DNA of 63,415 bases from Pseudanabaena sp. lw0831 (GTDB lineage: Bacteria; Cyanobacteriota; Cyanobacteriia; Pseudanabaenales; Pseudanabaenaceae): contig NZ_BBJB01000112.1 of assembly GCF_016584665.1 (NCBI RefSeq), positions 1 to 63,415 on the forward strand, in the 5' to 3' direction. Both the position numbers and the translations under genes were made by a program. The notes under the pieces are model-generated. The model was not told the origin of the DNA. It searched no databases and worked only from the letters and a program-made list of their open reading frames with translations. Below, in pieces: positions 1 through 63,415 of this stretch. Within the stretch, counting starts at the first letter, position 1, and each line of letters begins with the position of its first letter.

Positions 1-107
1 GCTTCTTTGGGTTTTGGTTTTAATTGTGACGATGTACTTATGAATTGCTGACATAATTTAAGTCTATCAGTCACTGATTATTTTGCGAAATTGGTCTACC
101 AAATTTT

Positions 108-2657
108 ATGAGTACAGGTCGGTTAATCGTCCAGTTAGGCATCGCCGCCTATATTTTATTTACCTTATTGCCCGATAGTAGTACGCAGATGGTGGCTTTC
201 CCTTGGGTTTTACTATGGCAAGTGGGATTGCTATGCTTTGCGATCGCGGGGTTGCTAAATCTATGGCGGCGCGAGAAACCATTTTATTTATTAGGTAGTG
301 GCTTTGACTGGGCGATCGGTGCTGGTTTGGTAACACTGGGTCTATCGACAATGTTTTCACGGTTCCCCAATCAGGGTATGTGGTATAGCCTGACTGCTTT
401 TGGCTATTTCATTTCGTTGTATGTAACTAATAATTTCTTGCATAGAGAATCACCTGAAATCTATCAAGGCTCCTCACAGGAGGGGAAAAGTCTTGAGTCA
501 AAAATTTTACCAATTTTGCGCTTTCAAGGCTTGTTAGGATTTTTGGTGATTCTTTTAAGCTTATTTTTGTGGATTGCTCAAACATGGCTGCCACAATTAA
601 ATAATTTTGCCAAGCTGAATCAATGGGGGTTAAATCTTAGTTACGATTTTTCGGATTTGCAATCTCGCAATTGGGCGCCGATGGGACATCAAAATTATGT
701 GGCGGGATTTCTGATGTTGGTTTTACCGCTTTTTGCAAGCTTGGCGATCGCCCAAAAGGGAATGTGGAGATCTCTATGGCTAACGGCGATCGGTTTAGGC
801 TTAATCGATTTGTACACTACCAGTTCGCGGGGCGGTTTTTTGGGACTGGGGGCAATCGTTTTGTATGGAATTATTGTGGCTTTATTGCGTGGCAGGGGGA
901 ATCGCTGGTTAGTTGTTTTCGGTAGCGGTGGCACGATCGCCTTATTAGCATTTTTAATTTCTACTAATAATCGCTTGCGATCGCTAATTTCAGGATTAAT
1001 TACTAGTTCTGCAAATCCTACTCAAGGATCGGGCGAATTGCTATTTAGGGCGATCGCGGCGGATGTGGGCTGGAGGATTGGCTTAGATCATTGGCTATTT
1101 GGGGCAGGAGCAGGCTCCGCGATTATGCTCTATCAACAATATCGTCCGCAATGGGCTGGACGTGAAGCCGAGCTTTTATTTCAGTTACATAGTACGCCCG
1201 TTCATCTTTGGGCAGAACTGGGGATCGGCGCAGTAATTACCTTTGTGTTTTTATTAGTGGCGATCGTTGCCCTATTTATCAAATTACATAAATCTCAAAC
1301 TTGGCAAGCTAATCCACAGGAACAGGCGATCGCCTATGGATTGTTTGGCAGTTTGATTGGTTATGGCATGTTAGCGATTACTGACTATCAGCTTGATGTT
1401 CCTGCGATTAGTGGCAGCTTGGTGATTGTATTTGCTTGTCTGGCTTATTTAGGACAAAGGCATACGGGCGAATTGATTAGCCTCGGTTATCAAAAACAGC
1501 CACGCCTATGGTTAGCAACAATTGCCACCGTTTATTTAGTAGCCGCGATCGCATGGCTTGTTCCTGTAAATATGGCTTGGCAGGCTTCAAGTGTGGGCTT
1601 TATCTATTTGTCAAGAGCAAGAGAAGATTTGGCGACATTAAAACAGGAAGCCTTACCTGAAGCGATCGCAGCGATCGATAAGTTCCAAGATCGGCTCAAA
1701 TTTGCTCATCAATTTGCACCTTGGGAACCTTACTATCCCTATCAATTTGGCTGGAATCTAGCAGATCTCGCGATTAACTATCCGAGTTTGCCGCAGTCGC
1801 AAGCATGGCAAAAAGATGGTTTGACATGGATTAAAACAGCGATCGCTACTAATCCCAATAACGAAGCAGGATACAACGCCGCCGCATGGTTAAGTCTCCG
1901 AGGCTCCTCGCCCAGTTCTGCTCAAGAAGCAGAGGCTTATTTTCGCCGTGGTTTAGAACTAGTTCCCAATAAGCGATCGCTCTCCTTCGGATTGGGATTG
2001 AGTTTATTACGTCAAGGTAAGACCAATGAAGCTGTCACTGCTATGACTACGGAAGTAATTAACGATCCTATTTTCATGGCTAGTCCAATTTGGAAAGATA
2101 CCCCTTTTCAGAGTCTTTACCCACAAGTATTAGCTAATCTGGAAAGTAGCTATCGTAATAATCCTAGTAAAGCGATAACTCTTGCTGCCTTAAGATGGTG
2201 GAATGGTAATCCTAATGCAGTGAATGAACTCAAGCAAACAGGCTATCCCACGGCAGTTTTACTCGCTAATGCGATCGCCAATGATGCTAAGACCTTGCAA
2301 TCAGTCAAGCAAAATCCCCAAACCCCTCTAGAAATGGTGATTTCGGCATGGCTAAATCCTAATTTGCGGGACAAGTTACTGGAACGCGCCTATGTATTTG
2401 CTACGAGTAGTTTACCCGATGAGCGTTCAGCAGCAATCATCAAAGCGATGAGCGATCGCATGGCGCAAGCTCCTAATTTTGATAGTTGGTTGCGTTTACC
2501 TTTGCCAGCCAATAGTCCTTTAGTGATTAACTATCGCAGAGCTAGACTGGGCTTTAGTGTAGTCAGTCGGCACTTAGATGGAGTAGTTCCTCTTGATTTT
2601 TTTAATGTTAGCGATCGGGCAGAGATATCTCTCTTTCTCAAAGATTTATTTTCTTGA
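108..2657 (+). CDS. O-antigen ligase (Wzy/WaaL-like) family membrane protein with C-terminal TPR-like region
   Basis: The 849-residue product has about ten hydrophobic segments in its first ~490 residues and a soluble C-terminal half with helical repeats resembling TPRs (for example EAYFRRGLELVPNK near residue 610). Members of this superfamily join or polymerise surface glycans at the outer face of the inner membrane. The large loop between late membrane segments (around residues 300-360, with GLDHWLFGAGAG and HSTPVHLWAELG) is the part that usually carries the active site in Wzy_C proteins, and TSSRGGFLGL near residue 240 fits the family. I cannot tell ligase from polymerase and the substrate is unknown. 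The ATG at 108 has no strong Shine-Dalgarno sequence. The gene stands alone, followed by the mcrB-tail copy. Confidence 0.75.
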   Translation: MSTGRLIVQLGIAAYILFTLLPDSSTQMVAFPWVLLWQVGLLCFAIAGLLNLWRREKPFYLLGSGFDWAIGAGLVTLGLSTMFSRFPNQGMWYSLTAFGYFISLYVTNNFLHRESPEIYQGSSQEGKSLESKILPILRFQGLLGFLVILLSLFLWIAQTWLPQLNNFAKLNQWGLNLSYDFSDLQSRNWAPMGHQNYVAGFLMLVLPLFASLAIAQKGMWRSLWLTAIGLGLIDLYTTSSRGGFLGLGAIVLYGIIVALLRGRGNRWLVVFGSGGTIALLAFLISTNNRLRSLISGLITSSANPTQGSGELLFRAIAADVGWRIGLDHWLFGAGAGSAIMLYQQYRPQWAGREAELLFQLHSTPVHLWAELGIGAVITFVFLLVAIVALFIKLHKSQTWQANPQEQAIAYGLFGSLIGYGMLAITDYQLDVPAISGSLVIVFACLAYLGQRHTGELISLGYQKQPRLWLATIATVYLVAAIAWLVPVNMAWQASSVGFIYLSRAREDLATLKQEALPEAIAAIDKFQDRLKFAHQFAPWEPYYPYQFGWNLADLAINYPSLPQSQAWQKDGLTWIKTAIATNPNNEAGYNAAAWLSLRGSSPSSAQEAEAYFRRGLELVPNKRSLSFGLGLSLLRQGKTNEAVTAMTTEVINDPIFMASPIWKDTPFQSLYPQVLANLESSYRNNPSKAITLAALRWWNGNPNAVNELKQTGYPTAVLLANAIANDAKTLQSVKQNPQTPLEMVISAWLNPNLRDKLLERAYVFATSSLPDERSAAIIKAMSDRMAQAPNFDSWLRLPLPANSPLVINYRRARLGFSVVSRHLDGVVPLDFFNVSDRAEISLFLKDLFS

Positions 2658-2689
2658 CTCATTAGGAAAAGCAATCTCATCAGATTTGA

Positions 2690-2830
2690 TGCGAAATAGA
2701 ATTACAAGACGAAGATTTTAAAAATGCACTGTTGAAAATTGATTGATTGACGATCGCTGGTTATGTCAGATTGCGATCTCGATCGCTCATAGGATTGCAA
2801 AGTAAGATATATGGCAATATAGGGAAATGA
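2690..2830 (+). pseudogene. Remnant of an mcrB 3' end (direct repeat copy A)
   Basis: About 140 bp match the 3' end of the mcrB gene further along (7630-7770), both in the coding tail and in the noncoding sequence beyond it. From 2693 the remnant reads E-I-E-L-Q-D-E-D-F-K-N-A-L-L-K-I-D-stop, against a McrB C-terminus that ends LQGDDFKNALLKIA. The shared noncoding part ends with ATATATGGCAATATAGGG in both copies. By eye, identity is roughly 80 percent. The remnant lies 87 bp upstream of mcrC, where the 3' end of mcrB would be expected in a normal mcrB-mcrC operon. Confidence 0.85.
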
Positions 2831-2916
2831 TAGATCGCAAAGTTTTTAGATGGTTTACAGATATTTCAACTATTTAATATTAGGCTGTATTACAGAAACA
2901 CTCAGTCAGAAAATTT

Positions 2917-4209
2917 GTGAAATTAGCATTGTTTGAATATGAGTTAAGCTGTGGCTTTGATTGGACAGATCAAGATCAAGAGGCGATCGCCTATTTAGAG
3001 ACAGTAATCGGAGATTGCCCACTGGAAACTGTTATCCACAATGGCAAACGTGAGCTAAAAGCGAGGCAATATGTGGGCGTGTTTCGTTTAGGCGATCGCA
3101 CAGTACAAGTTTTGCCAAAAATGTATCGATCAACCAATCCTGAAGAGCAAAATCAGGAAGCTGTGCAAAATTTGCTGTATATGCTGGAATATACCAACCA
3201 GTTAAGTGTCAAGCAATATTCATTGGCTTCTCTATCACAACAAGATCTAGATTGGTTTGAGGTTTTGACAAGATTATTCGCGATTAATCTTTTGGAGGAG
3301 TGGCAAAGAGGGGCTTTTCGGAATTATCAATCAGTGAGCGATACTTTGCCTGTATTAAAGGGGAAATGGAACTTAACCGAACAGTTGCGCCGTCCTGAAC
3401 GCAAGCATTTATTCTCGGTCACATTTGATGAATTTACGGCGGACAATCAACTCAATCGAGTCTTGCGTTATGTGGTAGAGCGGCTATATCAGTTAACCCG
3501 CAATTTCCATAATCGGCAGATGTTGCATGAGTTGCAGCAATGGATGGAAGAGGTGACTTTGTTGTCAAAGGTAAATATTGAGGATTTGCGGCTAATCCCG
3601 ATTACGCGCTTAAACCAACGCTATGAAACACTTTTAAATCTAGCACGTTTATTTTTAGAGAATGAAAGCATCCAGTTATCCAGTGGCAATTTCCATACTT
3701 TTGCTTTTGCTTTGGATATGAATAAGCTATTTGAGGAGTTTGTGATCAGCTTTATCGATCGCCATCGTCGTGAAATTTTGCCCACAGAGTTACAGGATTG
3801 TGAATTGCTGTCACAGTCAATGGGTGCGGTGCGCTATTTGGCTAAGACAAGTAATCAACTGCCAGTATTTCAACTGAAGCCAGATTTGGTGATGCGTCAA
3901 AAGGTCAGATTCCCTTTGATTATCGATACGAAATATAAGCGGCTAAAGGAAGGCGATCGCAAGTTGGGTGTTTCACAGGCAGATTTTTATCAAATGTATG
4001 CCTATGCTCAACGCTACGGTTGTCCGCATGTGTTGCTGATTTATCCACAAGTTGTAGGGATGTCGGAACTGGAAGCTGAGTTTGCGATCGAGGGCGGCAA
4101 GATTACGGCAGCTACGATCGATCTTTGTGGTGATTTGAGCAAGCAGGAGGAGCGTGATAAGCTAATTGAAAGATTAAAACGGCTTTTTGCGGATAGCCAA
4201 GGAGTGTGA
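2917..4209 (+). CDS. mcrC: McrC family modification-dependent restriction subunit
   Basis: The 430-residue protein matches McrC, the endonuclease partner of the McrB GTPase in restriction of DNA with modified cytosine. The N-terminal half has the family pattern ARQYVGVFRLGDRTVQVLPK (about residues 50-68). The C-terminal part has the PD-(D/E)xK nuclease core: KPDLVMRQ followed by LIIDTKYKRL (about residues 325-345). The start is GTG at 2917. It normally follows mcrB, but here mcrB lies 1.45 kb downstream and only a short mcrB tail remains upstream. The next orf begins one base after the stop, so the two are probably co-transcribed. Confidence 0.88.
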   Translation: MKLALFEYELSCGFDWTDQDQEAIAYLETVIGDCPLETVIHNGKRELKARQYVGVFRLGDRTVQVLPKMYRSTNPEEQNQEAVQNLLYMLEYTNQLSVKQYSLASLSQQDLDWFEVLTRLFAINLLEEWQRGAFRNYQSVSDTLPVLKGKWNLTEQLRRPERKHLFSVTFDEFTADNQLNRVLRYVVERLYQLTRNFHNRQMLHELQQWMEEVTLLSKVNIEDLRLIPITRLNQRYETLLNLARLFLENESIQLSSGNFHTFAFALDMNKLFEEFVISFIDRHRREILPTELQDCELLSQSMGAVRYLAKTSNQLPVFQLKPDLVMRQKVRFPLIIDTKYKRLKEGDRKLGVSQADFYQMYAYAQRYGCPHVLLIYPQVVGMSELEAEFAIEGGKITAATIDLCGDLSKQEERDKLIERLKRLFADSQGV

Positions 4210-4210
4210 A

Positions 4211-4837
4211 ATGGCAATATCAAAAGGCGATCGCCAAAGAGTTATTCAGTTAGTTGAGCAATTACCTGATGAGTCGCTTAGTGAGGTGATTGACTTATTA
4301 AATAATTTACTTAGGCAAACTAGGCAATCTCAACCCTTAATATCATCCAATTCTGAAGAGTTGTTATTACAAGTTATGGGTCGGCGACTTTTGCCAGATG
4401 ACCAAGCTAGGCTTGATTATTTGCGTGAACAAAATGAAAGTGGTGATATTACGGAAGCGGAGCATCAAGAGTTATTGGATTTTGTCTCTCGTGTAGAAAA
4501 TGAAGATGCTGAGAGGGTGGCGGCTATTTTGCAGCTAGCACAAAATCAAGTCGAGGTTGATGACTGGCAATATTTAGCAAAACGGAATCATCCTTGGCGA
4601 AAACAGTTATATGTTAAGGGTCAAAAACTGCTTGCTTCGACCGTTTGGCAAGACATGATAGCTAATGAAATGTCAGTTGAAGAGGCTGCTGAAAATTGGG
4701 ATTTGCCTTTAGATGCAATTAATGAGATTATTCGCTATTGTGAAAGTCATCAGGACTTGTTGAAATTAGAAGCCGATGAGGAGTACTACCATTTAGTAGA
4801 GAAAGGAGTTTCCTTTGAGTCTAAAGTTGCTGCTTGA
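4211..4837 (+). CDS. Conserved cyanobacterial protein with DUF433/antitoxin-like C-terminal half
   Basis: I do not recognise a named family for the whole protein (208 residues). I start it at ATG 4211, which has AAGGAG six bases upstream, rather than at the in-frame TTG at 4187 inside mcrC. The first half is helical and acidic (a stretch with LPDESLSEVIDLLNNLL). The second half contains WRKQLYVKGQKLLASTVW followed by SVEEAAENWDLPLDAI. This is the pattern of DUF433-type, HTH-like antitoxin domains that pair with PIN-like toxins. It starts one base after the mcrC stop, so it belongs to the mcrC transcript. It may regulate this locus, or be an antitoxin without its toxin. Function unproven. Confidence 0.55.
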   Translation: MAISKGDRQRVIQLVEQLPDESLSEVIDLLNNLLRQTRQSQPLISSNSEELLLQVMGRRLLPDDQARLDYLREQNESGDITEAEHQELLDFVSRVENEDAERVAAILQLAQNQVEVDDWQYLAKRNHPWRKQLYVKGQKLLASTVWQDMIANEMSVEEAAENWDLPLDAINEIIRYCESHQDLLKLEADEEYYHLVEKGVSFESKVAA

Positions 4838-4874
4838 TGAAGGTTCTCAGGCAAAATATTTATAAAAATAGTCA

Positions 4875-5276
4875 TCACCAAATTAATGGAATACCAACAA
4901 GAGGCATTCGATGATCTCGGCTAATGAGGGGTAAACCAAGATGGGAAGCTGTAGCAGCTATGACTCTATCAGGCAAATCAGGAACTGCCTGTTTGGGGAT
5001 TTTCGCTAAAGCATCAACTACTTCAGATGTTAAATCAAATAGAACTAATCCAGTATCGCCGACTGCTAGAACCTCATCTAATTGTTTTTTGAAGTCGCCA
5101 GAAATACGTGCTTTTTCTTGCAGATAGACAATTTCAACTAGACAAATTGTTGGAATGTAAATCACAATCTCGCCGCGATCGCACTGTTCAAAAACTTCGC
5201 TAGCCACAGTACTCAATTTTGGGTTGTCTTCTAAATACCAAATTAAGGCATGGGTATCAGTTACTGCATTGCTCAT
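4875..5276 (-). CDS. PIN-domain ribonuclease toxin (VapC family)
   Basis: The 133-residue protein has the acidic residues of a PIN ribonuclease: TDTHALIWYLE at the N-terminus, an E in CLVEIVYL near residue 45, DLPDRVIAATA near residue 100 and ISRDHRM near 118. VapC toxins cleave structured RNA, usually tRNA, when freed from their antitoxin. The start is the ATG at 5276, not the TTG one codon upstream, because that ATG overlaps the antitoxin stop as TGATG, a typical translational coupling. The pair is inserted on the opposite strand between mcrC-orf and mcrB. Confidence 0.85.
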   Translation of the reverse strand: MSNAVTDTHALIWYLEDNPKLSTVASEVFEQCDRGEIVIYIPTICLVEIVYLQEKARISGDFKKQLDEVLAVGDTGLVLFDLTSEVVDALAKIPKQAVPDLPDRVIAATASHLGLPLISRDHRMPLVGIPLIW

Positions 5277-5509
5277 CAAATACTCTTACGGGGAAAGTTT
5301 GCCGACATTTCTTTTCTGACATTGGCAATGTCTTCATCGCTAATGTTAGCGCCACGCCACAAACCACGCAAAGATCTACGAGGCTTAGGTTTTATATTCA
5401 GTTCACGCTTAATTTCGGGGGTTACTTTTTCGATTAAGTTAATTTTATCCACAAGTGAAAGTTGCTTGGCTAGTTCTAAGACTTGCTCTAGGGTGACAAC
5501 TTGAGTCAT
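5276..5509 (-). CDS. Antitoxin partner of the PIN toxin
   Basis: This 77-residue protein starts at ATG 5509 and its stop overlaps the toxin start. The N-terminal half (VTLEQVLELAKQLSLVDKIN) is the helical segment seen in small cyanobacterial VapB-like antitoxins. The basic, Pro-containing C-terminal half (KPKPRRSLRGLWRG then ISDEDI) would be the toxin-wrapping part. The family is inferred from length, order and partner rather than from a strong motif. Confidence 0.72.
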   Translation of the reverse strand: MTQVVTLEQVLELAKQLSLVDKINLIEKVTPEIKRELNIKPKPRRSLRGLWRGANISDEDIANVRKEMSANFPRKSI

Positions 5510-5659
5510 AAATTTAGACTTTTTGTAAGCTCTGATTTGTATGCTTTGATTTTACTCTAACAAGATCGATATGAGTTGTCATCGTATAGAGGTGAGATTC
5601 TAAAGAGCATGATAAGCTAGTAAAGCGTTTGGGGATACTTTTGTATATCATTAAAATTT

Positions 5660-7690
5660 ATGAGTTCTAGTCAAGATTGGCGGGTTGTGCTTCAGGAATG
5701 GTTGAAGAAAAACCCTAAAGTGATGCCTGATGACTTAAAAAAATTAAGAGAAGATTTTGTCAAAAGTTTTCCTATAGAAAAATTGTCGGAAATGACTCTC
5801 GATCAATATGCTGCGGGAAAGCATGATCCAAAAACTGATAGTACTTTTTGTCATTGGATTGAGTTTAGAACAAGGAGGTTGGGAAGTATTAGCGGTGGTA
5901 GTTCAGCCAAGTTTGGTATTGCTTGGAGTGCTAAATATAAAAAATGGGAATGGAATCAGGTACTTCAAGCTGACAATGAAGAGTCAGCTTTTCAAAAAAT
6001 CAAAGATGGATTAATAGATCTCATTAGTGCGGCTGAATTAAAACAATTCGATGATTTGGATAAAATTGGAGATAAAGGATTAGGAAAGAACAGAAACTCA
6101 GTTCGGGCTAAACCTCTTTCTTTATATTTCCCAGATGATTTTTTGCCTGTTTCTAATCCAACCCATTTAGATAATTTTCTAAAATATTTTAATCAAATAC
6201 CTAAAGATGGTCTACACGCAAAGAATAGTCAGCTTTTAGAGTTTTTAAGAAGCCAGAAAGAATTTCATGATTTTGATACAGTGCAAATGATGTATTTTTT
6301 GTATCACTTATCGCCACAAGGAGAACAAGAGATTTCTGACGTTGATATAGAATTAGAATCTAAAACAGTGAACTTATTAAATTTGAAAACAATTCAGAAC
6401 TTGCTCAAAATTTCTCAAACGACTAAAAATGTGATTCTTTATGGATCGCCAGGTACAGGTAAAACCTATACAGTTAGCCAATTTGCGAAATTGTTTTTGT
6501 CAAAGCAATTACAATCTCCCATAACTCCCGAACAACGAAGACAAGATTCAGTAAAAGGTTTGACATGGCATGAAGCGATCGCATTTGCAATGTATGTCAA
6601 TTATAAAAAAGGTAAATTATTCAAAGTTACTGAACTAGTCAAGGATAATTTGATCGATACTTTTTGGAAGACAACTAAGACTCAGAAATTGAGTAATATG
6701 ATTCATGCAATGCTGCAAATACATACAGATGTTTCTGTTGAGACAGTAAAATATGGAATTTCAAAAAGGCAGCTTCCATATTTATTTGAGAAGACAAAAG
6801 ATGGAGATTGGTTTTTAACTGATTTGGGTAGAGAGTATGTTGAAGAAAATTTATCTGAACAACTCCAAAGCCTCAAGGAATCTACAGAAATTGTTGCAGA
6901 CATATCAAAATATTTAAGATTTGTTACCTTTCACCAATCCTTTGCTTATGAAGAATTTGTAGAAGGAATTAAACCCTTAACTAATGAATTAAATGAAGTT
7001 AGTTATAAAGTAGTTGATGGGGTATTTAAACAAATTTGTAGACAGGCAGAATTAGATCCAGACAACAAATATTTGATTATTATTGATGAAATCAACAGAG
7101 CAAATATTGCTAAAGTTTTTGGTGAATTGATTACACTGATTGAAGATGACAAAAGGATTGGAGAGCGTAACGAATTAAAAGTTACCTTGCCTTACTCCCA
7201 AGAAGAATTTGGCGTACCGAAAAATCTTTATATCTTAGGAACAATGAATACAAGCGATCGCTCGATCGCACTGCTAGACATCGCCCTCCGCCGCAGATTC
7301 ACATTTATTGAACTCAAACCCGATCCCGAACTGCTCAAAGAGATCGTTATTGATGGCATACATTGCGATCGCCTACTCACCCAACTCAACAAACGCATCA
7401 CCCTCCTCATTGGACGCGATTACCAAATCGGGCATAGCTATTTCTTGAATATTGAAAACATTGAAGACCTCCGCTTCACTTGGTATCATCGCATCATTCC
7501 CCTACTGCAAGAATACTTCTATCACGACAGCAAAAGACTAAACGCTGTAATTGGTAACGAATTTATGCAGCCGATAGATATTAGCGATATTCCCGATACA
7601 CTAAGAGACTTTCGGGGAATAGAAACTCAATATGAAATTGCAGACTTGCAAGGAGATGATTTTAAAAATGCACTGTTGAAAATTGCTTGA
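5660..7690 (+). CDS. mcrB: McrB-type AAA+ GTPase of a modification-dependent restriction system
   Basis: The 676-residue protein has the McrB motor core: Walker A GSPGTGKT near residue 263, Walker B LIIIDEINRAN near 474 and the GTMNTSDRSIALLDIALRRR segment near 526 with the MNTxDRS sensor and arginine finger. Residues 1-230 form an N-terminal domain probably used for DNA recognition. An insertion of about 120 residues (GLTWHEAIAFA to LTDLGREYVEE, about 300-400) lies between Walker A and Walker B and looks like a winged helix. The partner nuclease is McrC. The order here is mcrC before mcrB, and a copy of this gene's tail lies upstream of mcrC. The N-terminal two thirds is A+T-rich, and codon use becomes HIP1-rich after about 7240. 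Confidence 0.88.
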   Translation: MSSSQDWRVVLQEWLKKNPKVMPDDLKKLREDFVKSFPIEKLSEMTLDQYAAGKHDPKTDSTFCHWIEFRTRRLGSISGGSSAKFGIAWSAKYKKWEWNQVLQADNEESAFQKIKDGLIDLISAAELKQFDDLDKIGDKGLGKNRNSVRAKPLSLYFPDDFLPVSNPTHLDNFLKYFNQIPKDGLHAKNSQLLEFLRSQKEFHDFDTVQMMYFLYHLSPQGEQEISDVDIELESKTVNLLNLKTIQNLLKISQTTKNVILYGSPGTGKTYTVSQFAKLFLSKQLQSPITPEQRRQDSVKGLTWHEAIAFAMYVNYKKGKLFKVTELVKDNLIDTFWKTTKTQKLSNMIHAMLQIHTDVSVETVKYGISKRQLPYLFEKTKDGDWFLTDLGREYVEENLSEQLQSLKESTEIVADISKYLRFVTFHQSFAYEEFVEGIKPLTNELNEVSYKVVDGVFKQICRQAELDPDNKYLIIIDEINRANIAKVFGELITLIEDDKRIGERNELKVTLPYSQEEFGVPKNLYILGTMNTSDRSIALLDIALRRRFTFIELKPDPELLKEIVIDGIHCDRLLTQLNKRITLLIGRDYQIGHSYFLNIENIEDLRFTWYHRIIPLLQEYFYHDSKRLNAVIGNEFMQPIDISDIPDTLRDFRGIETQYEIADLQGDDFKNALLKIA

Positions 7691-7770
7691 TAGGCGATCG
7701 CGGTTTATGGCAGATTGCGATCGCGATCGCCTATAGGACTGAAAAGGACGATATATGGCAATATAGGGAT
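7630..7770 (+). repeat. mcrB 3' end, direct repeat copy B
   Basis: This is the last ~19 codons of mcrB plus ~80 bp of following noncoding DNA. It is repeated in the same orientation at 2690-2830, so that mcrC, the small orf, the toxin pair and mcrB all lie between the two copies. Confidence 0.85.
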
Positions 7771-7828
7771 TAGAACCCATTTAAGAATTACAAGACACGT
7801 CAAAATCTCGTTTAAAGCTCTAGGTGTC

Positions 7829-7899
7829 TAGCCCCCTAAATCCCCCAATTCTGGGGGACTTAAATATGGTTCCCCCCAGAATTGGGGGGCTAGGGGGGC
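7829..7899. repeat. Palindromic C/G-run repeat between mcrB and recG
   Basis: Arms of the type CTAGCCCCCTAAATCCCCC and its complement flank a central ATATGG. The inner part CCCCCAATTCTGGGGG is itself palindromic and appears again inverted. This matches the dispersed CCCCC-TAA-CCCCC palindromes common in cyanobacterial genomes. The rest of the gap to recG shows nothing recognisable. Confidence 0.75.
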
Positions 7900-7967
7900 A
7901 AAAACTTCGATTATTAAATGGGTTCTTAACGACAATCAGCATAAAACCATTGCTTGACATCTAACTT

Positions 7968-10421
7968 GTGCCGCTTGATATAAACCGATTACAACAAGCC
8001 TTGAGTATCGAGGCAGAGAAAGGCTTTTCCAATTTACAGGGAAAGCAATTTTTGTTTGCAGATTTTTTGAATGTGAGCTTGCAAGAGATCCCAGAAGACT
8101 GGGAAATGAGCGATCGCCTTCAAGCCAACACCCTTGCCAATCAATATGCTCAATATAGTGATTTGGCTCTAGCGAGAAGACAGCATTTAGTCGCTGAGAC
8201 CCGTCGCCTACTCTACGAAGTCCGTCGTCGTGAAATCGCAGAAACTAGCGCCGCTCCAAAAACAAAGAAACCTAAGACGGAAGCGATCGCAGCGACTGAA
8301 CCCAAAGCCACCAAGAAAATAACACCCGATACGGAATTAAAAAGCGTAGAAGGCGTTGGTTCATTTATGGCAACCAAATTTAAGCTGCTCGATTTGCATA
8401 CAGTGCGTGACGTGCTTAATTACTATCCTCGCGATCATATCGACTATGCGAGGCAGATCCCCATCCGCGATCTTAAAGATGGCGATACGGTCACAGTCAT
8501 CGGCACGATCAAAAGATTTGGCTGCTTTACTAGCCCCAAAAATACTAACCTCACGATTGTCGAAATTATTCTGCGCGACTATACAGGGCAGATTAAACTT
8601 AGTCGCTTCTGGACTGGCAAACGCTACGCCAATCGCGGTTGGCAAGAATCGCAGAAAAAGCTTTATCCACAGGGCTGTACAGTGGCGGCTTCGGGAGTAG
8701 TGAAACAAAGCAAATATGGTTTGACCCTAGAGAATTATGAGGTGGAAGTACTTGAGCATACTCAAGATACGATCCAGTCCAAAACCGTCGGACGGGTCGT
8801 ACCTGTTTATCCACTTACAGAAGGAATTACCCCCGAAGCAATTCGTCGCCTTGTCGCCCAATGTTTGCCCGCAGTTACTCAAATCCACGATCCGATGCCC
8901 GATCGCTTTTTGAATGATTATAAAATGATGCGATTACCTGATGCGATCGCGCAAGTGCATTATCCAGACACCAGCGAAACTCTAGAGCAAGCCGTAATTC
9001 GGCTAACCTTCGATAAATATTTCTATCGTCGCCTTGTTTCTCTATATCGCCGTCATCAAAAAAAAGCAATTCTTTTTGTTCCCCAAAGTCAAGCGATCGC
9101 CCAATTAGAAAAACTACTTCCCTTTGAATTAACTAATGCCCAAAAGCGAGTTGTCGCGGAAATACGTGCCGATCTTCAAGGGCAAACGCCGATGAATCGA
9201 CTCGTGCAAGGCGATGTCGGCTCAGGTAAAACCATTGTGGCAGTGTATGCACTTTTAACTGCGATCGAGGCAGGTTATCAAACCGCGCTAATGGCTCCGA
9301 CCGAAGTTCTTACGGAGCAGCATTATCGCAAAATTGTCGAGTGGTTTATGCAGCTAAATTTGCCCGTAGAAATTTTAACTGGTTCCACGAAAACGGCAAA
9401 ACGGCGCGAAACTTTGCGGCAATTGGAAACAGGCGAATTGCCTTTGGTAATTGGCACTCACGCCTTAATTCAAGATGGTGTCAACTTTGCGCGGCTAGGA
9501 CTAGCCGTCATCGATGAGCAACATCGTTTTGGCAGAGATCAGCGATCGCGACTTTTGCAAAAAGGGAATGATCCACATGTGCTGATCATGACCGCTACAC
9601 CAATTCCACGTACTCTCTATCTAACTAATTCCGAAATCGAAGTTAGCATCATCGATGAACTTCCCCCAGGACGCAAACCAATTCAAACTGTTTTACTGAA
9701 ACCTTCTCAGCGTAAAAATGCTTTCGATTTAATTCGCCGCGAAATTGCCCAAGATCGTCAGGCTTATATTGTCTTTCCTTTGGTGGAAGAGTCCGAGAAA
9801 ATGGAAGATATTAAGGCAGCAACCCAAGAACGCGAGCATTTGCAAAATGTCGTGTTCCCTAACTTCCAAATTGGTTTACTTCACGGTCAAATGTCTTCCG
9901 CTGAAAAAGATGAAGCGATTAATACTTTCCGTAGAGGCGAGACGCAAATCCTTGTGGCGACAACTGTAATCGAAGTGGGTGTGGATATTCCGAATGCATC
10001 GGTAATGCTGATCGAACATGCCGATCGCTTTGGGCTTGCCCAGCTTCACCAATTACGCGGCAGAGTTGGACGTGGTGCAGCGCAGTCCTATTGTCTATTA
10101 TTAAGCAGTTCTAAATCGCAAACTTCTCAAGAGCGTCTACAAGTTCTCGAACAATCGCAGGACGGCTTTTTTATCGCTGAACGAGATTTTCAAATGCGCG
10201 GTAAAGGTAAAGACGAAGGCACAGAGCAATCAGGTCATGCGGGATTTTCGATTGAGGATCGCTTGCCCGATGAGGCGGCACGTCAAGAGATCTTCCAAAT
10301 TGCTCGTGAAGCTGCCGAACGGATTATCAAAAAAGATGCCACCTTAGAACATTTCCCTGAGTTAAAAGCTGAATTTGAACTTCATTATCAACGTTTGCAA
10401 GGCGGTGCAATTTTCACGTAA
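7968..10421 (+). CDS. recG: ATP-dependent DNA helicase RecG
   Basis: RecG remodels stalled replication forks and Holliday junctions. The 817-residue protein has a ~120-residue N-terminal extension common in cyanobacteria, then a wedge/OB domain (about 150-290). The two helicase lobes carry Walker A GDVGSGKT (about 415), DEQH box VIDEQHRFG (about 516), TATPIPRTL (about 544) and motif VI QLRGRVGRG (about 695). The start GTG at 7968 follows the CTAACTT run. The stop codon TAA is the outermost part of a 22-bp-stem palindrome. Confidence 0.95.
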   Translation: MPLDINRLQQALSIEAEKGFSNLQGKQFLFADFLNVSLQEIPEDWEMSDRLQANTLANQYAQYSDLALARRQHLVAETRRLLYEVRRREIAETSAAPKTKKPKTEAIAATEPKATKKITPDTELKSVEGVGSFMATKFKLLDLHTVRDVLNYYPRDHIDYARQIPIRDLKDGDTVTVIGTIKRFGCFTSPKNTNLTIVEIILRDYTGQIKLSRFWTGKRYANRGWQESQKKLYPQGCTVAASGVVKQSKYGLTLENYEVEVLEHTQDTIQSKTVGRVVPVYPLTEGITPEAIRRLVAQCLPAVTQIHDPMPDRFLNDYKMMRLPDAIAQVHYPDTSETLEQAVIRLTFDKYFYRRLVSLYRRHQKKAILFVPQSQAIAQLEKLLPFELTNAQKRVVAEIRADLQGQTPMNRLVQGDVGSGKTIVAVYALLTAIEAGYQTALMAPTEVLTEQHYRKIVEWFMQLNLPVEILTGSTKTAKRRETLRQLETGELPLVIGTHALIQDGVNFARLGLAVIDEQHRFGRDQRSRLLQKGNDPHVLIMTATPIPRTLYLTNSEIEVSIIDELPPGRKPIQTVLLKPSQRKNAFDLIRREIAQDRQAYIVFPLVEESEKMEDIKAATQEREHLQNVVFPNFQIGLLHGQMSSAEKDEAINTFRRGETQILVATTVIEVGVDIPNASVMLIEHADRFGLAQLHQLRGRVGRGAAQSYCLLLSSSKSQTSQERLQVLEQSQDGFFIAERDFQMRGKGKDEGTEQSGHAGFSIEDRLPDEAARQEIFQIAREAAERIIKKDATLEHFPELKAEFELHYQRLQGGAIFT

Positions 10422-10467
10422 TGAACTTCTTGTAGCGCGGCTCCGCCGCGCTACAAGAAGTTCATTA
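10419..10467. terminator. 22-bp perfect palindrome overlapping the recG stop
   Basis: Arms 10419-10440 and 10446-10467 pair without mismatch around a CTCCG loop, and the recG TAA is the first triplet of the left arm. There is no T-tract beyond it. It could end transcription or protect the 3' end of the mRNA. Confidence 0.8.
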
Positions 10468-10550
10468 TTAAAGCGCTGCGATTTAAGCTTTATAGTGGCT
10501 AAAATCATTGTAAGTTTAATAATGCCCACCTACTTATAGCAATCTTTTAG

Positions 10551-11639
10551 ATGAGTATCGAGAATGTATTTCTCAATAATATTTGGTACTACGCACTCGT
10601 AGGAGAGCAACTCAAGTGCGGAAAAGTGCTTGCAAAAACAATACTCAATGAGCCAATCTTGTTTGGACGCACTCTTGATGGTGAAGTCTTTGCACTACGA
10701 GACATTTGCCCTCATCGAGCCATACCATTAAGCTGTGGACGCTTTGATGGACATGAGGTCGAATGTAGCTATCATGGCTGGCACTTTGACAAGGGCGGAC
10801 AATGTACCAAAATCCCCTCGCTCACTGATGACCAAACTCTCAACTTAGATCTTTTTCGGGTGAAGTCATATCCAGTTCGAGAAGTCCAAGGCAATATTTG
10901 GATTTATATGCCAGTAAATAGCTCAATTAATGGCTCAGTTAATAACCCAAATAATAGCGAAGACGAAATTAGAGCATCTGAACTCGATATTCCAGAAATT
11001 ATTGGGTTTGACAAATTTGCTACGTCTCAAGCGATCGAAATCATGAATTTCCCATGTCATATCGATCATGCTGTCGTCGGTTTAATGGATCCCGCCCATG
11101 TTCCCTTTGTGCACAGAGCATGGTGGTGGCGTGCCGATCCTAACTTATCGGAAGAAATCAAAGCCTTCGATCCGTCTCCCTACGGCTTTACAATGCGGCG
11201 ACATCAACTTTTGCGATCGACTTTTTTCTACGATCTTATCGGTGGTAACCCTGAAGTTGAGATTTCTTTCCGTTTACCAGGAGTCAGAATTGAGCGAATT
11301 ACAACTAAGCAGCATACCGTTTGTAATATGACTACGATTACGCCAATTTCCGAAAACCAAACCGAAGTAACCACTCTTTTTTACACCACTCTCCCTTGGG
11401 TAAAGGCGCTCAAACCAATATTGTTACCCTTCGTTCGCACCTTTCTCAATCAAGATCGCGATATGGTCGTTAAGCAGCAAATTGGGTTGAAATCCGATCC
11501 ATCTTTGATGCTGATCAAGGATGCTGACACTCAAGCGCGTTGGTACTATCAACTCAAAGCTGAATTTACCCGCGCCCACAATGAAAATCGTCCTTTTGAG
11601 AATCCTGTCAAAGAACGCATCTTACGCTGGCGCAGTTGA
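10551..11639 (+). CDS. Rieske-type non-haem iron oxygenase
   Basis: The 362-residue protein has a Rieske [2Fe-2S] domain at about residues 10-115 with the CPHRAI and CSYHGWHF ligand pairs. The mononuclear-iron segment follows near residue 170-190: CHIDHAVVGLMDPAHVPFVH gives the two His, with an acidic residue likely downstream. It resembles cyanobacterial and plastid Rieske monooxygenases (PaO/ACD1-like group) but lacks the C-terminal CxxC of true PaO. The substrate cannot be named. It is a soluble or peripherally attached oxygenase needing a ferredoxin-type donor. The gene stands alone between two palindromes. Confidence 0.8.
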   Translation: MSIENVFLNNIWYYALVGEQLKCGKVLAKTILNEPILFGRTLDGEVFALRDICPHRAIPLSCGRFDGHEVECSYHGWHFDKGGQCTKIPSLTDDQTLNLDLFRVKSYPVREVQGNIWIYMPVNSSINGSVNNPNNSEDEIRASELDIPEIIGFDKFATSQAIEIMNFPCHIDHAVVGLMDPAHVPFVHRAWWWRADPNLSEEIKAFDPSPYGFTMRRHQLLRSTFFYDLIGGNPEVEISFRLPGVRIERITTKQHTVCNMTTITPISENQTEVTTLFYTTLPWVKALKPILLPFVRTFLNQDRDMVVKQQIGLKSDPSLMLIKDADTQARWYYQLKAEFTRAHNENRPFENPVKERILRWRS

Positions 11640-11670
11640 ACGAGTGGCGGCGCTTCGCGCCGCCACTCGT
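11640..11670. terminator. 13-bp palindrome with GGCGC-TTC-GCGCC core
   Basis: Arms 11640-11652 and 11658-11670 flank CTTCG. It begins right after the stop of the Rieske gene and lies between convergent genes, so it may serve both strands. Confidence 0.75.
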
Positions 11671-11678
11671 CTTTTGGG

Positions 11679-12599
11679 TTAGACTTTGGTTAGCCAGTGA
11701 TGATAGTCAGGTAAAAGCCCTTGAATAGCCTTGCTGTATAGGTCGCGAAGCTTCTTCGTGACCTCACCAATAGTTCCATCACCGACAGGACGATGATCGA
11801 AACTGGTGATTGGCGCAAGTTCAGTTGCCGTGCCAACAAAAAAGGCTTCATCGGCAATATATAACTCAGTACGATCGATTGTGCGCGATACAGTCTCCAG
11901 CCCTAACTCTTTTGCGGCTAACTCCATGACCGAACTGCGAGTGATGCCTTCGAGAATATTGTCAGTAATAGAGCTAGTGATTAGTTTTCCATCTCTTACC
12001 AAAAAGAGATTCATCGCACTTCCTTCAGCAACATGACCTTCATTAGTCAAAACAACAACATCATCAAAACCAGAAGCATAACCATCAGTTTTGGCAAGAG
12101 CAGTGTTTACATAAGCACCATTCACTTTTGCCCTAGCAGGGATAGCATTGTCGTCTAAACGTCGCCATGAAGACACTCCCACTTTAATGCCATTGCTAGT
12201 ATCAAGGTAGCCATCCATCGGCACAGAGAACAAGCAAAAATCATCATGGGTATGAGGAACTTTAAGAATTGGTCCAATCCGAAGGTCAGCTTTGTAGATA
12301 ATCGGACGAATATATGTAGCCGAGTTACATTGATTTCGCTGGATTAATTCCGTGGTGAGATGAATCATTGTCTCAACATCAAGGGGATGTTGTAAACCAA
12401 TAATGCGGCAACTTTGGATCAGGCGTTGGTAATGCTCTTGTAGACGAAAAGCCGCCATACGGTTTTCTTCTGGTAACCAATACGCCTTGATACCTTCAAA
12501 AACAGCCGTACCATATAGAAATGCATGGGTGCGGATACTGATTGTGGCATCTTCGAGAGGGACGAATGTTCCGCGTATATAGGCGTACTGTAAGGTCAT
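11679..12599 (-). CDS. ilvE: Branched-chain amino acid aminotransferase
   Basis: This PLP-dependent fold-type IV aminotransferase catalyses the last step of Val, Leu and Ile synthesis. At 306 residues it matches the family length. The PLP lysine is K158 in RAKVNGAYVN, and the phosphate-binding loop appears as HVAEGSAMNLF (about residue 195) and GITRSSVMELA (about 223). The start is ATG 12599. A palindrome lies upstream, between it and the divergent moaA. Confidence 0.93.
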   Translation of the reverse strand: MTLQYAYIRGTFVPLEDATISIRTHAFLYGTAVFEGIKAYWLPEENRMAAFRLQEHYQRLIQSCRIIGLQHPLDVETMIHLTTELIQRNQCNSATYIRPIIYKADLRIGPILKVPHTHDDFCLFSVPMDGYLDTSNGIKVGVSSWRRLDDNAIPARAKVNGAYVNTALAKTDGYASGFDDVVVLTNEGHVAEGSAMNLFLVRDGKLITSSITDNILEGITRSSVMELAAKELGLETVSRTIDRTELYIADEAFFVGTATELAPITSFDHRPVGDGTIGEVTKKLRDLYSKAIQGLLPDYHHWLTKV

Positions 12600-12703
12600 G
12601 GTTTAACACATCTTGTTCAATTATTTTTCTATCATATAACTAGGACTAATTAAAACCCAGAAAATTAGCGGCGGCACTTCTACGCCATGACTGAAAACTC
12701 ATA

Positions 12704-12736
12704 AATTAATCGTGGCGCAAAGCGCCACAATTAATT
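12704..12736. repeat. 15-bp palindrome in the ilvE-moaA divergent gap
   Basis: Left arm 12704-12718 and right arm 12722-12736 pair with one mismatch around AAA, with the core GTGGCGC-AAA-GCGCCAC. It sits between two divergent starts, so it is not simply a terminator. Confidence 0.7.
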
Positions 12737-12767
12737 GCTGCAATGCACACCATAAGGACATAAATCT

Positions 12768-13751
12768 GTGAATACTGTTGACTACCTTCGCATCAGTTTG
12801 ATCGATCGCTGCAATTTTCGTTGCACCTACTGTATGCCTGAAGGCGCAGAAGTTGATTATATTCAAGCGCAGGAAAGCCTCACCAATGCTGAGTTAATCG
12901 CGTTATTAAAAGAGGTATTTATTCCCCTTGGCTTTAAGAAATTTCGATTGACAGGCGGCGAACCTTTACTCAGGCGCGATCTGGTGAGATTGGTGGAGGC
13001 GATCGCAAATTTACAGGGTGTCGAAGATTTGTCGATGACCACTAATGGCTTTATGCTTGGCGAATTAGCTAAGCCTTTGTACGAAGCAGGTTTACGTCGA
13101 ATTAATATTAGTCTTGATTCCCTTGATCGCGATGTGTTTCGGCAGATTACAGGACGCAATCTTTGGGAAAAGGTATGGGCGGGAATTTTAGCAGCTCACG
13201 AAGTAGGTTTTGATCCCCTCAAGCTAAATGTGGTAGTTGTCCCAGATGTGAACGATCGCGAAATATTAGATTTAGCAGCCCTAAGTATCGATCGCCGTTG
13301 GCATATTCGCTTTATAGAATTTATGCCGATCGGTAATGACAGCCTCTTTACCCATAAAGGGTGGGTAGATTCGGCAACCTTGCGCCAACAAATAGGCGAT
13401 CGCTATGGCTTAGATGCTGGCAACTGCAAAGGCAATGGGCCAGCTGATGTATTTCAAATTCCAAATGCGAAGGGGACTTTGGGCTTTATTAGTCAAATGT
13501 CTGAATGTTTTTGCGATCGCTGCAACCGAATGCGCCTCTCGGCTGATGGCTTATTGCGTCCTTGTTTATTAAATGAGACGGGACAGATCGACCTCAAAAC
13601 TGCATTACGTCAGGGGCAAGATTTTACTGAGTTGCGAATTGCGGTGCGTGATTTGCTGAATCTCAAGGATGAAATTAATTTTAAAGAACGCGATCGGGGG
13701 ACTGGTGAGCAAAAAAGCTATCTTCGCACTATGTCCCAAATTGGCGGATAA
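12768..13751 (+). CDS. moaA: GTP 3',8-cyclase MoaA
   Basis: This radical SAM enzyme makes 3',8-cyclo-GTP, the first step of molybdenum cofactor synthesis. The first cluster cysteines are C15, C19 and C22 in [14 protein letters not shown]. The second, GTP-binding cluster is in [20 protein letters not shown] (about residue 247). The start is GTG at 12768. It ends just before two tandem hairpin terminators. No other moa gene is in the window. Confidence 0.95.
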
Positions 13752-13754
13752 GCC

Positions 13755-13816
13755 AAAAATCTCGCATTGAGAGATTTTTTAAAAATAAAAAAGGCTCGCA
13801 TTGCGAGCCTTTTTTA
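13755..13816 (+). terminator. Two tandem intrinsic terminators after moaA
   Basis: Hairpin 1 has arms AAAAATCTC (13755-13763) and GAGATTTTT (13771-13779). Hairpin 2 has AAGGCTCGC (13791-13799) and GCGAGCCTT (13803-13811), followed by a T run. Both have A-rich left flanks, so they may also work on the minus strand. Confidence 0.85.
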
Positions 13817-14031
13817 TTTATTCAGTTTTAGGATTACAAAATATCCCTTCGGCATCAGTAGCCACCATACCGTATGTGTAGCGGATAGCTTTAGGTCTAC
13901 TAATTTGCGCTTACCCCTTTCGGAAGTAATTGCCATTTCGGGGATACCAGACCCACACGGGGGGGAATAGGATGGGTCTGCTCATAATATATATCAATTC
14001 AAATATATTTGCAAGAGATTTCAAAAAAAAA
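13817..14031. other. Non-genic stretch between moaA terminators and the compound palindrome
   Basis: I see no supported gene here. Short reading frames exist on both strands but lack start signals and family-like composition. Confidence 0.6.
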
Positions 14032-14148
14032 CAGCAATTCTCATTATGAAGCCAATTTTGGGGTTTGCTGTGCCTTCGGCGCCGCAAACCCCAAAATTGG
14101 TTTTGTTGAAAGTCTGCCGAAGGCAGACTTTCAACAAAACCAATTTTG
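14032..14148. repeat. Compound palindrome with two mutually exclusive hairpins
   Basis: The block begins with CAGCAATTCTCATTAT, also found at 56645. Hairpin 1 spans 14052-14100 (17-bp arms around an inner TTCGGCGCC stretch). Hairpin 2 spans 14092-14148 with a perfect 27-bp stem and a GAA loop. Both use 14092-14100, so only one can form at a time. It lies downstream of the NCS2 permease gene. Confidence 0.8.
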
Positions 14149-14207
14149 ATCATGAGAAGTGCTTACAAAACTACAGCACTTTGCGTATGTGTTACACAAA
14201 GTTGACA

Positions 14208-15656
14208 CTATTCTGATTCCATAACTATTTCCGCTTCTGAAATTTCTGGCTCTTTGTGAGCAATAGGAACCACAAGATTTAGAACTAAGGCGCAAATGGA
14301 ACCTGTCGCAATACCAGACTCTAAGACACTTCTCACGGCACTAGGGAAATGTTCAAGAGATTCTGGCAAAGATGTTACGCCCAAACCAGCAGCAAGTGAT
14401 ATAGCCAAAATTACAAATGAGCGATTATCCATCTCAACTTCTCGCAGAATATTTAACCCAGCAACTGCAACAGTGCCAAACATGAGCATTATAGCTCCTC
14501 CAAATACTGATGTAGGGATAGCCAGTAGCACACCACCCACGACAGGGAACAAACCTAAAAAAGTTAGAATCGCCGCAATGTAGTACCCCACATACCTGCT
14601 GCCGACACCTGTAAGTTGAATAATGCCATTGTTTTGAGCAGGAGTCACAATCGGAAAAGAGCCGAGAATAGAAGCCATCAATGAATTTATACCATCACCT
14701 AAAATGCCTCCCTTGAGGCGCTTCATATAGATATGACCACTAATTGGCTCACCTGAAACCATAGAGGTTGCCGTAATATCGCCCAATACTTCCAATGTTA
14801 GTGCAATATAAATCACTGCGAAACCAATAAAGGTTACCAAGTCAAAATCTAGACCGAAGCGGAATGGGATTGGAACATTAATGATTGGTAGTGTTGAAAT
14901 CATACTGAAGTCTGCAATACCCATACAGAGAGATGTTATAAGGCCAACAAACAAACCAATAATGACGGAGCCCATCCGCAAATAGCGATTTGGACTAGCG
15001 CTACAAACTCCGACTATTGTAAAAACAGTAAGTGCTAAAGCCCAGTTCTGTAAGCTGCCGAATGATTGCGGACTATCAGGCATCTTGACTGCGATCGCCT
15101 TAGCTTTACCACCGCCTGCCATGTAAAACATCCCGACCTTAATCAAACATAGCCCGATTAAGGTCACAGCAGTACCAGTTACCAGAGGCGTGAAAATCTT
15201 GCGAGTTAGATGCAAAAAACGACTAAGGATAATGGGGATAAATGAGCCAAAGAAGCACAATCCCATAACCAAAGAAAGTATCTGCTCAGGAGTTTTGCCA
15301 GATTGTAATGATGTTGTTACAACCGCCAGAATCGGCGTTACAAAAGCGAAACTAGTGCCTTGAACTGCCAAGAGTCCAGAACCAACTGGACCTAATTGAT
15401 GTACCTGAATAAAAGTGCCAAGTCCCGACACAAATAGTGACATCCCTAAAATATAAGATGACTGATTTGGATCTAGTCCTAACGCTCCTGTGATCAATAG
15501 TCCAGGCGTAACAACGGGGATAAAAATTGCACAGACATGTTGAAATGCAGCAAATAAGGCATCTTTGACTGGTGGTTTATCGTTTAGGTTGTACAGCAGT
15601 CTAGGAGGAGTAGAAACTTCGCTATCATTTAGTGCTTGCACTTCAGTATGCGCCAT
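14208..15656 (-). CDS. NCS2/NAT family nucleobase permease, probably xanthine or uric acid type
   Basis: An inner-membrane symporter with 12-14 hydrophobic segments. The NAT signature is visible as QNNGIIQLTG (about residue 318 of the 482-residue product). A glutamine at its first position is usual for xanthine/urate carriers, whereas uracil carriers usually have glutamate. GDITATSMVSGEPI and GFAVIYIALTLEVLGD also fit the family. I place the start at ATG 15656 with GAGGA upstream, giving MAHTEVQALN. The longer frame to 15761 would add 35 residues of low plausibility. Confidence 0.88.
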   Translation of the reverse strand: MAHTEVQALNDSEVSTPPRLLYNLNDKPPVKDALFAAFQHVCAIFIPVVTPGLLITGALGLDPNQSSYILGMSLFVSGLGTFIQVHQLGPVGSGLLAVQGTSFAFVTPILAVVTTSLQSGKTPEQILSLVMGLCFFGSFIPIILSRFLHLTRKIFTPLVTGTAVTLIGLCLIKVGMFYMAGGGKAKAIAVKMPDSPQSFGSLQNWALALTVFTIVGVCSASPNRYLRMGSVIIGLFVGLITSLCMGIADFSMISTLPIINVPIPFRFGLDFDLVTFIGFAVIYIALTLEVLGDITATSMVSGEPISGHIYMKRLKGGILGDGINSLMASILGSFPIVTPAQNNGIIQLTGVGSRYVGYYIAAILTFLGLFPVVGGVLLAIPTSVFGGAIMLMFGTVAVAGLNILREVEMDNRSFVILAISLAAGLGVTSLPESLEHFPSAVRSVLESGIATGSICALVLNLVVPIAHKEPEISEAEIVMESE

Positions 15657-15992
15657 TAAAAATCCTCGTCTGTTTTGGCGATTTAATATTTTTCTCCGCT
15701 CACATTTTGATTGTGTGACAACCGCAATAAGTAACTCAGCATAATTAAAACCCAGAGCCAAAATCTGTGCAGCCCGCTACGCGGGCGGTACAGATTTTGG
15801 GGTTATATATTTAATTGTGCCTAGCTACTTAATTAAAACGGAGATTTCAATGTCTGTATACTGTATACTGAAAATATAAGGATGTTTTGTATCATTAAAG
15901 ACGGAAGTTCGATGAGTGGCTAAACCCAGATGAAGCTATGTAAAAAGCCAGCACAGGCATCTCACTTCTTCGATTCGACTCGTTAGTTTCTT
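15657..15992. other. Divergent intergenic region with one palindrome
   Basis: The gap lies between the NCS2 permease and the exported protein gene. It contains an imperfect palindrome at 15758-15800 with arms CCAAAATCTG and CAGATTTTGG and a CCCGC-TAC-GCGGG core. Promoters for both genes should be here, but none can be placed with confidence. Confidence 0.6.
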
Positions 15993-16817
15993 ATGCCTAA
16001 ACTAGATATTGGTTATTTAAGGTCATTTCTAAAGACAGTAATATTATCTTGTCTGCTGATCTGCATGATTCTTGTGACATCTCCCATTCCTTCACAAGCT
16101 GGAAAGGTGATGAGTTCGCTAAAGTTTGATGATTCAAGTGGCATTGTTGAGGTAATTGCTATCTACGAAACTTCCTACTCGGCGCAAAAAGGTATTGTGA
16201 AGTCTCTCAAAATTGGCAACAAGTTGATTAAGAAGTCTCTTGGGTTTAAGGGATTTTTAATCCTACAAAGCCAAGATGGTAAACATGTAGCCTCACTCTC
16301 TCAATGGCAAGATCTAGCTAGCTATCAGGCTAACATTTCGACGATCGCTACAGACTCTAACAAAGTCAATGCCGCAGATACGCTAGCTATGCCACCTGCT
16401 CCCACTCAGACCTTAATGTTTGAAGTCGCCACTGCTCAGACCTCGATCGCTGGTACTAGTCCAGCCCTTAGAGGTAAGGAAGCAATTGTACAGTTAACTC
16501 GATTTACAACCCAAAAACCTGATACGAGATCGCACAGTTTAAATCTCGTTGAGGAAATGATCCCCAATATTCTGCGAAATCAGCCAATTCCTCAGTCAGT
16601 AATCCTACTTAAGGGTATTGATAGCAATGATTTTGCGTTGATGACGAATTGGAATTGTAGTGCCATGTTTGAGGATGTAGGCAAACCGAAGGCGATCGCT
16701 TTAAGTAGTGATTTAGAGTCTCTAGTAGATGATGAACAGAATCTCTATAACGTCGTAACAATTATTGGTGCTCAAGAAAAAAAGATAAAGAAAGTAAAAA
16801 AGTTTAGTGTGCAATAA
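15993..16817 (+). CDS. Exported protein with two ABM-like ferredoxin-fold domains
   Basis: A 274-residue product with a signal peptide (hydrophobic VILSCLLICMILV, likely cleavage after PSQA). Residues about 45-115 (IVEVIAIYETSY, GFKGFLILQS, ASLSQWQDLASYQA) follow the beta-alpha-beta plan of antibiotic biosynthesis monooxygenase (ABM) dimeric barrels. Residues about 155-260 (AIVQLTRFTT, SVILLKGIDSNDFALMTNW) look like a second, divergent copy. Such domains bind small ligands, often without cofactors. No catalytic residue can be assigned. An exported double-domain form is unusual. The C-terminus is lysine-rich. Confidence 0.55.
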   Translation: MPKLDIGYLRSFLKTVILSCLLICMILVTSPIPSQAGKVMSSLKFDDSSGIVEVIAIYETSYSAQKGIVKSLKIGNKLIKKSLGFKGFLILQSQDGKHVASLSQWQDLASYQANISTIATDSNKVNAADTLAMPPAPTQTLMFEVATAQTSIAGTSPALRGKEAIVQLTRFTTQKPDTRSHSLNLVEEMIPNILRNQPIPQSVILLKGIDSNDFALMTNWNCSAMFEDVGKPKAIALSSDLESLVDDEQNLYNVVTIIGAQEKKIKKVKKFSVQ

Positions 16818-16855
16818 GCACTTTATGCCTATCGCCCTAAGTTAGAAAAAATCAC

Positions 16856-16906
16856 CCCCCAAGAAGAGAGTGGCGGCGCTTTGCGCCGCCACTCTCTTCT
16901 TGGGGG
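16856..16906. terminator. 24-bp perfect palindrome
   Basis: Arms 16856-16879 and 16883-16906 pair perfectly around TTT, with the core GGCGGCGC-TTT-GCGCCGCC. It follows the exported ABM-like gene. Confidence 0.8.
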
Positions 16907-17057
16907 TTAGCCCCTACTTTCTATGGCGATCACTATAGAAACGCGGCAATTATCAGGAGATGGTAACTTTTATGATCACTTGTAACTAAGTATATTGAGT
17001 ATGATTAAAGATTGACATTTTATAAATTGACATATTTGCGCTTTTGATAGATCAGCC

Positions 17058-19226
17058 ATGATGTCAAATCCCAATGTGCCGAATTTGGCAAATTCTCCCA
17101 ATTATTTACTCCTATCTATGACTGCCCAACTGAATTATTTGATGTGTGCCCCCGATCACTACGACGTAGACTATGTGATCAATCCTTGGATGGAGGGTAA
17201 CGTTCACAAATCTAGCCGCGATCGCGCTGTAGTGCAATGGCAAAAACTGCATGAAGTCCTCAAAGGCTTAGTAAATGTCGAGCTAGTGACACCCGCTAAG
17301 GGCTGGCCAGACATGGTATTTACCGCTAACGCTGGATTAGTATTAGGTGACAAAGCGGTATTAAGTCGCTTCTTACACAAAGAGCGTCAAGGCGAAGAAC
17401 CCTATTTCAAAGCATGGTTTGAGTCCAAGGGTTTTACAGTGTTTGAACTGCCTAAAGATTTACCATTTGAAGGTGCTGGCGATGCCTTATTTGATCGTAA
17501 TGGTGGTTGGCTATGGGCTGGCTATGGTTTTCGCTCGGAGCTAGATGCCCATCCTTATTTGGCGAAATGGCTCGATGTTGAGGTTCTCTCGCTACGTTTA
17601 ATCGACAATCGCTTTTATCATCTTGATACCTGCTTCTGTCCTCTTACAGGTGGCTATTTACTTTACTATCCACCCGCATTTGATTCCTATTCCAATCGTT
17701 TGATCGAGATGCGGGTTCCTGCCGATAAGCGGATTGCGATCGAAGAAGCGGATGCCGTGAACTTTGCTTGTAATGCGGTCAACGTGGATCGCAATGTGGT
17801 CATGAACAAAATCAGCGATCGCTTAAAACAACAAATCACCAATTGCGGGTTTACTGTGATTGAAACTCCTCTAACAGAGTTTCTCAAGGCAGGTGGAGCC
17901 GCAAAATGCTTAACTTTGCGGACAATTGAAGTTCCTGTTACCAATGAACAAGTTACCATCGAGCAAAGTGGCGTTGAAGCGCGGATCGTTGAATTAAGAG
18001 GACATCTGCTGGACTCAGGAATTATCAATCGGGCTCTCGATCTGGTAACTGATAACGGCGGTAGCTTTCAAGTATTGGAGTTCAGCCTCGGAGAACAGAG
18101 ACAAAGTACATCCTTAGCAAGGATTCGCATCTCTGCACCATCCCATGACCTCATGGAAACAATCATGGGTGAACTGATTGAAATCGGTGCAGTATTGCAA
18201 GATCGTGACACATGCGCGGCAAATCTTGAGCCTGTATTACAAGATGGCGTGGCTCCTGATGACTTCTATGTCAGTACGATTTATCCTACTGAAGCCTGTG
18301 TTGATGGCGAATGGATTCGTTGTACTAATCAACGTATGGATGCCGCGATCGCAATTAGTGCTGATGGCTCTGCTAAATGTAAGCTTTTGCGAGATCTCGT
18401 AGTCGGCGATCGAGTTGTAGTTGGTTATGATGGCGTGCGGACAGTCCGTAAACCTGAAGCCAGAGATACCGCCAAGAAAGAAGAATTCTCGTTCATGGGT
18501 GCTGGTGTATCGAGCGAACGTCGAGTCGAACTGGTTGTCGAACAGATTGCGTGGGAACTCCGCCAAATTCGCGATCGCGGTGGCAAATTAGTCATCTCCT
18601 GTGGTCCCGTAGTTGTCCATACTGGCGGTGCACCTCACCTTGCTTACTTGATTCGTGAAGGTTATGTCCAATCGATGCTTGGTGGCAATGCGATCGCAGT
18701 GCACGACATGGAGCAATCCTCGATGGGAACTTCCCTCGGTGTTGATCTCAAGCGCGGTGTCAGCGTCAAGGGCGGACATCGCCATCACCTAAAAGTGATT
18801 AACTCAGTCCGTCGCTATGGCAGCATTCACAAGGCTGTTGAAGCTGGTTTTGTGAAAACTGGCGTGATGTACGAGTGTGTTACTAATAACGTTCCCTTTG
18901 TACTAGCTGGCTCGATCCGTGATGATGGTCCCTTGCCTGACACAGTGATGGATTTGCTCGAAGCTCAACGTTTGTATAGCGAACAAATTCGCGGTGCGGA
19001 TATGATTTTAATGCTGTCATCGATGCTGCATTCCATCGGCGTGGGGAATATGACTCCCGCAGGTGTGAAGATGGTTTGTGTAGATATCAACCCTGCGGTT
19101 GTGACCAAACTTGCAGATCGCGGTTCGGTTGAGTCTGTTGGTGTGGTCACCGATGTCGGTTTATTCCTCAGCTTGCTAGTTCAGCAGTTGAAGAAGATGG
19201 ATAGTCCTGTGGCTGTTGGCGTTTAG
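17058..19226 (+). CDS. argZ: Bifunctional arginine dihydrolase / ornithine cyclodeaminase (ArgZ/AgrE)
   Basis: The 722-residue protein fuses an N-terminal amidinotransferase-fold domain (about 1-280) to a C-terminal ornithine cyclodeaminase domain of the LOR/SDH type (about 310-715). The N-terminal domain has substrate residues in DMVFTANAGLV (about 90), the FEGAGDALFD acidic motif (about 137), a His in HLDTCFCPL (about 193) and the likely nucleophile cysteine in NFACNAVNVD (about 235-240). In cyanobacteria this family converts arginine to ornithine, CO2 and ammonia, and the C-terminal part turns ornithine to proline. It recycles nitrogen from cyanophycin. The start is the first ATG of ATGATG. 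A strong bidirectional hairpin follows. Confidence 0.92.
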   Translation: MMSNPNVPNLANSPNYLLLSMTAQLNYLMCAPDHYDVDYVINPWMEGNVHKSSRDRAVVQWQKLHEVLKGLVNVELVTPAKGWPDMVFTANAGLVLGDKAVLSRFLHKERQGEEPYFKAWFESKGFTVFELPKDLPFEGAGDALFDRNGGWLWAGYGFRSELDAHPYLAKWLDVEVLSLRLIDNRFYHLDTCFCPLTGGYLLYYPPAFDSYSNRLIEMRVPADKRIAIEEADAVNFACNAVNVDRNVVMNKISDRLKQQITNCGFTVIETPLTEFLKAGGAAKCLTLRTIEVPVTNEQVTIEQSGVEARIVELRGHLLDSGIINRALDLVTDNGGSFQVLEFSLGEQRQSTSLARIRISAPSHDLMETIMGELIEIGAVLQDRDTCAANLEPVLQDGVAPDDFYVSTIYPTEACVDGEWIRCTNQRMDAAIAISADGSAKCKLLRDLVVGDRVVVGYDGVRTVRKPEARDTAKKEEFSFMGAGVSSERRVELVVEQIAWELRQIRDRGGKLVISCGPVVVHTGGAPHLAYLIREGYVQSMLGGNAIAVHDMEQSSMGTSLGVDLKRGVSVKGGHRHHLKVINSVRRYGSIHKAVEAGFVKTGVMYECVTNNVPFVLAGSIRDDGPLPDTVMDLLEAQRLYSEQIRGADMILMLSSMLHSIGVGNMTPAGVKMVCVDINPAVVTKLADRGSVESVGVVTDVGLFLSLLVQQLKKMDSPVAVGV

Positions 19227-19238
19227 AAAAAAAAGCCA

Positions 19239-19281
19239 AAAAAAATGAGTAGAGGGGCTTCGCCCCTCTACTCATTTTTTT
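19239..19281. terminator. Bidirectional intrinsic terminator
   Basis: A 20-bp perfect stem (19239-19258 and 19262-19281) with GGGGC-TTC-GCCCC core and A7/T7 ends, lying between convergent genes. It has the classic form on both strands. Confidence 0.9.
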
Positions 19282-19291
19282 GAAATTGGTA

Positions 19292-19771
19292 TTAGTCGCC
19301 AGAATATACTTCGACCTTGACTTCGGGTTCGTTGATCGCAGTCATTACGAAAAGCAGATCTTTGTAAAGGAAGATAAATGATGTTGGGCTTAGCCAACGA
19401 ATAAACCTAAACCCTGAGATCTCTCCTATGAAACCAAATTTTTCAGAGAAAGTTTTTATATCAAACCGTCGTACGCTGGATACTTTTTTGCAGCAACCTT
19501 CTGTACCAAAGGTTACCTGCTCAATAAATACGCTGTTATATATATCTTCAAGGAGAATGACAACACGGTAGGCTCGACCCTGAATCTTTGCATTGACATC
19601 GCTCTCAAACCAATCAATTGGACTTTGGGAGAGCTGTACGATCCAAGGATAGTAATTTGTATTAGCGGGTGTTGTTTTGATAACGACAGGCTCTGCAAAT
19701 CCAGCGCTGGGCATTAATGTCAAAAACAGAAGTGCTATAAGGTGAAAGGTAGATTTCATTAATTTTGCCAT
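19292..19771 (-). CDS. Exported protein of unknown function
   Basis: I do not recognise a family. The product (about 160 residues from the ATG at 19771, 156 from that at 19759) has a clear signal peptide (STFHLIALLFLTLMPSAGFA) and a mature part rich in beta strands and aromatic residues, with an adjacent cysteine pair in TEGCCKKV. Neither start has a strong Shine-Dalgarno sequence. It is convergent with argZ and divergent from the Prx-like gene. Confidence 0.6.
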   Translation of the reverse strand: MAKLMKSTFHLIALLFLTLMPSAGFAEPVVIKTTPANTNYYPWIVQLSQSPIDWFESDVNAKIQGRAYRVVILLEDIYNSVFIEQVTFGTEGCCKKVSSVRRFDIKTFSEKFGFIGEISGFRFIRWLSPTSFIFLYKDLLFVMTAINEPEVKVEVYSGD

Positions 19772-19813
19772 CACATCAAGAGCTTGTACTTTCGCAATCC
19801 TAAATATAACCCC

Positions 19814-20632
19814 ATGCATCAAAACACCTACGAAATTCTAAGTCAAACCCAACGGCAACGAGTTAGCGATGGCGCGATCGCCTCAATTTTTGAAGGTTGT
19901 GAATCAGCTCACCGCAAACTAATTTTAGTACTACCCCAGTTAGGCGATTTTGATAGCCTTGAATATATTTGGTGGATACATAGAGAAATCGATCGCATTA
20001 AATCCGCAGGCATAGCCGTTCGCGCTATTGGCATCGGCAATCGCCAGTCGGGAGAATATTTTTGTGAATTTACAGGCTTCGATAAAAATTGGTTGTTTGT
20101 CGATCCTACGGGAGAATTACATCGCCAATTAAATCTCTATTCAGGATTAACTACTAAATTTCCTTTACTCTCATCTGGGCAGAGCGCTTGGGTGAATCTG
20201 ATGTTGATGTGTGCAGGAATTGGCAGCCAAGGCACATTAGCTGAAGTATTTCGCGGCTACCGAGGCGATCGCAATGCACCACAACTAATTGGTGATCAAG
20301 AAATTATCAAAGCTTCACCGTTACCAGCCTTAAAAGGTTCCTTCTTTAGATGGGCTGGTGGTAGTGGATTTCAACGTCCTTTTGAACTAGCAACTTTGCG
20401 CCTACGAAATATGGCAGAAGTTTTAGGCAATTGGAACGCCTATGTTCCTGATGCATCGTATATGACGCAGCGCGGCGGCACTTTTCTGCTTGATGCCGAG
20501 AACAAATTAACCTACGAACATCGCGATCGCGGAATTTTAGGATTTTCTGCTAGCCCCAGTTATCCATTGTCATTTTTATTTGCCGATCAATTTAAAGATC
20601 AATCATCTACGCAAAAAGTAACCAGTCCTTAA
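19814..20632 (+). CDS. AhpC/TSA (Prx-like) family protein
   Basis: The 272-residue protein belongs to the cyanobacterial Prx-like AhpC/TSA group, recognised by LVLPQLGDFDSLEYIWWI (about residue 35), FVDPTGELHRQLNLY (about 97), LMLMCAGIGSQGTL (about 137) and EVFRGYRGDR. The thioredoxin-like fold is expected. The usual peroxidatic Cys position after the first strand is occupied by the PQLGDF segment, so peroxidase activity is doubtful. I start at ATG 19814; the TTG at 19784 is less likely. Its 3' end overlaps the convergent ComFB gene by 4 bp. Confidence 0.72.
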   Translation: MHQNTYEILSQTQRQRVSDGAIASIFEGCESAHRKLILVLPQLGDFDSLEYIWWIHREIDRIKSAGIAVRAIGIGNRQSGEYFCEFTGFDKNWLFVDPTGELHRQLNLYSGLTTKFPLLSSGQSAWVNLMLMCAGIGSQGTLAEVFRGYRGDRNAPQLIGDQEIIKASPLPALKGSFFRWAGGSGFQRPFELATLRLRNMAEVLGNWNAYVPDASYMTQRGGTFLLDAENKLTYEHRDRGILGFSASPSYPLSFLFADQFKDQSSTQKVTSP

Positions 20633-21186
20633 ACTTTTTCCTCAAAGTCAGGGGCATAAGCTTGGAGTAGGTTACTAAGTTGCGAAAGTACGGAATCTTT
20701 GTTTACAGAGCCAAAACTAGAGCGATCTGGGAAGAATTCAGGACGATCTAGGTTGCGATCTATTGCTTCCTTGACCTGCTGCGCAATCAAATGCTGTAGA
20801 TCGGCAAGGGCTCTGTCCCGTTGGTAATTTGCGCCTTGCTCAGTGGTGGCATACAACGGCGGCAAACGGTTAAGTGCATAGGCAGCAATATCCCCCAAAT
20901 CCAAAACTTTATTACTATTTGCTTCGATCTCAGCGACTCTTGCCACAGCTTCGCTCAATACCAATTCCTCCATGACATTGATAAATTGCTTGCGGGGAAC
21001 AGCAACGACTTCTCCCGTAAGCAAAGCACCCATCAGGCGATCAAGAGCCATGTACTCTTCAACTGATAGCTCAAAGGCACTATCACATATCCGCCCCACT
21101 TCGGCTTCCATAGCAGGAGTTAGGTAGCCATCTTGTAAAGCCTGTTCGACAATAGACTCAATGCTGGTTTTTACTATCTTTTCCAC
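20629..21186 (-). CDS. ComFB domain protein (probable c-di-nucleotide receptor)
   Basis: A 185-residue protein with the ComFB pattern in its middle: INVMEELVLSEAVARV (about residue 63) and LGDIAAYALNRLPPLY (about 97), with TTEQGANYQR after it. ComFB proteins of cyanobacteria have been reported to bind cyclic di-nucleotides and affect motility or cell size. The N-terminal ~60 residues are helical. The start is GTG 21186. The GH57 gene lies 24 bp upstream on the same strand, so the two may be co-transcribed. Confidence 0.75.
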   Translation of the reverse strand: MEKIVKTSIESIVEQALQDGYLTPAMEAEVGRICDSAFELSVEEYMALDRLMGALLTGEVVAVPRKQFINVMEELVLSEAVARVAEIEANSNKVLDLGDIAAYALNRLPPLYATTEQGANYQRDRALADLQHLIAQQVKEAIDRNLDRPEFFPDRSSFGSVNKDSVLSQLSNLLQAYAPDFEEKV

Positions 21187-21210
21187 TGTTATCTCTTTAA
21201 TAACGCAACA

Positions 21211-23430
21211 CTAAGGCACTTCAATAGGAATAATCGTATACTCAGGTAGAGACATCTGGAAATGCTCTTTTTGGCTGAGCAGGATCACCAGTCTTGCTAC
21301 AGACTGAGGCTTAACTGCCAAATCGCTCCAAGGTATAGCAACTTCCAGACATTGCGCAAAACCTATTTTCGTATGAGTTGCAATAGTTTCCCACTGAAAT
21401 TGTTCTGTAGATTCTTGAAGCTGGACTGAAGTATCGGCAAAATCAATTGTTAGGTGATGGCGAAACAAATAATTTAGCGGCGATACGTCAGGCATATCAA
21501 GAAGCTTTACAGGACTGTTGGGATGAATCCGACTAGGATAAAACCACAACAAATGTAGTTTACTTTGGGCGATGCTCTCTAGATTACTAAATTCTAGGCG
21601 CAAGTAGCAATAAAAATGATCGTAACCATACCATAGGCGCTTGACAGGTGTATTTTGATGCATTGCACCCCTTGCCCCACTAATTTCGATTTTGCCAGCG
21701 CCTTGCCAATCATCATTTTCAAATCTGCCATTAATTATTGGCTCAATTAGACTAGTAGGGCGATCGCTAGTAGAGACATCGTGAGGTTCAAGGGGATATA
21801 GCAAGGCGTGGGGTACTGGCTCATTGAGGGCGCGATAAATCACCTGCAAATGCTCACGAAATAGGCGATCAAACATCGCGTCGTCATTAGAGCTATGTCC
21901 TTCACCAAACCACCAAAACCAATCCGAGCCTTCGGCTGCCATCAGGCTTTCCCATGCTTCAGGATTATTTTCTGGTGTAGCTTCTGCGTGCATAGCTAAG
22001 ACTTGACGCGCTTCAGCAAGTAGCTCCCAAGCACGGTTTTTAACGGGATCACCGATCCATGTGGTGAAGCTAGAGTCAATCCATGAGCCACTATGCAACT
22101 GGTGCGGTGGAATTTTTTCGTTGGGTGGGAATTTCTCTAGATATTCAGAGGGCGTAACCAGTTTTAGATTTTCATTGTTGGAAAGATTTTCGTAAAGCGT
22201 TTGCAAGAATGGGTTGCCATCTTGAGGATAAAATTCCCAGCAATTTTCACCGTCAAGGGCGATCGTCACTAGCCAAGGATTTCCTTCAGGATGCTCTGCT
22301 AGATATTCATTTTGTTGTTTTTGAATAGTCATCAAACGATCGCATAAATCATCGCTAGCCGCTTGAGGCAGTAATGCACCATAGCTAAAACCGATCAGAT
22401 CCGAGAGTAAGCGATCGCGGAAAATAATTGCTAAGTCCCCATGAATAGTTTCGAGGCGATAGGGTTGATAGAGCAAATGTGGTGCATCGATCGCCCCGCG
22501 CTCATCACGACGGAAATAATGTCCTAGACTCCAGCCTAATACGCCTTCATCAGAACATAACCAAGAAAATCCCTGCTTGGAAACATGCGGCAAGATAGAG
22601 GGGCTAACGGACTGCTCTGAGGGCCATAAACCTCTGGGATCGCAGCTAAAGTGTTGGCGGTAAACTTCTTTGGCTTTTTCTAGATGCAGAGTAATGTCTG
22701 GCTCATGACGAAAGCGATGATTGGGCAGATTCATCTGTGGCACAGCGATTCTACCTGCTTGTGTATCGGCTAAAAGCGGCATGATCGGATGCGTGTAGGG
22801 CGTGGTGGTAATTTCTAGCTGCCCATTTTTTTGCATTTTTCGATGCTGCGGCAAAATTTGAGAAATAATATCACGCTGCTTGCTATAAATTCTTTGCCGA
22901 TCGGCGAGAGTAAAATCTTTTCCGCGATCGTACCATTCGGCAATTTCGGGATCGGCTTCCCGAAATATGGGATCAATCCATGCCAAGTTATGCCAAGCAA
23001 GTAAATCGCTAAAATCAGGTGCTAGCCAATTGTTGACACACCACTCGATCCCGCAGGATAGTCTTTGCGCCAATAAATCGGCATAGCGATTATATGGCTC
23101 GATCATCGTCTGATGATTGGCATCAAAGAAATGTTCGACAATGAAATGTTTTTGCGATCGCGTTAACGTATCGACAGGTGTTAAAGTCAAAGCCAAGTAA
23201 GGATCAAACGCATTTCCCTCAACATAATCCTGCAATTGCAAGATCAGCGATGGGACAAGATTGATCGTTTGATGTAGCTTGGGGTATCTTGACAACATCA
23301 ACGCTAAATCCAAATAATCTTTTACGCCATGCAGCCTCACCCAAGGCAAATGATACTTGCCTGCGATCGCGCTTTTGTAGAGAGGTTGATGTTGGTGCCA
23401 GATAAATGCGATATGTAGAGGATATGACAT
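21211..23430 (-). CDS. Glycoside hydrolase family 57 (alpha-amylase / 4-alpha-glucanotransferase type)
   Basis: A 739-residue cytosolic alpha-glucan enzyme. GH57 motifs are visible in order: IWHQHQPLYKS at the N-terminus, GQLEITTTPYTHPI (about 205), RGLWPSEQSVS with the nucleophile Glu (about 265) and VTIALDGENCWEF with the acid/base Asp (about 390). A C-terminal beta-rich domain of about 200 residues follows (DUF1957/1926-like). I start at ATG 23430 (MSYPLHIAF); the longer frame would run into the divergent DUF192 gene. It probably acts in glycogen metabolism. Confidence 0.85.
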   Translation of the reverse strand: MSYPLHIAFIWHQHQPLYKSAIAGKYHLPWVRLHGVKDYLDLALMLSRYPKLHQTINLVPSLILQLQDYVEGNAFDPYLALTLTPVDTLTRSQKHFIVEHFFDANHQTMIEPYNRYADLLAQRLSCGIEWCVNNWLAPDFSDLLAWHNLAWIDPIFREADPEIAEWYDRGKDFTLADRQRIYSKQRDIISQILPQHRKMQKNGQLEITTTPYTHPIMPLLADTQAGRIAVPQMNLPNHRFRHEPDITLHLEKAKEVYRQHFSCDPRGLWPSEQSVSPSILPHVSKQGFSWLCSDEGVLGWSLGHYFRRDERGAIDAPHLLYQPYRLETIHGDLAIIFRDRLLSDLIGFSYGALLPQAASDDLCDRLMTIQKQQNEYLAEHPEGNPWLVTIALDGENCWEFYPQDGNPFLQTLYENLSNNENLKLVTPSEYLEKFPPNEKIPPHQLHSGSWIDSSFTTWIGDPVKNRAWELLAEARQVLAMHAEATPENNPEAWESLMAAEGSDWFWWFGEGHSSNDDAMFDRLFREHLQVIYRALNEPVPHALLYPLEPHDVSTSDRPTSLIEPIINGRFENDDWQGAGKIEISGARGAMHQNTPVKRLWYGYDHFYCYLRLEFSNLESIAQSKLHLLWFYPSRIHPNSPVKLLDMPDVSPLNYLFRHHLTIDFADTSVQLQESTEQFQWETIATHTKIGFAQCLEVAIPWSDLAVKPQSVARLVILLSQKEHFQMSLPEYTIIPIEVP

Positions 23431-23433
23431 AGG

Positions 23434-24063
23434 ATGACTGGCAATATGACTGGCGATACTTTTAGAAATTGTGACACACCTAATCATAGTTCGATCCAAA
23501 CACTTTGTATAAAGCTATGTACGGTTAGCCTCAGTCTTTGTTTGATGGGCTGTGCACCTGTCTCTAACGACTCAGCTAAGATTCCTACTGCACCAACGAT
23601 CCCCGCGACATCCTCACCGCAACCTATTACACCCCAGACTAAACCCAAACCAGTCTCAGAACTGGCTCAATATTTGCCAATTACTGCCACAGCAACAATT
23701 TCAGGTCGCGAAATCCAGCTTGAGGTAGCCAATACTTTTCAGGAACAGGAGAAAGGTCTAATGTTTCGTCCCCCATTGGCTGACGATCTCGGCATGTTAT
23801 TTATCTTCACACCTGCGCGTCCCGTTGCCTTTTGGATGAAAAATACACCTTCACCCCTTGATATTATTTTCTTGCTTGACGGCGAAGTGAAGGCGATCGC
23901 CCGCAATGCTACGACTTGCAAGAGTGATCCCTGTCCTGTTTATCCTGAGGGAGGCGTGGTCGCAGATAATGTGCTTGAAGTGAGAGCGGGACTAACCCAA
24001 GAAATTGGCTTAAAGGAAGGCGATCGGATTTCTGTTAAATTCTTGTTGCCAAAAAATCAATGA
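23434..24063 (+). CDS. DUF192 lipoprotein
   Basis: The 209-residue product has a lipobox (LSLCLMGC) ending a hydrophobic signal at about residues 22-40, so it is likely a lipoprotein. The rest is a DUF192 domain: LEVANTFQEQEKGLMFRP, DLGMLFIFTPARPVAFWMKN and LDIIFLLDGEVKAI. DUF192 proteins have a small beta fold of unknown activity. The start is uncertain: ATG 23434 or ATG 23446. The starts of this gene and of GH57 are only 3 bp apart, so promoters must lie inside the coding regions. Confidence 0.8.
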   Translation: MTGNMTGDTFRNCDTPNHSSIQTLCIKLCTVSLSLCLMGCAPVSNDSAKIPTAPTIPATSSPQPITPQTKPKPVSELAQYLPITATATISGREIQLEVANTFQEQEKGLMFRPPLADDLGMLFIFTPARPVAFWMKNTPSPLDIIFLLDGEVKAIARNATTCKSDPCPVYPEGGVVADNVLEVRAGLTQEIGLKEGDRISVKFLLPKNQ

Positions 24064-24233
24064 CCACTATAATTCTATAGTCCGAAATTATTTACCGATC
24101 CAAAGATATTGCAAAGCAATATTGAACACAAAAAGTAAATAAGTTTCAAAATGTTCAAAACTACTTAGTAATTTCTCCCTGAAAGTGCTACAAGTAGCAG
24201 TGGTGAATCTTGAGTGAAAGAAGAGTAAAAAAA

Positions 24234-24734
24234 ATGACAGCTAGCAGAGCAAGAATTCCTGAACCACAGAGATCCTCTCAACCTCTTGATCGCAAGAATA
24301 AACTTCGGCAAGCAAGTCCCCAACCGATCAAAAATCGCAATGTAAAGCGGTTGCCTCGTACTAACTCATTTCCTCTGCCTCTGTGGTTGCGGGTCTTGAT
24401 GACCACTCAAAAGCTTTCTATCGCTGCGACCGTCCTGCTCACCGTTTCAGTATTCGCGATCTACGGCTGGACTGTATATGCCCAAGAGCAATGGAATCAA
24501 CAATATAAAAAGCTCGAACAACTCAAGCGTCAAGAGCGGCAATTAACTAATGCTGCAGGCTCGTTTGATAATGAGATGCTGCAATCAATTCAAAAGAAGC
24601 CGAGGGATTTGGTTCGCGAGAGTCCAGATAAATCAATTTTTTTGCAAGCAGCTCCCCTTCGCCCAAAGCGTGAAGTCCCATCTACTGTATCTGAACTTCC
24701 TAAAAATAAGCACAATGAAAGCCTAGGGTATTAA
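24234..24734 (+). CDS. Single-pass membrane protein with coiled coil (FtsL-like topology)
   Basis: About 166 residues: a basic cytoplasmic N-terminus, one membrane segment (LSIAATVLLTVSVFAIYGW), a short heptad-like stretch (WNQQYKKLEQLKRQERQL) and a polar tail with a KPRDLVRES motif. This bitopic topology is shared by FtsL/DivIC-type division proteins and by unnamed cyanobacterial proteins. I infer only the topology. The ATG at 24234 is preferred over the TTG at 24210. Confidence 0.6.
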   Translation: MTASRARIPEPQRSSQPLDRKNKLRQASPQPIKNRNVKRLPRTNSFPLPLWLRVLMTTQKLSIAATVLLTVSVFAIYGWTVYAQEQWNQQYKKLEQLKRQERQLTNAAGSFDNEMLQSIQKKPRDLVRESPDKSIFLQAAPLRPKREVPSTVSELPKNKHNESLGY

Positions 24735-24789
24735 GAGGTTGTGACCTCAATTTAATTCCATAAATGTGACATAACTACCCCGCATAAGT

Positions 24790-26724
24790 TTATCTAGTTT
24801 TAGCAGCTAAACGATGTTGAATCTCTAAATACACCAGCAATGCATTCACATCCGCAGGATTAACTCCACCAATGCGGCTAGCCTGTCCAATTGTCATCGG
24901 ACGAATCTTGCTTAACTTCTCTCTCGACTCTTTAGAAAGGGTCTTGATCGCATTGTAATCAATGTCTGTCGGTAACTTGCGATCGCTATGTTTAGCAACC
25001 TCCTCGATCTGATGCTCTTGACGTTGGATATAGCCCACATACTTCACTTCAATTTCCGCAGCCAGACGTTCAAACCGATTCAAGTTAGGATCTGCTAAAC
25101 CATAGTGAATCAATTCCGCATAGTTAAACTTAGGACGACGCAATAAATCAGAAAGAGTGATTGCACCACGAATTGCTTCACCCGTTTCCGCTGTAATCAG
25201 TTGCCCAAGTTCATCCTTTTCCTTAACGCGAGTTCCATTTAAACGCTCCACTTCAGCATAAACGCGCTCCTGCTTGTCGCAGAACAGTTGCCAACGACGA
25301 TCATCGACTAATCCGATCTCACGTCCGATGGGAGTGAGGCGGCGATCGGCATTGTCCGATCTCAAAATCAACCGATACTCCGAACGACTCGTTAGCATTC
25401 GATAGGGTTCACGCAATTCCTTAGTACATAGATCGTCGATCAGCGTACCAATATAGCTGCTAGCACGAGGCAATACCACCATCTCTTTACCCTTCGCAAA
25501 TAGGGCAGCATTCATCCCCGCAATCACACCTTGCGCCGCCGCTTCTTCATAACCAGTGGTTCCATTAATCTGACCTGCACAAAATAGCCCTTCAATCAAC
25601 TTTGTCATTAAAGTGGGATAGCACTGAGTCGCAGGAATATAGTCATATTCAACTGCATAGGCAGCACGAAGCATATGACAATTTTCTAACCCAGGGAGAG
25701 TTCTCAACATTTGCAATTGAATATTTTCAGGCATTCCCGTTGAGAAGCCTTGAATATAAAGCTCAGGAATCGTCCGACCTTCTGGCTCGATAAAAATTTG
25801 ATGACTCTCTTTATCGGCAAAGCGAACAATTTTATCTTCGATGCTCGGACAATAGCGGGGACCTTTCGCATCGATAAAGCCACCATAAACTGGCGTGAGA
25901 TGCAGATTATCACGAATAATTTTATGGGTTTCGGTGGTAGTACGGGTTAAATAGCAATTCATCTGTTCCCGTTCCACCCATGCGCTTGGATCGAAGCTGA
26001 ACCAGTTATGCTCGGTATCCGAAGGTTGAACTTCCATTTTGCTATAGTCCACACTGCGGCGATCTACTCGCGCTGGTGTTCCTGTTTTGAGGCGATCGGT
26101 GACAAATCCCAAGGCATTGAGAGTTTCCGTAAGTCCCGCAACCGCAAATTCTCCAGCCCGACCTGCGGACATAGATCGATTGCCCACCCAGATTTTGCCA
26201 TTGAGAAATGTGCCAGTTGTCAAAATCACGGCTTTGCAAGCATAGCCAACTCCAAACTGGGTTTCGACCCCAATAATTCCTTGATTAGCATCTAGCAAAG
26301 TATTAATCACCGTTCCCTCACGCACAGAGAGATTTGGCTCATTCTCGACTACCGTTTTCATTTCGGCGGCATATTCGCGCTTGTCGGTTTGCGCTCGCAA
26401 TGCCCAAACGGCGGGGCCTCGCGAACTATTAAGAATCCGCTTTTGTAAATAAGTGCGATCGGTGATCTTGCCAATTTCGCCGCCGAGGGCATCGACTTCA
26501 TGGACGAGTTGTGATTTGGCAGGGCCACCAACGGCGGGGTTACAGGGTTGCCATGCAATGCGATCGAGGTTGAGGGTGAGGAGTAAGGTTTTGCAGCCCA
26601 TTCTTGCCGAGGCGAGGGCGGCTTCACAGCCTGCATGTCCTGCGCCAACGACAACCACCTCAAATTCATCAAGGAATTGTACTTGATTGGCTGAATTTAT
26701 TAAATTACTCTTTATCTCGCTCAT
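24790..26724 (-). CDS. mnmG: tRNA uridine-5-carboxymethylaminomethyl modification enzyme MnmG (GidA)
   Basis: FAD-dependent partner of MnmE that installs cmnm5 on the wobble uridine of several tRNAs. At 644 residues it has the family length. The FAD-binding [19 protein letters not shown] is near residue 26. Other family blocks are [15 protein letters not shown] (about 288), [20 protein letters not shown] (about 328) and [14 protein letters not shown] (about 395). The C-terminal helical domain ([17 protein letters not shown]) is complete. The start is ATG 26724. Confidence 0.96.
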
Positions 26725-26833
26725 TGCCTAACAGACCTGACCAACAAAACTGTATTTTAGCCCAAAATCAAAATGAATTCATTGATTTAAGATTGCGATA
26801 TGATTTAGGACAACTCAACCATTGCTCCAAGCC

Positions 26834-27289
26834 ATGCAGCCTCTTGTAGAAACACCACAATCTCTACCTAAACAACCGATCGCCACAAAAGCCATTGTCT
26901 GGGTTCTATTTTTGCTATGGACAATCTTACTTAGTGGAATTACTTGGGAAATCCAACACTCCTGTGCACCAATCATCGCTTGGAGCGACACATTACCCAC
27001 CAATTGCCATCCGCAAAAAGATAACAATACTGCTCAGAGATCGCTTATTCCCAATTGGTTGACACATAATGATCTCACTAGTTTTAAACCGCAAGATTCT
27101 AGCGTACTTGCTAGCCGCGATCGCCCAAATCGCGACATTATAAATCCCAATACCATCGGCGTTGTATCTGGCACAGCCGTAGCGATCGTTTCTGCTATAG
27201 CTGGAGCACCCGCGTTCCTCACAGTTGGCATCGGCGTAGCAATGTGGTTTTTCGTTAAATTTTTCATCAAAGCGGCAAGTGTCTCGTAA
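26834..27289 (+). CDS. Small membrane protein A of a putative export cassette
   Basis: I do not recognise a family. The 151-residue product has one membrane segment (IVWVLFLLWTILLSGI), then two cysteines 14 residues apart in a polar loop (SCAPII... NCHPQ), a polar linker and a C-terminal hydrophobic Gly/Ala/Val stretch (VVSGTAVAIVSAIAGAP, VGIGVAMWFFVKFFI). The next gene has the same plan, so the two may be paralogues. I start at ATG 26834, since the TTG at 26822 is weak. A fused ABC-2 exporter follows 0.5 kb downstream on the same strand. Confidence 0.6.
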   Translation: MQPLVETPQSLPKQPIATKAIVWVLFLLWTILLSGITWEIQHSCAPIIAWSDTLPTNCHPQKDNNTAQRSLIPNWLTHNDLTSFKPQDSSVLASRDRPNRDIINPNTIGVVSGTAVAIVSAIAGAPAFLTVGIGVAMWFFVKFFIKAASVS

Positions 27290-27328
27290 AGTGTAGGAGT
27301 TATCACTTCGACATCACGAGGTATATCT

Positions 27329-27775
27329 ATGCAGTCTTCCTCCAAACCGAGTACCAGCATTTCTGAAGCTAGTAAAGCTGTCCAGCCAACTCAACCCGCA
27401 CAAGTTAAAGCCACATCACCCGAGCTACAGGCAAAAGATGTCGCTGCGTCTGGTGATTCCCAAGGTACTTCCCTCCTTTCACAACTGTCTGCGCGTTGGG
27501 CGGCTCTGTCTGGCGATCGCCTCCTTGTCGCTGGGTTAATCGGCATACTGGTGCTGACCATGTTTTTGTTTGCAAACAAAGGAAGCAATAACTGCATCTT
27601 GAGTTTTAGTAGCTGCAATCCGATCGCACCAGTTGCTACCGTACCTGTAATCTTGGCTCTAGGAGCTAGCGCCGCCACCGTACTCGTGCTAACCACGGCG
27701 TTTGGAACTTCCGTGATGGTTGCGGTTGGGGCGGGATTTGTGGTTGGGTGGATCGTCAGCCAATTCATGCATTGA
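27329..27775 (+). CDS. Small membrane protein B of a putative export cassette
   Basis: A 148-residue product with no recognised family. A Ser/Gln/Pro-rich N-terminus (about 1-60) is followed by a membrane segment (LLVAGLIGILVLTMFLF), two cysteines (NNCILSFSSCNP) and a C-terminal Ala/Val/Gly-rich hydrophobic pair (VILALGASAATVLVLTTAF and VMVAVGAGFVVGWIV). The order membrane segment, Cys pair, Gly/Ala helix matches the preceding gene, although the sequences are diverged. It is 39 bp downstream of that gene and 45 bp upstream of the ABC gene. Confidence 0.6.
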   Translation: MQSSSKPSTSISEASKAVQPTQPAQVKATSPELQAKDVAASGDSQGTSLLSQLSARWAALSGDRLLVAGLIGILVLTMFLFANKGSNNCILSFSSCNPIAPVATVPVILALGASAATVLVLTTAFGTSVMVAVGAGFVVGWIVSQFMH

Positions 27776-27820
27776 TTCTGTAGTCCTTGACAATTCAGGC
27801 ACAGATTAGGCACAGAAATC

Positions 27821-29350
27821 ATGCATCTTATCGAACTTCAAAATGTTTCTAAACGCTTCGGGCAGAAATCCATTCTCCAAGAGATCAGTTTGACTGTTCG
27901 CCAAGGAGAATTTATCGTCCTGCGTGGTACGAATGGTGCGGGTAAAACAACCTTGCTCAACGTCATCCTCGGATTGTTACAGCCAGATATGGGGACAGCG
28001 ATGCTATTGGGGCGATCGCCACTCCTTCCATCGGCAAAGACGCGCGTAGGCGTGGTGTTACAGAAGGTGAGTCCACCCAAGAATCTTAAGGTTAAAGAGT
28101 TGATCGACCTCGTGCGTAGTTACTACCCCGATGCGCTTTCTACCGAAGAGATTCTCAATACGGTGAACTTAGCGGGAAAGCACAATGACTGGGCGGCAAA
28201 TCTATCAGGTGGACAAGAACAACGCCTGTTATTTGCCTTAGCCTTGGCTGGGAAGCCCGATCTGATTGTGTTAGACGAACCGACGCGCAATCTCGATCTA
28301 GAAGGTTATGCCGACTTTTGGAAGCAACTGCGCCTCTGTGTGTCCCAAGGCAAAACCGTTTTGATGGTGACGAACAATCAAGCCGACTGGAAAGAGTTAG
28401 TCAGCCTCACAACGCGAACAATTACTTTGGATAATGGTCGAATTCATGAAGCTCGGCATAGTGCGATCGCCAAACCGCCAACCACGCCCATCCCTGAGAG
28501 GAAACAAGTAGCGATGTCGAAAGGTGGTATCCCGTTGTTCTATTCCTCCTCAGATGCAAGTCTTGAGAGTCTGGCTCAGGCGACTAGCAATCCGCCAGCA
28601 GAGAATTCTCCAGTTTTATCCTTTGGGAATGACAGCATATTGCGAGGCTTCCTGCCGCAACTATGGGCGGAGTCATTACAACTATTGCGAACTCCTACCT
28701 ATGCAATCGGTATCTTGCTTTTTTCCAGTGCGATCGCGTTGTTCCCTCCAGATGAGCGATTGGGCATGTTAGGAGTGATTTTCTTTGCTGGACTGAGTTT
28801 GCTGACGATCGCCTTTGAGCGCACGGGCAAACGGGTTGCGGTCGAGCGGGTCGAGGGTTGGCTAAAACTGCTGCGCGTTACGCCTTTGCATCCCTTTGCT
28901 TATCTATCCGCGAAGGTGGTGATGTCGTTGGTGATGTCTGCGATGAGTCTACTGCTGATCTTGGGGCTTGGGGCTTGGAAACTTGGCATTGATCAGTCCT
29001 TGGCACAGCGATCGCTAGAATTTACAAGTTTGCTACTCGGCAGCATTCCATTTACAATATTTGGCTTGGCTTTAGGCTATCTAGTCAATCCCAAAAGTGT
29101 GGATTCCATTGCTGGCTTAGCAATTCCGATCGCACTGTTTACCTGTGGTTTACCTTTACCAGTTTCTCAGGTTGTCCAAGATGCGATCGCCTATTCGCCT
29201 TTCTATCACTATGGACAACTGGTACTGTGGTCAGCAGGACTGTCCAATGATGGCTATTTCTGGCTGCATGTGATTTGGTTGCTGTGGACGGGCTGTGCTT
29301 TTGTCTTCCTTGCCAATTGGGCATACCAACGCGATCGCACTATGGAGTAA
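27821..29350 (+). CDS. ABC-2 type exporter with ATPase and permease fused
   Basis: The 509-residue protein begins with a nucleotide-binding domain: Walker A RGTNGAGKTT (about 38), signature LSGGQEQRL (about 127) and Walker B LIVLDEPTRNLD (about 148). A low-complexity linker (about 210-275) leads to six hydrophobic segments (about 290-500) of the ABC-2 membrane type, including VERVEGWLKLLRVTPLHPF. This is usually two proteins; here they are fused, so a homodimer would form the transporter. ABC-2 exporters move lipids, glycans or peptides outward. Context with two small membrane proteins suggests they are its partners or cargo. Confidence 0.82.
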   Translation: MHLIELQNVSKRFGQKSILQEISLTVRQGEFIVLRGTNGAGKTTLLNVILGLLQPDMGTAMLLGRSPLLPSAKTRVGVVLQKVSPPKNLKVKELIDLVRSYYPDALSTEEILNTVNLAGKHNDWAANLSGGQEQRLLFALALAGKPDLIVLDEPTRNLDLEGYADFWKQLRLCVSQGKTVLMVTNNQADWKELVSLTTRTITLDNGRIHEARHSAIAKPPTTPIPERKQVAMSKGGIPLFYSSSDASLESLAQATSNPPAENSPVLSFGNDSILRGFLPQLWAESLQLLRTPTYAIGILLFSSAIALFPPDERLGMLGVIFFAGLSLLTIAFERTGKRVAVERVEGWLKLLRVTPLHPFAYLSAKVVMSLVMSAMSLLLILGLGAWKLGIDQSLAQRSLEFTSLLLGSIPFTIFGLALGYLVNPKSVDSIAGLAIPIALFTCGLPLPVSQVVQDAIAYSPFYHYGQLVLWSAGLSNDGYFWLHVIWLLWTGCAFVFLANWAYQRDRTME

Positions 29351-29442
29351 GGCAGGCAAATTTCTCACCACAATCTCTAGTACTTGTTTCTGTCGCGATA
29401 CTTCAGCCCACTAAATAATTGCGTAATAAATGAGTATGGGGG
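29351..29442. other. Non-genic start of the 29351-29733 gap
   Basis: No supported gene. With the MITE-like element and the A+T-rich stretch up to 29733, this makes a gap of about 380 bp without a credible coding region. Confidence 0.6.
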
Positions 29443-29575
29443 CACTGGTTCCGCACTATCAGATTGTTCGGCTAAAATCCTTGCTTGACAAGGGTTTTAG
29501 CCATTTTAAGGTCAATTGCCGAGACCTAGACACAAAAAGGGTTTCAGCGCTTTTTCTCATAGTGCGGAACCAGTG
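29443..29575. mobile_element. MITE-like element with 17-bp perfect terminal inverted repeats
   Basis: The 133-bp block begins with CACTGGTTCCGCACTAT (29443-29459) and ends with its exact complement (29559-29575). Inside is a second inverted motif (GGCTAAAATCC and GGGTTTTAGCC, 29469-29500). It has no transposase, so it would be mobilised in trans. No clear target-site duplication was found. The short frames inside it are not credible genes. Confidence 0.7.
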
Positions 29576-29733
29576 TCGGCTTCCAGAAAGACGATTTGCT
29601 TTTCTAAATCCATTGTGATGCATGATATTGTCATCAGTTTGTTTATCAATAGATATGAGTTTTGCTTTCAATTCTCATGAGTCTTCCAACAAATGTGATA
29701 CATTACCATATCTCTCCCATAGTGAAGTAATAT

Positions 29734-30075
29734 CTATTTACTAGGACGATTTATACGAATTAGTTGGCTGGCTAGATCTACTGTGTTAGTAATTGCCTCA
29801 TTAATTTGGGTAGCTAGTCTTTGTCTATTGAGGTCTTCTGTACACACGATAATACCTGCATGGTTAGGTTGTAAGTTATGCAGGCGAATGAAGTCACTTC
29901 GATTAATCGTTAACACAGCACGGTTGTCACTAATCGCAAAGGCTAATACGTCTTCATCGGGGATTTTTTGGTTGGCTTTTTCTTCTTCTTGGACTGTCAA
30001 AATGTCATGTCCTAGTTCGCGTAGTAGTTTGACGACAATTTTTGGAAATTGCTCATCAGCATAAAGACGTGCCAT
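29734..30075 (-). CDS. DUF5615 PIN-like toxin
   Basis: The 113-residue protein has the DUF5615 pattern: RLYADEQFPKIVVKLLRELG at the N-terminus with the first acidic residues, then DVLAFAISDNRAVLTINRSDF (about 43-63) with further acidic residues and HAGIIVCTED (about 72). These are PIN-like nucleases that act as toxins with a DUF433 antitoxin, as here. One base separates it from the antitoxin stop. It is the last module of the toxin-antitoxin array. Confidence 0.85.
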   Translation of the reverse strand: MARLYADEQFPKIVVKLLRELGHDILTVQEEEKANQKIPDEDVLAFAISDNRAVLTINRSDFIRLHNLQPNHAGIIVCTEDLNRQRLATQINEAITNTVDLASQLIRINRPSK

Positions 30076-30076
30076 T

Positions 30077-30403
30077 TTAAGCTGCCTCTTGTCTATGAAT
30101 GGCTGCTTCTATCTCATCAATGTGAGTTTCGGCGTAGCGCCATGCGTTTACTAGGTCTGTTGCGGAGAGTGTGGGATAGTCTTCGAGGATGTAGGCTTCG
30201 CTTGCGCCTTGGCGTTGGAGGCTTACTAGCAGCCATACGGGTATGCGCGTTTGTCGAATGCACGCATCGCTGCCCATGACTCTAGGATTTTTTTCGATGC
30301 CTTGCCATGTGTTGCTGAGGCTTTGTACTAGTATTTGGATTGCTTGAGATTTTTCTTCGGGGGTTAGGGCTAGTAGTTGTGGTTGTAGTTCTTTGAGTGT
30401 CAT
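30077..30403 (-). CDS. DUF433 antitoxin
   Basis: The 108-residue protein has the DUF433 HTH-like core: GSDACIRQTRIPVWLLVSLQ (about 44-63) and SEAYILEDYPTLSATDLVNA (about 68-87). DUF433 proteins neutralise the adjacent DUF5615 toxin and usually repress their own operon. ATG 30403 is preceded by AGGAGA. Its first codons (MTLKELQ) and leader are repeated in broken form at 31072-31117, where the match runs from the tail repeat into the start of the gene. Confidence 0.85.
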   Translation of the reverse strand: MTLKELQPQLLALTPEEKSQAIQILVQSLSNTWQGIEKNPRVMGSDACIRQTRIPVWLLVSLQRQGASEAYILEDYPTLSATDLVNAWRYAETHIDEIEAAIHRQEAA

Positions 30404-30414
30404 GTGATGTCTCC

Positions 30415-30491
30415 TTATTCTGTTAGTAAGTCTCTCAAATAATAAAAGCGATCGCTTTTTCCTCTATCACCTTTATCTCTTCCCAAATATT
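30415..30491 (-). repeat. Tail repeat copy 1 (re-encodes the nuclease gene C-terminus)
   Basis: Read on the minus strand it encodes EYLGRDKGDRGKSDRFYYL then RDLLTE and a TAA stop. This is the same peptide that ends the PD-(D/E)xK nuclease gene (GYLGR, DRFYFLRDLPI). It starts 5 bp after the stop of the nucleotidyltransferase gene and leads into the DUF433 ribosome-binding site. Confidence 0.88.
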
Positions 30492-30496
30492 CTAAT

Positions 30497-30934
30497 CTAG
30501 CGAAGATTCTCTAAATCTGCTAGGTCTTGGAGTCTGCCAGATGCTAATTTATTTTTTTTGAGATTATCAAGATCGATGAATTTAACGGCTATATCGTTAA
30601 GCATTATTTCTATTTTGGATGCATAACAGGTTTGAAAGTCAATGCCATCTGGACTGGTGATTAAGTCAATGCGGTTAGGGGGATAACCAAGTTGGATGAT
30701 TTGATGCGGTTCTTGAAAGTCTTGTGCAGTAAGTCCTAAGCTACCAAAGCCGAACTCAGTTAATGCTGTAATTATTTTTTGTGAATTTTCTTCGCTAATT
30801 TCTATCCAAATATCAATATCTTTGGTATATCGTGGATGTCCATGTACGGCGACTGCATAGCCGCCAATGACTAAATAACTAACTTGGTTGTCGTTTAATA
30901 ATTGTATAAATTCTTTGAAGTCTTGGTTGAGCAT
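30497..30934 (-). CDS. Nucleotidyltransferase toxin (MNT/AbiEii-like)
   Basis: The 145-residue protein has the polymerase-beta-type nucleotidyltransferase signature IGGYAVAVHGHPRYTKDIDI (about 23-42): GG, then D-x-D in KDIDIW, with the third acidic residue likely in NRIDLITS (about 87-94). Small proteins of this kind form toxin-antitoxin pairs (MNT/HEPN or AbiE-like) by modifying tRNA or a partner. Its start lies inside the upstream small gene, giving a 56-bp overlap in another frame. Confidence 0.8.
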   Translation of the reverse strand: MLNQDFKEFIQLLNDNQVSYLVIGGYAVAVHGHPRYTKDIDIWIEISEENSQKIITALTEFGFGSLGLTAQDFQEPHQIIQLGYPPNRIDLITSPDGIDFQTCYASKIEIMLNDIAVKFIDLDNLKKNKLASGRLQDLADLENLR

Positions 30935-31067
30935 TGTATTTGTATTGATGGTACTCTTGGCGAATTTGTTCGAGGGTTTCTAGTCGCTTTTGGGGTGTTT
31001 GTTGTTGCCAGTATTGAAAATCGCTGGTTTGTTGTTTGATGTTAGTTTTGGTGATTACTTTTTCCAT
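30879..31067 (-). CDS. Small partner of the nucleotidyltransferase (putative antitoxin)
   Basis: A 62-residue basic protein (MEKVITKTNIKQQ then WQQQTPQKRLETLEQIRQEY) of a type found directly upstream of such nucleotidyltransferases in cyanobacteria. The charged helix suits an antitoxin. I start at ATG 31067; the ATG at 31082 lies in the DUF433 remnant. Its last 56 bp are shared with the start of the nucleotidyltransferase gene. Confidence 0.65.
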   Translation of the reverse strand: MEKVITKTNIKQQTSDFQYWQQQTPQKRLETLEQIRQEYHQYKYNAQPRLQRIYTIIKRQPS

Positions 31068-31071
31068 TTTT

Positions 31072-31113
31072 TTATTTGTCATTAGTTGTATATTGCCGTT
31101 CTGTAAGTGTCAT
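31072..31113 (-). pseudogene. Remnant of a DUF433 gene start
   Basis: On the minus strand the frame reads M-T-L-T-E-R-Q-Y-T-T-N-D-K-stop. Its first ~27 bp align with the start of the intact DUF433 gene (MTLKELQPQL), and the leader before it also aligns. It shows that the junction of tail repeat and DUF433 start was copied here before another module took its place. Confidence 0.75.
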
Positions 31114-31114
31114 A

Positions 31115-31202
31115 TTATTCCTCTTCTTGTATTGATAAGTCTCTCAAACAATAAAAGCGAGCGCACTTTTTACCATCACTCTTAACTTTTTCCAAATATC
31201 TT
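31115..31202 (-). repeat. Tail repeat copy 2
   Basis: The minus strand encodes RYLEKVKSDGKKCARFYCL then RDLSIQEEE and TAA, the same C-terminal peptide as the other copies. It lies 62 bp downstream of the RelE-like gene. Confidence 0.85.
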
Positions 31203-31264
31203 AGGCTAATGAGAAGACGTGAATAGCGATCGCCTATTCATTCCCTTAATCACGTATCTATACC

Positions 31265-31528
31265 TTATATTTCGTAAGCCTTACTGCGGTGAGCGATCGC
31301 CACAACAAACACTTGTACTATTTCATCTTCGACTGAATAAATAATCCTATAGTCGCCAATGCGATAGCGATATAAACTTGAATATTCTCCCTTGAGTGCT
31401 TTGATGTTGGGGTGCGATCGCGGATCTTGTTCTAATTGTTGCAAGCATTTAGCAATCTTTTTCGCTAAAGCTTTATCTGCTTTAGCATAAACTTTTTGAG
31501 CATCAGGATGCAGTAAAATTTCATACAT
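31265..31528 (-). CDS. RelE/ParE family toxin
   Basis: The 87-residue protein has the RelE fold pattern: YEILLHPDAQKVYAKADKAL at the N-terminus, IKALKGEYSSLYRYRIGDYR in the middle and VFVVAIAHRSKAYEI at the end. These toxins cleave mRNA in the ribosome (RelE) or poison gyrase (ParE). The RYRIGDYRIIY and HRSK residues fit the RelE group. It overlaps its antitoxin by 8 bp. Confidence 0.88.
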   Translation of the reverse strand: MYEILLHPDAQKVYAKADKALAKKIAKCLQQLEQDPRSHPNIKALKGEYSSLYRYRIGDYRIIYSVEDEIVQVFVVAIAHRSKAYEI

Positions 31529-31793
31529 CAGAACGCACTGTTCTCCAATTTACATATTGGCTTTTAGGTGTTGTTTGATTCTGTTTGATGCGCTCTAATA
31601 GTCCTGAGATTGATAATAGCTCTTGAGTTGCTGCTTCGCTTTCAGCATTTGCTAAGAATGCTGCAAAATCGGCAACTACTTTTAATCTTTCTGGAGATAG
31701 CTGTTTAATTGATTCACTCAGTTGATTCTGTATTTCCATTACTGGTATCGTAGAGGGATTATCGACAATAGATATATCATTGGATGTATTCAT
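31521..31793 (-). CDS. Antitoxin of the RelE-like toxin
   Basis: The 90-residue protein has an acidic N-terminus and a helical middle (IKQLSPERLKVVADFAAFLA) as in many small cyanobacterial antitoxins paired with RelE-type toxins. The C-terminal NWRTVRSDV would contact the toxin. The family is inferred mainly from position and overlap with the toxin start. Confidence 0.75.
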   Translation of the reverse strand: MNTSNDISIVDNPSTIPVMEIQNQLSESIKQLSPERLKVVADFAAFLANAESEAATQELLSISGLLERIKQNQTTPKSQYVNWRTVRSDV

Positions 31794-31869
31794 TGTGATT
31801 GCTAGAGTTATTTTAAGTATTTACAGTTTAGCATTTAAGAAAATAGAATCAATTATTGCTATCAACAAT

Positions 31870-31948
31870 TCAGATCGGTAAGTCTCGTAGGTAGTAAAAG
31901 CGATCGCACTTTTTCCCATCCTCTTCTACTCTTCCCAAATATCCCGCC
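31870..31948 (-). repeat. Tail repeat copy 3
   Basis: The minus strand encodes GYLGRVEEDGKKCDRFYYL then RDLPI and TGA. It is the closest copy to the nuclease gene tail, keeps the same stop and shares TGAATTGT beyond it. It begins 9 bp after the PIN toxin stop. Confidence 0.9.
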
Positions 31949-31957
31949 TTTAGTATT

Positions 31958-32368
31958 TCACAATCTCTTTAGTAATTCTTGGACAGAGTATACAGGGATA
32001 GTTGAACTCACAAATCCTTTAGCATCACGGGTTACTATTGCGTCTAAATTTTGAGCGATCGCACTATAAATCTGGACAGCATCTTCAAAATCTGTTAAGC
32101 CAGATGCAAATGCTGCCTCTAAGACATTACGATTGACTGGACAAATGGTCATAGTGTCTAAAGTACTGGAAACTGCTTCTCTTGCAAGTTCTAGGCTACG
32201 GGTATGTTTACGCGCGATGTAGAAAATATCGGTCAGGGTTGTAGCGGTTACAAAGCCAATGATTTGTCCAGAGTCGATCGCGGCAAACAGTTCTTCTACA
32301 TCTTTTTTAAAAGGCTCTCTTTCTAACAAAAAATCTAGTAGAACATTTGTATCAATGAGAACTTTCAT
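31958..32368 (-). CDS. PIN-domain toxin (VapC-like)
   Basis: The 136-residue protein has PIN acidic residues in MKVLIDTNVLLDFLLERE, in ATTLTDIFYIARK (about 41), in LTDFEDAVQIYSA (about 91) and in IVTRDAKGF (about 110). It is an RNase toxin. Its start shares one base with the stop of the upstream antitoxin. This is the first module after the nuclease operon. Confidence 0.87.
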   Translation of the reverse strand: MKVLIDTNVLLDFLLEREPFKKDVEELFAAIDSGQIIGFVTATTLTDIFYIARKHTRSLELAREAVSSTLDTMTICPVNRNVLEAAFASGLTDFEDAVQIYSAIAQNLDAIVTRDAKGFVSSTIPVYSVQELLKRL

Positions 32369-32595
32369 TAGAGATATTTTTCCATGCGATGCTGTTCTAA
32401 CATTGATTCGACTTCGGCATCGGTTGGGGCTGGCTGGCTAGTTTTGAGTAAACCTTTCATGCGGCTGATTGCTTGCGATCGCTTAGGTGTTGAGATTGGA
32501 GTTTCTTGAATCGAGTCGATGATAGAGCGTACAAGTTCTAGGCGATCGCTTACAGGTAATTTACGCACCTGATTTTTAAGTTCTTGCAATAACAT
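32368..32595 (-). CDS. Antitoxin of the PIN toxin
   Basis: A 75-residue protein with a helical N-terminal half (VRKLPVSDRLELVRSIIDSI) typical of small antitoxins of cyanobacterial VapBC pairs, and an acidic C-terminus (TDAEVESMLEQHRMEKYL). It sits directly upstream of the PIN gene with a one-base overlap. Confidence 0.75.
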   Translation of the reverse strand: MLLQELKNQVRKLPVSDRLELVRSIIDSIQETPISTPKRSQAISRMKGLLKTSQPAPTDAEVESMLEQHRMEKYL

Positions 32596-32716
32596 AGTGT
32601 TACTCCAGTTGGGCTGTGTTGGGAGGCTAGGATAGATAATTTTAACATTTTCAGCAAATGAAAATTATTAGGATCTGCGATCGCGTATTTAATTGCTTAA
32701 TCGTCACATTGACAAT

Positions 32717-32795
32717 TCAAATTGGTAAATCTCTCAAAAAATAAAAGCGATCGCCCTTTATCCCATCACTCTCAACTCTTCCCAAATATCCCGCC
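32717..32795 (-). repeat. Tail repeat copy 4 (in place, end of the nuclease gene)
   Basis: This is the in-frame copy: the last ~25 codons and TGA stop of the nuclease gene. The three other copies at 31870, 31115 and 30415 follow in the same orientation. Confidence 0.9.
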
Positions 32796-34015
32796 AATGG
32801 TGAAGAAAGCTCGATTAGGATTTCATAAACCAGACGGTCACCTAGTTTTGGATTGTAATTTCTGGCAAAGGTAGCATTGGAGTGAACTTTTACATCCTGA
32901 GCAGTAGGTTTTTCACTATCAAGATCAATAATTAATTCTTTGACTGCCCCTACAATCTTTGATCGCAGTTTGATCTTACCTTCAACTTTTTGGATATATT
33001 CATCAATCTTGTCGTCAATTTGTCCTGCTTGCAAACATTCCTTGAGTTCAAATAGATTGATTGCGCCATCATATTTGGCTTTGAGTTCAACGAGTTTTTG
33101 TAATGTCATAGGATTAATAATGCTGATTTTGTACTCTTGAGAAGATCTTTTGAGTTGGTCAGTTGGTTTGCCAGGTCCAATAATTAACTTAACAGCAGAA
33201 TCAAAGATGTCTTTTGTAAGGTGAACATTTCCAAGTTTATGTAGCTCATAAACAGTGTTACCAGGGATGCTCAGCCCTGACTTACATTCACAAACAAGGA
33301 GGTAAGGTTTTATACAGCATACGTCCATACCTCCAGCACCACCTTTAGCGTTTGGGTCAAGTTCAAATCCTAGAGAAGCTAAGCTGCGCTGAACAACCTG
33401 TTCAAATGCAGTGCCTTTCTCATAATTACCTCCAGTTGTTGCTGTTCCTAAATTATGTATAGTTTTAATCCAATCAAATTTTTTTAGAGATTCTATCTTG
33501 CTCTGAAACTCTACTTCTTCTAGCATTTTCTGAATTTGGACATCTAGCGGCTCTGGTGGTTCTAGATTTTCAACTTCTCTTTTTCGCTTTTCATAGTTGG
33601 AGTCGTCCAAAACAGGTTGCAGTTTGTTGATGTAAATCCTATTTTCTAGGGCTATAAATACTCCTTTTGTACTGTTTTTGATGATGATAGGTGATGGCAA
33701 ATGATAAACCCGCAGATAGCTAAGCCAAATAAAGCCATTTTGCTCTAAGGCATTTTGCAAGCTTTCTATAGGTACTTGTAGGCGTGCTGCAAGAATGTCA
33801 CATTTATCTTTTTCAGAAAACTGTTGACTTCCCTCACAACGCGCCCATACAGATATTTTGACTTCACTAGCTGCTGGGTCATCACTGCATAAAGCAAAGT
33901 CTTGTTTTGGTCTGTTGAAAGATTGAGCATAAATGGCTGTAGTACTTCCCGATTCAAGAGAAGACAAAACGCCCGACGGCAGGCGTAATGCAGCAAAAAT
34001 TGTTGCTTCTGTCAT
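32717..34015 (-). CDS. PD-(D/E)xK nuclease-domain protein of a putative defence operon
   Basis: The 432-residue protein has a restriction-endonuclease-like core at about 195-250: GTAFEQVVQRSLASLGF, then GGAGGMDVCC and LLVCECKSG, giving the E, D and ExK residues. The N-terminal ~170 residues and the C-terminal ~150 are not recognised. The C-terminal peptide GYLGRVESDGIKGDRFYFL-RDLPI is re-encoded three times downstream between toxin-antitoxin modules. Two bases separate it from the upstream ATPase gene. It is probably the nuclease effector of an ATPase-driven anti-phage or anti-plasmid system. Function unproven. Confidence 0.7.
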   Translation of the reverse strand: MTEATIFAALRLPSGVLSSLESGSTTAIYAQSFNRPKQDFALCSDDPAASEVKISVWARCEGSQQFSEKDKCDILAARLQVPIESLQNALEQNGFIWLSYLRVYHLPSPIIIKNSTKGVFIALENRIYINKLQPVLDDSNYEKRKREVENLEPPEPLDVQIQKMLEEVEFQSKIESLKKFDWIKTIHNLGTATTGGNYEKGTAFEQVVQRSLASLGFELDPNAKGGAGGMDVCCIKPYLLVCECKSGLSIPGNTVYELHKLGNVHLTKDIFDSAVKLIIGPGKPTDQLKRSSQEYKISIINPMTLQKLVELKAKYDGAINLFELKECLQAGQIDDKIDEYIQKVEGKIKLRSKIVGAVKELIIDLDSEKPTAQDVKVHSNATFARNYNPKLGDRLVYEILIELSSPLAGYLGRVESDGIKGDRFYFLRDLPI

Positions 34016-34017
34016 GG

Positions 34018-35940
34018 CTATTCAGTCAGTAAACTGTCATCGGCTTGCAAATCACTATCTTCGCTATTATCTGGGACTGACGAAGGCTGAGGAATACTAG
34101 CAAAGTTATTGATATTTGATGGCTTCGCGTTTTTGGGTGGTGTCCCTTCTGGTTTGCTCAATATCTCTTTGATTAAAGCATTCTCAGTTAGAAGTTTGTT
34201 CGATTTCACATACTCCATGACCTGTTCTGGAGTCAACTCGTACTGTTCTAGTTTGTCAGCTAAAGCTTGCAGTGCCAAAAGAGGAACTATTTGCTCTACA
34301 ACCATTGCCACCCACTCACCTCCGTCGTTGAGAAGCTTTAGTGCATAATCCTGAGCCTTTGCTCCCCTGATATCTTCAGTACGAACCATGCAAGCTCTTG
34401 TTTGCTTGAGTTTATTGAACTCTACCAACTTAGATAGAGCGCTAGTTAGTGCATTTCCTGTTTTTTGGATTACAGCAACGCCAATAAATGTAAATGGCCC
34501 ATTTTGATTTTCAGCTTTACGGACTTTAATCTTGAAAGGGACGAGATCGCTATATTTTTTATCTTGCTCTTCAACCAATTCATAAACTCGGAAACCCTCA
34601 ATAACCTCCTCTACTAAAAGTCTAAAAGCCAGATCGAGAGCCTTTGAAATTTTGTCTGAGTCATCAATAATATCGTCTATACGATCATAAACTTCCATCA
34701 TCTGTTCTTTGAAGCATTCGGCAACTCGATTGCTAGTCGAAGGAGTCGGCGCAACAGGAGGGAGATCTGTCACACCAATAATAATTGGTGGTTTTGGTGT
34801 CCAATTTTCTTCACACCAGCGCAAGACTTGACGTGCTGTTGCTCTCTCATTCGCAAAGATTTGTCTTAATTTATCCTCTTGAAAAGGGTAGAAAGAATCG
34901 GGAGAAACAACATCGTGCTGCTTATAGAATTGCTGCAAACGATGCTCGATCAATGCAAGGCTAGACTGTTCGTCAAGAAATTCAAGACGAATTTGATGGT
35001 CAAAACGATCATATGCAGCGCGAGTCTGACTACTGACAAAAGACTGAGCAGATAGAATATCTTCTTCAAGCGTCTGAGGAAACACAGAAAGCAAAATAAC
35101 AATTCGTTTGATATTGTTTCGTAAGTATTTTGCTAAATCAATCACGACTTGAACAAGCGTAAGCATCTGACTATTTGCTTGAGGAGTATCCAACTCATCA
35201 AAACAAAAGACAATAGTTTTATATCTGGTGATTAGATTTAATAGATCGCAAGTGTAGGCAAAAGAATCAGATTCCCGATCTACTGGTAGATTTAAACTCT
35301 TAGCTTCCTCTTCAGATAGTTTCTTGCCTGCAAGCCACATAGCCGCAAATGGAGCAGCTTCTGGCAAAAGTGTCCATAAAATTGCTCTAATCAAGAACAC
35401 ATTTTTTATATCTGGACATTTTTTCGCTATTCCGTTAGTCCAAGTATTGATCTTATTTGGATCTTTTGCGAAGATGCTAGGAAATTGATTTACAAGATGT
35501 TCTACTGAACACGGTGTATTTCCTCTTGCATCAAAGTACATTGCCGCAGCTAGAGCTTGCCATTGGGTGACATTAGGGCAATATTCTCGTTTGAGGCTAT
35601 AGACAAGGGATTGCAAAAATTCTGATTTGATTAGATCAAGGTTGTCATATTCGCCCATGTAAACAAAAAAAGCCTTGTCATTGGCGTTTAGATGGTGATG
35701 CAATCTGGCAAGTAACTGTGTTTTTCCTAGACCACGTTCGCCAATTAATGCCGCCCCCTCTGAAGTTGACTTACCTGCATCAACATCATCAATAAGTTTC
35801 AGCACACTATTAAAAGCATTCTGATTAATTTCTGCTACGCCAGAATAATCGTGACTCCAGACATTATGCTGGGCTGTTACTTTTGCGGAGAATGGATTGA
35901 ATTGTTCAATAAGTTGATTCAAAACTTTAATATCAGTCAT
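34018..35940 (-). CDS. AAA/ORC-CDC6-like ATPase of a putative defence operon
   Basis: The 640-residue protein has Walker A LIGERGLGKTQLLARL (about 65-80) and Walker B TIVFCFDELDTPQ (about 245), with a likely sensor in RIVILLSVFPQT. The ATPase part resembles ORC/CDC6-like or BrxC-like P-loop proteins. The C-terminal ~250 residues are helical and unrecognised. I start at ATG 35940; the GTG at 35952 overlaps the ribosome-binding site AAAGG. It lies between a winged-helix gene and a nuclease gene. Such trios usually belong to defence islands, but I cannot match this one to a named system. Confidence 0.72.
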   Translation of the reverse strand: MTDIKVLNQLIEQFNPFSAKVTAQHNVWSHDYSGVAEINQNAFNSVLKLIDDVDAGKSTSEGAALIGERGLGKTQLLARLHHHLNANDKAFFVYMGEYDNLDLIKSEFLQSLVYSLKREYCPNVTQWQALAAAMYFDARGNTPCSVEHLVNQFPSIFAKDPNKINTWTNGIAKKCPDIKNVFLIRAILWTLLPEAAPFAAMWLAGKKLSEEEAKSLNLPVDRESDSFAYTCDLLNLITRYKTIVFCFDELDTPQANSQMLTLVQVVIDLAKYLRNNIKRIVILLSVFPQTLEEDILSAQSFVSSQTRAAYDRFDHQIRLEFLDEQSSLALIEHRLQQFYKQHDVVSPDSFYPFQEDKLRQIFANERATARQVLRWCEENWTPKPPIIIGVTDLPPVAPTPSTSNRVAECFKEQMMEVYDRIDDIIDDSDKISKALDLAFRLLVEEVIEGFRVYELVEEQDKKYSDLVPFKIKVRKAENQNGPFTFIGVAVIQKTGNALTSALSKLVEFNKLKQTRACMVRTEDIRGAKAQDYALKLLNDGGEWVAMVVEQIVPLLALQALADKLEQYELTPEQVMEYVKSNKLLTENALIKEILSKPEGTPPKNAKPSNINNFASIPQPSSVPDNSEDSDLQADDSLLTE

Positions 35941-35967
35941 TTTTTGTAGCACCTTTTCTTTTATCTC

Positions 35968-36606
35968 TTACTTTGTTTTCTTAGTGGCATAGCATCGCAG
36001 CCCACTAATAGGAGTTGATACCGAATCCTGAAGTTTGTCTGGTGAGCTATCCTCAACGCCACTCTCTTGAAGCAGCAAAATATCATCTGCTTGCATCTTA
36101 ATTAGCCATTCGTTAAACTCTGAGCGAGTTACAAGCTCCCCAATTGAACGGCGAATTTTGTAAATAGGGACAAAGTTATTGTGACTAAACTCAAAATTAA
36201 TCCGATCATAAGCTTCTAAAGCCATAGCCTTAAACTCATCGTAGGTCGAAATTTTAGGCGCGATCGCATCCACACTCACACCTTGATAGTGCCTAAACCA
36301 TCTCAAAGCCGCATTCGCCAACCGACTACCCACCAACTGACCCTCAAACCCAAAATCTGCCGACAGCAAACCCGCCGCCAACTGTTGCAAACCCGCATCC
36401 GTCAACGATAGCTTCGGCACTTTCTTATCCATCGTGAAAGCGATCGCACCACGATCCGCCAGATCATTCAAACTAACCTCATAAACCGCCTTCTTCTCCT
36501 TACCTTTATAGGGGCGCAAAAGCTCACTTTTCTTGACTAGCCCTTGACCATTTCCCAAACCCCACAAATTTAGAAGCAAACGAATCTCTGTATTAACTGT
36601 ACTCAT
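35968..36606 (-). CDS. Winged-helix-like first gene of the putative defence operon
   Basis: The 212-residue protein has an N-terminal segment with winged-helix character: LKKSELLRPYKGKEKK-like basic helix (actual VKKSELLRPYKGKEKKAVYE), then LADRGAIAF and a wing-like KVPKLSLTDAGLQQL. The C-terminal half is helical with ITYDEFK-type acidic helices. No named family is recognised. It is 28 bp upstream of the ATPase gene and probably leads the operon. It may be a DNA-binding adaptor or regulator. Confidence 0.55.
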   Translation of the reverse strand: MSTVNTEIRLLLNLWGLGNGQGLVKKSELLRPYKGKEKKAVYEVSLNDLADRGAIAFTMDKKVPKLSLTDAGLQQLAAGLLSADFGFEGQLVGSRLANAALRWFRHYQGVSVDAIAPKISTYDEFKAMALEAYDRINFEFSHNNFVPIYKIRRSIGELVTRSEFNEWLIKMQADDILLLQESGVEDSSPDKLQDSVSTPISGLRCYATKKTK

Positions 36607-36816
36607 TGTTATTTCTTAGGTTACGAACCCGAACTATGTAGATATCTGCAAGGCAAAAAACAAAACCGAAATCAAGCAATCACACCCACTATTTTTAGGA
36701 TAATACTTTTCTGACCTGTTTTCTAAGTTTTCTAAGACAAGTAGCATTATCGATAGCGCGATCGCCCAAAATAAAGGTAGGATTTTCGATGGATTATTAA
36801 CAACACTGTAACCGTC

Positions 36817-37833
36817 ATGGATCACCCCAAAAACTTGGTGGGCTACTCACAGCCAGCCGAATGGCAACCTCACAGCGCCTGTTGGTTAGCCTTCCCCAGC
36901 CATCGCGACCTGTGGTTAGAAGATCTCGATATCGTCCAAACTGAGTTTGTCGCCCTCGCCAAAGCGATCGCCACATCCGAAAAGCTAGAAATACTGGTAT
37001 TAGAAGAAACTACCACCTTAGCAAAAGAACTTCTCGGTGATTTACCTGTGAGATTCCATCAGATTCCCTTTGGAGACATCTGGATGCGCGATATCACCCC
37101 CATCTACATCAAAAATGCGAATGGAGAACTGGGTGCATTGCATTTTCAATGGAACGGCTGGGGTGGCAAATATCTACTCAAACATGACGATCGCGTAGCC
37201 GAGAATATTCTCCAAACACTAGACATTCCTAAATTTGAATTTGACTGGGTACTCGAAGGTGGTGCGATCGAAGTTGATGGCGAAGGAACTTGCCTTACTA
37301 CTAAGCAATGTTTACTCAATCCCAATCGTAATCCGCACATGGATCAAGATGCAATCGAGTCTGGATTAAAAAATGCCTTAGGAGTAGAAAAGATTCTTTG
37401 GATCGATGAAGGACTGCTCAATGACCATACCGACGGACATATTGACACGATCGCACGTTTCATCGCACCACATACTGTCATGTGTATGCAACCAACCTCA
37501 GAGGACGATCCCAATTATCAAGTTCTCAATCATATTGCGGCACAATTAGAAGCAATGACCGATGCCAAGGGACGGAAATTGGATGTAGTTAAAGTCCCTT
37601 CTCCCAATCTCGTTCTTGATGAAGAAGACGAAATCATGCCCGCTAGTTATCTCAATTTCTATATCTCCAATGACAGCGTGATTATTCCCACCTACGGTTC
37701 TGCTAATGATGAATTAGCAGTAGCAGAAATCGCTAGGCATTTCCCAAATCGCAAAGCGATAGGGCTACCAGCAAAACATATTCTCCTAGGCGGTGGCGCA
37801 TTCCATTGCATTACCTGTCATCAACCCAAATAG
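36817..37833 (+). CDS. aguA: Agmatine deiminase
   Basis: A 338-residue enzyme that converts agmatine to N-carbamoylputrescine and ammonia in polyamine synthesis. Family blocks are PAEWQPHSACWLAFPSH at the N-terminus, GDIWMRDITPIY (about 88), LEGGAIEVDGEGTCLTT (about 147), NDHTDGHIDTIARF (about 204) and the catalytic cysteine in LLGGGAFHCITCHQP at the end. The start is ATG 36817, divergent from the defence operon. Its stop TAG is the first triplet of a 15-bp palindrome. Confidence 0.94.
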   Translation: MDHPKNLVGYSQPAEWQPHSACWLAFPSHRDLWLEDLDIVQTEFVALAKAIATSEKLEILVLEETTTLAKELLGDLPVRFHQIPFGDIWMRDITPIYIKNANGELGALHFQWNGWGGKYLLKHDDRVAENILQTLDIPKFEFDWVLEGGAIEVDGEGTCLTTKQCLLNPNRNPHMDQDAIESGLKNALGVEKILWIDEGLLNDHTDGHIDTIARFIAPHTVMCMQPTSEDDPNYQVLNHIAAQLEAMTDAKGRKLDVVKVPSPNLVLDEEDEIMPASYLNFYISNDSVIIPTYGSANDELAVAEIARHFPNRKAIGLPAKHILLGGGAFHCITCHQPK

Positions 37834-37863
37834 AAAATTCGGCGCTTCGCGCCGAATTTTCTA
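37831..37863. terminator. 15-bp palindrome including the aguA stop
   Basis: Arms 37831-37845 and 37849-37863 pair perfectly around TTC (core GGCGC-TTC-GCGCC). The stop TAG begins the left arm. Confidence 0.8.
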
Positions 37864-37888
37864 TGATTTTCTTAAGAGCGCAATAACT

Positions 37889-38836
37889 ATGTCATGGATA
37901 GAATTGAATCTAGATACCACTAATGAAGCCGTGGATTGGGTTTGCACATTACTCGCCAATGCGATCGCAGCCGAAGATATGCATATTAGCGAATATAGAG
38001 ATCCTCCAGCTAAATGGACATTCACGATTCAAATGTACCTGCCTGAAGACACCCAAATCTATCAACGCATAGAGACAATCGCTTCTATCCTCAAGCCACT
38101 CCATCGCACAGGGCTAACTACTGAATTACAAACTTTTGTAGTTGATCGGAAGCCTCCTAAAATAGAACAGAATCTCGAAAATTCTTTAATTCGGCATATA
38201 GGCGATCGCTTTGTAATTCTATCTGCTGACTCCGATTATCAAACTAGCAATTCCCAAGAGATTGTTCTCCGCCTCCAAAATAGTCTCGCCTTTGGCAGTG
38301 GTCTCCATCCCGCTACCATCCTTAGTTTGCAACTAATAGAACGGTACACCCAGCCATCATTTTATGCCCTCGATCTTGGCTCAGGCTCAGGAATCTTAAG
38401 CGTGGCTCTAGCAAAACTTGGTGCAAACGTCTTAGCGATCGATAACGATCGCATTGCGGTATCCGCCACTCAAGACGCAGTGGAACGTAACCAAGTCTCG
38501 TCACAGGTCACAGTTACAGAAGCAAGTCTAGGCAGTGCTAGCCAATTAGGGCATTGGATGGGCGGTGATAGCATTGAGTCAGTCACCGAAATCAAGGCTA
38601 ATGGACAGTTCGATCTAATCGTGGCAAATATTTTTGCGCGAGTGCATATTTCTCTCGCCGCCGAATTTTACAAAGCTTTACGCAATACTTCTACACATTC
38701 AGGAATCTTAATCACCGCAGGTTATACCAACGATCGCGAAGAAGATGTAACTTCAGCAATGATTGAGGCGGGTTTTAGAGTATGCGATCGCGCTCAAATT
38801 GACGAATGGATCGCGATCGCATATCACACTTTTTAG
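37889..38836 (+). CDS. prmA: Ribosomal protein L11 methyltransferase
   Basis: SAM-dependent methyltransferase that trimethylates L11. The 315-residue product from ATG 37889 (MSWIELNLDT) has an N-terminal substrate domain, the FGSGLHPATILSLQ block (about 130), the SAM motif LDLGSGSGILSVALAKLGA (about 158) and VANIFARVHISLAAEF (about 245). The longer frame to 37793 overlaps aguA and is not likely. Confidence 0.92.
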   Translation: MSWIELNLDTTNEAVDWVCTLLANAIAAEDMHISEYRDPPAKWTFTIQMYLPEDTQIYQRIETIASILKPLHRTGLTTELQTFVVDRKPPKIEQNLENSLIRHIGDRFVILSADSDYQTSNSQEIVLRLQNSLAFGSGLHPATILSLQLIERYTQPSFYALDLGSGSGILSVALAKLGANVLAIDNDRIAVSATQDAVERNQVSSQVTVTEASLGSASQLGHWMGGDSIESVTEIKANGQFDLIVANIFARVHISLAAEFYKALRNTSTHSGILITAGYTNDREEDVTSAMIEAGFRVCDRAQIDEWIAIAYHTF

Positions 38837-38934
38837 AAATATTATTGCTGGTTAATAAAATTTGAATGTAAAATTAGATTTTTGCAATACAGGTTTTAAT
38901 AAGATCTGAAGTAAACATCAACTTAAAAGGCATC

Positions 38935-39258
38935 ATGAACTATCTAAAAGTGTTACCAATCTTGAGTATTTTTGCCTTTCCTGCTATGGCTATGGCACAA
39001 TATCCGATCATTTTTAATCATGTAAAATATATTTCTATTAGCCAAGATGCTTGTATCAGAAGAGCAGAGATAGCCGCCAAAGACTCTGGCTTTGATCGCA
39101 ACTTTGAACCCCTTGCTAACGGAGCATTTGGAGTCAATGGCAACTACAGTGTATCAATACGCTGTGAAGCGAAACGAGGAGTTGTTTTCTTTGCTGTAGC
39201 GGGACCAAATAATCAAACCTCTAGTAACCTCGTTAAAAGGGTGCAAAAGGCTTTTTAA
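38935..39258 (+). CDS. Small exported protein of unknown function
   Basis: A 107-residue protein with a signal peptide (VLPILSIFAFPAMAMAQ) and a small mature domain with two cysteines (DACIRRAEIAAKDSGF and SIRCEAKRG) that could form a disulfide. No family recognised. A long palindrome follows. Confidence 0.65.
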   Translation: MNYLKVLPILSIFAFPAMAMAQYPIIFNHVKYISISQDACIRRAEIAAKDSGFDRNFEPLANGAFGVNGNYSVSIRCEAKRGVVFFAVAGPNNQTSSNLVKRVQKAF

Positions 39259-39292
39259 ATCCTCTACTTCTCTAAATGATCGCAATATGTAG

Positions 39293-39355
39293 CAAATCAA
39301 AACAAAAAAAGAAAGGTGGCGCTTCGCGCCACCTTTCTTTTTTTGTTTTGATTTG
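39293..39355. terminator. 30-bp perfect palindrome
   Basis: Arms 39293-39322 and 39326-39355 pair perfectly around TTC, with core GGTGGCGC-TTC-GCGCCACC and A/T-rich ends that give a T-tract on both strands. Confidence 0.85.
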
Positions 39356-39588
39356 TCCTAAGTAAAACTTGCATTGCTATATTTGATCGAGTTCAATTGT
39401 AATTGAACGTAACAATTGCCCAAACATGGCTCAATACAAAAGATAGACTAAAGACCGATAATAGTAATAAATTGAGCTAGTAGCGATCGCTACCAACTCA
39501 ACTTATGTCTTGACGCTTACTAATACCAGTTTAAAAATAGTTGGCGCTATTTCTAAATTTTAAATCACACGGAGGAGTTGGAAAGTAT
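39356..39588. other. Non-genic rest of the 39259-39588 gap
   Basis: No supported gene. It has one HIP1 site and an A+T-rich leader with GGAGGAG just before the next small gene. Confidence 0.55.
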
Positions 39589-39816
39589 ATGGTGTATACC
39601 CCTTTGATTGGTTTCACTCTATTTGTCATCCTGTTTTTAGGAGCAGCATTTACTCTAAGTTATTTCTGGTGGGCCGATCGCTACAAAACTCCAGAAGTCA
39701 TTGCCGCAGAAGTCATGCAGTTCTCAGAGCAATTTACCAGCGCTTTGTCAGTTTTTGCCGTTGGAATGCTCGCCTTTGGCATCATGCTAATATTCCTAAA
39801 TTTTTCCATCAAATAA
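39589..39816 (+). CDS. Small two-segment membrane protein
   Basis: A 75-residue protein starting at ATG 39589, with GGAGGAG about 12 bases upstream. It has two hydrophobic segments (LIGFTLFVILFLGAAFTL and ALSVFAVGMLAFGIMLIF) separated by a charged loop (WWADRYKTPEVIAAE). No family recognised. Confidence 0.6.
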   Translation: MVYTPLIGFTLFVILFLGAAFTLSYFWWADRYKTPEVIAAEVMQFSEQFTSALSVFAVGMLAFGIMLIFLNFSIK

Positions 39817-39817
39817 A

Positions 39818-39900
39818 AAAGGGGCGTGCAATGCACGCTCCTTTAAAACCCAAAGAGTATGAGGTGGCACTTTGCGACACCTCACGCTCTTTAGGTTTTA
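39818..39900. terminator. Two adjacent hairpins
   Basis: Hairpin 1 (39818-39844) is GC-rich around GCGTGCA. Hairpin 2 (39844-39900) has long imperfect arms beginning TTAAAACCCAAAGAG. They follow the small membrane protein gene. Confidence 0.65.
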
Positions 39901-39964
39901 AAGCAATTTCCAATCAAACGAACCAAAAAAAATTTGCTTCGGATTTGAGCGCAACATGCTGTAA

Positions 39965-40315
39965 TTATAAAAATCCTACGGCTCCGCCTAGCAAAATACT
40001 CATCAAAGCGATCGCCACAGGATGAATCACTAAAGCCCAAATACTCGGAATTTTAATCCCTTCACAAAGTGGAAATATTAAACGCGCGATCGCAGCATTA
40101 ATCATCAAAAAGCAAATCACCCATAGGGGAATCCATCGCAAATTCAACCCTACTAATGCAATCCAAACAAAAATATTCGCGATCGCAACCAGCCCCACAC
40201 CCTGCACCCATGCTTTTCCAGATTCAATTGGGTGATTAGGCGACATCCATACTAGCCCCATCCATGTTAAGGCTGCCAACAAACCGCAGGCGATCGCATC
40301 GAAAAAAAAGTGCAT
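39965..40315 (-). CDS. Four-segment membrane protein of unknown function
   Basis: A 116-residue protein with four predicted membrane segments (ACGLLAALTWMGLVWM, VGLVAIANIFVWIALVGL, WVICFLMINAAIARLIF, IHPVAIALMSILLGGAVGF). No family recognised. A palindrome lies just beyond its start, between it and the SPOR gene stop. Confidence 0.6.
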   Translation of the reverse strand: MHFFFDAIACGLLAALTWMGLVWMSPNHPIESGKAWVQGVGLVAIANIFVWIALVGLNLRWIPLWVICFLMINAAIARLIFPLCEGIKIPSIWALVIHPVAIALMSILLGGAVGFL

Positions 40316-40344
40316 ATATTTTTGCGTCTCGCGAGTAACTTCTC

Positions 40345-40389
40345 ATTGCTAGCATTGTGTAGCGCTTTGCGCTACACAATGCTAGCAAT
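40345..40389. terminator. 21-bp perfect palindrome
   Basis: Arms 40345-40365 and 40369-40389 pair around TTT (core TAGCGC-TTT-GCGCTA). It lies just beyond the stop of the SPOR gene on the minus strand. Confidence 0.8.
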
Positions 40390-40391
40390 TT

Positions 40392-41942
40392 TTATTCAAT
40401 TCTGGCAGGAATACCCTGACGACGCAATTGCTCAATTCGTTGTTGAGCCGCATTAGCATCCCGATAAGAGCCAACTTGTACTTGTCCGTCACTAGGGCGC
40501 ACATAAGCATCTCGCTCAACTTGCTGAGCACTTGCTGCATAGCTATTCTCAACAACTACACGATAGCTGCTACTTGGTGCGGGAGCCGTCGCAGAAGACG
40601 ATGACAAAGGTGCAGCATACTTCACAGCCGTATTGCTACGCGGAGTAACATAAACAGTCGTCGGCGCAGGGTTTGTGTCATTACGACTTGTGTTTGTGGA
40701 AGTCGATTTAGCTGTACTTGGAGAACTATTGACTTTGCTAGTTGTAGGGCGAGGAGCAGGTGGATTATAAGAGGGCGCAGGAGCCGAATCGTAATTTCTG
40801 CTAGGAGCAGCATTATAGCTACGCTCTGCAGGTGCTGGGGCTAAAGCAGCAGGCAGTGGAGCAACTGAAATGGGCGGCAATGCAGTTGACGGCACTGTTC
40901 TCAAGGTTGTATTAGGAACAAAGGCGCTATTTGGAGCGAATAAACTTGATGCTTTTGTTGATGGTTTAGTTAATGGATTTTTGGTTGATACCGCAGGATT
41001 GGTTAACGATTTATTACTATTTGATAATGCAGATTTATCACCAGCAAATGGCACAAAAGATAATCCTGTATCATTGGCTTTTTGCTGCTGGTTTTGTAAA
41101 TTAATATCACTACCTAAGTCTGAGTTTTTAACATCATTTTGGGCAGATTTTGGGCGTGATTCAGGTTTAAAAAGTTTCATCACCCCAGATGGATCGACCA
41201 TCAAATAGCCGATCGCGGCACTAGAACAAAGCAACAATAATAGTGAAATAATCCCCACGGGATTCATTAAACTGCGTAGGGCACTTTTTTCGTTTGGTGC
41301 ATTAGGAATCGGGTATGCAGACTCTTCCTCAACGTTTTCCTGAGAGGAATCTGCATAATCATTGGCAAAACTTTGCAAAATATCATCATCATCGGGTTCA
41401 GGTGCTCTTGCCATCGTCGGCGAAGTCAGCCCGCTTGCCTCACCATAGCCATTCATGTCTTGAGCATAGGGTAAATCTTGCTCAAAACCAGTGCCATTCA
41501 AACTTTCAAGGCTATGGAGAGTTTCTAGCCCTTTAAAGTTATGTAGCTCGGCTGCTGAAATATTAATCGATGGATTTGCTAGTAACCCTGTCCCCATTGG
41601 TGGCATTACAGGCATTTGGATTGTCCGCCGATCGCTAGTAGTTGGATCGGCGATTGGGGCAATCGGTGAGAGCGCGTCGGACAAACTTGGTGATGTCCAG
41701 ATCGACTGAGTTGAGACAGCACGAGGTCGGAAAGGATTGAGGTATGAGATAGTTTGACCGTTGTCTTGCCAATGGCGATAACGATCTAGCTCGTCATTGA
41801 GGCTCGCATCCAAACCAGCCAACGCTGTTTGCAAGACTGAAGACTGAGCGATCGCAGGCAAAAAATCAGTCTCTGCGTCAGTACCCCTTGGGTTGTATGT
41901 TCTGGAAATAGTTGGAGAGATGGTGGGACTCAATGTTTGCAT
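40392..41942 (-). CDS. SPOR-domain single-pass membrane protein
   Basis: The 516-residue protein has a cytoplasmic N-terminal ~230 residues, a membrane segment (IISLLLLLCSSAAIGYLMV, about 232), a long Pro/Ala/Ser/Thr-rich linker and a C-terminal SPOR-like end (DGQVQVGSYRDANAAQQRI, about 485-516). SPOR domains bind denuded septal peptidoglycan, so a role at the division site is plausible. The SPOR part is short and may be partial. It is downstream of the sigma-like gene (10 bp gap), probably one operon. Confidence 0.72.
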   Translation of the reverse strand: MQTLSPTISPTISRTYNPRGTDAETDFLPAIAQSSVLQTALAGLDASLNDELDRYRHWQDNGQTISYLNPFRPRAVSTQSIWTSPSLSDALSPIAPIADPTTSDRRTIQMPVMPPMGTGLLANPSINISAAELHNFKGLETLHSLESLNGTGFEQDLPYAQDMNGYGEASGLTSPTMARAPEPDDDDILQSFANDYADSSQENVEEESAYPIPNAPNEKSALRSLMNPVGIISLLLLLCSSAAIGYLMVDPSGVMKLFKPESRPKSAQNDVKNSDLGSDINLQNQQQKANDTGLSFVPFAGDKSALSNSNKSLTNPAVSTKNPLTKPSTKASSLFAPNSAFVPNTTLRTVPSTALPPISVAPLPAALAPAPAERSYNAAPSRNYDSAPAPSYNPPAPRPTTSKVNSSPSTAKSTSTNTSRNDTNPAPTTVYVTPRSNTAVKYAAPLSSSSATAPAPSSSYRVVVENSYAASAQQVERDAYVRPSDGQVQVGSYRDANAAQQRIEQLRRQGIPARIE

Positions 41943-41952
41943 AATCTTTACC

Positions 41953-42579
41953 TCAGGCAGTAACGGCGGTTTGAGCTAGGTAAATGTCTCGGATATCTTC
42001 GGGAAGGGCATCTTCTAGAGCATGATAGGCCCTGACTAGAAGCTGTTTAACATCACTAGCAGAGATGTTTTCACCTTCAGCATGTAGGTAAGCTGCGATG
42101 CGCGTATGACTCCACTGAAAAGTTTGAGACAACAATAGTATCAGACGTAGGTTACCAGCCATTTGATTTAGCGCTTGATTAAGGTAGCACCAAAATACTG
42201 GCGGCGTATCTTTAAGTGAATATTGGATCTCTTCAACAGGTGGGACTTCAGCACGATTAATCATCATTGCCGCAATATTAATCAACCAACTCTGCAAGGA
42301 TAGGCGAGGTGTATTCGCACGCAAGTCTAGCACTCGCATCTCGTGGTAGATATATTCCCAAGTTTTCACAAATAAGTAGTCTGATTGCACAGGCGATCTT
42401 GTTGCTGTACCAATTAAGGTATAAAGCACTTGTCCATAGCGACAAAAAATCGCCGCAAAAAACTGACCCTCTTCAGGATGTCTTTGAAATAGCGTCACGA
42501 GTTCGCGATCGCTCTTCTGGAAAAGCGCCTGAATCTTTGGGTGATGAATTTCGGGAAGGGGGGGAAGCTGCACGGTCAC
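41953..42579 (-). CDS. Divergent sigma-70-like (ECF-type) protein
   Basis: The 208-residue protein has the size and helical plan of an ECF sigma factor: a region-2-like part (ELVTLFQRHPEEGQFFAAIF, then YGQVLYTLIG and YLFVKTWEYIYHEMRVLD) and a region-4-like part near the C-terminus (LILLLSQTFQWSHTRIAAYL and ISASDVKQLLVRAYHALEDA). The match is weak and the region-2 DNA contacts are not clear. It lies directly upstream of the SPOR membrane protein. It may be a regulator or a protein adapted to another role. Confidence 0.5.
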   Translation of the reverse strand: MTVQLPPLPEIHHPKIQALFQKSDRELVTLFQRHPEEGQFFAAIFCRYGQVLYTLIGTATRSPVQSDYLFVKTWEYIYHEMRVLDLRANTPRLSLQSWLINIAAMMINRAEVPPVEEIQYSLKDTPPVFWCYLNQALNQMAGNLRLILLLSQTFQWSHTRIAAYLHAEGENISASDVKQLLVRAYHALEDALPEDIRDIYLAQTAVTA

Positions 42580-42887
42580 GGCTATTGCTAGCTCACTTTT
42601 TTAGTTTTCAAAATTGATGCACACATACTAGCAGCAAAGTATGATAATGCAACCCGTAGTTCGTACTAATTGTTTTTTAGCACCGCAATTACAGCGCTTT
42701 GCGCTCAAACCCAAACCAAGAAAATTTTTAAAAGTGTTGCTTTGCAACACTTTTAAAAATTTTCTTGGTTTGGGTTTAATTGGTAATTCCTGTAAATGAG
42801 AATAAGCGCTTCGTGTCTCTAGTTTTGGGCTTGGATTTTGGTATTCTAAAAGATAACTTCCGCCCCAAAATTATGGAATAGCTTGCT
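42580..42887. other. Divergent gap with a 34-bp palindrome
   Basis: It contains the palindrome at 42707-42777 and a smaller one (AGCGCTTTGCGCT, 42693-42705). No gene is supported in the remainder. Confidence 0.6.
42707..42777. repeat. 34-bp perfect palindrome
   Basis: Arms 42707-42740 and 42744-42777 pair without mismatch around TTT, with core GTGTTGC-TTT-GCAACAC. It lies between two divergent genes, so it is not a simple terminator. Confidence 0.85.
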
Positions 42888-43136
42888 ATGCTCACAAGTT
42901 TTGAAGGTTTATACCGTAACGGTCAAATCAAGATCGGCGATCTACCCACAGGTATCCCCGATGGCACAAGAGTTATCGTCACGTTCCTGAATTCAGGTGG
43001 GATTGATTTAGAATCCCTCGGCATTAATAAGGCAGATGCACAGATATTGCGATCCAGTTTACTGACCTTTGCTGAAGAGTGGGACAGCCCCGAAATGAGT
43101 ATTTACGATAATTACGATGCTGTCAAAAAACGTTAA
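42888..43136 (+). CDS. Antitoxin partner of the MazF-like toxin
   Basis: The 82-residue protein begins LTSFEGLYRNGQIKIGDLP, a small beta-rich N-terminus as in AF2212-like antitoxins, and ends with an acidic segment (EEWDSPEMSIYDNYDAVKKR). It overlaps the toxin gene by 20 bp. The family is inferred from N-terminal pattern and position. Confidence 0.75.
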   Translation: MLTSFEGLYRNGQIKIGDLPTGIPDGTRVIVTFLNSGGIDLESLGINKADAQILRSSLLTFAEEWDSPEMSIYDNYDAVKKR

Positions 43137-43470
43137 ACGCGGAGACGTGGCTCTCGTGGTGTTTCCCAACTCAGATCTAATTACGGCAAAAACAAGACCC
43201 GCACTAATTGTCCAAGCTGATAATTTACAAACAGGACTTCCGCAAGTAGTAGTCGCGATGATCACTAGCCGCAGGATCAGGAGCATTCATCCCAGCCGTG
43301 TTTTGGTGCTATTAAACACGATCGCTGGCAAGCAATCAGGCTTACTCACAGACTCAGTAGTAATGACCGATAATCTGACAACCATAACTATTTCTTCGAT
43401 TTACAATGTGATCGGTTCGCTACCAACCCCCGAAATTGATAAAGCATTGAAACACACTTTGGGAATATAG
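43117..43470 (+). CDS. MazF/PemK-like mRNA interferase toxin
   Basis: The 117-residue protein has the MazF pattern: VKRGDVALVVFPNSDLITAK at the N-terminus, TRPALIVQADN (about 27), VVVAMITSRRIRS (about 44) and SGLLTDSVVMTDNLTTI (about 75). MazF toxins cut mRNA at short sequences. The ATG lies within the antitoxin gene. It is followed 2 bp later by the NlpC/P60 gene. Confidence 0.87.
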   Translation: MLSKNVKRGDVALVVFPNSDLITAKTRPALIVQADNLQTGLPQVVVAMITSRRIRSIHPSRVLVLLNTIAGKQSGLLTDSVVMTDNLTTITISSIYNVIGSLPTPEIDKALKHTLGI

Positions 43471-43472
43471 CC

Positions 43473-44123
43473 ATGATTTATCGCAGTTTGGCTGACATTA
43501 ATATTTACGATTCGCCAAAACTCGATCGCTTAGCAACGCAGATGGCAAAGGGTAGATATTTGCAGGTACTAGAATCTGAGCCAAATTCCCTCGAAATCCA
43601 ATTACTTGAAGATGACTATACAGGGTTACTTGATCGTCAAGATTTTGAGAAATTAGAACTAAGCGATCGCCAAAGTTTTATAGATAATTTGCCGCAAGCT
43701 TTAAGTACTCAGGAAATAAGCGATCGTCTTACTCAGGTAATTGCTTTTATTCAAATAGCTATGGCAATACCAAATGAGTATTTGTGGGGCGGAACAGTTG
43801 CGCCAAATTATGATTGTTCAGGATTAATGCAAGCTGCTTTTGCCTCGGTTGGTATTTGGATACCTCGCGATGCCTATCAACAAGAAGCATTTGCAAAGCC
43901 CGTAAATATTGAAGAAATCCAAATCGGTGATTTAATATTTTTCGGCAATCCAACAAAAACAACCCATGTTGGCATCTACATCGGCAATAGTGAATATATT
44001 CACAGCTCAGGAAAAGAACATGGACATAATGGAATTGCAGTGAGTGAACTAGCAGGATTAGATCGAGTTTCCCAATGGTACGCTAATCAATTACGGGGCG
44101 TAGCTAGAATTACAACATGTTAA
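43473..44123 (+). CDS. NlpC/P60 peptidoglycan endopeptidase
   Basis: The 216-residue protein resembles the cyanobacterial gamma-D-Glu-diamino acid endopeptidases of Anabaena and Nostoc. An SH3b-like N-terminal domain (about 1-75) is followed by the NlpC/P60 domain: nucleophile in PNYDCSGLMQAAF (about 112), His in THVGIYIGNSEYIHSSG (about 162) and a second His at IHSSG. No signal peptide is visible, so it may act in cell-wall recycling. The stop is followed at once by a palindrome. Confidence 0.88.
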   Translation: MIYRSLADINIYDSPKLDRLATQMAKGRYLQVLESEPNSLEIQLLEDDYTGLLDRQDFEKLELSDRQSFIDNLPQALSTQEISDRLTQVIAFIQIAMAIPNEYLWGGTVAPNYDCSGLMQAAFASVGIWIPRDAYQQEAFAKPVNIEEIQIGDLIFFGNPTKTTHVGIYIGNSEYIHSSGKEHGHNGIAVSELAGLDRVSQWYANQLRGVARITTC

Positions 44124-44170
44124 AGAACCAATTTTTTGTGGCGCGGCGGAGCCACAAAAAATTGGTTCTT
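44123..44170. terminator. 20-bp palindrome after the NlpC/P60 gene
   Basis: Arms 44123-44142 and 44151-44170, with an 8-base loop. It includes the last base of the NlpC/P60 stop codon. Confidence 0.75.
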
Positions 44171-44261
44171 ATTAGAAAGGTCGGAACTCTCATTTGGGTT
44201 TTATGTCTTAACTAAAGGGGCGATCGCTATACTTAGAGAGCAGATATCAGGAGCAGGACTC

Positions 44262-45338
44262 ATGTTGCAAATTCGACTTGGTTTAATGGCTGTGATGGCA
44301 AGCCTTTCATTTATTGGGTGTACTAATCAAGATGCCCCAAAAGCATCACTGTCACCTAATAATTCGACGACAACCACTACAACCACTACAACCACTTCCA
44401 AAACAGTCTCTCCATCTCCTGATGCAACTCCAGCCAACACAAAACCAACCTCTACATCTCCAAACACTTCTGCAAAAACGATCGCTGTTGGAGATATCAA
44501 AGAACTTGAAGGCGATATTATCTGTGGCAAAACCAAAGTGATTTATGCCTATGGGGAAACTTCCAACTATCGAGTTTATATTTGTGCCGATGCAAAGGAA
44601 CCCGATCGCCCGCGATACTACATCAGCCGAAACAAAGATGGCAGTGGTGGTTTGAACTTAGAAGCGATGAATTATAACCCTCAGAAAGATGGGGTAATCG
44701 AGTTTAATAATGATGGATATATTTATACGCTCGAATCACCTACTACTCAAAATCCTGAGCCAGTATTAAGGGTGACTTTCCCCAATCAAAAATTAACTGA
44801 AGAGCAATTATTGCGCTATCTTACTCGCTCAAATCCATCTAAGTCCGCAACTAGTTCTCCTGCTGATCCATTGCAATATGTGCTGCAAAATCGCGAAACT
44901 TTAGGGGTTTGTAAGGATAACTTCCGTTCAGAAGATGGACAAAGCGGGATGGGGTCTAAAGCTTTCCAAATCACCGACAAAAAGTATTTGGTACAGATCA
45001 AGTGTTTCCTAGCTGCTTATCAAGGAAACTTTGAATATGTCTTATGGATTGACGAAGCTCCGAAACCTCGTGTAGTCCCTCTTGAATTTGATAGTTTCCA
45101 AGAGCCGAAAACAGGTGAAAAGCCACAACGGGTCACTTACAGGTCGATCGCAGGGCTGCCTAGATTTAATGTGCGATCGCAAACCATGACCAACTTTACC
45201 AAATTTCGAGGTGTTGGTGATTGTGGCTCATCGGCTCTTTATAAATTAGAAGGCGATCGCATGGTTTTACAAGAATATCGTGCTAAATATGCCTGCGATG
45301 GCAATTATGTCCAAGACTTTCCAATTATTTATCCATAA
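44262..45338 (+). CDS. Exported lipoprotein of unknown function
   Basis: The 358-residue product from ATG 44262 (AGGAG upstream) has a lipobox (VMASLSFIGC). A Thr run, then a Pro/Ser/Thr-rich linker (about 25-65), separates the anchor from a beta-rich domain with four or five cysteines (for example DIICGKTKVIYAYGETSNY and QIKCFLAAYQGNF). No family recognised. The Thr run is encoded by an ACA/ACT repeat and could vary in length. Confidence 0.65.
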   Translation: MLQIRLGLMAVMASLSFIGCTNQDAPKASLSPNNSTTTTTTTTTTSKTVSPSPDATPANTKPTSTSPNTSAKTIAVGDIKELEGDIICGKTKVIYAYGETSNYRVYICADAKEPDRPRYYISRNKDGSGGLNLEAMNYNPQKDGVIEFNNDGYIYTLESPTTQNPEPVLRVTFPNQKLTEEQLLRYLTRSNPSKSATSSPADPLQYVLQNRETLGVCKDNFRSEDGQSGMGSKAFQITDKKYLVQIKCFLAAYQGNFEYVLWIDEAPKPRVVPLEFDSFQEPKTGEKPQRVTYRSIAGLPRFNVRSQTMTNFTKFRGVGDCGSSALYKLEGDRMVLQEYRAKYACDGNYVQDFPIIYP

Positions 45339-45340
45339 AA

Positions 45341-45477
45341 TCAAAGATGGCGCAACGCCCATCTTTGAATGATCACCAAATGCGGCGCACCGCGCCACAT
45401 TTGGGCTAGAAAAAAACAAAGATGGCGCGTTGCGCCATCTTTGTTTTTGGCAAATGCGGCACAGTGCGCCGCATTTG
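45341..45477. repeat. Tandem ABAB array of palindromes
   Basis: Two kinds of palindrome alternate with a period of ~75 bp: A (CAAAGATGG...CCATCTTTG, at 45341-45368 and 45412-45448) and B (CAAATGCGGC...GCATTTG, at 45377-45403 and 45451-45477), each B followed by GGCTAG. Several arm changes between repeats are matched on the other arm. It lies between convergent genes (lipoprotein and TonB). Confidence 0.8.
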
Positions 45478-45479
45478 GG

Positions 45480-46589
45480 CTAGGGGAATTTATATCTAGC
45501 GGTCACAAGACGATGTATGCCACTGGTTGGATCTTCAATTGGTTTAAATTTGTAACCCTTAGCTGCTTCTCTAGCAATATCATCTAACTCAGGAATTCCA
45601 CTTAAAATAAGAAGTACAGTATCCTCTTCGATTTTACCGTTAGGATCAACTAACCACATAAATGTGACTGTCCCACTTTTCCCAGAAGTATTTGCACGTT
45701 TTGGCGGAATCCATTCCACTCCTTTTTCTCGCCTACTGTTATCAAGATCGGATAGCAGTGCATCAGGAGGCGCAATTTCTGTAGTCCTAAGTAATTTCCT
45801 AGAAGTTAAATCAAGAATTTTCGGATTGGTTATATATGCAGTTGTAACATTGTCAATCGATTTTTCTCTGCGATCGCCATTGCCTCCTTGTGGGTTTGTT
45901 GCAACTTTATCAGGGGTTTTATTATTGCCATTATTTTTGTTTGGAGCTGTTCCATCCTTTCTTAGATTGCCATTCTTAAACTCAGGCTTGAGATTATCTG
46001 TTGGCTTCACAGGAGCAGTGTTATCGATCTGTCCAGATTGAGTAAAGCGCTGGGGCGGTTGATCCTTTGGTGGTGTAGGAGTTTGTGGTTTTACAAACTG
46101 TGGTGCATCAGTGTCATTACTTAATGGAGGAACTGAGTACGACTCTGTAACTGGTTGTAAACCCTCAAAACTACCAAGGTCATCTAAGTCTAATGTGGTT
46201 AGCGGGCTGCTAAACCTATCGGGAAATGTAGTCTGGGGCGAACCAGACTTAGGCATAGTTTTGACGAAGAAATTGTCTAAGAGCGATTTATTCGATTTTG
46301 AGTTAGTTGGTAATGGCTTGGGAGGTAGTTTAACAACTGGAAGGGTTGAGACTACGACTTCACGAAGCTCTTCTTTTTTGATTGGATTGGGCGCGACTAA
46401 AGCAAAGACAGTATGGATTCCGACAGAACCAACCACAAGCAACCAAAAAGGATGCTGCATGATTAGGTTACCTGCTTTATTCGCAAATTGAAGCATAGAA
46501 TTCTTAGCCACAAATGTATGCACAGATTTAAACATAGAGTTATCCGCTTGACATACATTTAGCTTGCTTTTGGGTTCAGTCGGCAACAT
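45480..46589 (-). CDS. TonB family energy-transducing protein
   Basis: The 369-residue protein has an N-terminal membrane anchor (FWLLVVGSVGIHTVFALVA, about 48), a long Pro/Lys/Asn-rich linker and a C-terminal TonB-like domain (about 285-369: GTVTFMWLVDPNGKIEE then VLLILSGIPELDDIAREAAK). It couples the proton gradient to outer-membrane transporters through an ExbBD motor. exbD lies directly upstream (86 bp gap). Confidence 0.85.
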   Translation of the reverse strand: MLPTEPKSKLNVCQADNSMFKSVHTFVAKNSMLQFANKAGNLIMQHPFWLLVVGSVGIHTVFALVAPNPIKKEELREVVVSTLPVVKLPPKPLPTNSKSNKSLLDNFFVKTMPKSGSPQTTFPDRFSSPLTTLDLDDLGSFEGLQPVTESYSVPPLSNDTDAPQFVKPQTPTPPKDQPPQRFTQSGQIDNTAPVKPTDNLKPEFKNGNLRKDGTAPNKNNGNNKTPDKVATNPQGGNGDRREKSIDNVTTAYITNPKILDLTSRKLLRTTEIAPPDALLSDLDNSRREKGVEWIPPKRANTSGKSGTVTFMWLVDPNGKIEEDTVLLILSGIPELDDIAREAAKGYKFKPIEDPTSGIHRLVTARYKFP

Positions 46590-46674
46590 TGTTTTTTGTT
46601 CTTTTATGTAAGTATTTTGATTTTGATTTTGTAATTATTTATTAAGTATAAATTTACTAAGCAAAACACTTTAA

Positions 46675-47109
46675 TCAAGATCGAGACGTGGCGATCGCCA
46701 CCCGATTACCAGCAATGGCTCTTAATTCTGATAAGCGACTAATCACGATTTGATAAGACACTGTTGAGTCATCAGCACTAAGTACAACCATACCTCTCGT
46801 AGAGGAGTCTAAGAACCGAGTAATCTCCTGCGACAACTGCTGGGGCGGCATAGATTTTCCATCTTTTAACATTTGCCCCGCAGGATCAAGAGTAATTACA
46901 AAAACATCTTCTGGCTGAAGATCACCTGAATTTGAGTCGCCCTTGCTATTGCGATCGCTAATTGGCAAATCGATGCCAATCCGACTTGGCACAGTCAGGG
47001 CTGCTGATAACAGGATAAAAAAAGCCAAAATCGAAAATACCACATCCAAAAAAGCGGTTAGATTGATTTCGTCATTAGCCGTTGTTTGTTTTTTTTTGCG
47101 AATTTTCAT
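46675..47109 (-). CDS. exbD: ExbD/TolR family motor protein
   Basis: The 144-residue protein begins with a basic segment and a single membrane helix carrying the conserved Asp (INLTAFLDVVFSILAFFIL), followed by the periplasmic domain (LSADDSTVSYQIVISRLSEL). It should work with ExbB and TonB. No exbB is present in the window. The run of nine T's on the plus strand (near 47087) lies within its N-terminal Lys codons. Confidence 0.9.
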   Translation of the reverse strand: MKIRKKKQTTANDEINLTAFLDVVFSILAFFILLSAALTVPSRIGIDLPISDRNSKGDSNSGDLQPEDVFVITLDPAGQMLKDGKSMPPQQLSQEITRFLDSSTRGMVVLSADDSTVSYQIVISRLSELRAIAGNRVAIATSRS

Positions 47110-47147
47110 AAATCAACTGCACTCATATCAATGTGACGAATCTAAAG

Positions 47148-47534
47148 CTAGATTGTTTCTTGGGGCTTAGTGTAATTTACTTCCACAACCGTATGGACAT
47201 TTCCGCGAGGCGTAAAATCACCTTTGACATTAATTCTTAAGGGATCGCCTGCCTTCACAAAATCATCAAGAATTTGATTAACCGCTTCTTCGTGGGAAAT
47301 AAAGCGATCGCGGTAGCTATTGATATATAGCTTTATCGCCTTGAGTTCTACCAATACGAGGTCAGGTGTATAGGTAATGTAAATTGTGGCAAAGTCGGGA
47401 TATCCTGAAAATGGACATTTGCTAGTAAATTCAGGAAGAGTTATTTGGATTTTGTAATCTCTGCCGATTCGAGGATTCGGAAAAGTGGTGAGATTTACTT
47501 CTGCGATCGCTTGTTCGCCGTACTTAACAGTCAT
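47148..47534 (-). CDS. queF: NADPH-dependent 7-cyano-7-deazaguanine reductase
   Basis: QueF converts preQ0 to preQ1 in queuosine synthesis. The 128-residue product from ATG 47534 has the catalytic cysteine in TSKCPFSGYPDFATIYITY (about 43) and the NADPH-binding block ELKAIKLYINSYRDRFISHE (about 66-85). This is the short (unimodular) form. The longer frame from 47573 adds 13 hydrophobic residues and is unlikely. It is followed by the exbD-tonB pair. Confidence 0.94.
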   Translation of the reverse strand: MTVKYGEQAIAEVNLTTFPNPRIGRDYKIQITLPEFTSKCPFSGYPDFATIYITYTPDLVLVELKAIKLYINSYRDRFISHEEAVNQILDDFVKAGDPLRINVKGDFTPRGNVHTVVEVNYTKPQETI

Positions 47535-47609
47535 GTCTGCTCTGAGATAAAAAATAAAAAATAAATTGTGCAAGATTTGCTTTAGTCTTCTAGCGTAGCA
47601 AATTTAAAC

Positions 47610-47650
47610 TCAAAAAAAGGAAGGACGCAAGGCGTCCTTCCTTTTTTTGA
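47610..47650. terminator. 19-bp palindrome with T-tract
   Basis: Arms 47610-47628 and 47632-47650 (loop AAG), with A7 and T7 ends. On the minus strand it lies after hpf and before queF. Confidence 0.85.
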
Positions 47651-47682
47651 ATAGCACTTAGCGCCCTCTTCTGAAGTTTGGC

Positions 47683-48258
47683 TTAATTTTTTTTGACATC
47701 ATGGGGTTGGATTACACCATAGCCGCCATGATTTCGTTCATAGACAACGTTGATTTCCCCAGTATCGGCGTTGCGAAAAACATAGAAGTCATGATCGATT
47801 AACTCTAGCCGTTCAAGAGCCTCTTCGACTGACAGTGCAGGCATGGCAAAGTACTTGTTTCGCACAACCTGACTTGGCAATTCAACCACACGATTGTCAT
47901 TTGGCAATGGTATAGGCGGCTGCTCAACCACGGCAACACTGGTTTTTGCAGCAGCGCGATCGCTCTTGCGCTCCTTGAATTTCCGCAACTTGCGGGCAAT
48001 TTTGTCAGCAACTAGGTCAATACTTGCATACAAATTCTCGCTCTTTTCCTCGGCGCGGATCACAGATCCATTTGCGTACACTGTTACTTCAGCCGATTGG
48101 CTAGAAGCAATGCGAGGGTTACGAGCCACAGATAGATGGACATCTACCTCTGTGGTTAATGCTTGGAAATGGCTCACCGCTTTGTCGATCTTTTGCTCGA
48201 CGTACTCGCGGATGGCTTCCGTGACTTCAATATTCTTGCCTTGAATTACAAGTTTCAT
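47683..48258 (-). CDS. hpf: Long-form ribosome hibernation-promoting factor (LrtA type)
   Basis: The 191-residue product from ATG 48258 (GAGG upstream) has the N-terminal S30AE domain ([20 protein letters not shown], then [15 protein letters not shown]) and the C-terminal dimerisation domain ([19 protein letters not shown] and [20 protein letters not shown]). It dimerises ribosomes in darkness or starvation. In cyanobacteria the homologue lrtA is known for light-repressed transcript accumulation through its leader. The 398-bp gap before pgi includes its leader. Confidence 0.93.
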
Positions 48259-48656
48259 CTCTATGACCTCGCTTCTGAGTTCCAAATCAGCTAAAAAATT
48301 TGAAACGCGCAATCTTGTTTTTAATTACCCCACTGCGCCGAATAGCTGATTTGGCTATGAGATCACCATAACACTTTGCTGGTGTCAGCAACCCAACTTT
48401 GATGCACTTCTTAATGTAGACTTAACAACCGATTTTGGCATTTTTATCGCCTATAGTGCTAGAAATCCCAAATTTGTAAGGTTGCGCCCCGCAGGGGCGC
48501 AACCTTACAAATTTGGGTAATTTATTTTGCATAAATACTTACAAAAAACAGTGGCGATCGCAATCTGTAGGAATAACAGCAAACAAGGTTGCTTGTTATC
48601 ACTTACGATTGGGTTTATGCATCTAAGCTATCCAGAAAAAGCAAAGTGAGGTTCGT
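48259..48656. other. Divergent gap between hpf and pgi
   Basis: The region holds the hpf leader (minus strand) and the pgi promoter (plus strand), with a 24-bp palindrome at 48467-48517. No gene is supported. Confidence 0.6.
48467..48517. repeat. 24-bp perfect palindrome
   Basis: Arms 48467-48490 and 48494-48517 pair around GCA, with core GCGCCCC-GCA-GGGGCGC. It lies between divergent genes. Confidence 0.82.
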
Positions 48657-50246
48657 ATGAGTTCGGCTGTGGAACTGTGGCAACGTTATCAAGACTGGCT
48701 GTACTACCATTCAGAGTTGGGGCTGTACGTGGATATCAGTCGGATCAGGTTTACGCCAGACTTTGTGACACAGATACTACCTAAGTTTGTCAGGGCTTTT
48801 GCCGACATGAAAGCTCTAGAGTTAGGCGCGATCGCCAATCCTGACGAACAGCGGATGGTTGGGCATTATTGGCTGCGATCCCCTGAAATCGCTCCTACTG
48901 AAGAATTGCGGAAAGATATTACAGAGACTCTTGATCGCATTGAAGATTTTACAAAGAAGGTGCATACGGGGATCATCCATCCACCAAGTGCACCAAAGTT
49001 TACAGATATTCTTTCGATTGGCATTGGTGGATCGGCTTTAGGTCCACAATTTGTTGCCCAATGTTTTGCTAAAGCCGATGTGCCCCTCAAAATCAGTTTT
49101 ATGGATAACTCCGATCCCGATGGGATCGACTTAGTGCTCGACCTATTAAGCGATCGCCTTAGTACAACATTAGTCTTGGTAATTTCCAAGTCTGGCGGTA
49201 CTCCTGAAGCAGCCAATGGCATGAAAGAAGCCGAGTTTGCTTTTAAACAAGCAGGTTTAGATTTTGCGAAACAGGCGATCGCGATTACAGGAGTCGGTAG
49301 TGCGTTGGAGAAATATGCGATCGCTGGTGGTTGGCTCGATCAATTCCCCATGTATGACTGGATTGGTGGCAGAACCTCAGAACTTTCGGCGGTCGGCTTA
49401 TTACCTGCAGCCCTTCAAGGCATTGATATTCGCGAAATGCTGCGTGGTGCAAGTTTGATGGATGCCGCTACCCGTATTGAGGATATTCACCAAAACCCTG
49501 CGGCTCTTCTGGCGATGTCATGGTACTTTACAGGCAACGGTAAGGGCGAAAAAGATATGGTGGTTTTGCCCTATAAGGATCGACTTCTGTTGTTTAGTCG
49601 CTATCTGCAACAACTGGTAATGGAATCTCTCGGTAAAGAGAAAGATCTTGATGGTAATACTGTCTATCAAGGGATCGCAGTCTATGGGAACAAAGGCTCT
49701 ACCGATCAACATGCTTACGTACAGCAGCTGCGCGAAGGTGTCCCTAACTTCTTTGCAACTTTTATCGAAGTTTTACTGGACTCGGCAAAGCCACATCCCG
49801 AAGTCGAAGAAGGTGTTGTCACAGGTGATTATTTACTAGGGTTTCTCCAAGGTACTCGCAGTGCTCTATACGAAAATGGTAGAGACTCCATCACGGTCAC
49901 GATCCCGTTTGTTTCTGAACTTACGATTGGCGCATTAATTGCTCTGTATGAGCGTGCTGTGAGTTTTTATGCTTCGTTAGTAAACATCAACGCTTACCAT
50001 CAACCTGGAGTTGAGGCTGGTAAAAAAGCTGGTGCAAAAGTACTTGCTTTGCAAATGAAACTTGTTGAAGCATTGAAAACTTCAAATGTCTCTCTCTCTC
50101 TGGAAGAAATTGCCATCAAAATCGATGCTTTAGATGAAATTGAGTCTTTGTACCACATTGCTCGTCATCTTCATGCCAATTGCAAAATTCTATTTGAGGG
50201 AGATTTATCTAAGCCTAAAACATTGAAAATGATGTTGATTTTGTAA
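48657..50246 (+). CDS. pgi: Glucose-6-phosphate isomerase
   Basis: Interconverts glucose-6-phosphate and fructose-6-phosphate. The 529-residue protein has the sugar-phosphate blocks [13 protein letters not shown] (about 120), [14 protein letters not shown] (about 176), [14 protein letters not shown] (about 236) and [15 protein letters not shown] (about 344). It matches the family length for cyanobacteria. The start is ATG 48657. A weak hairpin at 50253-50294 follows. Confidence 0.95.
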
Positions 50247-50252
50247 TTTAAT

Positions 50253-50294
50253 CCTAAAATAAGGGCGGCTCTTTGCGCCGCTTTTGTTTTAAGG
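50253..50294 (+). terminator. Degenerate hairpin after pgi
   Basis: Imperfect arms (CCTAAAATAAGGGCGGC and GCGCCGCTTTTGTTTTAAGG) end in a T-rich stretch. Confidence 0.6.
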
Positions 50295-50426
50295 TTAAGC
50301 ATCATTAGAAATAGCTAAAAATTAAAAAATACTATTTCTTAAATTTTTTAATTATCATTACTATTTTTACAAAATAATCTGCAAGAATATGATTTCTTAC
50401 GTTTTATCCAGTTACAGAGGTTAAAT

Positions 50427-50963
50427 GTGAAGAAAATTTTACTTTTCTTTAGCGAACTCAATAATAGTGACCTTGACTGGCTCGTCCAGAAAGGAAAAAG
50501 CGAGACAATTGCCCCCGATCGCCTACTGATTCGAGAAGGTCAGGTCAGTGAAGCTTTATATATCGTTGTGAGTGGATCGTTTAGTGTTGCTATTGAGTCT
50601 CAAGATCATAAAGAACTTGCCAGAATTTCTGAAGGAGAAATTCTGGGTGAAGTCTCATTTATTGACAGTAGACCCCCTCTGGCTAGTGTGCGATCGCTAG
50701 AAGAAAGCGTCGTATTATCAATACCAAGAGTTCAACTCTTATCGAAACTTCAACAGGATATAAATTTTGCATCGCGATTTTATCGTGCCATCTGCCTTTG
50801 CCTTTCCGATCGCCTGCGCGGTACTGTTAGTCGGCTTGGGTATGGTTACGATATTGACAACTTAGAATCACATTTTGGTGGATTTGGTCAGTCTATGTTA
50901 GGCAACTTAGAACTAGCCGAAGCCAAGTTTAACTGGTTAATCAAAAATGTTCGCAAAGCTTAA
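50427..50963 (+). CDS. Cyclic nucleotide-binding domain protein
   Basis: The 178-residue protein carries a cNMP-binding fold: LLIREGQVSEALYIVVSGSF (about 33) and EGEILGEVSFIDSRPPLASV (about 68-88), where the phosphate-binding cassette is GEVSFIDSRPPLASV. No C-terminal HTH is seen, so it is not a classic CRP regulator. The start is GTG at 50427 with AGAGG upstream. The ligand is not certain; the Arg needed for phosphate contact may be in SRPPL. Confidence 0.75.
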   Translation: MKKILLFFSELNNSDLDWLVQKGKSETIAPDRLLIREGQVSEALYIVVSGSFSVAIESQDHKELARISEGEILGEVSFIDSRPPLASVRSLEESVVLSIPRVQLLSKLQQDINFASRFYRAICLCLSDRLRGTVSRLGYGYDIDNLESHFGGFGQSMLGNLELAEAKFNWLIKNVRKA

Positions 50964-51033
50964 TAGATGAAGAGAGCAAATCTTGATTGCCGCACAGGTT
51001 GACGGTATCAAGATTTGATCGACAACAATCATT

Positions 51034-51270
51034 TTAAAGAACATGAAAAATGGTAGCACCGAGCATCGCTTCGACAACTGCGGCAATAACTAGCCCTGTC
51101 CAAAATCTTCCTGTGCTTTTACTAAATCCCAACGCATTATCCTCACGACTTGCTGTAAAAAACATTGACCAAGCTTGAGTTTCACTTAAACGGGCAAACT
51201 GATTAAAGTCTTCGCGAAAGGCGATTGGGGTAAAAAGATTTTTGCCATTAAAGTCAAATTTGGTTTCCAT
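51034..51270 (-). CDS. Hli-like one-helix protein (degenerate chlorophyll-binding motif)
   Basis: The 78-residue protein ends in one membrane helix with the motif GFSKSTGRFWTGLVIAAVVEAMLG. This resembles the chlorophyll-binding helix of high-light-inducible proteins (ExxNGRxA...E), but with S and K at the positions usually held by E and N. The N-terminal part is polar. It may belong to the Hli/ScpE-type family or be a relative that no longer binds pigment. Confidence 0.5.
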   Translation of the reverse strand: METKFDFNGKNLFTPIAFREDFNQFARLSETQAWSMFFTASREDNALGFSKSTGRFWTGLVIAAVVEAMLGATIFHVL

Positions 51271-51355
51271 TGTGTCCTCTGAAGAAGTTACTTGATGTTC
51301 GATGTAGTTATCTTAACAATTGTTTACAATTAAGGGCAATATCTCTTAGGTGTGC

Positions 51356-51430
51356 TTTCCATTTACTCTTTAGACATAGAAAAGGCGGCACTTTGTGCCG
51401 CCTTTTCTATGTCTAAAGAGTAAATGGAAA
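51356..51430. terminator. 36-bp perfect palindrome
   Basis: Arms 51356-51391 and 51395-51430 pair without mismatch around TTT, the longest perfect stem in the window (core GGCGGCAC-TTT-GTGCCGCC). It lies after accB on the minus strand and before the Hli-like gene. Confidence 0.87.
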
Positions 51431-51441
51431 GAGTCTATTCT

Positions 51442-51930
51442 TTAATTTGCTTCGATTCGCATTAAAACTTGACCATACTCAACTGGTTGAGTATTTTCCA
51501 CTAGAATTTCTACGATTTTGCCAGAAGCCTCTGATTCGATCTCATTCATTAACTTCATTGCTTCGATGATGCAAACTGTGTGACCTTTTTTGACTGTATC
51601 TCCAATCTCGATAAATGGAGATTCGTCAGGACCTGGAGAGCGATAAAAAGTACCAACCATAGGCGATGTAATTTCGATCAGCTTTTTGGTAGGAAGAGAA
51701 TCAGCGATCGTGGTGGTATGTGCCACAGTGCTTGTTGCATTGTTCTCGATCGCTGTTGATGACATTGCGGAGACAACGGCAGCTGTTGGCATAGTCGCAG
51801 GTGCAGCATATCTATTTTCGCTTTTACGGATACTCAGACGGACATCGCCTGATTCTAGAGTCAGTTCGGTAATATCAGTCTTATTTAGAATCGTGACTAG
51901 TTCACGTACTTGCTCTAAGCTAAATTCCAC
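51442..51930 (-). CDS. accB: Biotin carboxyl carrier protein of acetyl-CoA carboxylase
   Basis: The 162-residue protein has an N-terminal region ([20 protein letters not shown]), a variable Ala/Thr-rich linker and the C-terminal biotinyl domain with the lysine in [18 protein letters not shown] (about 120). It carries CO2 on biotin for fatty-acid synthesis. The start GTG at 51930 is directly after the efp stop, so translation is coupled. The efp-accB order is common in cyanobacteria. Confidence 0.94.
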
Positions 51931-52491
51931 CTAATTTTCACGCCCCAAATACGTGTCTTCACGAGTATCAATTTTGATGCGATCGCCAATATTCACAAAT
52001 AGAGGAACATTGATTGACGCGCCAGTTTCCATCTTCGCGGATTTGCTACCGCCCGTTGCTGTGTCACCCTTTAAGCCGGGATCGGTTTCGATCACTTCGA
52101 GGACAACAGTGTTGGGCAATTCAACTTCAATGATTCTTTCACCCCAGCGCACAACATTGACTTCCATGCCTTCTTTGATGTACTTGACGCGAGTACCAAT
52201 CTGGGCAGTAGTTAACGTCGCTTCATCAAAGCTCTGCATATCCATAAAGACATAATCATCGCCTTCTTTATAGGTGTGCTGCATTGAGCTTTTTTCTAGA
52301 ACAGCCTGAGGGAGTGTCTCGCCAGCCCTAAAGGTCTTTTCTAGGGTTTTACCTGTCATGGCGCTTTTTAGAGTCGTGCGAACGAATGCGGAACCTTTGC
52401 CGGGCTTCACGTGTAAAAATTCAACTACACGCCAGACTTCGCCGTCAAGTTCAATTGTTACACCGGGTCGAAAATCGTTACTAGAGATCAT
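51931..52491 (-). CDS. efp: Elongation factor P
   Basis: EF-P relieves ribosome stalling at proline runs. The 186-residue product from ATG 52491 ([17 protein letters not shown]) has the KOW-like N-terminal domain with the modifiable lysine loop [15 protein letters not shown] and the C-terminal OB domains ([20 protein letters not shown]). The frame extends upstream to 52593, but that part is not family-like. Its TAG stop is followed immediately by the accB GTG. Confidence 0.95.
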
Positions 52492-52705
52492 TGCAGGTTG
52501 AGTAATAGCCAGTGACAATTTTAGCCTAGTGATGTAACCTTTGCGACAAAAAATATTAAAACCAATATAAAAGCAGGTAGGACGCATCTGCAATTCTCAA
52601 TTATCGAAATTGTTTTTGTAATGAGAATAGCTAGGGACACATTGTAGCTCTCCTACTTTTATGGCAATTGTTATAGAATTGAGTTTTTATAGGAGCGATC
52701 GCCCC

Positions 52706-53023
52706 ATGTCAGTAAAAAAGCAGTTTGGTAGTTTTGACGAATTGTTGGAAAGTTCAGAATTGCCTGTACTTGTGGACTTTTATGCACCTTGGTGTGGTCC
52801 TTGTCAGCTTATGACAGGGATTTTGGACAAGGTTAGTGAAAAGATGAAAGATAAAGTTCAGATTGTAAAGATCAATACTGACAACTACCCCGATCTAGCC
52901 TCACAATATAAGGTTTATGCTTTGCCAACATTAGTTTTGTTTAAGGATGGAGCGCCTGTTGATCGGGTTGAGGGGGTAATTCAAGCCGATCAATTATGCG
53001 ATCGCATAGCAATTCACGCCTAA
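52706..53023 (+). CDS. Thioredoxin
   Basis: The 105-residue protein has the active site APWCGPCQLM (about 30) and the cis-proline segment VYALPTLVLF (about 70). I start it at ATG 52706 with AGGAG ten bases upstream; the ATG at 52661 would add 15 residues. It is probably a chloroplast-type (m or y) thioredoxin homologue, but the class is not settled here. Confidence 0.92.
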   Translation: MSVKKQFGSFDELLESSELPVLVDFYAPWCGPCQLMTGILDKVSEKMKDKVQIVKINTDNYPDLASQYKVYALPTLVLFKDGAPVDRVEGVIQADQLCDRIAIHA

Positions 53024-53064
53024 TCCAAAAAAAAGAACCCTTGCTGGTGTTTTTTTGTCCTAAA

Positions 53065-53107
53065 GAGTTAATAATGAGCCGCGCTTCGCGCGGCTCATTA
53101 TTAACTC
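53065..53107. terminator. 20-bp palindrome between convergent genes
   Basis: Arms 53065-53084 and 53088-53107 pair around TTC, with core GCCGCGC-TTC-GCGCGGC. It lies between the thioredoxin and CobW-type genes. Confidence 0.82.
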
Positions 53108-53126
53108 TCAAAAGCGCATTTTTGAT

Positions 53127-54236
53127 TTAGACAAGACAATCTGTGAGCTTTGCTAGTAGTTCTTCACGGTGCAAATTACGACCAATGATTACTAGTTGAT
53201 TATTTAAAGATTTGCCGCGATCGTCAGTTTTGAGTTCATAACGTTTACCACTGAGTTGAAAGACATAGCGACTGTCGATATTGGCGAACCATAAAATACC
53301 TTTGGCGCGGAAAACATCGATTGGTAATTGCTTGTCCAGAAAGTTTTGAAACTTATCAAGCTCAAAGGCGCGATCGCTTTGAAATGAAATTGAGATAAAT
53401 CCGTCGTTTTCTAGGTGATTAGAATGGTGATGATGATCATGGTCGTGATGATCGTGTTGGCAATTGGCATCATGGCTGTGTTCATGGGCATGAGCGTGGT
53501 CGTGGTGGGCGTGATCGTCATGCTCGTGATGATCAGCCTGTTGACTAGACTCTTTGGTAGCAGCGATCGCTGATTGGTCGATCTGAATATCCAGAATTAG
53601 CGGTAATGGGACAACTCCTAAATGCGATCGCAAAATTCTGGCTTTAGTCTTGGTTTTGTGAATGTAAGTTTCTAGTTCTTGTAGCTTTTCTTCGGGAACT
53701 AGATCGGTTTTATTAAGAATAATAATATCGCCATACATGATTTGGGCATAAGCAGCATCACTATTGAAATGGTCAGATGTAAACGATTCAGAGTCAACAA
53801 CAGTCAAAATCGAATCAAGACGAGTTAAATGCTGTAGCTCAGTGCCTAAGAATGTTAAGGCGATCGGTAAAGGATCGGCTACGCCAGTAGTTTCGACAAT
53901 CATGTAATCAATGCGATCGCCTTTTTCAAGCACACTATAAACAGCATCAACTAGCCCATCATTGATGGTGCAGCAAATACAGCCATTGCTAAGTTCCATC
54001 ATATTTTCATCGACAGAAACCAATAATTGACTATCGATGTTGATATCGCCAAACTCATTTACTAAAACCGCAACCTTCAAATCCTGCTGGTTTTGTAAAA
54101 TGTGATTGAGTAAGGTGGTCTTACCGCTGCCTAAAAAGCCTGTAATGATCGTAACTGGCATCCCGCGTTTGGGGACATCTACATCAATAAAATCTGGTGT
54201 AATTTCTTGTTTAACAATGCGATCGGAAGTGAGCAT
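53127..54236 (-). CDS. COG0523 (CobW/ZNG-type) GTPase with His-rich metal loop
   Basis: The 369-residue protein is a G3E GTPase: P-loop TGFLGSGKTTLLNHIL (about 32), the metal-binding CICC in SNGCICCTINDGL (about 85) and NKTD in IILNKTDLVPEE (about 175). A His/Asp-rich stretch of ~45 residues (about 230-275) probably binds zinc. The C-terminal CobW domain (FRAKGILWFANIDSRYVFQL) is intact. Such proteins deliver zinc or other metals under limitation. A Zur-like half site (TGATAATCA) lies 23 bp upstream. Confidence 0.88.
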   Translation of the reverse strand: MLTSDRIVKQEITPDFIDVDVPKRGMPVTIITGFLGSGKTTLLNHILQNQQDLKVAVLVNEFGDINIDSQLLVSVDENMMELSNGCICCTINDGLVDAVYSVLEKGDRIDYMIVETTGVADPLPIALTFLGTELQHLTRLDSILTVVDSESFTSDHFNSDAAYAQIMYGDIIILNKTDLVPEEKLQELETYIHKTKTKARILRSHLGVVPLPLILDIQIDQSAIAATKESSQQADHHEHDDHAHHDHAHAHEHSHDANCQHDHHDHDHHHHSNHLENDGFISISFQSDRAFELDKFQNFLDKQLPIDVFRAKGILWFANIDSRYVFQLSGKRYELKTDDRGKSLNNQLVIIGRNLHREELLAKLTDCLV

Positions 54237-54258
54237 GGACTTTAGGCAAGAATAACTT

Positions 54259-54267
54259 TGATTATCA
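54259..54267 (-). promoter_or_regulatory. Possible Zur half-site upstream of the COG0523 GTPase gene
   Basis: The minus strand reads TGATAATCA followed by AAGTTATTC, close to the left half of the Zur box (TGATAATNATTATCA). The right half is poor. It is suggestive only. Confidence 0.3.
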
Positions 54268-54294
54268 TTTTAGCCGATCATCACATAGCTCATC

Positions 54295-54441
54295 AAAACC
54301 GATTTTGGAGATTTTAGAGCCTGCGGCTCTAAAATCTCCAAAATCGGTTTTATAATTGAATTACTGAAGTAAAGACAATCTGTCACCATCAAAAAAATAC
54401 TAGAGGCATTGCTTCGCTCTGCCTCTAGTATTTTTTTTGAT
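54295..54441. terminator. Two palindromes (27-bp and 21-bp stems)
   Basis: Palindrome 1: 54295-54321 with 54325-54351 (loop TGC). Palindrome 2: 54388-54408 with 54420-54441, ending in T8 on the plus strand. An ORF across them is not credible. Confidence 0.8.
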
Positions 54442-54602
54442 AGAGTATAAGTCTCATTGTGAAGATTTTCAGCATCGTAATCGCTAAAAATATCAAAATC
54501 CATTTTGAAAACTAGAATTGCTGGAATGCCCAGCATTTATCTTTACTTTCTAAGTTTTATGTCCTAATTTTACTAAAGATAGCTTTATCATTGCGGATCA
54601 TC

Positions 54603-55091
54603 ATGTCAGTTCCTGAAGCTCGTATTACCTTTAGCCTAGACAATATCCTAGCCGCCTTAGAATCACGTCTAGAATTGGAAGAAGCAATCAATAAGTTGCC
54701 ACTAACTCAAGCATTAGAAAAATGTTTGGCATTTGCACAGGCTAATAACTCCATTGAGCTTTCTGAGTTCATCAAACAAGAACTTTATGGTTATGGTAGC
54801 CAAACCCCTAGCTATCGATATCTTCAATTGAGCTATTTCGATACTGGTGGACAGTTTATCAATGGATTAAATCAATACAGCATTTACCCTGTAGTTACAG
54901 GAGTTTGTAAATTAGAACTACATCTAAAAAATGGATTAACATTGATTTTGCCAAAACAAATTTTGACGTTTTTGTCGCAAGTATCGGGTCAAGAGGTTGA
55001 TACTGGTCATGTTTCAGCAACCTTAATCAAAAATCTTTTAGAGACTGTTCGCAAAGAAACTATTCATAGAGTTATCGCTGTTGCCACTTAG
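54603..55091 (+). CDS. Protein with AbiTii-like N-terminal domain
   Basis: The 162-residue protein has a segment resembling the AbiTii N-terminal domain: LPLTQALEKCLAFAQANNSI, then SEFIKQELYGYGSQTPSYR (about 30-70), i.e. helices followed by ELxGY and PxYR. AbiTii-like domains occur in abortive infection and other proteins. The C-terminal half is unrecognised. The ATG at 54603 is preferred to the TTG at 54591. I infer no function. Confidence 0.55.
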   Translation: MSVPEARITFSLDNILAALESRLELEEAINKLPLTQALEKCLAFAQANNSIELSEFIKQELYGYGSQTPSYRYLQLSYFDTGGQFINGLNQYSIYPVVTGVCKLELHLKNGLTLILPKQILTFLSQVSGQEVDTGHVSATLIKNLLETVRKETIHRVIAVAT

Positions 55092-55094
55092 CCT

Positions 55095-55163
55095 CAAAAC
55101 CAAAGTCCAAAAAGAGCAATCACCAGCGTATCTGGTGATTGCTCTTTTTGGACTTTGGTTTTG
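55095..55163. terminator. 32-bp perfect palindrome between convergent genes
   Basis: Arms 55095-55126 and 55132-55163 pair perfectly around CGTAT. It lies between the AbiTii-like gene and the STAS gene and could terminate both. Confidence 0.87.
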
Positions 55164-55164
55164 G

Positions 55165-55509
55165 TTAAATCCATTCCAACTTAAGCGCTGGCATCAGTCT
55201 TTGCAAGTTTTTTAAGGATTTCCCCTGCCAAGGTATACTTTCAGAGCCTTGCACAGTAATCTTAATTGTTTCTTTTTGGCGAACTTTGATCACGAATTTA
55301 GATAGGACATTAATACCTGAACTATTCAAAAATTCTAACTGACAAAGATTTAAGGTGATCTTTTTTGGGTTTTGTGCAATTACATCCTCTAAAACCTGCA
55401 CAATTGGCGCATATTCTTCTGTCCCTGCTAAACGTAGAGATCCTTCGCAATAGATAACTGTATCTGATTGTTCATACCAGACCCGATAGTCATCTCCTTT
55501 AACTTCCAT
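55165..55509 (-). CDS. STAS-domain (anti-anti-sigma-like) protein
   Basis: The 114-residue protein has the STAS fold with the phosphorylatable serine site in LEFLNSSGINVLSKFVI (about 58-74). It probably switches between binding and release of a kinase-like partner, here the ATPase-like gene upstream. The target is unknown. It may control exopolysaccharide or stress responses as in other cyanobacterial STAS modules. Confidence 0.72.
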   Translation of the reverse strand: MEVKGDDYRVWYEQSDTVIYCEGSLRLAGTEEYAPIVQVLEDVIAQNPKKITLNLCQLEFLNSSGINVLSKFVIKVRQKETIKITVQGSESIPWQGKSLKNLQRLMPALKLEWI

Positions 55510-55596
55510 TATTTAAATTCTCCTGACAAAAAATTTGATTCATATTTTCTAAAAACTTCACTAGGGATTAACCTAATAACTTTGTTGAATAATTTG

Positions 55597-56181
55597 CTAC
55601 AGGGGCAACTGCACCATTGTTGTCACCATTGTGGCTGGCTTATTAGAAATCTGTTCAAACTTCCATCCTAGAACTGCATCATAGTCCATGATCATGGTCA
55701 AATAGCCAAGCCCAGAACTTTCGGATTCGCCATTGTCAACGCTTTTTTCAACTTGATTAATATACATTTCACCCACATCATCAGTGGTAATTTGCTGCAA
55801 GTAGTTCTGAAAATTAGCGATCGCTTCTTGGTGAACACTATTTTTTGATACAAATATTAGGCGATCGCTAAATAGATGCACTTCTAGATTGACTGGTTGT
55901 CCTGCACTTTTATCACTATATTTCATTGCATTCTCTAGCAATTCATTCGCGACAAAGCTAACTGCATGGCGTACTTCAGTTTGTTTGTTTAAAGCCGCAC
56001 TAGTGTCACCAGGGAAAAAGTTCTTGACATAATCTCCAAGGAAATCAGCCGAAAGCCCATTGGTCTTCCAACGTAGTTGGATTGGTAAAGATGATGGAGA
56101 AAATCCTAGAACCAAAAACTCGCTTCTTTCGGAAAAATTTTCTGTGAATTCTCCAAAGACTTGCGCCATAGTTAACGCCAT
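55597..56181 (-). CDS. HATPase-like (slr1660/DUF6272-type) partner of the STAS protein
   Basis: The 194-residue protein has an N-box-like segment (FVANELLENAMKYSD, about 78) resembling the ATP-binding site of GHKL anti-sigma kinases, and a C-terminal GLGYLTMIMDYDAVLGW block. It is upstream of and in the same orientation as the STAS gene, as expected for a partner-switching pair. Kinase activity is not certain. Confidence 0.65.
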   Translation of the reverse strand: MALTMAQVFGEFTENFSERSEFLVLGFSPSSLPIQLRWKTNGLSADFLGDYVKNFFPGDTSAALNKQTEVRHAVSFVANELLENAMKYSDKSAGQPVNLEVHLFSDRLIFVSKNSVHQEAIANFQNYLQQITTDDVGEMYINQVEKSVDNGESESSGLGYLTMIMDYDAVLGWKFEQISNKPATMVTTMVQLPL

Positions 56182-56293
56182 TTTTTAATATTTGTAGTTG
56201 TTTAGGATTTCTTAAGTGGTATGCAATATCTTACAAAAGCTTAACAAATCTATGATTTCTTTTACTACGTTTAGGGACGCGATGCAACCTGTT

Positions 56294-56348
56294 AAATTAC
56301 ATAAATATTAGAGTTTGTCTTCGGAAAACTCTAGTATTTATGTAATTT
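56294..56348. repeat. 23-bp palindrome upstream of 56367 gene
   Basis: Arms 56294-56316 and 56326-56348 pair with one mismatch around GTCTTCGGA. It ends 18 bp before the ATG, so it may affect initiation. Confidence 0.65.
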
Positions 56349-56366
56349 AGTACCACGATAAATCCT

Positions 56367-56588
56367 ATGTCTGCTCAAATTCACAACTCACAAGATCTCA
56401 GCGATCGCCCTGCTTCAGAGGAATGGTTTATTTGTAAACGTGATACGGGTCATTGCGAGATCGTCAAAAGCGATCGTAGCGAAGAAATTGCAAATTCCGT
56501 GGAAACTTGGGGTGCTTTTGCCTCTCAGGGTGAAGCGATCGCCAAACGAGTCGGACTAATCCGCGCTGGAAAATGCAACCCGCAATAA
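56367..56588 (+). CDS. Small conserved protein of unknown function
   Basis: A 73-residue protein (EEWFICKRDTGHCEIVKSDR, then VETWGAFASQGEAIAKRVGL). It resembles small cyanobacterial proteins of unknown function. Its last four codons and stop lie inside the left arm of the 28-bp palindrome that follows. Confidence 0.6.
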   Translation: MSAQIHNSQDLSDRPASEEWFICKRDTGHCEIVKSDRSEEIANSVETWGAFASQGEAIAKRVGLIRAGKCNPQ

Positions 56589-56633
56589 ATTAGAGTCAGC
56601 ACTTGGTGCTGACTCTAATTTATTGCGGGTTGC
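56575..56633. terminator. 28-bp palindrome containing the end of the 56367 gene
   Basis: Arms 56575-56602 and 56606-56633 (loop TTG) with core GTCAGCAC-TTG-GTGCTGAC. The left arm encodes the last residues (C-N-P-Q-stop) of the small gene. Confidence 0.82.
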
Positions 56634-56644
56634 CCCGCTTTTAG

Positions 56645-56695
56645 CAGCAATTCTCATTATAAAAATTGGTTTTGTTGAGCCTTTGGCGGGGATCA
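56645..56695 (+). repeat. Second copy of the CAGCAATTCTCATTAT-headed element
   Basis: It starts with the same 16 bases as the element at 14032 and continues AAAAATTGGTTTTGTTGAG, matching the second hairpin arm there (14096-14110). It lacks the full palindrome, so it is a truncated member. Confidence 0.65.
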
Positions 56696-56758
56696 GTAAC
56701 AAGTAGCCATGAGGCGCTACTATAATACGGGACTACATTCTGTGGGAATTTTTACGTC

Positions 56759-57553
56759 ATGATATCCGTTTCCGCTCGATTTGAAGAACTGCGAGCTAAA
56801 GGGCAAGCCGCGCTGATTCCATTTATTACGGCTGGCGATCCTAACATAGAGACAACAGCAAAAGCTTTGCGGGTCCTAGATCAAAACGGCGCGGACATGA
56901 TCGAGCTTGGTGTCCCTTACTCAGATCCATTGGCAGACGGCCCCGTAATTCAAGCCGCAGCAACAAGAGCTTTACGAAATGGGACAACACTGGAAAAAGT
57001 TTTAGATGTTGTACGAACCGTTGCACCAGAACTGCGATCTCCAATTATTTTGTTCACTTACTACAACCCAATTTTGAATATGGGTGTAGAAAAGTTTTTG
57101 CAAACAATTTATAAAGCAGGGGTTCGTGGTTTAGTCGTTCCCGATTTACCTCTGGAAGAATCTCATGTTTTGTTAGAACCTGCTCAAAAAGCAGGGATTG
57201 AAGTGATTTTGTTAATTGCTCCTACTAGCCCACCCGATCGCGTAGCCGCGATCGCCGAGAAATCACAAGGCTTTATCTATGTAGTCAGTGCTACAGGTGT
57301 TACAGGCGTGCGTACCGAAGTTGCGAAGGGAGTAAAAACGATGATCGAGCAACTGAGAGTGATTACGGACAAACCGATCGCCGTTGGGTTTGGCATCTCA
57401 CAGCCTGAACATGCTAAGCAGGTAATCGACTGGAATGCGGATGGAGCGATCGTTGGGAGTGCGATGGTAAGAAAACTTGCAGAACCTGATGGTGGCTTAC
57501 ATGCGATCGCTGAACTTTGCAAAACTCTCAAGCAATCTATTAGTAGAGATTAG
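56759..57553 (+). CDS. trpA: Tryptophan synthase alpha subunit
   Basis: Converts indole-3-glycerol phosphate to indole for the beta subunit. The 264-residue protein has FITAGDPN (about 22), the catalytic Glu and Asp in [16 protein letters not shown] (about 47-62), YYNPILNMG (about 102) and [13 protein letters not shown] (about 213). The ATG is at 56759. A 19-bp palindrome follows. Confidence 0.95.
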
Positions 57554-57561
57554 GGGCTGGC

Positions 57562-57610
57562 GACCAATTTTGTTGTGGCGCGGATTCGCCACGCCACAAC
57601 AAAATTGGTC
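57562..57610. terminator. 19-bp palindrome after trpA
   Basis: Arms 57562-57580 and 57592-57610 pair perfectly around an 11-base loop. Confidence 0.78.
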
Positions 57611-57655
57611 ATTATCCTTAGGGCTTAAAGATTAGGAAGTAGGTATTTAAGGCTT

Positions 57656-58840
57656 ATGAATATTTTGATTGGTGTGGGTATTGCGATCGCGGTTTTGGCT
57701 GGTCTAGTTTTGCTGCTGTGGTTATTGTTTGAGTGGCAATACACGACCCGCCAAGGCAACTTACTAGAGTTTGATAGCGGGCTGTGGCAATTTTTGACCT
57801 ACGAGCCAGAACACTATCGTATTGAGTTATTGCTCACAGCAACCAACAAAACTCGTAATCTCGATGTGTTTCTAGTTGAAGTCGATCCTGTGATCTCGAT
57901 GTTGTCTAGCGATAGTCTTGATGGCATTAATAGCAAAGTCGAGTTGCGATCGCGTCATCCAAATTCTGCTAGTCGCAACGATAATTATTGGGAGTCTTAT
58001 ATTGTTACTCCTAATCACAGTACAGGTGTTGAGATTCAGATTGACCTGAGTGGCAAAAACTTAGAAGAACTAAAGACTGTATGGGTACGTGTTCATTACA
58101 CTATCTATGGGCCAGCTGGACGCGAAGAAAAAGTTAAACATTGCATTATTCCCTTACAGTTTCCTGATGCAAATCAAAGAGAACGTTGGCGACCCACGCC
58201 TGATGCAGATGTATTGCCCATTCGCACGCACATTTTATCGGCGGGAGATAGTCCAGTCGAGGTGATGCAGCGCTATGTGATGAGTCATGCACAAGCTGGT
58301 GATATCGTCACGATCGCGGAAACGCCAATCGCAATTATGCAAGGAAATTTTTATCACCCCAGTGACATTAAGCCTAAGTGGTTAGCTAAACGTCTCTGCT
58401 ATTACTTTAAAAGCACTTCTAGTCTCGCCACTGCTTGCGGTTTACAATCCTTGATTAACGAGTCGGGCGCATTGCGAGTTGCTTTTGCTTTTATTGTCGG
58501 TGCTTTAGCTAAGGCATTTTTGCGAGTACCTGGGGTGTTTTATATGCTGGCTGGCGATCAGGCAAGACTGATTGATGATGTGACGGGGACTTTGCCTCCC
58601 TATGACCAGTTTATTGTCCTAGGTCCGAAAAACCCTCAAGCAGTAGTTGATGAAATCAAGGCAGGAACAGGGCTAGAAGCCGCGATCGTGGATGTCAACG
58701 ATTTACGCCGTGTCAAGGTGTTAGCCGCGACTTCAGGGGTATCTGAGAAACTTCTTAATCAAGCTCTATTAATGAATCCAGCGGGGAATGCTGCCGAGCA
58801 AACTCCAATAGTTTTGATTCGCCCCAATAGTGGAGCATAA
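57656..58840 (+). CDS. F420-0:gamma-glutamyl ligase (CofE)-like membrane-anchored protein
   Basis: The 394-residue protein has one N-terminal membrane helix (IGVGIAIAVLAGLVLLLWLL) and a long soluble part with DVLPIRTHILSAGDSP (about 187), GDIVTIAETPIAIMQG (about 220), GVFYMLAGDQARLIDDV (about 300) and KAGTGLEAAIVDVNDL (about 340). This matches the CofE-like family found in cyanobacteria, which do not generally make F420, so the true substrate is unknown. Confidence 0.78.
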   Translation: MNILIGVGIAIAVLAGLVLLLWLLFEWQYTTRQGNLLEFDSGLWQFLTYEPEHYRIELLLTATNKTRNLDVFLVEVDPVISMLSSDSLDGINSKVELRSRHPNSASRNDNYWESYIVTPNHSTGVEIQIDLSGKNLEELKTVWVRVHYTIYGPAGREEKVKHCIIPLQFPDANQRERWRPTPDADVLPIRTHILSAGDSPVEVMQRYVMSHAQAGDIVTIAETPIAIMQGNFYHPSDIKPKWLAKRLCYYFKSTSSLATACGLQSLINESGALRVAFAFIVGALAKAFLRVPGVFYMLAGDQARLIDDVTGTLPPYDQFIVLGPKNPQAVVDEIKAGTGLEAAIVDVNDLRRVKVLAATSGVSEKLLNQALLMNPAGNAAEQTPIVLIRPNSGA

Positions 58841-58907
58841 CTTTCCCTAAGACGATTAAGAGCGCTAAAATGAATTAAAGCAAGGTTTAAAGGTTTAACT
58901 GAAGCAT

Positions 58908-59447
58908 ATGCAATTTATTAACCCTAAAACTGATTTTGCATTCAAAAAGATATTTGGCTCAGAACAAAGCCATGATGTTTTGATAAGTTTTCTCAACGCC
59001 ATTCTCTACAATGGCGAGAACACGATTAGGCAGTTAACAATCCTTAATCCTTATTTAGCTCCGCGCATTCGAGGTGTTAAAGATACTTATTTAGATGTCA
59101 AAGCTACACTCGATAATGAGACCAAAGTGATTATCGAAATGCAGGTCTTGAATATCGAAGGTTTTGAGAAACGTATTCTCTATAACGCTGCGAAAACTTA
59201 TTCTATTCAACTGGGTGTTGGGGACGACTATACAATGCTCAACCCTGTGATTGCACTGACGATTACAGATTTTGAGATGTTTCCAGAAATCAATCAGTTA
59301 ACCTCTTGCTTTATTTTAAAAGAGAAAGACTTTCTGATTAACTATCCCATTTATGATCTAGAGCTAGTATTTGTCGAGTTACCAAAGTTTCATAAAACTA
59401 TTGACGATCTCGAAACCCTAGCTGATAAATGGGCGTTGCACAAATGA
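58908..59447 (+). CDS. Truncated Rpn/PD-(D/E)xK family nuclease (putative transposase)
   Basis: A 179-residue protein with the Rpn N-terminal pattern INPKTDFAFKKIFGSEQSHD and the nuclease core KDTYLDVKATLDN then KVIIEMQV (about 65-85). The family usually reaches 250-300 residues. Here the reading frame runs into the left end of an IS1-like element, and the last residues (L-H-K-stop) come from it. The gene is therefore probably broken at the C-terminus. Confidence 0.8.
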   Translation: MQFINPKTDFAFKKIFGSEQSHDVLISFLNAILYNGENTIRQLTILNPYLAPRIRGVKDTYLDVKATLDNETKVIIEMQVLNIEGFEKRILYNAAKTYSIQLGVGDDYTMLNPVIALTITDFEMFPEINQLTSCFILKEKDFLINYPIYDLELVFVELPKFHKTIDDLETLADKWALHK

Positions 59448-60209
59448 AAGATGAATCAAGAAAATGAAGGAATCGATTTGTACTTAAGATAGTGAATTAA
59501 CAGACGAATTGAATACCTCAACATTTCTTCCGATTTTGAATAGCATAAAGTTTTTCTGTGCAATCTGGCTAAATAATGTCTCAGTCTAGTATTTTCACCC
59601 TCAACTCTAGTCATATAGGTTTTGCTGATAATTTGATCCTCCGAGTTGATAAACATTTTGTAGACACAGTAGCCATCAGTAACCCAGAAATAGCATTGCC
59701 ACACCTTAATCAATGTCCACAAGTTTTCAAAGGTTTGGCTACTCCTATCTCCTAATACCCAAGCCAATATGCCTTGACTAAAATGATTCACCGCAGTCCA
59801 TAGCCAAATCAAGTTTTTTTTGACCCAACAAAAGTCTGGAGTTCATCTAATTCACCAACTTCAGGAATAGTTTCAATGGGGGGATGTTCTGGTAATTGCT
59901 TTGCTGCCTCCTTAACCCAGTTGATGACTGAGTTGTGACTAACATCGGTACATCTCTCAATTTGTCTAAATCCCATGCCGTTGCAGTACATTTTTAGGCA
60001 TATTCTTTTGACATCTTGCGAATATCCAATCACTGAGTAGTTATCAATGAACTGACGACCGCAATCAGCACAAATATGATTTTGTTTGTCTCCTCGTTTC
60101 CCATTTTTACGAATATGTGTTGAACCACACTTTGGACATTTCATTGTTTTTCATTGCTTAAACTCGTTATCTTTATATTTACTCATTCATCCTTCATTTG
60201 TGCAATGCC
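59432..60209 (-). mobile_element. IS1-family insertion sequence, ~778 bp
   Basis: The ends are 25-bp imperfect inverted repeats: the left begins GGCGTTGCACAAATGAA at 59432 and the right, read inward from 60209, begins GGCATTGCACAAATGAA. The length is close to that of E. coli IS1. The transposase is intact. No target-site duplication is seen between the bases outside the two ends. Confidence 0.85.
59456..60144 (-). CDS. IS1-family transposase InsAB' (by -1 frameshift)
   Basis: Two frames overlap: InsA-like 59809-60144 (zinc-ribbon CPKCGSTHIRKNG and CADCGRQF, then an HTH with FRQIERCTDVSHNSVINW) and InsB-like 59456-59812. An A8 run on the coding strand (59814-59821) just before the InsA stop is the usual IS1 slippery site, so a -1 shift yields one ~229-residue transposase. 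The DDE residues are in GELDELQTFVG, WVTDGYCVY and VEGENTRLRHYLARLHRKT. Both frames are undamaged, so the element may be active. Confidence 0.9.
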
Positions 60210-61742
60210 ATTTTGTTTAAAAATGGCTAAAGCTTGCTGATAGAAGTCAGCGGCTTTTGAGAACTGACTAAGGCTCATTTGAGAATTGCCTAGATTGCCA
60301 AGTGATAGCCCTTCCCCATCGCGATCGCCATTGCTCTGATTAATTGCTAGAGCCTGTTGATATAGCTCGATCGCCTTCTGGACTTGTCCTAAATTGCGAT
60401 AGATAGTGCCGAGATTATTGAATGCTGTTGCTTCACCACTGACATTGCCAAGTTGTTTGGATATGGCTAAGGATTGCTGATGGAAGTCAATCGCTTTAGG
60501 ATAGTCACCCAAACTACCATAAGCACTACCAATATTGTTCAGCGACTTGCCAAGCCCTTCGCGATCGCCGATTTTTTTAAAGATGTCTATAGATTGCTGG
60601 TTAAAGTCAATTGACTTCTTGAAATTGCCCAGATAGTTGTAGGTATTAGCCAAGTTGCCGAATAACTTTGCTTCACCTTGTTGGTCGCCTTCTTGCCTTT
60701 TCAAAACTAAGGCTTGCTGATAAAATTCAATCGCCCTTTGGTACTGACCTAAACTGTTATAGCCATTCCCAATCCCAATCAGTGAATTTCCTTCGCCATT
60801 AAGATCTTTAAACTGTTTTGCAAGCATCAAGGAGCGTTGGTAAAAACCAATTGCTTTAGCATACTGTCCCACGATCATATTGGTAGTTCCCAAATCGTTT
60901 AGCAAACTCCTTTCACTGTTGCGATCGCCGAGTTTGCGGACAACGGCTAAGGCAAGAGTATACGCATCAATTGATTGCTGATACTGTCCTAAACTGCGGT
61001 AAACATCGCCAAGATCACTGAGAGCATAGCCCTCTGATTGTGCGTTGCCGATTTGTCTAAAAAGGGCTAGAGCTTGCTGATAGGAGTCAACGGCTTTTTG
61101 GTACTGCCCTAGATTTCTATAGGCACTGCCCAGATCGCCAAGCACAGTACTTTCCTCATTGCGATCGCCTAATTGCTTCACAATCACCAAAGCTTGCTGA
61201 TAGATATCAATCGCTTTTTGATATTGTTTCAGCTTGCGATAAGCATTGCCCAGATAACTGAGCGAAGTTACTTCACTCTTCTTGTCTCCGAGTTGTTGCC
61301 TAATTGCTAAGGCATCCTGAAAGAAATCGATCGCTTTCTCAAACTGCCCTTGATTGTAATATACAACGCCAATGTTACTGAGCGAAGTACTTTCACCTTT
61401 GCGATCGCCAATTTGCTTTTTGATGATTAAGGATTGTTGATGGAACTCAATCGCCTTTTGATACTGCTTTTGCCTGAAGTAGGTTAGCCCAATATTATTG
61501 AGCATCACGGACTCGGCACTGCGATCTTTAAGCTCACGATAAATTTGAAGTGCTTGTTCGTAGGTTGCCAAGGCTTCAGAGTAATTCTTAGCTTGAGTTA
61601 GTTGACTACCTTGAGTTGCGAGTCGATCTGCCTCAGCTTGGCGATTTGAGGATACTTGGGCGATCGCTGTTTCGCTCACCGCATTCTGGACGGGCAAACC
61701 CATTAACAAAGTCAAAATCGCAATACTAAAAATCTTACGCAT
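60183..61742 (-). CDS. Exported TPR protein, C-terminus inside the IS end
   Basis: The 519-residue protein has a signal peptide (FSIAILTLLMGLPVQNAVS) and about eleven TPRs of 40 residues (repeats of the form GxYQKAIDxYQQALxIxxQ, for example QYQKAVDSYQQALALFRQIG). TPRs mediate protein binding. Its last residues (I-A-Q-M-K-D-E-stop) are read from the right end of the IS1-like element, so the native C-terminus is lost. It lies downstream of a trypsin-like and a CHAT protease gene and may be their scaffold or substrate. Confidence 0.8.
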   Translation of the reverse strand: MRKIFSIAILTLLMGLPVQNAVSETAIAQVSSNRQAEADRLATQGSQLTQAKNYSEALATYEQALQIYRELKDRSAESVMLNNIGLTYFRQKQYQKAIEFHQQSLIIKKQIGDRKGESTSLSNIGVVYYNQGQFEKAIDFFQDALAIRQQLGDKKSEVTSLSYLGNAYRKLKQYQKAIDIYQQALVIVKQLGDRNEESTVLGDLGSAYRNLGQYQKAVDSYQQALALFRQIGNAQSEGYALSDLGDVYRSLGQYQQSIDAYTLALAVVRKLGDRNSERSLLNDLGTTNMIVGQYAKAIGFYQRSLMLAKQFKDLNGEGNSLIGIGNGYNSLGQYQRAIEFYQQALVLKRQEGDQQGEAKLFGNLANTYNYLGNFKKSIDFNQQSIDIFKKIGDREGLGKSLNNIGSAYGSLGDYPKAIDFHQQSLAISKQLGNVSGEATAFNNLGTIYRNLGQVQKAIELYQQALAINQSNGDRDGEGLSLGNLGNSQMSLSQFSKAADFYQQALAIFKQNGIAQMKDE

Positions 61743-61756
61743 AAAAAACCCTCTGC

Positions 61757-62698
61757 TTACTTACCCTTGTTTAACGCTGCTTCAATCCGACCGATCCGCA
61801 CAGCATAGTTTTCTACTCCGCGACCACTGCGATCTCTTCGTCCTATGGCATGAAGCCCGATAATTTGATAAACTCCATCAATCTTACTAATCAAAGCCGA
61901 GCCAGAAGCTCCTGGATTAGTATCACAGTCATGCACTAGCATTCCATCGCGCTCTCCCAGCACACTGCACTTTAAATGGACTCCTGCGGTGTAACCCTTG
62001 CCCGCTGAAAATTCAGAGCCACTATAGGCTTTAGGATCGGGATAGTCGCCTGAATAGCCTGCCACAGCCAGACGATTCTTATATCTCTGTAGCAATGCTA
62101 CTGGAACCGTTCTCCACCTGAGAAAACCATACTTCTCACCCAAGGGCTTATCCAATTCTAAAATCGCCCAATCATCTGCCGATCGCCAATTAGGTTTACT
62201 CGTGCCTGCCAAGATATTGCGCACCGAAGCAACATCATTTTTTGTTCGCAATCGTCCATTGATTAAATTCGGCAAAAAGAAGATGTTGGGGAATAGCTTC
62301 CCACTCTCATCGTATACACAGTGAGCATTAGTGATCACCAGCGACTTCCCAATCAAAGTTCCCGTACAGGAATATTCTTTCTTGTCTTTGCCGATCATCA
62401 CGATCTTGCCCACCGTTGACCAAGGATACTCACGACTCATCATCGGTATGCGTTGATCCTCTCCAATGATCGCTCGATTGCTCCCCATCGGTGATTCTGA
62501 CTCTTGCAACTTTTTGGGGATAAAGCCATCAAGACTAGTCCCAATTTCCTTGAGGCTATCGATTTGTTTAGGGGCAATTTCTTGTTTGGGCTGAAAATCC
62601 AAGAGGGATTGGGCTTTAACGGGCGCAATGATTGGACTAGACATGTAAGCGATCGCGATGCTAAATCCAAACAAAACGTTCAAAGTTTTATATTTCAT
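61757..62698 (-). CDS. Exported trypsin-like serine protease (V8/glutamyl type)
   Basis: The 313-residue protein has a signal peptide (LFGFSIAIAYMSSPIIAPVKA), a pro-region and a chymotrypsin-fold domain with the triad His in LVITNAHCVYD (about 125), Asp in ADDWAILELD (about 175) and Ser in TNPGASGSALI (about 265). The surroundings of the Ser resemble V8-like proteases. It is 14 bp upstream of the TPR gene and follows the CHAT gene, so the three probably form one operon. Confidence 0.87.
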   Translation of the reverse strand: MKYKTLNVLFGFSIAIAYMSSPIIAPVKAQSLLDFQPKQEIAPKQIDSLKEIGTSLDGFIPKKLQESESPMGSNRAIIGEDQRIPMMSREYPWSTVGKIVMIGKDKKEYSCTGTLIGKSLVITNAHCVYDESGKLFPNIFFLPNLINGRLRTKNDVASVRNILAGTSKPNWRSADDWAILELDKPLGEKYGFLRWRTVPVALLQRYKNRLAVAGYSGDYPDPKAYSGSEFSAGKGYTAGVHLKCSVLGERDGMLVHDCDTNPGASGSALISKIDGVYQIIGLHAIGRRDRSGRGVENYAVRIGRIEAALNKGK

Positions 62699-62797
62699 TG
62701 CTTTACAAATCCATTTAGCTAAATTTTACTATTACTCAGTCTAAGACTACTTACAGGAAAATGAATCAACGTTACAAATTTTGCAACAGCAAGGTAC

Positions 62798-63415
62798 TTA
62801 CAGTCCATTCCCGATCGCAAAGAAAGCCGACCAATAATTAGGATGGTTGAACTCTTTGGAGCGAATTAGCGAAACTTGCGCTCTGTGTAAAGCTTCAGTA
62901 ACATTAACGTCACCTTTCTGGAACTCTCTATAAAAAGCTGCCATGAGAGCCTGTGTGCCAGCATCATCGACTTTCCAGAGCGAGGCGATCGCATTTTTTG
63001 CACCTGCTTTCTGGACTTGATAGCCAAATCCCAATATTTCTACTCCATCACCAAGCTTACCAACTCCAGTCTCACAAGCACTCAACATAATCAAATCTAT
63101 ATTTGGAATCTGCCACTCAGAGATTTCATTGAGCTTGATTTTGTCGCCATTGCCAAAAATGATGAATGAATTGTCGGGTGTACCTGTGTTAAACGAGGCA
63201 TGAGTAGCAAGATGAAGAATATTGTGATTTTTGAATTGAGATTCGATCGCTTGGCGGCTAAACTTCTCTTCGGTGAGCGTTACTGAGTTTGTGAATGAAT
63301 TTGCGATCGCTTGGACTTCTGTAAGCGTGGCAGGTAGTGCATTTTGTCCAAACTTTTTCTCGCCTGCTTTACCGCCAAATGCTCCTGCGAGGATGTTGGG
63401 TTGAGTTTTTAGATT
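62798..63415 (-). CDS. CHAT-domain cysteine protease, partial (5' end outside window)
   Basis: The open frame runs from the window edge to the stop at 62798 (205 residues seen). The CHAT catalytic His is in ILHLATHASFN and the Cys in LIMLSACETGVGK, followed by GFGYQVQKAGAKNAIASLW and ALMAAFYREFQKG. CHAT domains are caspase-like (separase/gingipain clan) proteases and often carry N-terminal TPRs, which here would lie beyond 63415. It is followed by the trypsin-like and TPR genes. Confidence 0.88.
   Translation of the reverse strand, partial: NLKTQPNILAGAFGGKAGEKKFGQNALPATLTEVQAIANSFTNSVTLTEEKFSRQAIESQFKNHNILHLATHASFNTGTPDNSFIIFGNGDKIKLNEISEWQIPNIDLIMLSACETGVGKLGDGVEILGFGYQVQKAGAKNAIASLWKVDDAGTQALMAAFYREFQKGDVNVTEALHRAQVSLIRSKEFNHPNYWSAFFAIGNGL

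What the first reader, a model, noticed from the sequence alone, without database searches (positions are those of the whole stretch)
26834..29350. Two related small membrane proteins plus a fused ABC-2 exporter
Both small proteins have one membrane helix, two cysteines and a Gly/Ala/Val-rich C-terminal hydrophobic part. They precede an ABC-2 transporter with its ATPase and permease in one chain, in a single direction with gaps of about 40 bp. The C-terminal helices resemble small hydrophobic exported peptides, but they could also be transporter subunits. I know of no named cassette like this.
Basis: inference. Interest (0 to 1): 0.55.

Follow-up and report, generated by a model that had tools for sequence, protein, structure and literature searches.

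The report
Cyanobacterial exporter with paired hairpin proteins
Three neighbouring genes, an ATP-driven membrane exporter and two small, distantly related membrane proteins, form a cassette kept together in scattered cyanobacteria; no named family was found for the two small proteins, and what they move or do is not yet known.

Summary
P1 (26834-27289), P2 (27329-27775) and a fused ATPase-permease ABC-2 exporter, P3 (27821-29350), lie on one strand, 39 and 45 bp apart. P1 and P2 have no significant Pfam or NCBIfam match. Correction: each appears to have three hydrophobic helices, an N-terminal helix, a cysteine-pair loop and a C-terminal two-helix hairpin. The P1 and P2 hairpins are homologous as profiles (hhalign 95%, score 40.6; controls 12.3 or less).

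The trio is a real cassette. A P1 profile found 25 new loci, each with P2 and the exporter downstream. In all, 39 loci have the order P1-P2-P3 (P1 is interrupted in one), on chromosomes and two plasmids. Among matches examined, none has P1 or P2 without the exporter except two loci with decayed remnants; weak matches were not followed.

P2 and the P1 N-terminus are most constrained; the P1 middle is swapped (Ig-like, repeat-like, proline-rich) and its hairpin is missing in 5 of 35. This favours exporter subunits over secreted peptides.

Best reading: an ABC-2 exporter with two dedicated paralogous membrane subunits, P1 also showing a variable outer arm. Substrate unknown. Some copies lie beside a divergent NB-ARC gene; one lies inside a DISARM defence locus.

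The parts
26834..27289 (+). P1, 151-aa membrane protein: N-terminal helix, Cys-pair loop, variable middle, C-terminal hairpin
   Evidence: ORF; no significant family; relatives
26879..26962 (+). P1 N-terminal helix (aa 16-43), running into the conserved QHSC-x-P motif
   Evidence: hydropathy, helix in low-confidence model, dN/dS 0.044-0.122
26963..27007 (+). P1 Cys44-x13-Cys58 loop
   Evidence: 31 of 35 P1 have at least two Cys here, 4 have none, no P1 has exactly one
27146..27283 (+). P1 C-terminal two-helix hairpin (aa 105-150), homologous to that of P2
27329..27775 (+). P2, 148-aa membrane protein; N-terminal 60 aa variable, the rest nearly invariant in the genus
27515..27586 (+). P2 first hydrophobic helix (about aa 63-86)
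27593..27616 (+). P2 Cys89-x6-Cys96 loop
27638..27769 (+). P2 C-terminal two-helix hairpin (aa 104-147)
27821..29350 (+). P3, fused ABC-2 exporter (ATPase then permease)
27821..28450 (+). P3 nucleotide-binding domain; Walker A, Q-loop, signature and Walker B present
28373..28375 (+). P3 H-loop position: Asn185 (AAC) where the switch histidine is usual
   Evidence: Asn in 19 of 39 P3 proteins
28622..29347 (+). P3 ABC-2 membrane domain

Best explanation
A three-gene ABC-2 exporter cassette. P3 probably works as a homodimer (inferred from its fused half-transporter layout). P1 and P2 are its dedicated membrane subunits: each is anchored by an N-terminal helix, has a disulfide-type loop on the outer face of the membrane, and returns into the membrane as a hairpin. 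The two hairpins share an ancestor and probably pair with each other or pack against the permease (inferred). P2 is the constant partner; P1 adds an arm outside the membrane whose length and fold are swapped between lineages and which could act as a spacer, sensor or docking arm. The complex is expected to move a hydrophobic or amphipathic substrate out of, or off, the membrane. Shown: gene order, co-conservation, hairpin homology, domain swapping, selection. Inferred: physical complex, topology, direction. Unknown: substrate.
For: P3 domains. Co-conservation: a P3 profile from Pseudanabaena alone found full-length relatives at 8 loci in 7 other genomes and each of those loci has P1 and P2 next door (P1 broken in G039). 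Profiles rebuilt with these loci give 9 strong P3 loci in 8 of 386 genomes and 9 strong P2 loci, the same ones, in 8 of 373; those loci built the profiles, so what is informative is that no strong solo copy appeared. The P1 N-terminal profile found 25 loci that had not built it, each with P2 and P3 in order. All 39 loci are in order on one strand. Loss as a block in Pseudanabaena: one deletion joins the P1 start to the P3 end in G027. Hairpin homology with controls; the P2 model also hits the P1 C-terminus in 10 loci. P1 keeps its N-terminal helix where the hairpin is missing, 5 of 35. Big_2 matches in 11 of 35 P1. Charge before the first helix exceeds that after it in 31 of 35 P1 (2 less, 2 equal) and 25 of 36 P2 (4 less, 7 equal), as expected for N-inside. 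Cys pairs are kept or lost together in P1. Median gaps 50 and 34 bp over 35 loci, P3 starts estimated.
Against: No physical or functional data. Models are of low confidence, so hairpin packing and topology are not shown. The permease family is broader: two Deinococcus and Thermus plasmid relatives examined, of 16 non-cyanobacterial records, have a separate ATPase and no P1 or P2 by profile, so P1 and P2 are not needed by the wider family. P2 charge bias is weaker. One P2 (L052) has a single Cys in the loop and four have none. The P1 hairpin is under weaker constraint than expected of an essential interface (dN/dS 0.287-0.376). P3 in the window lacks the switch histidine, which may alter ATPase activity, although a review reports wild-type-like transport for Asn at this place in the second site of ABCC1 (PMC7756269, passages read).
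Confidence: 0.58

Rival explanations
1. P1 and P2 are the cargo: their C-terminal hairpins are a two-component, bacteriocin-like or pore-forming pair which P3 exports or inserts, with the N-terminal helix as a leader.
For: Two paralogous Gly/Ala/Val-rich hairpins of about 45 aa encoded together with an exporter; patchy distribution and plasmid carriage; one P2 protein has a weak match to the cyclic bacteriocin model CclA_1 (E 0.019).
Against: The strongest constraint in P1 is on the N-terminal helix and motif, not the hairpin (dN/dS 0.044-0.122 against 0.287-0.376); 5 of 35 P1 lack the hairpin; P1 reaches 493 aa and 11 of 35 match Ig-like domains; the three genes include no peptidase or cyclase, though leader motifs were not searched for; the CclA_1 match is 1 of 36, among similarly weak hits to unrelated families. 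The strong constraint on the P2 hairpin is compatible with either reading.
Confidence: 0.17
2. A membrane module of conflict or defence systems: under control of STAND-type regulators it responds to phage or competitor damage, by export or by altering the membrane.
For: A specific NB-ARC gene lies divergent and upstream (254-1551 bp) in 6 of 39 loci, in three genera, with no full-length relative in 40 background windows, 0.8 Mb, from five carrier genomes, of which two have the gene pair. In G511 the trio lies inside a DISARM locus (DrmD, DrmMI, DrmA and DrmB by PADLOC). In G589 it follows a type IIG/DrmMI-like and a DpdE-like SNF2 gene; on the Aulosira plasmid it is divergent from a DrmD-like SNF2, a type IIG and a DruE-like gene. 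pNPM4 has a divergent NACHT gene.
Against: Neighbours (its output was partly cut) are mostly varied, many of them housekeeping by eye. Defence neighbours in 3 of 39 loci against 0 of 40 windows for the same query genes is not a firm difference and was noticed after the fact. Cargo genes often gather in such islands (recalled). The window's P1 and P2 match nothing in PADLOC at 1e-5.
Confidence: 0.15
3. An ordinary ABC-2 drug or lipid exporter operon in which the small proteins are loosely associated passengers.
For: The permease has relatives outside cyanobacteria; P1 is variable.
Against: Same order in 39 loci over three deep clades, block loss in G027, and dN/dS of 0.017-0.053 in the C-terminal part of P2.
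Confidence: 0.1

Closest known systems
ABC-2 exporters with separate ATPase and permease in Deinococcus and Thermus
   Same: Membrane domain is related (119.8 and 80.7 bits to the P3 profile).
   Different: ATPase separate; no P1 or P2 by profile; response-regulator genes nearby. Two records examined.
CcmAB haem exporter
   Same: The only, and insignificant, solved match of the membrane profile is CcmB (7f02, E 0.91); the ATPase scores 94.1 bits to CcmA.
   Different: Below the CcmA cut-off of 131.6 bits; no CcmB family in the Pfam hits.
LanFEG lantibiotic immunity exporters
   Same: ABC-2 exporter that removes hydrophobic peptides from the membrane (recalled).
   Different: LanFEG has a separate ATPase with an E-loop and two different permeases (recalled); here one fused chain with an ordinary Q-loop glutamine.
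Circular (class IId) bacteriocins
   Same: Hydrophobic Gly/Ala-rich helical segments encoded with an ABC exporter (recalled).
   Different: No significant family match; anchoring helix, Cys loop and variable outer region.

Membership tests
ABC-2 (type V) exporter | ABC ATPase with Walker A, signature, Walker B | tested here: met
ABC-2 (type V) exporter | ABC-2 membrane domain above curated cut-off | tested here: met
   PF12698 34.2 bits against 31.6; PF01061 25.4 against 26.9, just below
ABC-2 (type V) exporter | Switch histidine in the H-loop (typical, not defining) | tested here: not met
   Asn in the window and in 19 of 39 P3; His in 17 by script plus 1 by eye, Trp in 1, Pro in 1
Circular bacteriocin (class IId) | Match of the hydrophobic part to bacteriocin models | tested here: not met
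   1 of 36 P2 at E 0.019 to CclA_1; no bacteriocin model among the 25 of 37 families shown for 35 P1; none in NCBIfam for 36 P2
Circular bacteriocin (class IId) | Head-to-tail cyclised, secreted product | not testable with these tools
   needs mass spectrometry
CcmAB haem exporter | CcmA/CcmB family scores above cut-off | tested here: not met
LanFEG immunity exporter | Separate ATPase with E-loop and two different permeases (recalled) | tested here: not met
   single fused chain; Q-loop Gln
DISARM component | Found with drm genes as a rule | tested here: not met
   inside a DISARM locus in 1 of 39 loci and beside related defence genes in 2 more
P1 and P2 as members of one family | Homologous C-terminal hairpin | tested here: met
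   P2 model also hits the P1 C-terminus in 10 loci

The most novel reading that the evidence does not exclude
A self-contained antagonism or defence device of cyanobacteria: two paralogous hairpin proteins that assemble in the membrane as a gated pore or insertase whose state is set by a dedicated ABC-2 ATPase, switched on in some lineages through a STAND-type (NB-ARC) regulator, with P1's exchangeable arm choosing the target or sensing damage at the cell surface.
Probability: 0.12. Interest if true: 0.8.

Novelty: new variant of a known kind. Interest (0 to 1): 0.52.

Why it matters
An ABC-2 exporter that keeps two mutually related small membrane proteins across three deep clades is unusual as far as I know (recalled). 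One of them swaps its outer arm among Ig-like, repeat-like and proline-rich forms, even within a single genus at a single locus. That gives a natural experiment on what accessory subunits do for this transporter class, and joins P1 and P2, which the two plasmid records call hypothetical, to an exporter. The maintained His-to-Asn change in about half of the ATPases is a further testable oddity.

Tried and rejected
Pairwise BLAST of P1 against P2 showed nothing; only profiles revealed the hairpin homology. Family searches gave only scattered weak hits for P1 and P2: Pfam (for P1, 25 of 37 families shown, chiefly Ig-like), NCBIfam (both window proteins, another the 36 P2), PADLOC, and for P2 PHROGs and solved structures. 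AlphaFold2 with three close sequences gave poor models, so no fold search was run. A viral-contig search with the P3 profile found no relative. tblastn of plasmids with the window P2 found nothing and with the pNPM4 P1 only its own record; the window P2 query missed both plasmid trios and the P1 query missed that of Aulosira, so these absences mean little. The scan of 26600-29800 gave one terminator-like site, inside P2 (shuffle mean 3.2), and 7 promoter-like sites (shuffle mean 4.1): no useful evidence. In 12 trio-less Pseudanabaena genomes blastn found only 29-43 bases next to mnmG in 7 and nothing in 5; the tblastx output was cut. My first reading of the SNF2 gene in G589 as DrmD was wrong: it scores best to DpdE. 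Paper searches (listings only, apart from passages of PMC7756269) listed nothing that by title and abstract start describes the cassette; the library is open-access only.

Limits and dropped rows. The phylum and G109-order genome sets were samples ('drawn evenly from a larger group') and only part of the candidates per genome was scored. Not followed: 5 weak P1 matches (E 2.1e-4 to 1.7e-3, each with stops), 4 weak P2 matches (E 1.4e-3 to 2.4e-3), 15 weak P2 matches (E 0.0066 to 0.047), and P3 matches below 60 bits apart from G228. Left out of the 36-row P2 and 35-row P1 sets: SR411, G012 and G450 as near copies, and for P1 also G039 (broken). One search misplaced the first helix of one P2 (L055), which has both cysteines, so P2 pairs are 31 of 36 rather than the script's 30.
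Full report
What is there. Three genes lie on the + strand: P1 26834-27289 (151 aa), P2 27329-27775 (148 aa) and P3 27821-29350 (509 aa), with gaps of 39 and 45 bp. Upstream, 110 bp away and divergent, is mnmG/gidA. Near copies of the region belong to Pseudanabaena sp. SR411 and UWO311, so the window is most likely from a Pseudanabaena. P3 has an ABC ATPase domain followed by an ABC-2 membrane domain. P1 and P2 have no significant Pfam or NCBIfam match.

Anatomy of the small proteins. Both begin with a tail and a hydrophobic helix, followed at once by a pair of cysteines, and both end in about 45 hydrophobic residues that low-confidence models read as two helices. Net charge is higher before the first helix than after it in 31 of 35 P1 (2 less, 2 equal) and 25 of 36 P2 (4 less, 7 equal), which places the cysteine loop outside the cytoplasm (inference). 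In P1, 31 of 35 have at least two cysteines there, 4 have none and no P1 has exactly one, as expected of a disulfide. In P2, 31 of 36 have the pair (one corrected by hand), four have none and one has one. The P1 N-terminal signature is a helix ending in a Q-H-S-C-x-P-type motif.

P1 and P2 are related. BLAST finds nothing between the two window proteins. Profiles of the last 50 residues of 30 P1 and 36 P2 proteins match with hhalign probability 95.2% and score 40.6 over 49 columns; the best of 100 column shuffles scored 12.06, reversed P1 12.3, reversed P2 11.7, the P1 N-terminus 11.5, and permease segments at most 11.9. A P2 model also hits the P1 C-terminus in 10 loci (E 0.01 or better). Five of 35 P1 lack the hairpin.

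The cassette is conserved. Within the order, intact trios are in 4 of 38 genomes. G027 has a single deletion of about 2.2 kb that joins the start of P1 to the end of P3, and G019 keeps only a P1 remnant at the same place. Across the phylum, a P3 profile made from Pseudanabaena alone found, besides the window, full-length relatives at 8 loci in 7 genomes, each with P1 and P2 next door, P1 broken in G039. A P2 profile from Pseudanabaena alone reached only one of these (G109) and otherwise gave 15 weak matches that were not followed. Profiles rebuilt with the new loci gave 9 strong P3 loci in 8 of 386 genomes and the same 9 as strong P2 loci in 8 of 373; since those loci built the profiles, the point is that no strong solo copy appeared. 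A P1 N-terminal profile hit 34 of 340 genomes of the order of G109, 39 matches. The 34 matches with E 1.6e-4 or better were all examined: 8 were loci already known, 25 were new, and 33 of the 34 have P2 and P3 downstream in order and strand, 30 by the P2 profile and 3 (L142, L144, L148) by an ORF of the right place and layout. The other five, weaker and with stops, were not followed. Two plasmids, pNPM4 of Nostoc N6 and plasmid1 of Aulosira laxa NIES-50, carry the trio. With four Pseudanabaena this makes 39 loci, all in the order P1-P2-P3 on one strand, with each reading frame reaching a stop; in G039 the P1 frame is cut short by an insertion with a transposase-like ORF.

Three clades. A maximum-likelihood tree of the 39 P3 proteins separates clade I (window; by eye mostly low-complexity or proline-rich P1 middles), clade II (P1 mostly with Ig-like domains) and clade III (G168b, G224, G552c; P1 middles with repeat-like segments that recall leucine-rich variant repeats by eye). 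Clade II as a whole is not strongly supported (90/92), and joins with long branches (G552c, G491, G654, G538b, G422 among them) are unsure. Big_2 matches are found in 11 of 35 P1 at E up to 0.1, best 1e-45; one P1 matches the LRV model at E 0.023, which one the output does not say. Within one genus (g9), at one locus with the same flanks, P1 has four Ig-like stretches (G332), apparently one (G547) or none (G242, G103; by eye), while P2 hardly changes. G168, G538, G552 and G553 hold two or three cassettes of different clades, which suggests different jobs or substrates (inference).

Selection. In Pseudanabaena, against three relatives, dN/dS is 0.017-0.053 for the C-terminal part of P2 and 0.204-0.397 for its N-terminal part, 0.078-0.108 for the P3 membrane domain, 0.044-0.122 for the P1 helix and motif, 0.281-0.480 for the P1 middle and 0.287-0.376 for the P1 hairpin. 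So P2 and the N-terminal anchor of P1 are the constant core.

An unusual ATPase. The H-loop has Asn where His is usual in 19 of 39 P3, including the window; His is found in 17 by script and one more by eye, Trp and Pro in one each. The label is clustered on the tree (4 changes against 12.2 in shuffles). The other motifs are intact in the window. A review reports that Asn or Gln at this position of the second site of ABCC1 kept wild-type-like transport (PMC7756269, passages only), so the change need not inactivate P3.

Neighbours. Flanking genes mostly differ between genera (the output of 58 was partly cut). Two patterns recur. First, in 6 of 39 loci (three genera, two families) a divergent gene 254-1551 bp upstream encodes an NB-ARC protein of 455-470 aa, 32-98% identical among themselves; 40 evenly placed 20-kb windows (0.8 Mb) from five carrier genomes, two of which have this gene, hold no full-length relative, only partial matches in two windows. 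An HTH at its N-terminus is my reading; Pfam reports the NB-ARC part. Second, three loci border defence genes. In G511 the trio lies between DrmD/DrmMI and DrmA/DrmB, that is inside a DISARM locus, together with two XisH/XisI-like genes (recalled names). In G589 a type IIG/DrmMI-like gene and a DpdE-like SNF2 gene lie directly upstream. On the Aulosira plasmid the trio is divergent from a DrmD-like SNF2 gene, a type IIG gene and DruE-like and GajB-like genes. For the genes used as queries this is 3 of 39 against 0 of 40 background windows, not a firm enrichment and seen after the fact.

Interpretation. The facts fit an ABC-2 exporter with two dedicated, paralogous membrane subunits better than they fit exported peptides: constraint lies in P2 and the P1 anchor, the P1 hairpin is dispensable in some lineages, P1 can reach 493 aa, and the three genes include no peptidase; leader motifs were not searched for. 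The strong constraint on the P2 hairpin is compatible with either reading. The P3 membrane domain is related to separate ABC-2 permeases of Deinococcus and Thermus, in two plasmid records examined, that lack P1 and P2 by profile, so P1 and P2 look like an addition made in cyanobacteria or lost elsewhere. The wide profiles were run only on cyanobacteria and, for P3, viral contigs; plasmids were searched by less sensitive tblastn, and the one search over bacterial and archaeal genomes could see close relatives only, so the outer limit of the cassette is unknown.

Novelty. No library model searched here names P1 or P2, and the paper searches listed under Tried and rejected showed no account of the cassette. 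The transporter class is known; the two-subunit accessory pair with an exchangeable arm is, as far as these searches go, not described. I rate it a new variant of a known kind.

Noticed in passing
window 13848-13944 (-): c-di-GMP-I riboswitch match just above threshold (36.2 bits, cut-off 35) between a moaA-like gene (by eye) and the end of a permease-like gene; no ORF of 100 aa or more starts within 1 kb after it on its own strand, so it may be a relic or chance.
   Followed up: partly
window 29734-32595 (-): A run of small toxin-antitoxin-like genes right after the trio: DUF5615 and DUF433 (Pfam), then, by eye only, nucleotidyltransferase, RelE-like and PIN-like genes.
   Followed up: partly
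P3, window 28373-28375 and relatives: Maintained His-to-Asn change in the ATPase H-loop in 19 of 39 P3 proteins, clustered on the tree.
   Followed up: yes
L128, L131, L140, L147, L149, L150 upstream of P1: A divergent NB-ARC gene found at these loci and not, at full length, in the background windows; possible regulator.
   Followed up: partly
L152 1036-18027 (G511): The trio, with two XisH/XisI-like genes (by eye), lies inside a DISARM locus between drmD-drmMI and drmA-drmB.
   Followed up: partly
L135 1289-5209 and L139 5632-9827: Two genera of one family (G589, G607) share three genes directly downstream of P3 (37-39 bp): a 730-aa protein (dynamin-like by eye), a GTPase-like protein and a 320-aa protein; none in 0.8 Mb of background.
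   Followed up: partly
L060 8858-10026 (pNPM4): Downstream of the trio: an LRAT-domain protein and a small protein with Cys pairs, both with Gly/Ala-rich hydrophobic stretches.
   Followed up: no
L052 10328-11625 (G168): Two TerD-like stress genes (by eye) directly upstream of P1 on the same strand.
   Followed up: no
L054 6112-7748 (G039): P1 cut by an insertion with a transposase-like ORF; P2 and P3 frames intact.
   Followed up: no
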